Source: a virus. Taken from it: DNA of 24,605 nucleotides. Shown piece by piece: positions 1 to 24,605 of this stretch. How positions within the stretch are numbered: position 1 is the stretch's first letter; each line of letters starts with the position of its first letter. Position numbers and translations under genes: made by a program. The stretch is taken from positions 1-24,605 of IMG/VR virus record IMGVR_UViG_3300037486_000364. One strand, written 5' to 3'. Below the pieces are notes generated by a model, which had not been told where the DNA came from, did not search any database, and was given only the letters and a program-made list of their open reading frames with translations.

Positions 1-126
1 GTGGACCTGACTCTATTCATCAGCCGGCTCTCCCTCATTCACTCAGAGATTCTCAAGCTCCGCTCCCGTTCCGAAGAGAATCACATCGCCTCTACGGATA
101 CGATGTATGCGGAGGAAAGGACCTGA
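1..126 (+). CDS. 3' end of a gene upstream of the tape measure gene (partial)
   Basis: The reading frame is open from base 1 to a TGA at 124-126, giving 41 residues that end in MYAEERT. The true start lies left of the window, although the first codon happens to be GTG. In siphovirus tail operons the gene just before the tape measure usually encodes a tail assembly chaperone, often made by a frameshift. That identity here is inferred from position only, because the fragment has no recognisable motif. The tape measure ATG follows 15 bases after the stop, with a GAGAGGAGC ribosome binding site between them, so the two genes are probably cotranscribed. Confidence 0.5.
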   Translation: MDLTLFISRLSLIHSEILKLRSRSEENHIASTDTMYAEERT

Positions 127-141
127 TGAGAGGAGCTCCCG

Positions 142-2577
142 ATGGCTGATGTCCGATACGCCGTCACAGTAGATGCCTCGGGGGCCGTGAAGTCTATCGA
201 GGCCCTCGACAAAGCTTGGGAGAAGCACGAAGCGAAGGTCAAGGAACAGGGCAACAAGGCGGAGGAAGCCGGCGGGAAAATGGGGGGCCTCTGGAAGCAG
301 ATGGCCATCGGCTCCCTCGTAGCCAGAGGCGTAGAGAAAGCCTTCTCCGCAGTAGTGGACGGGATAAAGGATTCGATCAAGGCGGCGGCGGAGGAGGAGG
401 AATCCGAGAACCGGCTCCGGGCGGCCCTGGAGACTACGGGCCGGTCGGTCGAGGGGAACCTCGAAGCCTACAAAGAGTTCGCCAAGGCGAAGATGGCCTC
501 GACGAAATACACCCACGAAGAGGTCGAGGCTTCCGCCACTCTCCTCCTCCAGCTCACCTCTCTCGACCAGAAGGGAGTGAAGCGGGCCATACAGGGAGCG
601 ATGGGCCTCTCCTCCGTTATGGGGACTGATCTCCACTCCGCCACGATGATGGTCACGAAGGCGATGGAGGGGAACTATACCGCCCTCCAGCGGGTGGGGA
701 TCAAGGTCGACGAAAACCTCACCGGGGCAGCAAAGCAGAACGCCCTTTTGGAGAAGCTGGGGAACCTCTATCCGAGAGCCGAGGCCGAGCTCAATACCTT
801 CGGAGGATCACTGAAACAGCTCGGCAATTATTGGGACGAGGTAAAGGAATCCATCGGCGGAACTATCGTCGGGAACGAGGATGTCAGGAAGGCGATGAAG
901 GGCCTCACCGAGGACCTGAAGAAGATGGTCGAGTCGGACCGCTTCAAGCTCTGGCTCTCTTCTCTGACGGAAGTCATTACCGCCGTAGTGAAGGGCCTCG
1001 GGGCGATAGGGAAAGCTATCGTCGACATCGAGGAAAGCCTCTTCGGGGCAAAGGGTTGGGAGGAGTATGTCGGGACCCAGACCGAAGCCAATGCCGTGAC
1101 CCAGCAGGGGATCAGCATTATGGCCCTTCGGAGGAAGGCTCTGGACTCCGATATGATCACCGTCAACACTTGGCGGGAGGAACTGAAGAAGGCCGGCGGG
1201 ACGGCTCGGGATATGATGAAGGCTATCTCTGAGGGGAAGCTCGGGCCCGAGATGAAGAGGCTCTTCGACGATATGAAGGCCGGGGCCGAGGCTACGAAGA
1301 AAGCGGCGGAGGCGGCGAAGCCGGCTATCAATGAAGTCGGGAACGGGCTGTCTGCCTCGGCGAAGTATGCGAAGGAGCTGAAGGCCGAGCTGAAGCTGGT
1401 CTTTAACGACGAGCTCCGGGCCCAACTCGCAAAGCATAAAGAGGCCCTGACCCTGTTCAAGGACAGCCTCTCCCCGAAGGATATCGAGGAGCTCGGGAAG
1501 AAGATATTCGAGCTGGAGACGAGGCTCGGAAGGTCGGCTACGGATACGGAAAAAGTCGACGCCATATTCAAGGAGCTCGGGGTCAAGACCATCCCCGAAC
1601 TGGCCGAAGCCACCCGCCTCTACGAACAGGCTATGTCCCGGCTTAATGCTCTCCACAAGGCCGGGGCGATAGACGAGCTCGAGTACGCCCGCCAGGCCGA
1701 GGGGATAAAGAAGAAGCTGGAGGAGAACCGGAACCTTCTAAAGACGGAGCTCCCGGCGGCGACCAGGACCTGGATTGATGAGGCCCTCCGCAACGCCCCG
1801 AAGCTCGATGCTTCGTGGGGGAGGACAACGAAGTCTATGGCGGATAAAATGAAGGACTTCGGGACGAAGGCCTCCGCCGTTATGGAGAAGGTCTCGGCGG
1901 TCTGGTCCACGGTCTCTTCCTCTATGACCGCCGTAACGGCCCAGGCCCAGCAGAACCGGGAAATCGCCATCGAGAATGAATACAAAAAGAGGCTGAAGGC
2001 GATCAACTCTTCGATAAAGGACGAGGCCAAAAAGCAATCCGCCATTACGGCTCTGGAGGCCGAGTTCGAGATCAAGAGAACCTCGGCTCGGGCGGCGGGT
2101 GCGAAACAGGCGAAGGCCGTAGCTTTGATGGAGGCTATCGTCAACACGGCTTCGGGTGTGGCCCGAGCCTTCAAGGATTGGGCCTTCCCGATGTCGGCTA
2201 TCATCGCCGGAATCGTCGGAGGCCTCGGGGCGGTCCAGATAGGCCTCATCGCCAAGCAACCTATCCCTCTCGCACGGGGGGCCGTGTTCACGAAGCCGAC
2301 CCGGATGAGGGACGAAACGGGAACGACCTATGAGATGGGCGAGGCGGGGACAGAATACCTCCTCCCTGAGAAGCACCTGACCGGGCTCCTGGGACGGGCC
2401 AGAGGGCAAATGGCGGGCCTTCCTGGGCTTGCTATGGCGGGGGGAGGGGGGACGGTGATCAACATCAACTCCCCTCTCGTCCAGACCTCGGGGCTCTCGG
2501 ATGCGGACCTGGAGAGGGCCGGCTCTAAGCTCTGGGAACGGATAGACCGGGAAGCCCGGCGGAGAGGGAGGAAGTAA
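142..2577 (+). CDS. Tail tape measure protein
   Basis: The 811-residue protein sets phage tail length and fills the tail tube before DNA ejection. It begins MADVRYAVTVDASGAV, as many tape measure proteins do, and is mostly Lys/Glu/Ala-rich helix with coiled-coil character (roughly residues 20-110 and 370-560). A hydrophobic stretch lies near residues 680-715. The C-terminal third has the common phage pattern of a helical NREIAIENEYKKRL segment followed by an Ala/Gly-rich hydrophobic region and a GEAGTEYLLPE motif near residue 735. At the usual relation of about 1.5 angstroms of tail per residue, it would specify a tail of roughly 120 nm, which favours a siphovirus-like or myovirus-like particle over a podovirus. 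The start has a GAGAGGAGC ribosome binding site, and the stop overlaps the next start (TAATG). Confidence 0.93.
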   Translation: MADVRYAVTVDASGAVKSIEALDKAWEKHEAKVKEQGNKAEEAGGKMGGLWKQMAIGSLVARGVEKAFSAVVDGIKDSIKAAAEEEESENRLRAALETTGRSVEGNLEAYKEFAKAKMASTKYTHEEVEASATLLLQLTSLDQKGVKRAIQGAMGLSSVMGTDLHSATMMVTKAMEGNYTALQRVGIKVDENLTGAAKQNALLEKLGNLYPRAEAELNTFGGSLKQLGNYWDEVKESIGGTIVGNEDVRKAMKGLTEDLKKMVESDRFKLWLSSLTEVITAVVKGLGAIGKAIVDIEESLFGAKGWEEYVGTQTEANAVTQQGISIMALRRKALDSDMITVNTWREELKKAGGTARDMMKAISEGKLGPEMKRLFDDMKAGAEATKKAAEAAKPAINEVGNGLSASAKYAKELKAELKLVFNDELRAQLAKHKEALTLFKDSLSPKDIEELGKKIFELETRLGRSATDTEKVDAIFKELGVKTIPELAEATRLYEQAMSRLNALHKAGAIDELEYARQAEGIKKKLEENRNLLKTELPAATRTWIDEALRNAPKLDASWGRTTKSMADKMKDFGTKASAVMEKVSAVWSTVSSSMTAVTAQAQQNREIAIENEYKKRLKAINSSIKDEAKKQSAITALEAEFEIKRTSARAAGAKQAKAVALMEAIVNTASGVARAFKDWAFPMSAIIAGIVGGLGAVQIGLIAKQPIPLARGAVFTKPTRMRDETGTTYEMGEAGTEYLLPEKHLTGLLGRARGQMAGLPGLAMAGGGGTVININSPLVQTSGLSDADLERAGSKLWERIDREARRRGRK

Positions 2578-2954
2578 TGGCAATCCTGCTCGGACCCTCC
2601 GGTTCGGAAACGACTCTCCCGGCGGTCAATTGGATTGCTCCCGGAGAGAAGGAGCTCCCCGTCGGATATAAGAAGAACCTCGATGTCACGCAGATGCTGG
2701 ACGGCTCGAAGCGGGTCAACTTCCGGGCCTATTCCCAGAAGAGCTTCAGCCTGGAGTGGGACCTCCTCCCGGCGGCGACTATCCTCACTCTGATCGGGTT
2801 GGCGGAGCTCAATCAAGTCCTCCGCTATCAGAACAATTGGGTCGATGCGACCTGGAGATTGGTGGTCGTTACGGGCTTCGAATATCAGGCCATCCAGAGC
2901 ACCTTCGCAGGGACGGCCCAGTATCGGGCCCAGATGTCGCTGGAGGAACTCTAG
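2577..2954 (+). CDS. Small tail protein (distal-tail or minor-tail-like)
   Basis: This 125-residue protein lies directly after the tape measure gene, with its ATG overlapping the TAA stop. It has a beta-rich pattern with alternating hydrophobic residues (NFRAYSQKSFSLEWDLL, then WRLVVVTGFEYQAI, ending AQMSLEEL). Small tail-tube-fold proteins in this position form the tail tip ring in many siphoviruses, such as lambda gpM or the N-terminal domain of distal tail proteins. I infer that role from position and fold style. I see no signature that proves it. The following gene starts on this gene's stop codon, so translation of the tail-tip proteins is probably coupled. Confidence 0.7.
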   Translation: MAILLGPSGSETTLPAVNWIAPGEKELPVGYKKNLDVTQMLDGSKRVNFRAYSQKSFSLEWDLLPAATILTLIGLAELNQVLRYQNNWVDATWRLVVVTGFEYQAIQSTFAGTAQYRAQMSLEEL

Positions 2955-5900
2955 TGCAGGGGATCACTCCCGTAACGGCCTCGGACCTGAAGACCAATGC
3001 CCAGAGCTCCCGCTTCCTCTTCGAGGTCTACAACGGGACGAAGTGGGTTGATCTAACCGACATCCCTAACCCCGTCAACACTCTCCCTACGGATACAGAT
3101 GCCGTCACCACGAACTTCGGTTCCGACGGGACCCACACCTGGACTATCTCCACCGACTATTCAATCCATAACACGGCGGGCGGGACCAGCGTCAAGTGGG
3201 TTTACGGCTCGGGGAGTGCGAACTTCTATTATGATATCTCCGGGACGGGATGGGGATCAGTCGGGACCGAGTGGAGCTTCTCCGTCTATGCCCGGAGGGC
3301 GGACGGGGCCGACTTCACCCCAACTGGGATGTACCTCTACACCCTCTCGGATAACCGGTCCATCACCAGCTATACGAAGACCTCCATCGGTAACGGTTGG
3401 TACAGGTTCTCCTGTTCCTATACTTTCGCCGTCTCCGCCAAGCTCTGGCTTGTCGGCATCTTTGGGCTCCCCTCCACGACGATATACTTCGACGGATGGA
3501 TGACGGAGCCGGGGCTCGGAACTTCTGAGGCCTCCATCTCTTTCCTCAAAGGTCAGAGCTGTGAGGTAGCGGGGGCGGGGAAAGATACGGAGCCCGTAGC
3601 CGGCTCCTGGTCCGTCAGCCTCGATAACTCCCTCGGGCTCTTCCATCCGTATCATCCGACCTCCACCTACAAGGACCTCATCAAGCTCGGGAGAAAGGTG
3701 AGGCTCTCGTGGGGGGCGGTCTATTCCGGGGTCCGCTACTTCTGGCAGAGGATCATCGGCTATATGGACCAGCCGAAGTATGACTCCCTCTCCGTCTCGG
3801 TATCGGGGACGGATTATATGAAGGCTATCGCAGACACGAAGCTCTTCTCCCCGTATACGAACTGGGGGGATGACGGGACCTTCTCCACGGACGCTTCCCC
3901 GACGGGCTCGGGGGCGGAGATTTATGCCGAGGCCGATGCCTGTGAGATAGGAGCCTCGGAGGCCGACAATGTGACCAACTGGGCGGGGGGAGGCTCGGGC
4001 GGAGTAGTGAGTTCCGAAGGGCCGGCCCCGGACTCCCTCTACTACCTGTATTTCGAAAGGGATATCGGGGGGAACATTCTCGAGTATGCCCACAACGCCA
4101 ATGTCGGTTCGGTCACGGCGGGGGCCACCTACCAGATAACCTTCGACGCTATGAAGACCGGGGTTCACTCCCCCTTCCTCTCCATCTACCAGACAGTCGG
4201 CTCGACGGCGACCCTTCTCAAGACGGTCTACATCAGCTCCGATACCTGGTGGGGAGAGGAACAGACCTTCACCGTAACGGCTACCGGGAACCTCCAGCTC
4301 CGTGTAGGATCACAGGGAAAATACTCGGCCTCCGGGGATTCGGTCCAGCTCGATAATATCTCCATCAAGGCGGTAGCTGGGACCTCCTGGAACATCTACG
4401 AGCTCCCCTCGACGGCGAGGGGGGTGTACTATGTGATCCTGAATGGAGCTCCCGTATGGCAAGGGGATGAGGACGGGAAGGGGGGATGGCACTACGACTC
4501 CGACCTCAACGCCCTCTTCTTCTCCGAAGACCTCGTCATAGATGCCGGGACGAATAACTTGGTGATCTACTACTATGAGCCCACGGCTCCCGAAAACATA
4601 GTGGCGGATATCCTCGTAGCCTCGGGCCTCTATGCGTCACGGGCTTTGGCTCTCTCCGATATGGTCTATACTCCGACGGGGATCACCATCGACAAGCCCT
4701 GGTTCGAGCCAGGGACCTCGGCCCTGGAGGCGATAAAGCTCCTCTGTGAGAGATGCAACTACCGCTTCTGGTTTACCTGGCAAGGATACCCAGCTTTTAC
4801 GCCGGCCCCTATCTACACGACCCCGGCGAGCTTCGACTTCGATGAGGTCAAATACGCCTCTTCCATAAGCCTCTCCCAGGACATCGGGGAGGTCAGGAAT
4901 CACATTACCATCGAGGGGTGTGAGAGGTCGGTCCTGAATGTCTCGACCCAGGCGGTAGATCAGAGCACCTGGAGAGGATCAGCGGAGGATTCTACCTCCA
5001 TCACCGCCTATCAGAGAAAGACCTATGCCCTCAACAATCACCTCTTCCAGAGCCAGGCATCCGCAGATGATATGTGTCTCTCCCTCCTCTCTTTTTACCG
5101 CAACCCCAAGTTCTATCTCGAGCTCAAGACCTCCCACCTTCCCGTCCCCCTAGAGGTCGGGGATACTATCTCCATCAAGCTCCCCGTCTCCCTCACAGAT
5201 ACGGTCACGAAGTACGGGATCATCCGTGGGATCAGTCTCCAAGACGGGGAAGCTACCTATCGGACGGAGGTCTATGTCCCATTCGATACCACTCTCGTAG
5301 TCCAGAACGCAGCCATCGGGGTCTCGGCTCCTTTGGTGGAGCTGGACTATCCTGGGGTCCTGGTCGTCCAGAATGCCGCCATCGTGCTCTCCTCCGAAAG
5401 CCCGGATGTTCAGCAACTATATGAATGGATAACCTACCAGGATGGGACCGAGGTCGACTGGCCGACGGGGGCGACCCAGGCCATCATCGAGTGCTGGGGC
5501 GGAGGCGGTATCGGAGGCAACGGTGAGATGGTCGGACGGGCCGGAGGCGGAGGAGGCGGAGGCTATTCGAAGATTACGGTCGATAAGGACGACTGGCCGA
5601 GTTCCCTGTTCATTTATATTCCCAACAGCGGGATAGGAGACGGGACCTATGTCGATAGTGGCGGCACGATATGCTATGCCGCCGGAGGTGATACCGGAGA
5701 CCTTACGGGCGGAGGCCAGGGCGGTCAGTCGTCGGGAGGAATCGGCGACACGAGGTATTCCGGTGGAAACGGTTACTTCTATGGGACGGGTTACACGGGC
5801 GGGGGCGGGGGCTCCTCTGCGGGGACCGCTTCCAATGGGAATAACGCCACCTCTTCTGCCGGAGCCACGGCGGTGACGGGGGGAGGGAACGGGGGGAACG

Positions 5901-6037
5901 GAGGAGCCCGCTACAACGACGGGTCGGACCCCACGACCCCTCCAGGAGGTGGAGGGGGAGGGGCTGGGGCGGACCTCTCGACGGAGAGGTACGGAGGGTC
6001 CGGCTCTATCGGAAAAATAAAGATCACTTTCTCGTGA
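2954..6037 (+). CDS. Tail hub / receptor-binding protein with two carbohydrate-binding-like insertions and a Gly-rich tip
   Basis: The start chosen is the GTG at 2954, which overlaps the previous TAG. It gives 1027 residues beginning VQGITPVTASDLK; a longer frame upstream runs through the preceding gene. Residues about 45-200 and 335-475 look like two jelly-roll carbohydrate-binding modules (aromatic beta strands; the second ends in a VQLDNISIK motif). Residues about 535-780 resemble a baseplate hub: DILVASGLY, then a CERCNYRFWFTWQG segment and GEVRNHITIEG. Two short VVQNAAI repeats follow near residues 783 and 804. From about residue 835 to the end lies a glycine-rich domain starting AIIECWGGGG, a class used as adhesin tips in tail fibres. 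It most likely anchors the tail tip and binds the cell-surface receptor. Confidence 0.85.
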   Translation: MQGITPVTASDLKTNAQSSRFLFEVYNGTKWVDLTDIPNPVNTLPTDTDAVTTNFGSDGTHTWTISTDYSIHNTAGGTSVKWVYGSGSANFYYDISGTGWGSVGTEWSFSVYARRADGADFTPTGMYLYTLSDNRSITSYTKTSIGNGWYRFSCSYTFAVSAKLWLVGIFGLPSTTIYFDGWMTEPGLGTSEASISFLKGQSCEVAGAGKDTEPVAGSWSVSLDNSLGLFHPYHPTSTYKDLIKLGRKVRLSWGAVYSGVRYFWQRIIGYMDQPKYDSLSVSVSGTDYMKAIADTKLFSPYTNWGDDGTFSTDASPTGSGAEIYAEADACEIGASEADNVTNWAGGGSGGVVSSEGPAPDSLYYLYFERDIGGNILEYAHNANVGSVTAGATYQITFDAMKTGVHSPFLSIYQTVGSTATLLKTVYISSDTWWGEEQTFTVTATGNLQLRVGSQGKYSASGDSVQLDNISIKAVAGTSWNIYELPSTARGVYYVILNGAPVWQGDEDGKGGWHYDSDLNALFFSEDLVIDAGTNNLVIYYYEPTAPENIVADILVASGLYASRALALSDMVYTPTGITIDKPWFEPGTSALEAIKLLCERCNYRFWFTWQGYPAFTPAPIYTTPASFDFDEVKYASSISLSQDIGEVRNHITIEGCERSVLNVSTQAVDQSTWRGSAEDSTSITAYQRKTYALNNHLFQSQASADDMCLSLLSFYRNPKFYLELKTSHLPVPLEVGDTISIKLPVSLTDTVTKYGIIRGISLQDGEATYRTEVYVPFDTTLVVQNAAIGVSAPLVELDYPGVLVVQNAAIVLSSESPDVQQLYEWITYQDGTEVDWPTGATQAIIECWGGGGIGGNGEMVGRAGGGGGGGYSKITVDKDDWPSSLFIYIPNSGIGDGTYVDSGGTICYAAGGDTGDLTGGGQGGQSSGGIGDTRYSGGNGYFYGTGYTGGGGGSSAGTASNGNNATSSAGATAVTGGGNGGNGGARYNDGSDPTTPPGGGGGGAGADLSTERYGGSGSIGKIKITFS

Positions 6038-6047
6038 GGAGGGGAAG

Positions 6048-6317
6048 ATGGCTGATATAAACAGCAGACAGTTCCGATGGCTCGGGGCGGATGATCTAGC
6101 CTCGACCCACTTGGAGCTGAGGCAGGGAGGGACCTTTATGACCTCCTCTATCTCCGCCGGCCTTCTCCGCAAGTGGGCCGAGGAGGGAAAGCTGGAGTTC
6201 ATCGAAGACCCCGTCTCCGTAGAGCTCCCTCACGATGTCGTCCTCCAGGTCCAGAACGGGACCATCAATCTGAGCTCTCTAGTCGGGGCCGTCAGAGCCG
6301 GGATAAAGGAGAGGTAA
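6048..6317 (+). CDS. Small tail-associated protein of unknown function
   Basis: The product is 89 residues, preceded by a GAGGGGAAG ribosome binding site. It begins MADINSRQFRWLGADDLAST, and a Met-rich central helix reads LLRKWAEEGKLEFIED. The end (VVLQVQNGTINLSSL) resembles the VVQNAAI repeats of the upstream hub/adhesin, which suggests a shared beta-hairpin module. I do not recognise a family. Its position between the adhesin gene and another structural-type gene suggests a virion or tail-fibre accessory role, but this is inference. Confidence 0.7.
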   Translation: MADINSRQFRWLGADDLASTHLELRQGGTFMTSSISAGLLRKWAEEGKLEFIEDPVSVELPHDVVLQVQNGTINLSSLVGAVRAGIKER

Positions 6318-6318
6318 A

Positions 6319-6696
6319 ATGGCAAAGTCCGTCCACAACGATATTCTCGATGCGGCCCTGAACTATATAAAAACCTACGCCACACGAATAGCCGTAGACA
6401 ACGCCGAGCCGACCACATATACCCAGCTCATCACGACCTATATGCTGGTGCTCAAGACCATCTCCAGCTCGGACTTCACGGGGCCGGCGGACGGGGATTC
6501 CAGCGGGAGGAAGCTGACCTCTAATCAGCACTCCACGGTAACGATCACCAACTCCGGGACGGCCTCTCATATCGGGCTCGGGGACTCTGGCTCGTCCAAG
6601 CTCCTCTTCGTCACGACCTGTACGAATCAGGCCCTGACGGCTACTAACACGGTCACTATCCCGAGCTGGAAAATAGAGATTGGAGACCCCACCTGA
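6319..6696 (+). CDS. Structural-type protein of unknown function
   Basis: The 125-residue product starts at an ATG one base after the previous stop, with GGAGAGG upstream. After an N-terminal helix (HNDILDAALNYIKTYATRI) it is rich in Thr, Ser and Gly with beta-strand spacing, including TVTITNSGTASHIGLGDSGS and a final VTIPSWKIEIGDPT. This style is common in phage tail or capsid surface proteins annotated only as hypothetical. There are no cysteines suggesting metal binding and no membrane segment. It is clearly part of the tail operon; its molecular role is unknown. Confidence 0.72.
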   Translation: MAKSVHNDILDAALNYIKTYATRIAVDNAEPTTYTQLITTYMLVLKTISSSDFTGPADGDSSGRKLTSNQHSTVTITNSGTASHIGLGDSGSSKLLFVTTCTNQALTATNTVTIPSWKIEIGDPT

Positions 6697-6697
6697 G

Positions 6698-6928
6698 ATG
6701 TCCACTCTTCCGTTCCTTGAGACTCTGACGGGAAGGGAGCGGGAGGTCTTTGAGCTGATCGGGAAGGGGAAGAAGAACACCGAGATTGCGGAGGAGCTGG
6801 GGATCACTTTGAACACGGTCCGAACCTACTCGAAGACCATCCACGATAAGCTCTATATCGAAGGCCGGGCGAACCTCGCTATTGCGGCCTACAAAGTTAT
6901 ATCGGAAGGAGAATCCAATGGCCTTTGA
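6698..6928 (+). CDS. Stand-alone LuxR/GerE-type helix-turn-helix protein
   Basis: This 76-residue protein is almost entirely a GerE/LuxR DNA-binding domain. The signature is LTGREREVFELIGKGKKNTE, then IAEELGITLNTVRTYSKTIH with the conserved NTVRTY recognition helix and a final KLYI segment. There is no receiver or ligand-binding domain. The ATG at 6698 is preferred, and an in-frame TTG at 6680 inside the previous gene is the alternative. The end overlaps the start of the next gene by 11 bases. It may be a phage transcription regulator co-expressed with tail genes; its target sites are unknown. Confidence 0.85.
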   Translation: MSTLPFLETLTGREREVFELIGKGKKNTEIAEELGITLNTVRTYSKTIHDKLYIEGRANLAIAAYKVISEGESNGL

Positions 6929-7292
6929 AAAGGGATTTGCTACGGTCACGCTGGAGGTCGTGGCGGCCCCCGGAGCCTTTCTCTCGTCTAATCCGACGAG
7001 TCGTAAAGTGGCTCGTGGAGATGTGGCATCGTATCTTCTAACGGTGACCCCTCAGAACGGATATGACGGGCCTCTCTATCTCCGGGCCGTAAACCTCTCA
7101 CACGCCGACCCCGAGCCCTCGGACCCGTTGGAGAACTCCCATCACTTCTCTCCGAATCCCGTCCCCGCCGGTGGAGGGGCTTCTCTCTTCACGGTAGAGA
7201 CGGACGGGTGGGACCTCTCGGTATTCCCGACGCTCGACATCGGGATAGAAGCCCTGGATGTTCTCCCCGACGGAGAGTATCCCGTCACCTGA
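6918..7292 (+). CDS. Small Ig-like beta-sandwich protein
   Basis: The start is the ATG at 6918 with a GGAAGGAG ribosome binding site at 6904-6911, inside the previous gene's 3' end. The 124-residue product has the pattern of a bacterial Ig-like repeat: PTSRKVARGDVASYLLTVTP, then NGYDGPLYLRAVNL, FSPNPVPAGGGASLFTVET and a closing DGEYPVT. In secreted surface proteins such domains occur as repeats, whereas here there is one domain and no signal peptide. In phages, Ig-like domains decorate capsids or tails and help weak surface binding, so this is probably a virion decoration. It is the last gene before a terminator. Confidence 0.72.
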   Translation: MAFEKGFATVTLEVVAAPGAFLSSNPTSRKVARGDVASYLLTVTPQNGYDGPLYLRAVNLSHADPEPSDPLENSHHFSPNPVPAGGGASLFTVETDGWDLSVFPTLDIGIEALDVLPDGEYPVT

Positions 7293-7314
7293 TCTCTCCT
7301 CTCTTCCCTCCTCT

Positions 7315-7353
7315 AGGGGGGCTGGGGATCACCTCCCCGGCCCCCTGTTTTTT
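7315..7353 (+). terminator. Rho-independent terminator at the end of the tail operon
   Basis: AGGGGG at 7315-7320 pairs with CCCCCT at 7341-7346, and GGGGA at 7324-7328 pairs with TCCCC at 7334-7338. A small internal loop lies between the two helices. Six T residues follow at 7348-7353. It lies 23 bases after the last tail-module gene and separates it from the ribozyme-punctuated operon. Confidence 0.85.
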
Positions 7354-7702
7354 CCGCCGCTATATAAGGAAGGCCCCCGTTTCACACGAAAATAGTTTGA
7401 ACGGGCAAGTGGAATCAATAACTTACACTGCCCTGGCTATGAAGATTTTTCTGGACATGCATAGTGCGAAGCCTTATCCTTGTACATGCCCCCGGGCGGG
7501 GCAGGACAGGACAGGGAGCCGGCGGCCACGGGGTCGAGCGACCTGGGACCGAGAGGAGACCCGAGAGGGCCTCTCAACCGAAAGCGAAAGCGACTAGGGA
7601 GAGGGAATCGGGGAACGGGCGGAAAGAAGAGGAGAGAAGGAGAGCCGGATGGGAGCCTATGAGCTCCCTGGACCGGAAGGCCGATAAACCTCCACCCCGC
7701 CT
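7354..7702 (+). other. Gene-free leader of the twister operon, with possible promoter and hairpins
   Basis: About 350 bases separate the tail-operon terminator from the first ribozyme. The only reading frames are short, with codon use unlike the neighbours (CGA, AGC). An A/T-richer stretch at 7361-7450 holds TATATAAGG and TTGAAC (7397-7402) 16 bases before TAACTT, so a promoter probably lies here, but I cannot fix it. Downstream are GC-rich inverted repeats: GGTCG/CGACC near 7530-7542, GAGAGG/CCTCTC near 7551-7577, and GGGAGC/GCTCCC near 7650-7668. No tRNA could be folded from it by eye. Confidence 0.5.
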
Positions 7703-7765
7703 AGCAGAGGGAAGGATCACAACGGGTGATCCTGTAATGCGCACCTCCGGTCCCAAGCCCGGAGG
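7703..7765 (+). ncRNA. Twister ribozyme 1 (circularly permuted, P5-type)
   Basis: AGCAGAGGG (7703-7711) is followed by a P1 hairpin with AGGATCAC pairing to GTGATCCT. Then come TAATGC (7735-7740), GC, and the P4 hairpin CCTCCGG / CCGGAGG (7744-7750, 7759-7765) closing the loop TCCCAAGC. The loop and flanking helix match the P4 arm of the known rice twister. The GGG and CCC would form one pseudoknot, and GC with GC the other. P2 is TGC with GCA. Predicted cleavage is between U7735 and A7736, 58 bases before the next start codon. Confidence 0.9.
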
Positions 7766-7793
7766 AATCCAAAACTTTTTGAGGAGGTCTTCG

Positions 7794-8141
7794 ATGAACA
7801 AGCAGGATCAAATCGGGATGGTGGTCGGGCAGATTATCGAGCTCGTCTACGAAGAGAGGATGGCGGATGACCTCGCCCTCGTTTCTTCACGGACCGCCGA
7901 CGAACTGACCGGAAGCACGAAGGACCGGGAAGCGGCCCGGATGCGGGAGAATTACTTCCAGGGCCAGGGATACGCTTTCATGATCGGACGGCACTACCTC
8001 CTGGACCAGCTGAAGGAGATGGGCCTCCACATCGAGAGCCTCCACCAGGTCCTCTACTTCAACCCGCCCCTTCCGGTCTACAACGACATCGAGAGCTACG
8101 ACGAGCCGAAGGGCCAGACCTACGACGGCAGAGAGCTCTGA
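7794..8141 (+). CDS. Small early-type protein, unknown function
   Basis: The product is 115 residues, with a GAGGAGGT ribosome binding site six bases before the ATG. It begins MNKQDQIGMVVGQIIELVYE and is acidic and mostly helical. A conserved-looking core reads ENYFQGQGYAFMIGRHYLLD, and the tail is Tyr- and Asp-rich. There is no membrane segment or metal motif, and I do not recognise the family. It is the first gene of the ribozyme-punctuated operon and would be alone on the processed mRNA between cleavage sites 1 and 2. Its TGA overlaps the first base of ribozyme 2. Confidence 0.78.
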   Translation: MNKQDQIGMVVGQIIELVYEERMADDLALVSSRTADELTGSTKDREAARMRENYFQGQGYAFMIGRHYLLDQLKEMGLHIESLHQVLYFNPPLPVYNDIESYDEPKGQTYDGREL

Positions 8142-8201
8142 GCAGAGGGGAAGGAGGGAAGGCCCTCCTTCTAATGCGCACGGGCCGTCCCAAGCCGGCC
8201 C
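8141..8201 (+). ncRNA. Twister ribozyme 2 (P5-type)
   Basis: AGCAGAGGG (8141-8149) starts on the last base of the upstream stop codon. P1 is GAAGGAGGG with CCCTCCTTC, nine pairs closed by an AAGG loop. TAATGC is at 8172-8177, and P4 is GGGCCG / CGGCCC (8182-8187, 8196-8201) around TCCCAAGC. P1 and P4 differ completely in sequence from copy 1 yet still pair. The predicted cut is between 8172 and 8173, leaving a 54-base leader for the next gene. Confidence 0.9.
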
Positions 8202-8226
8202 AATCCCAATCCTTCAGGAGGTTCTA

Positions 8227-8493
8227 ATGTACGCTTCACAAGTTATTCTCTCGGCTTCCCACAGAGGCTTCGGGGTCCTGACCTTCTTCGACCGGAGCCG
8301 GTCCCTCTACTTCTTCCGTCTGATATTCGAAGGCCAGAAGCTCTTCGAGAGCCCCCACCACTTCCGGTTCGCCAGGAACGCCCACGAGGCGGGCCTCGAC
8401 GAAGCCACCCGGCAGTACGAGGGAATGGTCGAGGAGCAGAACGCCGACTGTGCTGCGGCTATCCGGGCGGAGAGAGGAACCCGCCTTGGCTGA
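8227..8493 (+). CDS. Small early-type protein, unknown function
   Basis: The 88-residue product has an AGGAGGT ribosome binding site a few bases before the ATG. The N-terminal half is aromatic and beta-like (SRSLYFFRLIFEGQKLFE). The C-terminal half is helical and charged (EATRQYEGMVEEQNADCAAA). It has single cysteines only and no obvious membrane segment, and I do not recognise a family. It is alone between ribozymes 2 and 3, so it would be translated from its own processed mRNA. Confidence 0.72.
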   Translation: MYASQVILSASHRGFGVLTFFDRSRSLYFFRLIFEGQKLFESPHHFRFARNAHEAGLDEATRQYEGMVEEQNADCAAAIRAERGTRLG

Positions 8494-8497
8494 TCCT

Positions 8498-8553
8498 AGC
8501 AGAGGGCGGGGGCCTTCCCCCGTAATGCGCAGGCCCCGTCCCAAGCCGGGGCC
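8498..8553 (+). ncRNA. Twister ribozyme 3 (P5-type)
   Basis: AGCAGAGGG (8498-8506) comes five bases after the upstream TGA. P1 is CGGGGG / CCCCCG with a four-base loop. TAATGC is at 8523-8528, and P4 is GGCCCCG / CGGGGCC (8532-8538, 8547-8553) around TCCCAAGC. The predicted cut between 8523 and 8524 leaves a 65-base leader for the next gene. Confidence 0.9.
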
Positions 8554-8588
8554 AGAGCAAATCTCACAATCCTTTTAGGAGGTTTCAA

Positions 8589-9035
8589 ATGGCAAAGTAC
8601 ATGAGCAGGGCGAAGAGACTGGCGGAGGCTCTGGGGATGATCGACACGGTGGTCCAGGGCCTGAACTCGATGGCGGACGATGTCCGGGACGGGAGGGAGA
8701 TCAACCCGGGCCGTATCGAGGACTTCGTCAACATCATCTCCGACTCCACCTCCTCCGTGGAAGAGCTCAAGGAAGAGCTGGAGAACTGGTACGACAACCT
8801 GCCCGAGAACTTCCAGAACGGGATGAAGGGGGACGAGCTCCAGGAAGCTATCGACGCCCTGGACGGAATCTACTCCAGCCTCGACGAGCAGAAGGATGCG
8901 GTCGAGGACCTCCTGACCTTCGAGGCCTCGGACCCCGACGATAAGAAGGAAGAGCTGGCGGGGGCGATGGAGGATATCGCCAACGAGCTCGAGTCGGCCC
9001 AGATGGAAGATGTTACCTTCCCCGGGATGTACTGA
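8589..9035 (+). CDS. Acidic helical protein, unknown function
   Basis: The 148-residue protein follows an AGGAGG ribosome binding site and begins MAKYMSRAKRLAEALGMIDT. It is strongly acidic and predicted mostly helical, with heptad-like segments (SSVEELKEELENWYDNLPEN and LDEQKDAVEDLLTF). There are no cysteines or membrane segments. Acidic helical phage proteins can act as inhibitors of host DNA-binding proteins, but nothing here proves that and the family is not recognised. It shares the processed mRNA between ribozymes 3 and 4 with the next gene, which starts one base after its stop. Confidence 0.78.
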   Translation: MAKYMSRAKRLAEALGMIDTVVQGLNSMADDVRDGREINPGRIEDFVNIISDSTSSVEELKEELENWYDNLPENFQNGMKGDELQEAIDALDGIYSSLDEQKDAVEDLLTFEASDPDDKKEELAGAMEDIANELESAQMEDVTFPGMY

Positions 9036-9036
9036 G

Positions 9037-9264
9037 ATGGGGATCACCATCAAGCTCTCCGACTGCTGCCGGGGCGAGCTGATCCTGGCGGTCCGGTACA
9101 AGGCGACCTCCTCCTCCCCCGAGGAGAGGGACTATATCTGCAGGGAGTGCGGGAGCTGGTGCGACCCGGTCCTCTTCCTCCAGGACGAGGAGGACGGGAC
9201 CCTGACGGATTCCGAGACCCTGGAGTCGGGCCTGGAGCCGGCTCCCTCTCACCAGTACGACTAG
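9037..9264 (+). CDS. Small cysteine-rich (putative zinc-binding) protein
   Basis: The ATG at 9037 follows the previous stop by one base, giving 75 residues. Cysteines at 10, 11, 35, 38 and 42 (SDCCRGE and ICRECGSWCDP) suggest a small zinc ribbon, followed by an acidic tail. It is translationally linked to the upstream acidic protein. Its TAG stop overlaps the AG that begins ribozyme 4, so coding and ribozyme sequence abut directly. Function unknown; nucleic-acid or protein binding is the usual role of such ribbons. Confidence 0.75.
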   Translation: MGITIKLSDCCRGELILAVRYKATSSSPEERDYICRECGSWCDPVLFLQDEEDGTLTDSETLESGLEPAPSHQYD

Positions 9265-9330
9265 CAGAGGGGAGGAGGGCCCGAGAGGGCCTTCCTCTAA
9301 TGCGGCAAGGCCGGTCCCAAGCCCCGGCCT
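9263..9330 (+). ncRNA. Twister ribozyme 4 (P5-type)
   Basis: AGCAGAGGG (9263-9271) overlaps the upstream TAG stop. P1 is an 11-pair helix, GAGGAGGGCCC with GGGCCTTCCTC (one G-U pair), around a GAGA tetraloop. TAATGC is at 9298-9303, and P4 is AGGCCGG / CCGGCCT (9308-9314, 9324-9330) around TCCCAAGCC. After TAATGC this copy has GGC where copies 1, 2, 3 and 5 have GC, and it can still pair with the loop's GCC. The predicted cut is between 9298 and 9299, with a 54-base leader. Confidence 0.9.
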
Positions 9331-9352
9331 AATCCAACCGCTGGAGGTTTCA

Positions 9353-9682
9353 ATGTACTTCTATCTGTCCATCTTCGACTCGGCGAAGAAGGAGGTCGAG
9401 GTCGCTTGCCCCGGATGCGGGACGACCTTCCTCCTCTCCGACCGGCACGACTTCGAGGCTATGGAGTGGACGGCCCACTGCGCCCGCTGTAACGGCCTCT
9501 TCGGAGTCGTAAACCCCGAGATGTTCCGGACCCTCGTCTCCCCGGTCTGGAACACGAAGAAGAGCCCCACTCCCGTCTATGTCGACCTCGTCCGGGTGAC
9601 CAGGACGGACAACGGGGTCCTCCTCTACCGCTGGCACGGATGGGTCGATAACGACTCCCGCCAAATCGTCCAGGAGGGCTGA
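9353..9682 (+). CDS. Zinc-ribbon protein, unknown function
   Basis: The product is 109 residues with a GGAGGT ribosome binding site. A zinc ribbon is formed by Cys19-x2-Cys22 and Cys43-x2-Cys46 (ACPGCGTTF and HCARCNGLF). The C-terminal half is beta-like with aromatic residues (YVDLVRVTRTDNGVLLYRW). It has no membrane segment, and I do not recognise a named family. It is the first of two genes between ribozymes 4 and 5, and the next gene begins one base after its stop. Confidence 0.76.
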   Translation: MYFYLSIFDSAKKEVEVACPGCGTTFLLSDRHDFEAMEWTAHCARCNGLFGVVNPEMFRTLVSPVWNTKKSPTPVYVDLVRVTRTDNGVLLYRWHGWVDNDSRQIVQEG

Positions 9683-9683
9683 G

Positions 9684-10004
9684 ATGGGAGCCGATACCTT
9701 CTCCACCTACATCATCGTCACCGGCTCTTTAAAGGAGGCCTTCGACGAGGCCGTGAAGAGAGCCCTCTACGACTACGGCCACGCCGGCTACACGGGGACC
9801 CTCGCCGAGAAGGACTCCTTCGTCCTGATCGGGAAGGCGGAGAGCCAGACGGAGGCTGGAGCTCTCGCCCGGAAGCTGATCAACGAGGGCGACCCCCGCA
9901 TCGACGATAAGTGGGGGCCGGCTGGGATCATCACCTTCCCCTCCCGTCTCCTTGACGGGACGGAGGTTACCAAGGCCCTGATCTTCGGATGGGCCTCGTC
10001 CTAG
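9684..10004 (+). CDS. Small alpha/beta protein, unknown function
   Basis: The 106-residue protein starts one base after the previous stop. It has an alternating alpha/beta pattern: TFSTYIIVTGSLKEAFDEAV, then a helix and strand, LIGKAESQTEAGALARKLIN and a final ALIFGWASS. The spacing could suit a small ferredoxin-like fold, though this is only a guess from the pattern. There are no catalytic motifs or cysteines. It shares an mRNA unit with the upstream zinc-ribbon protein, and its TAG overlaps ribozyme 5. Confidence 0.73.
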   Translation: MGADTFSTYIIVTGSLKEAFDEAVKRALYDYGHAGYTGTLAEKDSFVLIGKAESQTEAGALARKLINEGDPRIDDKWGPAGIITFPSRLLDGTEVTKALIFGWASS

Positions 10005-10083
10005 CAGAGGGAAGGCCTCTCCAGGCCCCGACATTCGGGCCAGGAGGGGCTTTTAATGCGCATCCCCTGTCCCAAGCCAGGGG
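10003..10083 (+). ncRNA. Twister ribozyme 5 (P5-type, long P1)
   Basis: AGCAGAGGG (10003-10011) overlaps the upstream TAG. P1 is the longest of the set: AAG, CCTCTCC and GGCCC pair with GGGCC, GGAGGGG and CTT, with one bulged G and one A-A mismatch. TAATGC is at 10054-10059, and P4 is CCCCTG / CAGGGG (10064-10069, 10078-10083) around TCCCAAGC. The predicted cut between 10054 and 10055 leaves a 58-base leader. Confidence 0.88.
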
Positions 10084-10112
10084 AAAGCAAATCTCATCAA
10101 GGAGGGCCACAC

Positions 10113-10385
10113 ATGGCCAATATGAGCTACTGCCGGTTTGAGAACACCGCTTCGGACCTTCTGGACTGCGAGGGCCACATCCTCGACAAGCTCGGAAGGG
10201 ATGAGGCCATCGGGCGGGTCAGCCTCGTCCGGTGCTGCCTCTCCATCCTGGAGGGGCTCGGGTGCGAGATCAGGAACTCGGCCGATATGGAGATCAACGC
10301 CGAGGATGCCGAAGACCTGATCAAGGACGCCCTGGAGGATATGGGCGAGAACCCCGACGAGGAAGAAGAAGAGGAAGAGGCCTGA
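10113..10385 (+). CDS. Small phage protein of the MSYCRFEN type
   Basis: The ATG at 10113 follows AAGGAGGG and gives 90 residues. The N-terminus (MANMSYCRFENTASDLLDC) matches a family of short phage and plasmid proteins seen in many tailed phages and annotated as hypothetical. The middle is helical, and the end is an acidic run of Glu and Asp after residue 78. It is the first of two genes between ribozymes 5 and 6; the next gene starts one base after its stop. Function is not known for the family. Confidence 0.82.
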   Translation: MANMSYCRFENTASDLLDCEGHILDKLGRDEAIGRVSLVRCCLSILEGLGCEIRNSADMEINAEDAEDLIKDALEDMGENPDEEEEEEEA

Positions 10386-10386
10386 T

Positions 10387-10581
10387 ATGAAGCCCTCCCG
10401 CCGCTTCTTCATCGAACTCGCCGCCATCATCCGGGCGAACGGGAGCCGGGAGAGGGCCACCATCCAGGCCCTCCCCTTCATCGAGGAACTCTGCGAGCTC
10501 CTCCGGTCCCACAACCCGAGCTTCAACGAGGAGAAGTTCAAAGAGGCCTCGGGCTTCAAGGACATGTTCGCCGACGACTGA
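10387..10581 (+). CDS. Small basic/helical protein, unknown function
   Basis: This 64-residue product begins one base after the previous stop. It starts MKPSRRFFIELAAIIRANGS and appears entirely helical, ending EASGFKDMFADD. The N-terminus of about 25 residues resembles that of small phage proteins found next to the MSYCRFEN type, so the pair may be a conserved unit. There is no metal motif or membrane segment. It ends 13 bases before ribozyme 6. Confidence 0.7.
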   Translation: MKPSRRFFIELAAIIRANGSRERATIQALPFIEELCELLRSHNPSFNEEKFKEASGFKDMFADD

Positions 10582-10594
10582 TCCCCACGCCGAA

Positions 10595-10655
10595 AGCAGA
10601 GGGCGGGAGCCTCGGGCTCCCGTAATGCTGGAGGCCTCGGTCCCAACCCCGAGGC
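10595..10655 (+). ncRNA. Twister ribozyme 6 (P5-type, variant loop)
   Basis: AGCAGAGGG (10595-10603) is followed by P1, CGGGAGCC with GGCTCCCG. TAATGC is at 10623-10628, and P4 is GCCTCGG / CCGAGGC (10634-10640, 10649-10655). Its loop reads TCCCAACC instead of TCCCAAGC. The bases after TAATGC change at the same time from GC to TGG, so GG could still pair with CC, a compensatory change in a pseudoknot. The predicted cut between 10623 and 10624 leaves a 59-base leader for the DUF932-type gene. Confidence 0.85.
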
Positions 10656-10682
10656 AGGCATAATTCTCAAGGAGGTTTCATT

Positions 10683-12125
10683 ATGTCAGGACAGTTGATG
10701 GCACACAAGGACACGAGCATCGTGTCGGAGGCGGTGGTGCTGGCGGAGCCCAGGCCCGAGTTCACCTCGACCTGGCACCCGTACTCCCACCGGGAGGTCA
10801 TCGAGACCGTCGGGGCCGCTTGCGACAAGCTCGGATGGTCGGTGGCCCGCAAGACCTATTCGATCAAAAAGGACGACAAGATGTTCGGGGTCTGGGACCT
10901 GGAGAAGAAGGGCGGGGAGCTCGTCAAGACGAAGGAGAGGACCCTCTCCCTCGGGCTCCGGAACTCCATCGCCAAGACGGCCTCGGTCGGCCTCTGCGCC
11001 GGCCTCCGGGTCTTCGTCTGCGACAACCTCGTTTTCCGGGGCGACTTCGTTATGTTCCGGAAGCACACGGGGCTCCTCTCCGGGGACGAGCTCGGGATCA
11101 TGGCCGAGGAAGCCCTGGTCGCCCTCTCCACCCGCTTCACCTTCGTGGACGAGTGGTGGGAGGGGCTGAAGAAGGTAGAGCTCACGGACCCCCAGGCTTC
11201 GGCTTTGATGACGGCGGCGATGAACCGGCCCCACAATCCGATCATCCCCCCGTCCAAGTTCGGGGCCTTCTACGACCTGTACTTCGGGAAGGGGACGAAG
11301 TACACCCCGACGCTCCACGGGTTCCACGGGGCGGTGACGGAGATGCTCCAACAGGACGCTCTCCACTCCATCGGCTGGCGGAGCAAGGACCTCGTGACCT
11401 TCCTCGACCTAGAGGCTCCGGTGATCCTCGGTCAGCACAAGGGCCGTATCCACTTCGACGAGATCAGAGAGAAGGCCAAGGAAGGGCGGAGCGAGAAGGC
11501 GGAGGAGGAGAAGGCCGCCTCGAAGGAGGAGCAGGCCATCCTCAAGGAGAAGATCAAGGCCCGCCTGAAAGAGGCCAAGGTGGAGGCCAAGGCCCAGGCC
11601 AAGGAGAAGGCCCTGCCCAAGGGGAAGAAACCCGCTGGCAAGGCTCTGGCGGGGCAAAAACAGGCCCCCAAGAAGGGGAAGGGGAAGGCTCCCGTCCAGA
11701 AGAAGGAGGAGCCCGTCAAGGTCGTCCGTGAGGTCGTCCCCGGTGTAAACCTCATGACCGACGGCTCCCTGAAGAAGAAGGAGCCCGAGAAGAAGGCCGA
11801 GCTGGGGATCAGCTTCGACGGGAAGCTCGTCCGGAGGACGGCCCGGGTGAAGGCCCGGGAGGTTATCGCCTCCGAGTCCAAGCCCGTCAAGACGAAGCTC
11901 CAGAAGGCCCCGAAGGGCGAGAAGATCACCACGGCGAAGGCCTCCACGAAGAAGGCCAAGCTCGAGGAAGAGGAGGACATCCTCTTCTGCTCCAAGTGCG
12001 AAGGGGAGTTCCTCGCCGGACGGACCGTCCGGGTGGACGGAGATGTCTGGTGCCTCGGGTGCAACGAGGCCCGGAAGGAAGAGGCCAAGGCCGAGATGAA
12101 GAAGAGGCCTCTGAAGAAGAGCTGA
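10683..12125 (+). CDS. DUF932-type protein with Lys-rich linker and C-terminal zinc finger
   Basis: The 480-residue protein follows AAGGAGGT. Residues 1-260 match the DUF932 family of phage and plasmid proteins: HREVIETVGAACDKLGW, then LSLGLRNSIAKTASVGLCAG with RVFVCDNLVFRGDF, and a later DALHSIGWRSKDLVTFLDLE segment. The family's biochemical role is not established. Residues about 265-430 are an unusually long Lys/Ala/Glu-rich, probably disordered and basic tract. Residues about 435-470 form a zinc-finger-like module with two CxxC pairs (FCSKCEGEF and WCLGCNEA). The basic tract and finger suggest nucleic-acid binding. It is the last gene of the ribozyme operon and is followed by a strong terminator. 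Confidence 0.85.
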   Translation: MSGQLMAHKDTSIVSEAVVLAEPRPEFTSTWHPYSHREVIETVGAACDKLGWSVARKTYSIKKDDKMFGVWDLEKKGGELVKTKERTLSLGLRNSIAKTASVGLCAGLRVFVCDNLVFRGDFVMFRKHTGLLSGDELGIMAEEALVALSTRFTFVDEWWEGLKKVELTDPQASALMTAAMNRPHNPIIPPSKFGAFYDLYFGKGTKYTPTLHGFHGAVTEMLQQDALHSIGWRSKDLVTFLDLEAPVILGQHKGRIHFDEIREKAKEGRSEKAEEEKAASKEEQAILKEKIKARLKEAKVEAKAQAKEKALPKGKKPAGKALAGQKQAPKKGKGKAPVQKKEEPVKVVREVVPGVNLMTDGSLKKKEPEKKAELGISFDGKLVRRTARVKAREVIASESKPVKTKLQKAPKGEKITTAKASTKKAKLEEEEDILFCSKCEGEFLAGRTVRVDGDVWCLGCNEARKEEAKAEMKKRPLKKS

Positions 12126-12141
12126 TCAAGTCCCGCTAGTC

Positions 12142-12189
12142 GGGCCGAGAGGGCCGGGAGTCCACGGGGATTCTCGGCCCTTTTTTTTT
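12142..12189 (+). terminator. Strong rho-independent terminator of the twister operon
   Basis: GGGCCGAGA (12142-12150) pairs perfectly with TCTCGGCCC (12172-12180), followed by nine T residues (12181-12189). The loop can form further short pairings. It lies 16 bases after the DUF932-type gene and sets the 3' end of the last processed mRNA unit. Confidence 0.92.
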
Positions 12190-12221
12190 CCCGAATATCC
12201 TCGGTGATGGCTCCAATGTTT

Positions 12222-12250
12222 TTAACAAAGGCCCTTCCCTAGACTAAAGC
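12222..12250 (+). promoter_or_regulatory. Candidate promoter for the recombination/replication operon
   Basis: TTAACA (12222-12227) and TAAAGC (12245-12250) are 17 bases apart, in an A/T-richer gap between the operon terminator and the next ribosome binding site. The downstream half (TAG-CTAA-G then TGTGAT, 12240-12260) closely resembles the sequence at 18580-18601, the other candidate promoter. That similarity raises confidence that this is a real control site, although the -10 match is weak. Confidence 0.5.
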
Positions 12251-12298
12251 ACTGTGATAAATTTGAGGCGACTTCACATAAGAAACGGAGGGAAAAAA

Positions 12299-12589
12299 AT
12301 GGACTTCAGAGAGCTCAGTACGATAAAGAAGAGGCTCCGGGGGAAGGCCCTACGGAAGCTGATGGAGGAGAAGGGCACGAACAAGTTCCAGGTCTCCAAG
12401 GCGACGGGAGTATCCTACCGGACCCTCTGCAACTGGGAGCACCTCGGGATGATCCCCAGCACGAGGCTGGCCCTTCTCGTCGGAGCCCACCTCGGGCTCT
12501 TCTCCCCTCGGGAAGTGGAGATCAATTCAATCCGCAAGGCAATAGAGGAAGCCCAGGACCGGCTCCACCGGCTCCAGGGCTCCTTCTAA
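12299..12589 (+). CDS. Small helix-turn-helix DNA-binding protein
   Basis: The start is the ATG at 12299, preceded by GGAGGG; a longer in-frame start at 12254 would lie inside the promoter area. The 96-residue product has a MerR/XRE-like HTH: KALRKLMEEKGTNKFQVSKA, then TGVSYRTLCNWEHLGMIPST, followed by LALLVGAHLGLFSP. The C-terminal 30 residues form a coiled-coil helix, probably for dimerisation. As first gene after the promoter, and ahead of recT, it could be a repressor or autoregulator of this operon. Confidence 0.82.
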   Translation: MDFRELSTIKKRLRGKALRKLMEEKGTNKFQVSKATGVSYRTLCNWEHLGMIPSTRLALLVGAHLGLFSPREVEINSIRKAIEEAQDRLHRLQGSF

Positions 12590-12610
12590 ATATCACAAGG
12601 AGGTCTCACT

Positions 12611-13687
12611 ATGACGGAGACGAAAGCGGAAAGCTCGTTGGTCAAGGCCACCGAGTCGGCGGCGATTCAATTGACGCCGGGGACGGTCAAGAGGTTCATA
12701 TCGCCTCTGGCCTCGGAACAGGAGGTCGCCCTGTTCCTGAATCAGTGTGTGATGTTCGGCCTGAACCCGTTCAAGCGGGAGATTTACCTCATCAAGTACA
12801 AGGCCACGGACCCCGCCACCTTCGTAGTCGGATATGAGGTCTATCTGAAGCGGGCGGAGAGGACGAGGAACTGGGCCGGCCTCAACTCCGGGGTCACTTT
12901 CGACAAGGACGGGAAGCTCTTCTCGGCCTGGGTCGATGTCTACCGGAAGGATTGGATCAACCCTCTCCACCACGAGGTCTATCTCTCGGAGTACATCCAG
13001 ACGAAGGCGGAGTGGGTCGGCGGACAGGCGACGGGAAAGAAAATCCCGACGAGGTTCTGGGCCGAGAAGCCGATTACGATGCTGAAGAAGGTCGCCGTCG
13101 CCCAGGCCTTCCGGATGGCCTTCCCCGACGAGATGGCGGGGATGCCCTACACCTCCGAGGAGATGCCGTTGGAGCACTCGAAGCTCCCCACCACAGAGGT
13201 CCTCATGACCTCCTCCGACTACGAGGAGATGAAGAAGAAGCCTCTCAACGACATCCAGGACGAATGGACCGGAGGCTCTACTCCACAGGCCGACAATGCC
13301 GATGAGCCCGTCGGTCCTGACCTGACCGACCCGAAGGTCAACCCCTTCTCCGGGAAGAAGGAGGAGCCTCGGAATGCCGGAGAGTGGCCCGAGGGCGGAG
13401 CTCCCTCAGACTTCGAAGAGCCGAAGAAGGGGAAGGCGGAGAAGGCCGGAAAGAAGGACCCCTTTGTCGAGAAGGTCCAGAAGGTCTTCGACCAGGTGGC
13501 CGGCCTCGTTACCCTCGGAGTGGACGAGCAGATGGTCTGGAGATCAATCGGGAAGAAGCTCCGGGAGAACTTCGGGACGGAGTTCGTGGAGCCCTCCAAC
13601 CTCAATGAGAAGGAGCTCGAGTTCGTTACCTCCTACCTCGGGAAGTGGGCCTTCGCCGTAATGAAGAAGGCCGAGGGGGGGAAGTGA
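12611..13687 (+). CDS. recT: RecT-family single-strand annealing protein
   Basis: The 358-residue protein follows AAGGAGGT. Residues about 20-195 match RecT/Bet annealing proteins of phage recombination. The markers are EVALFLNQCVMFGLNPFKRE, then IYLIKYK, FVVGYEVYLKRAERTRNWAG with a GVTFDKDGKLFSAWVDVYRK segment, and FWAEKPITMLKKVAVAQAFR followed by AFPDEMAG. Residues 205-290 are an acidic Pro/Lys/Glu linker, and the last 60 residues form a separate helical domain (VDEQMVWRSIGKKLRENFG), which makes it longer than typical RecT. It anneals complementary single strands during phage DNA recombination. No partner exonuclease of the RecE/YqaJ type is evident next to it. Confidence 0.92.
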   Translation: MTETKAESSLVKATESAAIQLTPGTVKRFISPLASEQEVALFLNQCVMFGLNPFKREIYLIKYKATDPATFVVGYEVYLKRAERTRNWAGLNSGVTFDKDGKLFSAWVDVYRKDWINPLHHEVYLSEYIQTKAEWVGGQATGKKIPTRFWAEKPITMLKKVAVAQAFRMAFPDEMAGMPYTSEEMPLEHSKLPTTEVLMTSSDYEEMKKKPLNDIQDEWTGGSTPQADNADEPVGPDLTDPKVNPFSGKKEEPRNAGEWPEGGAPSDFEEPKKGKAEKAGKKDPFVEKVQKVFDQVAGLVTLGVDEQMVWRSIGKKLRENFGTEFVEPSNLNEKELEFVTSYLGKWAFAVMKKAEGGK

Positions 13688-14406
13688 GCAAATCCGTAGA
13701 AGCCCACATCCATCACCTGAACGAGAACGAGGAGCCGTATGAGACGTCGGAAGCCGAGACCCAGGCTCTGATCCTAGCGAGGAGGAGCCTCTCTATCGTC
13801 GTCAAGGACCAGGAGAGCCTGGACTTCGCCTCGGCCTTCCTCCGGGCCCTGAAGGATACGAGGGGCCAAATCGAATCCGTCTTCGACCCTCTGATCAAAG
13901 AGGCCTTCGACCACCACCGGTCCATCCTCCAGAAGAAGAGGACCTTCACCGACAAGCTGGACGAGGCCGAGAAGATGGTCAAGCCGAAGGTCACCGCCTT
14001 CCTCCAGGAGCAGGACCGGCTTCGGTTCCAGGCTCTGCGGGAAGCTCAACTGGCGAAGGAGAAGGCGGAGAAGCTGGCGGACCAGGCTGTCGACAAGGCC
14101 TCTATCCTCATCGACAGAGGAGAGTTCGAAGAGGCCACGAAGGTTATGGTCGAGGCCTCGGGCGAGGTCAAGGAACTGAAGAGGACGGAGGAGGAGGTCC
14201 CGGATGCCGTCAAGGCCGAAGGGATCACTATGAGGACCACTTGGTCGGCGGAGGTGACGGACTTGAACCTCCTCGACAAAAAGTATATGGTCCCGAATAT
14301 GCCCCTCCTCAACGCCATCGCCAGGAACACGAAAGACCAGTTCTCTATCGCCGGGGCGAAGGCCGTCGCCACCACAACCGTAGTCCCGAAGGGGGAACGG
14401 AGATGA
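13684..14406 (+). CDS. RecT-associated coiled-coil protein
   Basis: The GTG start at 13684 lies on the RecT stop (GTGA), giving 240 residues. Residues about 25-150 form a long coiled coil (LRALKDTRGQIESVFDPLIK, then DKLDEAEKMVKPKVTAFLQE and AQLAKEKAEKLADQAVDKAS). The C-terminal 80 residues include TTWSAEVTDLNLLDKKYMVP, a pattern typical of phage proteins encoded next to RecT and usually left unnamed. The direct coupling to recT suggests a role in recombination or single-strand DNA handling; the mechanism is unknown. Confidence 0.83.
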   Translation: MSKSVEAHIHHLNENEEPYETSEAETQALILARRSLSIVVKDQESLDFASAFLRALKDTRGQIESVFDPLIKEAFDHHRSILQKKRTFTDKLDEAEKMVKPKVTAFLQEQDRLRFQALREAQLAKEKAEKLADQAVDKASILIDRGEFEEATKVMVEASGEVKELKRTEEEVPDAVKAEGITMRTTWSAEVTDLNLLDKKYMVPNMPLLNAIARNTKDQFSIAGAKAVATTTVVPKGERR

Positions 14407-14615
14407 AAGTGGACTCAGGATACATCGAAGAGCTCCACATCTTCTGGGCCCAGACCGGCGTAGACGGATATAATATGGCGAAGGGAGGAGGGGACGAGGA
14501 TCAGGCGGATATCCCCGACCTGATCACCGACCTCCTCCACCTCGCCGTCTCAAAGGGCCTCAACCCCGAGGCTGTACTGAAGCGGGCGAAGATCAACTTC
14601 GAGGCTGAAAAATGA
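14403..14615 (+). CDS. Small conserved-type phage protein, unknown function
   Basis: The ATG at 14403 overlaps the previous TGA, giving 70 residues. The pattern is YIEELHIFWAQTG, a Gly/Asp-rich loop, then IPDLITDLLHLAVSKGLNPE and VLKRAKINFEAEK. This resembles short proteins common in phage recombination operons that carry a helical DLLHLA segment. I cannot assign a function. Both ends are coupled by ATGA overlaps. Confidence 0.75.
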   Translation: MKVDSGYIEELHIFWAQTGVDGYNMAKGGGDEDQADIPDLITDLLHLAVSKGLNPEAVLKRAKINFEAEK

Positions 14616-14713
14616 TCGGGGGGAGGGGCGGAGGAATAGACTCGGGAAACCTCCTTGAACGGAACGGCTTGGGCTCCGTCCCTCCCTCCTTCTACCTTCG
14701 GAGCAAGAGATGA
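14612..14713 (+). CDS. Possible 33-residue coupled small protein
   Basis: An ATG at 14612 overlaps the previous stop (ATGA), and the frame ends at a TGA (14711-14713) that overlaps the next gene's ATG, again as ATGA. The product would be MIGGRGGGIDSG followed by 21 more residues ending RSKR. Such exact coupling on both sides is the pattern of real genes here. However, the frame is short and Gly-rich, and it could simply be spacer. No motif is visible. Confidence 0.42.
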   Translation: MIGGRGGGIDSGNLLERNGLGSVPPSFYLRSKR

Positions 14714-15651
14714 AACGAACCTGGATAAAGCTATGGGTCGACCAGACGCTCCGAGGCTCTATGCTGGAGGAGCTCAACCCAGAACAGCGTTGGATATTCA
14801 TCGGGCTCCTTCTGATGGCTGGCGATTCCTCTATCCCCGGAGTGATTTTTGGGAGAAAAAACGAGAGGGGAGAGCTGATCGGAAGGCCGACGATGGTCAT
14901 CGCCGACACTCTGGCGGTTAAATCGGGGACCTTGCTACAGGCCCTGGACCGGCTGAAAGAGGTCAACAAGGTTAGGGTCTCGGAGCTCGGGGTCATATGG
15001 GTAGAGAACTGGAGAAAATACCAGTCAGAGTATCAGAGGCAGAAGCCGTATCGGAGTCACGAAAGTTACAAGCAAAGCTGTCACCAAAGTAACGACATAG
15101 ATAGAGAAGGAGAAGGAGAAGGAGAAGAAGAGGGAGAAGTCTTTGATCCCGAAGCTCCTCTTCTCCCCTTCACGGATTGGATGGAGAAGTTCCTGAACGC
15201 CTGGAACGCTCTCGCCGTTAGGAACGGGCTCGCTCAAGTCTCTCGGATAGTAGAGGGGAGCTCCCGGGCGAAGGCTATCAAGGCCCGCTACAAGGACAAG
15301 GGCTTCGACTACGAGAAGGTCTTTGAGGCTACACGGGGTCAGAGCTTCCTCTTCGGAGCGAAGAGAAGCCCCGAGGATACGATGGCCTGGCGGATGACCT
15401 TCGATTGGATTCTCAAGCCGGCCAACTACATCAAGGTCCTGGAGGGTCAATACCGGGACCTCCCTCGGGCCCCGAAGGTCGGGGAAGCCCCGAAGCGTGA
15501 ATGGACCGAGGAGGAGAGGAAGGGCTGGCGGTCCTCGGCCGAGAAGGAGATCAGAAAGACCGCCAAGTCCGAAGAGGAGGTCCTACTGGGCCTCCGGGAA
15601 TGGGACCGAGTTCATCCTCCGTCAAGGACGGAAGGAAATAAAAAAGTCTGA
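14710..15651 (+). CDS. Phage replication initiator / replisome-organiser-like protein
   Basis: The protein has 313 residues. The first 120 form a winged-helix-like domain typical of phage replisome organisers: WIKLWVDQTLRGSMLEELNP, then ADTLAVKSGTLLQALDRLKE and VIWVENWRKYQSEYQRQKPY. A linker with a Glu-Gly repeat (15105-15138) follows. The C-terminal domain has ARYKDKGFDYEKVFEATRGQ and a MTFDWILKPANYIKVLEGQY motif, seen in phage replication proteins thought to load the helicase. It probably binds the phage origin or the primosome. Any DnaA-box-like origin is not obvious nearby. Confidence 0.8.
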   Translation: MKRTWIKLWVDQTLRGSMLEELNPEQRWIFIGLLLMAGDSSIPGVIFGRKNERGELIGRPTMVIADTLAVKSGTLLQALDRLKEVNKVRVSELGVIWVENWRKYQSEYQRQKPYRSHESYKQSCHQSNDIDREGEGEGEEEGEVFDPEAPLLPFTDWMEKFLNAWNALAVRNGLAQVSRIVEGSSRAKAIKARYKDKGFDYEKVFEATRGQSFLFGAKRSPEDTMAWRMTFDWILKPANYIKVLEGQYRDLPRAPKVGEAPKREWTEEERKGWRSSAEKEIRKTAKSEEEVLLGLREWDRVHPPSRTEGNKKV

Positions 15652-15663
15652 CAAGGAGGTCTT

Positions 15664-15999
15664 ATGCCGACGAAGTTTTTCCTGAAAGGCGGAGGAGCCG
15701 TACTCCTAAAAGGTTCGAGCCGGAAGGAATCCATGACGAGAAAGCTCTTCTCGGGATTCTCTTTCGGAGAGGCCCTCAACGGTCACATCATCGGTGTCGT
15801 CAACAACTCCATCCAGGCATGGGAGGAGCAGACCGAAGCCGAGTTCGCCGAGAACGAAAAGAAGGCGAAGGAGGATCAGGCTTCTAAGTGCCGGCGGTGC
15901 GGGGCTACGCTTCCTCGGGAAGCCCATTACTGTCACAACTGCGGCTCCGCCCAGACGAAGAAGGAGGAGCCCAAGCGGGTGATCCCCGGCGGGAACTGA
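15664..15999 (+). CDS. Small zinc-ribbon protein
   Basis: The product is 111 residues with an AAGGAGGT ribosome binding site four bases before the ATG. After a Gly/Lys/Ser-rich start comes a helix (EALNGHIIGVVNNSIQAWEE) and a charged coiled segment. A C-terminal zinc ribbon follows, with Cys76-x2-Cys79 and Cys90-x2-Cys93 (KCRRCGATLPREAHYCHNCG). This ribbon type is widespread and usually marks nucleic-acid or protein binding. The exact role is unknown. It sits between the replication protein and a putative nuclease-fold protein. Confidence 0.8.
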   Translation: MPTKFFLKGGGAVLLKGSSRKESMTRKLFSGFSFGEALNGHIIGVVNNSIQAWEEQTEAEFAENEKKAKEDQASKCRRCGATLPREAHYCHNCGSAQTKKEEPKRVIPGGN

Positions 16000-16000
16000 G

Positions 16001-16450
16001 ATGATAGGTCCATCCGTAGCTCCAAAGTTCGACACCCAGAGCTTCACCCGTAATGATCCTCGGGCTCGGCAGGCGGTCCTGTCCTATCTCCACCGGCACA
16101 AAAGAGCCGCCGTCAAAGTCGAGTGGAATAAATACGAGATAGACCTCTACGAACATCCGAACCTCTGGCACGAGCTGGAGGTGAAGGAGGGATGGGGGCT
16201 CGGGAAGCTCTGGCCCCGAAGCTGGGCCACGGTCCACATCCCGAACCGGAAGGCTCACCTCATCAAGGAGCGGGGAGACCGCCTCACCTTCTGGGTCCTT
16301 CGGGACGACCTGGAGGCCGCCGTTATCGTGAACGCTTCCATCGTCGGAGCCTCTCCGATGGTGAAGCTCTGGAACAAGAGGACCCAGGCCGAGGAGCCCT
16401 TCTTCGATGTTCCCTACGACTCCTGCAAGCTTGTGATCCTGGGCCTCTAG
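16001..16450 (+). CDS. PD-(D/E)XK-nuclease-like protein (putative)
   Basis: The 149-residue protein starts one base after the previous stop. The segment WNKYEIDLYEHPNLWHELEV followed by KEGWG has the spacing of an Asp ... Glu-x-Lys core (D48, E60 and K62 as candidates). IPNRKAHLIKE then leads to strand-like segments such as LTFWVLRDDLEAAVIVNASI and FFDVPYDSCKLVIL. Phage proteins of this pattern are generally unnamed. A nuclease fold is inferred from the motif, not proven. Located before rusA, it could act in recombination or DNA end processing. Confidence 0.62.
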   Translation: MIGPSVAPKFDTQSFTRNDPRARQAVLSYLHRHKRAAVKVEWNKYEIDLYEHPNLWHELEVKEGWGLGKLWPRSWATVHIPNRKAHLIKERGDRLTFWVLRDDLEAAVIVNASIVGASPMVKLWNKRTQAEEPFFDVPYDSCKLVILGL

Positions 16451-16461
16451 GGAAGAAGAGC

Positions 16462-16632
16462 ATGAGAAAGAGAAGCCTCAAGACCCTGGCCACGCTCGTG
16501 GCTGGCCTCGTGGCGGGTTTTCTCCTCCTGGCCCTGCTTGTCATAAGGGTGGTGGAGAGGACCTCCTACCACGAGTGGGCCTGGGCCAATTCCCAGGAGG
16601 GCTACATATCCCAGGAGGTCAAATTCAAATGA
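16462..16632 (+). CDS. Small single-pass membrane protein
   Basis: The product is 56 residues, with a GGAAGAAGAG ribosome binding site. A basic N-terminus (MRKRSLK) precedes a transmembrane helix (LATLVAGLVAGFLLLALLVI). The tail is soluble and aromatic (YHEWAWANSQEGYISQ). It would sit in the inner membrane with the C-terminus probably outside. Its stop overlaps the rusA start (ATGA). The function is unknown. Confidence 0.72.
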   Translation: MRKRSLKTLATLVAGLVAGFLLLALLVIRVVERTSYHEWAWANSQEGYISQEVKFK

Positions 16633-16985
16633 GGCTGATCCTACGGTCTGAGCCCCTCTCCGCCAATAAGCTCCTGCGGATGCACTGGGGTGTGAAGAGG
16701 GCTCTCCGTAGAAGGCTCGGATGGGAGCTCCGGGTCGCTTGGGCCGGCGCCGGCGGGAAGGTAGAGGAGGGGAGGAGGAAGGTCAAGGTCCATCTCTATC
16801 TTCCCCGCCGGTACGACCACGACAATGCGGTAGGAGGGGCGAAGGTGCTGATCGATGCGATGAGGGATGTCGGGCTCCTGAAGAACGACTCTCTCCGCTG
16901 GCTCGACCTGGAGCTCGAGCAGCACCTCTCAAAGGAAAAAAGAATCGAAGTCGAGATAGAGGAGGGAAGATGTCCGCAGTCATAA
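16629..16985 (+). CDS. rusA: RusA-family Holliday junction resolvase
   Basis: The ATG at 16629 overlaps the previous stop, giving 118 residues, the usual RusA length. The family pattern is visible: an N-terminal PLSANKLLRMHWG, then basic residues (RALRRRLGW) and the acidic set YDHDNAVGGAKVLIDAMRDV followed by GLLKND. Asp63/Asp65, Asp76 and Asp87 are the likely metal-binding residues. RusA dimers cut four-way DNA junctions symmetrically. In phages this resolves recombination or replication intermediates before packaging, so it would work with RecT in this operon. Confidence 0.9.
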   Translation: MRLILRSEPLSANKLLRMHWGVKRALRRRLGWELRVAWAGAGGKVEEGRRKVKVHLYLPRRYDHDNAVGGAKVLIDAMRDVGLLKNDSLRWLDLELEQHLSKEKRIEVEIEEGRCPQS

Positions 16986-17251
16986 TCATCTGCTTCCTTC
17001 TCGGGACCTTGGCCGGATTCACCATCTCGGCTCTCTGCTCCTCCACCCACATCAAAGAGGCGGAGAAGAGAGAGGGAGAGGCGAAGAAGAGGGCGGAGTT
17101 CTGGGAGTGGAAGTGGGGGGAGCTCGTAGAGGTTACGGGCCGGCGTATCGCCGAGGAGGAAACAGAGAGGCTCGGAGTGAGGCTGGATAAGATCACTCTC
17201 ACGGCGCTTATTACTCCCTCGGAGGGAGAATCAAAAAAGGAGGTCCTCTAA
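16970..17251 (+). CDS. Small membrane-anchored coiled-coil protein
   Basis: The ATG at 16970, with GGAGGGAAG just upstream, lies inside the end of rusA. It gives 93 residues. The first 25 are a transmembrane helix (IIICFLLGTLAGFTISALC) and the rest is a charged helical segment, EAEKREGEAKKRAEFWEWKW. The N-terminus resembles short phage membrane proteins of the DUF3789 kind. Function unknown. The TAA overlaps the next ATG. Confidence 0.72.
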   Translation: MSAVIIICFLLGTLAGFTISALCSSTHIKEAEKREGEAKKRAEFWEWKWGELVEVTGRRIAEEETERLGVRLDKITLTALITPSEGESKKEVL

Positions 17252-17559
17252 TGGACTTGTATCTGATCACAGGTTTGCTGGGATTCGCCTTTCTCGTCCT
17301 GTTCTTTGCTTCTGCCCTTCACGGGGCGGAGCTCCACTCGAAGGGCCTGAAGGTCCGGGAGAACCCGCTTCAGAAGCTCCTCTGGAAGATTGCGGGGAAG
17401 TGGACCGGATACCTCTTCACAATCTTTATCGTCGAGTGCCTTCTTCTGGCCATCGGCGGAGGGATCACAAATTGGCTGAAGGCCTTCCCCGGGGCTCTGT
17501 ACTTCGGGGGCCTTCTCGCCCTGACCCTCCTTTGGTGGCCGAAGGAGGCCAAGGCCTAG
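17251..17559 (+). CDS. Multi-pass membrane protein, unknown function
   Basis: The 102-residue product has three hydrophobic helices: LYLITGLLGFAFLVLFFASA, GYLFTIFIVECLLLAIGGGI and ALYFGGLLALTLLWW. A positively charged loop (RENPLQKLLWKIAGK) lies between the first two. The start overlaps the previous TAA with AAGGAGGT upstream. It could alter the host membrane (superinfection exclusion is one known role of such proteins), but the sequence gives no direct sign of function. Confidence 0.75.
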   Translation: MDLYLITGLLGFAFLVLFFASALHGAELHSKGLKVRENPLQKLLWKIAGKWTGYLFTIFIVECLLLAIGGGITNWLKAFPGALYFGGLLALTLLWWPKEAKA

Positions 17560-17675
17560 TCACGCTTGGAGCTGTGTGGGCTGACCGAAGCCGCCGTCGG
17601 GAAGGAACACCGAGCACGGCAAATCGGCGGAGCGGGGGGTGGGGTCATGGATACCTATGAGAGAGGAGAGAGAAA

Positions 17676-17924
17676 ATGTCAAAGAATCCGAAGTCAATCC
17701 AAATCACGAAGGGCTGGATCATCTTCTTCAAGGACCAGCCGAAGCGGAGACCCGAGTTCGTCCTCGGGACGATGGGAGAGGGGAGCCTCCGGGCTCAGCT
17801 AGGCCTCAATAATCCCGGGGCCTCCGTCACCCGCCTGAAGATCAACGGGCCGAAGAAGAGGGCCGTCCTTCCTCTTCTCACCGAGACCCCCAAGCCCGGG
17901 GACGGGAGCGGGTCGCTACCATGA
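17676..17924 (+). CDS. Small protein of unknown function
   Basis: The product is 82 residues, with a purine-rich GAGAGGAGAGAG ribosome binding site. It begins MSKNPKSIQITKGWIIFFKD and has a basic, beta-like pattern followed by a Pro/Gly-rich end. The 116 bases upstream (17560-17675) hold no convincing gene or promoter. Its stop overlaps the next ATG (ATGA), which supports it as a real gene. Family not recognised. Confidence 0.66.
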   Translation: MSKNPKSIQITKGWIIFFKDQPKRRPEFVLGTMGEGSLRAQLGLNNPGASVTRLKINGPKKRAVLPLLTETPKPGDGSGSLP

Positions 17925-18118
17925 CCGAAGTTCTGACTTCGATGCTGGAGCTGGAGAAGCTCATTGCCGAGGTCCGGACCTTCTGGGAGCTCTACAAGCT
18001 CGGGGTCCTGACCTTCCCCGAGGTCATCGTGGAGATCAATCACCGGAGGGTCGCCCTCGGATACAAAGAGCTCTCCGATATTCAAGTCGCAGGACTTCTC
18101 CGAAGGGGGATGCTGTGA
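17921..18118 (+). CDS. Small helical protein of unknown function
   Basis: The 65-residue product begins MTEVLTSMLELEKLIAEVRT. It is helical throughout, with FWELYKLGVLTFPEVIVEIN and ALGYKELSDIQVAGLLRRGM. The start overlaps the previous stop (ATGA) and the stop overlaps the next GTG (GTGA). There are no cysteines or membrane segments. The amphipathic helices could suit a small DNA- or protein-binding fold, but I have no specific family. Confidence 0.68.
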   Translation: MTEVLTSMLELEKLIAEVRTFWELYKLGVLTFPEVIVEINHRRVALGYKELSDIQVAGLLRRGML

Positions 18119-18255
18119 GCTTCTGGCCGACCCTTGGGGCTGTCCTTGGAGTCGGGTTCCTCTGTCTCGTCGTTCACTACTATGCCTTCTGGGCTGGCTA
18201 TAACGAAGGGCGGAAGGACCAAAGGAAAATAGATGAGCACAACAATCTATTGTGA
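18115..18255 (+). CDS. 46-residue single-pass membrane protein
   Basis: The GTG at 18115 overlaps the previous TGA (GTGA). The product begins VSFWPTLGAVLGVGFLCLVV and continues HYYAFWAGYNEGRKDQ. A transmembrane helix is thus followed by a charged tail with the GYNEGRKDQ pattern seen in short phage membrane proteins. It overlaps the next gene by 23 bases. The coupling and the recognisable tail make it likely real despite its size. Function unknown. Confidence 0.66.
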   Translation: MSFWPTLGAVLGVGFLCLVVHYYAFWAGYNEGRKDQRKIDEHNNLL

Positions 18256-18571
18256 GGGAGCTCTCTACGGGCCCGACGGGAAGGAGATCATCCATCCGAG
18301 GTATGAGAGAATATCCATCCCCGTAGATTATAACGAGGGCTTCCACGATATCATCGGATGGGGAGACCTGACCGGAGCCGACATCTCCTTCTTCGGGCTT
18401 ATGATCGGAGAGAAGCTCCTCTCCAAGATTCCAGACCCCGACATCACATTCAATCAACTGGGCCATCAGGTCGTATCTCTGGAGCTCCACATCCCGGGGA
18501 AGGGACCTCTCGCCCCGCCTCCATTTTCGTTCGAGGTTCCGGGGGGGATAAAGAGAGGGCTTGACAATTGA
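18233..18571 (+). CDS. Small soluble protein of unknown function
   Basis: The 112-residue product follows an AAGGAAAATAG leader. It is beta-rich (TTIYCEGALYGPDGKEIIHP, then ISFFGLMIGEKLLSKI and VSLELHIPGKGP) with a Pro-rich end. No family is recognised. It is the last gene before the promoter-terminator pair, and its stop codon lies directly after the TTGACA box of that promoter, so gene end and control region overlap. Confidence 0.7.
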   Translation: MSTTIYCEGALYGPDGKEIIHPRYERISIPVDYNEGFHDIIGWGDLTGADISFFGLMIGEKLLSKIPDPDITFNQLGHQVVSLELHIPGKGPLAPPPFSFEVPGGIKRGLDN

Positions 18572-18590
18572 GTAGGAAATAGTCTAATGA
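18561..18590 (+). promoter_or_regulatory. Sigma70-like promoter upstream of the lysis and packaging genes
   Basis: A perfect TTGACA (18561-18566) lies 18 bases before TAATGA (18585-18590). Just downstream is GTGATCAC, a palindrome at 18595-18602 that could bind a regulator. The stretch 18580-18601 resembles 12240-12260 near the other candidate promoter. Transcripts from here would begin near 18597 and meet a terminator about 30 bases on. Confidence 0.66.
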
Positions 18591-18623
18591 AAGTGTGATC
18601 ACGCACGCTTTCTTCTTCGTCCG

Positions 18624-18658
18624 GGCCCGGAGACAGCGACCTCTCCGGGCCTTTTTTT
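18624..18658 (+). terminator. Strong rho-independent terminator / possible attenuator before the lysis cassette
   Basis: GGCCCGGAGA (18624-18633) pairs perfectly with TCTCCGGGCC (18642-18651), ten pairs with an eight-base loop, followed by seven T residues (18652-18658). It ends the upstream operon, but it also lies downstream of the 18561-18590 promoter and 16 bases before the endolysin start. Confidence 0.93.
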
Positions 18659-18674
18659 ATGCCCGGAGGAACCC

Positions 18675-19091
18675 GTGAACATCCCCACGAAAATTATCAT
18701 CCACGCCTCCGCTACCGATGACGACCCGAAGTTCAGCTGGGGGGCGATTCGGAAGTACCACATCGAGCACAACGAGTGGGACGACATCGGCTACCACGCC
18801 GGATGTGAGCTCGTCGGGGATCACTACGAAGTCCTCTATGGCCGGCCCTGGATAGAGGCGGGAGCCCACTGCCCGACCCAGAATACGAGGAGCCTCGGGT
18901 TCTGCTTCGTCGGGGACTTCATGACCGAGCCCCCGCCCCAGTCCCAAATCCTCGCCGCCCTCCCTCTCCTCCGTGATTGGATGAGGCTCTACTCCATCCC
19001 GAAGGAGGAGGTCCATCCCCACCGGGAGTTCAACAATACGGACTGCCCTGGCGATGCCTTCGACATCGAGGCTCTGAGGAGGCTCCTGTGA
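18675..19091 (+). CDS. Endolysin: N-acetylmuramoyl-L-alanine amidase
   Basis: The GTG start at 18675 follows GGAGGAA and gives 138 residues, a single catalytic domain with no cell-wall-binding domain and no signal peptide. It is an Amidase_2/PGRP enzyme: IIIHASAT carries zinc ligand His10, DIGYHAG has Tyr40, and HPHREFNNTDCPG supplies His116 and Cys124, with the spacing of eight seen in T7 lysozyme. It cuts the bond between N-acetylmuramic acid and the stem peptide of peptidoglycan to release progeny phage. Lacking its own export signal, it would depend on the holin-like protein next to it. Confidence 0.93.
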   Translation: MNIPTKIIIHASATDDDPKFSWGAIRKYHIEHNEWDDIGYHAGCELVGDHYEVLYGRPWIEAGAHCPTQNTRSLGFCFVGDFMTEPPPQSQILAALPLLRDWMRLYSIPKEEVHPHREFNNTDCPGDAFDIEALRRLL

Positions 19092-19327
19092 AGATCAACT
19101 GGCAGATGAATATCTCGATCAACTCGGGGACGGCTCTTCTGCTCTTCGTCCTCTCCTACTTTCTCCTCGTCTGGATGGCCCAGCATCACGACTCAATCGA
19201 GCGTATCTATCCCGTCGCCCTCGGAGGTCTGGTCGGGGCCTTCTCCGGATACCTCCTGAAGAGGAACTCCAACAACAAAATCGAGCTCGAAGCGGGCAAG
19301 GCTGGGATCACTACGGGGACCAAATGA
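19088..19327 (+). CDS. Holin-like small membrane protein
   Basis: The GTG at 19088 overlaps the endolysin stop. The 79-residue product has two hydrophobic helices: ALLLFVLSYFLLVWMA and YPVALGGLVGAFSGYLL. A charged C-terminus (KRNSNNKIELEAGKAG) follows. Small size, two membrane segments and direct coupling to the amidase gene are typical of holins, which open the inner membrane at lysis. The sequence itself is not diagnostic of a named holin family. Confidence 0.68.
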   Translation: MKINWQMNISINSGTALLLFVLSYFLLVWMAQHHDSIERIYPVALGGLVGAFSGYLLKRNSNNKIELEAGKAGITTGTK

Positions 19328-19980
19328 AAACGAAGACCGTCCTCCTCATCGGAGTCGCCTCATTCCTCGTAGGCCTCGCCGCCGGCGGGTTCCTCGGAAA
19401 GTCCAAAGGGCCTGATCCCCAATACTGGGTCAGCCGGGAGGACTACGACCAGGCCGCAAAGGATATGGAAGAGGGGCTCCAGAACGCCTTCGCTATTATC
19501 GACGAAAGGGACAAGACCATCAGGCTCCAGAACGAGTTCGTAGCCCTCGGGCAGAGGAAGATTATCGAGCTCGAATCCCTGCAGGCGGTCCTCGTTGCCG
19601 ACGGCAATAAAGCCAAAGCCGAGACAGCCCTCCTGAAGCGTGATGCCTCTGCCGCTATTGCCGCCAGCCCTGCCGTCAAGGCCCTGGTCGACAACTTCGA
19701 GCTCCGATGCGAGAACTACGAGAATCAGGTCCTGAACCTCTCCCTCTCCGGGAAGGAGAAGGACGGAGTGATAGAAGCCCAGGCCATCCAGATAGTGGCC
19801 CTCGCCTATCAGCGGGACACCTGGAAGAAGGCCTGGGAGGATGAGCACGCTTTGAGGGTCGTCGGAGACAACCTCCGCCTCGACCTGGAACATCAATACC
19901 GAGCATCGAAGTTCTGGGCGGGAGTGGGGAAGTGGGGACCTCCTATCGCCTTTGCCCTTGGGCTCGTGATAGGAAAATGA
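19324..19980 (+). CDS. Membrane protein with long periplasmic-type coiled coil (spanin-like candidate)
   Basis: The product is 218 residues and overlaps the holin-like gene by ATGA. An N-terminal membrane helix (VLLIGVASFLVGLAAGGFLG) is followed by about 150 residues of coiled-coil-like helix (MEEGLQNAFAIIDERDKTIR, then QIVALAYQRDTWKKAWEDEH). A second hydrophobic segment lies at the C-terminus (GPPIAFALGLVIG). It has no lipobox cysteine, so it is not a standard two-component or unimolecular spanin. Its position suggests lysis or membrane-envelope connection, but the role is inferred. Confidence 0.62.
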   Translation: MKTKTVLLIGVASFLVGLAAGGFLGKSKGPDPQYWVSREDYDQAAKDMEEGLQNAFAIIDERDKTIRLQNEFVALGQRKIIELESLQAVLVADGNKAKAETALLKRDASAAIAASPAVKALVDNFELRCENYENQVLNLSLSGKEKDGVIEAQAIQIVALAYQRDTWKKAWEDEHALRVVGDNLRLDLEHQYRASKFWAGVGKWGPPIAFALGLVIGK

Positions 19981-20355
19981 ATGGCTACAATTCCCTCCAC
20001 ACTAACTGACCTTGGGATCACCGCCGTCGCCCTCTTCCTCTTCGTCTCAGCCATCTATCTGATCCTCCGAATCGTCCAGACCGTAAAGGCCGGGAAGAAG
20101 GAAGAGAACGGGAACGGGAAGAGGACCACCTGCCTACAATCTCCGCAGCTCCAGTCCATAATGACGAATCAGGTCCTGACGATGGAGGCTGTCCGGAAGA
20201 TAGAGGGCGGGGGGGAGATGATCAAACAGAATATGATCCTCCAGACGAAGCTGATGGAGCAGTTCGGAACGATACTCCAGAAGCTCTCCGATTGTATGGT
20301 CCGTCAGGAGGCCCACGAAACCTATGACGAAATCCGAAGAGGAAGAGAGGGATGA
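19981..20355 (+). CDS. Membrane-anchored helical protein in the lysis cassette
   Basis: The 124-residue product starts directly after the previous stop. It has one N-terminal membrane helix (ITAVALFLFVSAIYLILRIV), a basic Lys/Asn/Gly linker, and a soluble helical domain (KQNMILQTKLMEQFGTILQK). The start lacks a clear ribosome binding site, so coupled translation is likely. The function is unknown; it could be an additional lysis component or an i-spanin-like protein. The stop overlaps the ParB-like gene. Confidence 0.66.
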   Translation: MATIPSTLTDLGITAVALFLFVSAIYLILRIVQTVKAGKKEENGNGKRTTCLQSPQLQSIMTNQVLTMEAVRKIEGGGEMIKQNMILQTKLMEQFGTILQKLSDCMVRQEAHETYDEIRRGREG

Positions 20356-20885
20356 TGAAGAAGCCTATTTTTTTGAATGTCCGTTTCGGTCAGCTCCGTC
20401 CGTGGGACAAGAATCCCCGCCAAGCTACCGAGGAGAATGTAAAGAGCCTCGCCGCCCAGCTGAAGGAGGTCGGCATCTTCAAGAACTTCGTCTGCTGGCA
20501 GGAAGGGGACGACGAGAAGAATAAGACCTATACCGTCGGCGGGGGGAACATCCGCCTCGTCGCTATGCGGGAGCTCCTCGGGGTCGGCCCGGAGGAGAAG
20601 GTCAACATCGCCGTCTGCTTCCCCGAGACAGAAGCCGAGAAGGTTCGCATCTCCCTCCTCGACAACATGACCTTCGGGAGCTATGTCGAGCAACAGCTTG
20701 CCGAGCTGACCTACGGCTTCAAGGATGATCCCGCCCTGGCCGGCCTCCGGGTCAACTTCTCCTACGGGGTGGACCTGAAGGAGATTCTGGACTCCGTCGG
20801 GCCCTCCGCCCCTCTCACCGAGAAGGAGCTCTCCGAGAATGTGGAGACCTCGATGGAGTGTCCGAGGTGCGGCTACAAATGGTGA
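20352..20885 (+). CDS. ParB N-terminal-like (ParB/Srx fold) phage protein
   Basis: The 177-residue protein starts at the ATGA overlap with the previous gene. The ParB-type N-terminal motif is clear: LRPWDKNPRQATEENVKSLA, then AQLKEVGIFKNF and YTVGGGNIRLVAMRELLG. The usual HHR of ParB clamps is replaced by GGNIR. The C-terminus ends with MECPRCGYKW, a half zinc knuckle typical of phage ParB-like proteins that sit beside or are fused to DNA methyltransferases. It lacks the DNA-binding HTH of chromosomal ParB, so a DNA-modification or nuclease-related role is more likely than partitioning. Confidence 0.85.
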   Translation: MMKKPIFLNVRFGQLRPWDKNPRQATEENVKSLAAQLKEVGIFKNFVCWQEGDDEKNKTYTVGGGNIRLVAMRELLGVGPEEKVNIAVCFPETEAEKVRISLLDNMTFGSYVEQQLAELTYGFKDDPALAGLRVNFSYGVDLKEILDSVGPSAPLTEKELSENVETSMECPRCGYKW

Positions 20886-22018
20886 GTATAAACGCCACGG
20901 CCTACGGGAAGAAGTCGAACCTCCCCTGTGTCACCTCCCAGGTCGACATCTGCACCATCCCCTTCCACTTCGACCCGTATGTCGGATGCCCTCACGGATG
21001 TCTCTACTGCTTCGCCCGAGACCTCGTGAACTTCCGACGGAGGAACTCCCCGCTGACATTCGGTCAGCTGGAGATCAACTCCTATGCCCACTTCCACAAG
21101 GCCATCAACCGGATACTCTCCCGGCCTATCGACGAGAAGAATATCCTTTCCGTGTTCCTGAAGAACCGTGTCCCTCTGAAGATAGGGGCCGTGGCTGATC
21201 CCTGCCCGGAGTCCGAGAGGAAGAACCGCCTCACCTACGCCTACCTCCGTCTGCTCCAGGACCTAGACTATCCGGTCCAGATTCAGACGAAGAGGCCCGA
21301 TGTCCTCTCCGAATACATCGGGGACTTCAAAGGGGCGAACCTCATCGTGTCGGTTACCATCATCGCCTCGGACCGGCACTCGGAGGTGATAGAGCCTAAT
21401 GTCCTGAACTCCTCGGGCCGGTTCGCCGCCATCCGGAAGATCACTGACCTCGGCTTCCCGGTCCTCATCCGCTGTCAGCCGGCTATCTATCCCATTATCC
21501 TGGAGGACCTCCCCTGGCTCATCGATCAGACGAAGGAGAGCGGGGCTTGGGGCTTCCAGACCGAAGGGCTGAAGCTCCGTATCGCCGCCCCTCAGTCGGA
21601 GAAGGATCACTTCCGGGAGCTCGGAAGGGCTCTCGGGATTCCCGACATCTACGCCTACTACCGAGAGAACGGGAGCCGGAGCTCCTCCGACTACGAGCTC
21701 TCCGTAGAGCAGAAGATGGAGTACACGGCGAAGGCTCGGGACCTGACCCACAAGGCCGGCCTCGTCTATCTCTCCGCCGACAATCAGGAAGAGTGTATCC
21801 TCTGCTCGGACTCGGACGAGTGCTGCGGGACCCAGAAGCTCCGCAACTACAAAAAGTTCACCTATAACCTCCGCACCAAAATCTTCACCGGCAAGGATTG
21901 GCCCGAGCTCGAGAACGGGCTGGAGAGGGCCATCTACACCGGAAGGAACTGCGAAGAGGGGATGGTGCTGAAGGACTTCGTCCGGGCGAAGGTAGAGAAG
22001 GGAGAGAAGAGGAAGTGA
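20882..22018 (+). CDS. Radical SAM protein of the SPL/SplB (photolyase-related) type
   Basis: The GTG at 20882 lies on the ParB stop (GTGA); a start at 20858 would only lengthen the overlap. The 378-residue protein has the 4Fe-4S/SAM motif Cys36-x3-Cys40-x2-Cys43 (YVGCPHGCLYCFAR). The TIM-barrel-like pattern typical of COG1533 SplB-type proteins follows, including KIGAVADPCPESERKN, VQIQTKRPDV and LIVSVTIIASDR. A second cysteine set at Cys305, 308, 314 and 315 (ECILCSDSDECC) could bind another cluster. The family includes spore photoproduct lyase, which works on thymine dimers in DNA. Its place between ParB-like and cytosine methyltransferase genes suggests action on phage DNA; the substrate is unknown. 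Confidence 0.86.
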   Translation: MSINATAYGKKSNLPCVTSQVDICTIPFHFDPYVGCPHGCLYCFARDLVNFRRRNSPLTFGQLEINSYAHFHKAINRILSRPIDEKNILSVFLKNRVPLKIGAVADPCPESERKNRLTYAYLRLLQDLDYPVQIQTKRPDVLSEYIGDFKGANLIVSVTIIASDRHSEVIEPNVLNSSGRFAAIRKITDLGFPVLIRCQPAIYPIILEDLPWLIDQTKESGAWGFQTEGLKLRIAAPQSEKDHFRELGRALGIPDIYAYYRENGSRSSSDYELSVEQKMEYTAKARDLTHKAGLVYLSADNQEECILCSDSDECCGTQKLRNYKKFTYNLRTKIFTGKDWPELENGLERAIYTGRNCEEGMVLKDFVRAKVEKGEKRK

Positions 22019-23049
22019 AGCCCTCCGTCATAAGCCTCTTCGCCGGTTGCGGGGGCTCCTCCCTCGGCTACCATCAGGCCGGCTTCCGGGAGCTCCTGGC
22101 CCTGGACTTCTGGGAGCTCTGCCGGGACTCCTTCCGGGTCAACTTCCCGGAGGTCCCCTTCCTCGTCAAGTCCATCTGTGAGACGACGGCGGAGGAGGTC
22201 TTCGGACTCGCTGGGATCAGGCCGGGAGAGCTCGACATTCTGGACGGGAGCCCTCCCTGTCAGGGATTCTCTACCGCCGGAAACAGGGATGTCTACGACG
22301 AGAGGAACGACCTCTACACCCACTACATACGCCTCGCCACCTCTCTCCGCCCTCGGGTCCTGGTGATGGAGAATGTGACGGGGATGGCGAAGGGGAAGAT
22401 GAAGGGCCTCTTCCTCCAGGCGATGACCGCCTTCAAGACGGCCGGCTATACCGTAGAGGCTCGGGTCCTCAACTCCGCCAAGTACGGAGCCCCACAGGAC
22501 CGGCAAAGAGTGATCTTCCAAGCCGTCCTTCACGGCTCCCCCGTCTGGCCTACGCCTTCGACTGATCCCCCGCTCACCGTCTCCGAAGCCCTCGCCTCGG
22601 TCCCTCCCGGTGAGAAGAGGTTCATCAACCCGACCACCAAAGAGTATCGGGTCTGGAACGCCGTCGAGCCCGGAGGGAAAGGATCAGACCGCCGGCCCCA
22701 GAAGTTCGTCTCCTTCTACACCTGGTGGAAGCTCAACCCCCGGAGGGTCTGCCCGACCATTATGACGAAGGCCGAGGTCTGGCATTGGGCCGAGCCCCGT
22801 CTCCTCACCATCCCCGAAGTGAAGAGGCTTATGGGCTTCCCCGACGACTTCTTCGTTGCCGGCACCTATGACGACCAGTACCACCAACTAGGCAACGCAG
22901 TCCCTCCCCCAATGATGAAAGCAATAGCCTCCACAATCCTGGAGAAGCTCCTCTCCTCCCCCTCCCAAGAAGCCCACCCTGCCCTTCCCCCTGCCCCCCC
23001 TGAGAAAACCCCGTGGCGAGTGAATGGCGGGGCCTGTGAGGTATCCTAA
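22015..23049 (+). CDS. DNA (cytosine-5) methyltransferase
   Basis: The GTG at 22015 overlaps the radical SAM stop (GTGA), giving 344 residues; a longer upstream frame runs through the previous gene. C5-methyltransferase motifs are in order. Motif I is SLFAGCGGSSLGYHQAGF, motif IV is DGSPPCQGFS with catalytic Cys82, motif VI is MENV, motif VIII is QDRQRV, and the final motif is QLGNAVPPP. It transfers a methyl group from SAM to C5 of cytosine. The short region between motifs VIII and X would set the target, which I cannot read. In a phage it most likely protects DNA from host restriction or supplies methylcytosine for further change. Confidence 0.93.
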   Translation: MKPSVISLFAGCGGSSLGYHQAGFRELLALDFWELCRDSFRVNFPEVPFLVKSICETTAEEVFGLAGIRPGELDILDGSPPCQGFSTAGNRDVYDERNDLYTHYIRLATSLRPRVLVMENVTGMAKGKMKGLFLQAMTAFKTAGYTVEARVLNSAKYGAPQDRQRVIFQAVLHGSPVWPTPSTDPPLTVSEALASVPPGEKRFINPTTKEYRVWNAVEPGGKGSDRRPQKFVSFYTWWKLNPRRVCPTIMTKAEVWHWAEPRLLTIPEVKRLMGFPDDFFVAGTYDDQYHQLGNAVPPPMMKAIASTILEKLLSSPSQEAHPALPPAPPEKTPWRVNGGACEVS

Positions 23050-23501
23050 TGACCCAGCCCACAGGGAATCCTACCGGCAGACCGACTAAATACTCCCCCC
23101 AGCTCTGCAAAGAGGTCGAGAGACTCTCCTCCATCGGGATCACCCTCAACGACATCGCCTATTTCCTGGAGCTCCACCCCAATACCGTCTCCAGGTGGAG
23201 GAAGAGGCATCCGGCTTTTGATGAGGCTATAAAAAGGGGGGATGCGAAGAAGCGGGTCTCCCTCACGAACGCTCTCTTCAAGTCGGCTATCGAAGCGAGG
23301 AACATAGCCGCCCAGATATTCCTCGCCAAGAACTGGCTCGGGATGTCGGACCGCCAGGATGTCAGCCTCGGGGTCCCTTCCGACGGAGAGGCTTCTCTCC
23401 GCCTCGAAGTCGTCCACATCAAGCCTGGGGATCAGCCGGGAAACGGGAAGGGGAACGGGGGTGGAGGCGGGAATGGGAAGCCGAAAGGGACTGCCGAGTG
23501 A
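23049..23501 (+). CDS. Terminase small subunit
   Basis: The ATG overlaps the previous TAA (TAATG). The 150-residue protein starts TQPTGNPTGRPTKYSPQLCK and has an HTH with TLNDIAYFLELHPNTVSRWR followed by KRHPAFDEAIKRG. That is the classic N-terminal pattern of phage small terminase subunits. A helical oligomerisation segment ends with IFLAKNWLGMSDRQ. The C-terminus is a flexible Gly/Asn-rich tail. It recognises the packaging site and stimulates the large subunit, which is encoded downstream. Confidence 0.9.
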   Translation: MTQPTGNPTGRPTKYSPQLCKEVERLSSIGITLNDIAYFLELHPNTVSRWRKRHPAFDEAIKRGDAKKRVSLTNALFKSAIEARNIAAQIFLAKNWLGMSDRQDVSLGVPSDGEASLRLEVVHIKPGDQPGNGKGNGGGGGNGKPKGTAE

Positions 23502-23875
23502 GCCCATTCCGCCCATCCCCTCCCATCTCCGATGTCGAGGACTGCGAGGAGTGTAGGAAGCTGTCATCCTTTCCACCCCTCCCATCCCCGATTGCGACAG
23601 ATTGTGAGGTAGTGCGACAGGGTCCATCCCGTCCAACCCCTCCCACTCCTACTGCCGAAGGATGGACGGATTGCCGAGCCTCTGAACGGGATGAAGAGCC
23701 CCTCCAACCCGCCCATCCTAGCCCACCCCCGAGTGTCGGTAGTGCAGAGATTGCCGACGGCATCCACGGCACCTACACCCCCCCAACCTTTACTGACCAG
23801 GGATGGGAAGGATGGAGCCCTCCTTCACTCTCCTCACCCCGCCCCAACCCCGCAATTACGGGGGTGAAGGGATGA
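23498..23875 (+). CDS. Proline-rich ORF coupled between the terminase genes
   Basis: The frame starts with a GTG on the small terminase stop (GTGA) and ends with a TGA on the large terminase ATG (ATGA), giving 125 residues. Coupling at both ends is the same style as the surrounding true genes, which supports translation. The product is Pro/Ser/Cys-rich and repetitive (PSPPISDVEDCEEC, FPPLPSPIATDCEV, PTPPTPTAEGW), with low complexity and no family. The underlying DNA repeats may be what is selected. It may be a small DNA- or procapsid-binding protein, or just a readable packaging region. Confidence 0.5.
   Translation: MSPFRPSPPISDVEDCEECRKLSSFPPLPSPIATDCEVVRQGPSRPTPPTPTAEGWTDCRASERDEEPLQPAHPSPPPSVGSAEIADGIHGTYTPPTFTDQGWEGWSPPSLSSPRPNPAITGVKG
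23503..23860 (+). repeat. Imperfect 60-70 bp repeats between the terminase genes
   Basis: About four units recur at roughly 60-70 base spacing. Each has a C-rich box (CCCATCCCCTCCCATC, CCCCTCCCATCCCCG, CCAACCCCTCCCACTCC, CCAACCCGCCCATCC) followed by a TTGC-type box (ACTGCGAGG, ATTGCGACAG, ATTGCCGAG, ATTGCCGACGG). Base composition is far more C-rich on this strand than in neighbouring genes. Iterated sites next to a small terminase gene are candidates for the packaging recognition site. Confidence 0.6.
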
Positions 23876-24605
23876 AGCTCAACCTCCTCTTCTCGGACTC
23901 CTTCTTCCCCCTCCTGGAGGTCCGGGACCGCTACCTCGTCCTCTGCGGCGGCAGAGGCTCCGGCAAGTCCGAGTTTGCCGGCAATAAGACCCTAGTGCGG
24001 GGCTGGAAAGAGGGCCGTCACCGCTTCCTTATCGTCCGGAAGGTACGGAAGACCCTGGCGGATTCGGTCATCCGACTTCTGATCACCAAGCTCGAAGAGA
24101 ACGCCATCCCCTACGAGTACAACAAGAGCGACAGAGCCCTGAAGATATTCGGGCCCAACGGGGCTTTCGAGTTCCTCTTCGAGGGCCTAGACGACCCGGA
24201 GAAGCTGAAGAGCATCAAAGGGATCACCTCCGTCTGGGTGGAGGAAGCTACGGAGCTGACGAAGGAGGACTTCCTGAAGATAGACCTCCTCCTCCGAGAG
24301 CCCGGACCTGGATACAAGCAAGTGATCCTCAGCTTCAACCCGCAGGAGGTCGAGGCTCCTTGGCTCAAGGCGATGTTCTTCGGGGCGGTCCCTCACCCGG
24401 ACTCCTTCGTCCACCGCTCGACCATCGAGGATAATCCTATCGCCGAGGTCAGAGAGGGCTATATCTCCGTCCTCGATTCGCTGAAGGATCAGGACGAGGC
24501 CCTCTACAAAATCGCCCGCCTCGGAGAGTGGGCCGCCAGGGCCGGCCAGATATTCTCCTGGGATGTCGTTCCCCTTCCCGAACAGGCCTTCGATGAGGTC
24601 TGGGA
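23872..24605 (+). CDS. Terminase large subunit (partial, runs off the right edge)
   Basis: The ATG at 23872 overlaps the previous TGA, and 244 codons are present without a stop. The ATPase domain has a Walker A (residues 26-33, GGRGSGKS) and a Walker B ending at Glu124-Glu125 (SVWVEEATEL). The phage signature LSFNPQEVEAPWLKAMFF and the segment YKIARLGEWAA point to the PBSX-type Terminase_3 group. The C-terminal nuclease domain lies outside the window. It is the motor that packs DNA into proheads and cuts the concatemer. Confidence 0.95.
   Translation, partial: MKLNLLFSDSFFPLLEVRDRYLVLCGGRGSGKSEFAGNKTLVRGWKEGRHRFLIVRKVRKTLADSVIRLLITKLEENAIPYEYNKSDRALKIFGPNGAFEFLFEGLDDPEKLKSIKGITSVWVEEATELTKEDFLKIDLLLREPGPGYKQVILSFNPQEVEAPWLKAMFFGAVPHPDSFVHRSTIEDNPIAEVREGYISVLDSLKDQDEALYKIARLGEWAARAGQIFSWDVVPLPEQAFDEVW

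Follow-up and report, generated by a model that had tools for sequence, protein, structure and literature searches.

Tandem twister ribozymes punctuating a phage operon and their probable role in dividing its transcript into one- or two-gene messages

Introduction

Self-cleaving ribozymes have been linked to phage transcripts on several occasions, although what they do in bacteria and phages is still called open or speculative in reviews (PMC6155905, PMC5408937). The closest precedent arises from the clustered hammerhead ribozymes of prophages (Perreault et al. 2011, PMC3088659, Figure 3), where several ribozymes flank single genes or short gene blocks. Processing of the transcripts into single-gene or operon-length mRNAs was proposed for these clusters, and cleavage of tandem arrays was shown in vitro and, for one of them, in E. 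coli. Twister ribozymes of type P5 (Rfam RF02684; Roth et al. 2014, as cited in PMC5408937) are, for their part, found to cluster within kilobases of each other and of particular genes, with a function that remains speculative, and their strongest associations are with Mu-like phage genes, for a reason that is not known (PMC10085705). Besides, the HDV-like theta ribozymes of gut phages process phage transcripts as well, but belong to a different class and act on viral tRNA transcripts rather than on mRNA junctions (PMC10879173). Finally, the start-associated sequences SAS/ESAS of Cluster K mycobacteriophages form series of repeated leader elements, half of them with inverted repeats, in front of many non-structural phage genes, some overlapping the upstream stop codon; they are not known to be ribozymes, their repeat sequence is itself conserved, and their function is unknown (PMC3203893).

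Here, we analyse a stretch of 24,605 nucleotides (the window), which is the whole of the IMG/VR virus record IMGVR_UViG_3300037486_000364, a linear fragment. In comparison with the prophage hammerheads, of which the tandem cases we found described have up to three copies, the locus carries six twisters, and related arrays hold up to 20 copies in a slot fused to the stop codon, with slots conserved under compensatory change and with twisters and hammerheads mixed in one array, none of which we found reported for the prophage clusters. In comparison with previously described twisters, each copy has a fixed place in a gene series, and a role follows from that place. No paper describing twister arrays that punctuate phage operons was found in our literature search, which was limited to openly readable articles.

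Identification of the six ribozymes

A covariance-model scan of the window against Rfam returned Twister-P5 at six places, all on the + strand, with scores of 44.5-55.8 bits against a curated cut-off of 37.6 and E values from 2e-6 to 2.5e-9 (Table 1). No riboswitch or other Rfam family was above cut-off in the window, and 14 control genomes gave no hit, so that a chance match is rejected. All six copies have AGCAGAGGG, a P1 hairpin, TAATGC and a P4 hairpin, in the order expected for the permutation with termini on the P5 side (P2 3' strand, P1 hairpin, cleavage site, P2 5' strand, P4), and both pseudoknots, T1 and T2, can be formed between the internal loops and L4 in each of them. The U-A step within UAA, at which twisters cleave, is present in all six, and TAA was found in 190 of 200 parsed copies.

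The observation made in the initial annotation, namely six twisters of the P5 form in series, is therefore real, and the cleavage positions and the leaders of 54-65 nt that it gave are exact. Three details have to be corrected, however. First, the P4 loop, given there as the same in every copy, is TCCCAAGC in five copies but TCCCAACC in copy 6, where the T2 partner has changed to match (GC/GC to GG/CC), a change on both sides which strengthens the case. Second, copy 1 does not lie between two adjacent genes but in the 5' leader of the unit, about 410 nt past the previous called gene, with a predicted terminator in between. Third, copies 2, 4 and 5 overlap the stop codon of the gene before (TGA or TAG running into AGCAGAGGG).

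Table 1. Features of the ribozyme-containing unit, in window coordinates
Position	Strand	Feature	Predicted cut	Support and remarks
7316..7346	+	Predicted intrinsic terminator after the upstream gene block		13-bp stem then GTTTTTT; consensus match only
7452..7480	+	Sigma-70-like promoter candidate upstream of the array		TGGACA-17-TATCCT; consensus match only, weak
7703..7762	+	Twister-P5 ribozyme 1, in the 5' leader of the unit	7735|7736	55.3 bits
7794..8141	+	Gene, 115 aa, unknown
8141..8199	+	Twister-P5 ribozyme 2, overlapping the TGA stop of the gene before	8172|8173	51.4 bits
8227..8493	+	Gene, 88 aa, unknown
8498..8550	+	Twister-P5 ribozyme 3, 4 nt after the TGA stop	8523|8524	53.9 bits; orthologous slot holds a ribozyme in record G017
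8589..9035	+	Gene, 148 aa, unknown; first of a two-gene unit		PHROG 4068
9037..9264	+	Gene, 75 aa; coupled to the gene before (1-nt gap)
9263..9327	+	Twister-P5 ribozyme 4, TAG stop overlaps its first bases	9298|9299	52.6 bits
9353..9682	+	Gene, 109 aa		Weak zinc-ribbon match below cut-off
9684..10004	+	Gene, 106 aa; coupled (1-nt gap)
10003..10081	+	Twister-P5 ribozyme 5, TAG stop overlaps its first bases; long P1	10054|10055	44.5 bits
10113..10385	+	Gene, 90 aa, unknown		PHROG 8760
10387..10581	+	Gene, 64 aa; coupled (1-nt gap)
10595..10652	+	Twister-P5 ribozyme 6, 13 nt after the stop; loop CCCAACC, T2 pair GG/CC instead of GC/GC	10623|10624	55.8 bits; orthologous slot holds a ribozyme in G017 and G028
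10683..12125	+	Gene, 480 aa, DUF932-like, last in the unit		Pfam E 4.6e-4, just under the curated cut-off
12147..12184	+	Predicted intrinsic terminator closing the unit		Consensus match only

All called genes of the window run on the + strand. Between the two predicted terminators lie nine genes in six units, in such a way that genes within a unit are one base apart whereas a ribozyme is always present between units, and each ribozyme is followed 25-38 bases later by an ATG behind a Shine-Dalgarno (SD), ribozyme 1 serving the first gene.

Similar arrays in other records

Exact-pattern scans of IMG/VR and of a genome collection, followed by covariance-model scans of the records found, show arrays of 3 or more copies in about 30 records including the window, with up to 20, 15 and 14 copies in G057, G010 and G043, respectively (labels beginning with G or L denote individual records or loci of this analysis). 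A few of these records are near-duplicates of each other, one such pair being 99% identical. Since our simple gene caller fails in parts of L042, L043, L044, L048, L051 and others, position statistics were computed directly from stop and start codons. In 205 copies from 41 loci, the first base of the ribozyme lies on or within 4 bases of the stop codon (-4..0) of an ORF of 30 or more residues in 132 cases (64%), against 2.9% of random positions, and an SD plus ATG ORF follows within 60 nt in 181 (88%), against 16%; both hold in 56%, against 0.7%. Among internal copies, 129 of 149 begin within 15 nt of such a stop, and the median distance from the predicted cut to the ATG is 54 bases. In the ten arrays with reliable gene calls, ribozyme junctions have a median gap of 87 nt and strong SDs in 48 of 56 cases, whereas ribozyme-free junctions have a median gap of 5 nt and strong SDs in 36 of 61.

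The genes served mostly encode small unknown proteins, those recognised being DUF932 (twice independently), ArdC anti-restriction, DUF2786/DUF7168, DUF6011, AAA and VWA proteins and a UvrD-like helicase. In this context, Perreault et al. noted hammerheads next to the anti-restriction gene ardA (PMC3088659).

In a search for the host through relatives, the array DNA matches only a small piece (4% of the query) of a Rhodococcus phage gene, tblastn of the DUF932-like and radical SAM proteins against phage records returned nothing, and the RecT match is too broad to name a host. Probes of 30 nt directed at isolated phages carrying the ribozyme gave only chance-level hits, so that our gene calls could not be compared with an annotated genome. 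A single-protein search for relatives of the DUF932 gene found none, while an alignment query found five loci, two of them already known.

Selection on structure and conservation of slots

Over 195 distinct copies, the T1 pseudoknot occurs in many pair types (GGG/CCC, GAG/CTC, GGA/TCC, GTG/CAC, GCA/TGC, GCG/CGC, CGG/CCG, TGG/CCA, AGG/CCT and others) and T2 as AC/GT, GC/GC, GG/CC, CC/GG and AG/CT. T1 is fully paired in 184 copies (shuffles: mean 122, maximum 133) and in 47 of the 58 copies away from GGG/CCC (mean 9.4, maximum 18), while T2 is Watson-Crick in 183 (mean 78, maximum 103). As shuffles do not remove relatedness between copies, slots before orthologous genes were compared. The DUF932-like gene of the window has relatives in G017 and G028 (38% and 36% identity), and all three are preceded by a ribozyme with the otherwise rare T2 = GG/CC, while in G017 both P2 and T1 have changed and still pair, as read directly from the aligned sequences. 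In another group, four phages keep a ribozyme before one gene with T1 = GAG/CTC, GGA/TCC, GGG/CCC and AGG/CCT. Overall, 15 reciprocal-best gene pairs carry a ribozyme in both phages against 7.1 expected (p 0.004), although pairs within one group of phages are not independent. However, 18 orthologous pairs have it in one member only, and three further relatives of the DUF932 gene have none, two of them being closely coupled to the gene before. Slots are thus gained and lost, and the ribozyme is not needed for that gene family. Several slots also hold degenerate copies (e.g. L051, L052).

Occupation of the same kind of slot by hammerheads

Type II hammerheads occur in six of the examined records that also carry twisters, three above the Rfam cut-off and three, L161 among them, below it and therefore to be taken with caution. 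In L161 the hammerhead overlaps a TAG stop at -2 and is followed by SD+ATG at 19 bases, in L056 a TAG lies at -1 and an ATG at 46, and in L057 an ATG lies at 22. This suggests that what is kept is the cut, not the motif.

A model for processing of the operon transcript

The explanation that we favour, with fairly good confidence, is that the six elements cut the transcript of the operon, probably as it is made, into six mRNAs of one or two genes, each cut lying between the stop codon of one unit and the SD of the next. In this permutation, the P1 hairpin, whose median predicted energy is -14.4 kcal/mol over 195 copies, would stay at the 3' end of the upstream mRNA, with a 2',3'-cyclic phosphate, and the P4 hairpin, which forms about 8-10 bases from the new 5' end in the window, would stay near the 5'-OH end of the downstream one. 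Every unit would thereby get a uniform leader, its own start signal and hairpins near both ends, which plausibly protect it from exonucleases and RNase E and let each gene be expressed and decay independently. While the identity of the ribozymes, their position, covariation, recurrence, conserved slots and the occupation of like slots by another ribozyme class are shown by the present sequence analysis, the self-cleavage of these copies, its occurrence in vivo, the formation of separate functional mRNAs, their stabilisation and their independent expression are inferred. It cannot be excluded that the cleaved halves stay joined through P2, T1 and T2, in which case cutting need not separate the mRNAs, or that the abutment on stop codons simply reflects genome compaction. 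The interpretation of the initial annotation is partly supported: the type-P5 identity, the cleavage sites and the one- or two-gene units are supported, and a role as intercistronic scissors, in which cleavage itself is inferred, is strongly supported by position in almost 30 further records, by compensatory change in orthologous slots and by hammerheads in the same slots, but its suggestion of an RNA-processing system not yet described was too strong in view of the prophage hammerheads. The twister form, the array size, the stop-codon-fused slot and the interchange of ribozyme classes are what is new here.

Among the alternatives, the least unlikely is that the ribozymes act as destabilising or switchable leaders, cleavage exposing a 5'-OH end that sets mRNA decay or being regulated by ribosomes or a ligand, so that the point would be control of dose rather than separation of cistrons. 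In line with this, copy 1 of the window sits in the leader of the first gene, where there is no upstream cistron to separate, and only 11 of 26 first copies lie on a stop codon; moreover, the 5' strand of the core overlaps or abuts the stop codon in most internal copies, from which we infer that a terminating ribosome would cover it. Nevertheless, the elements are minimal, with no aptamer-like extension, and internal copies mostly sit just behind a stop codon.

It is more doubtful that the ribozymes cut out monomeric gene-length RNAs which are then ligated into circular mRNAs or circular RNA parasites. Twister cleavage gives 5'-OH and 2',3'-cyclic phosphate ends, which are the substrates of RtcB, and record G059 encodes an RtcB (PF01139, E 1e-118) about 3 kb from its array. 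However, RtcB was found in only 1 of 36 array records, though hosts may supply it and the records are fragments, each unit keeps its own SD and start right after the cut, and Perreault et al. looked for circular or spliced products of tandem hammerheads and found none (PMC3088659). Finally, selfish or drifting leader cassettes (ribozyme plus SD), copied between genes by recombination with no benefit from cutting, are the least likely, since, despite identical copies within L042 and within L045 that show recent duplication and the variable presence between orthologous genes, the six window copies differ in P1 and P4, T1 and T2 change in a compensated way also within orthologous slots, another ribozyme class fills the same kind of slot, and all copies lie on the coding strand in front of genes.

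Significance for phage gene expression

A broader hypothesis, which we consider slightly more likely than not, is that these arrays represent a widespread phage gene-expression design, the self-cutting operon, in which any fast self-cleaving ribozyme (mostly P5 twister, sometimes type II hammerhead) is placed in a stereotyped slot from stop codon to SD before each gene unit, so that one promoter would yield up to about twenty independent mRNAs with RNA-made, hairpin-guarded ends, selection acting on the cut itself and not on the ribozyme class. Arrays of 6-20 copies in fixed slots, with class interchange, turn the question of what such ribozymes do into a testable claim, which bears on the ends, half-lives and expression of each cistron with and without cleavage. 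If this view is right, these phages use RNA scissors, without any protein, in place of host RNases and internal promoters or terminators, and the cassette made of P1 hairpin, cut, P4 hairpin and SD would be a ready part for balanced multi-gene expression.

In one of the records carrying a twister array (G059), an RtcB RNA ligase gene lies about 3 kb from the array (locus L151), RtcB being an enzyme that joins the kind of RNA ends a twister makes. Besides, type II hammerheads were found in the same records as twister arrays, several of them being fitted between stop codon and SD like the twisters. Seven parsed twister copies have CAA instead of UAA at the cleavage site; their activity is uncertain. 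In the window, the small HTH protein encoded just before the predicted terminator that precedes the array is a candidate regulator, while the radical-SAM-like protein, a weak Pfam match, has no match in the phage collection. The 20-copy array of record G057 (90,579 bases) touches both ends of the record, as if a circular genome had been opened inside the array. Finally, identical ribozyme copies within one array, observed in loci L042 and L045, are evidence of recent duplication of a leader cassette.

Features observed in the window and in the array-bearing records (G) and loci (L)
Record or locus	Position	Strand	Feature
G059	50628-51827	-	RtcB gene
G059 (L151)	42361-47844		Twister array
L161	2590-2652		Type II hammerhead
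L056 (oriented)	10749-10810		Type II hammerhead
L057 (oriented)	2400-2461		Type II hammerhead
L144	5863-5926		Type II hammerhead
L148			Type II hammerhead
L043			Type II hammerhead
G057	86733-89810 and 916-6579		Twister copies
L047 (oriented)	7154 and 7468		CAA copies
L154:10872 gene slot	6782 and others		CAA copies
L042	4455 and 6163		Identical copies
L045	6785 and 10499		Identical copies
Window	6698-6928		LuxR/sigma-70-region-4 type HTH protein
Window	20879-22018		Radical-SAM-like protein
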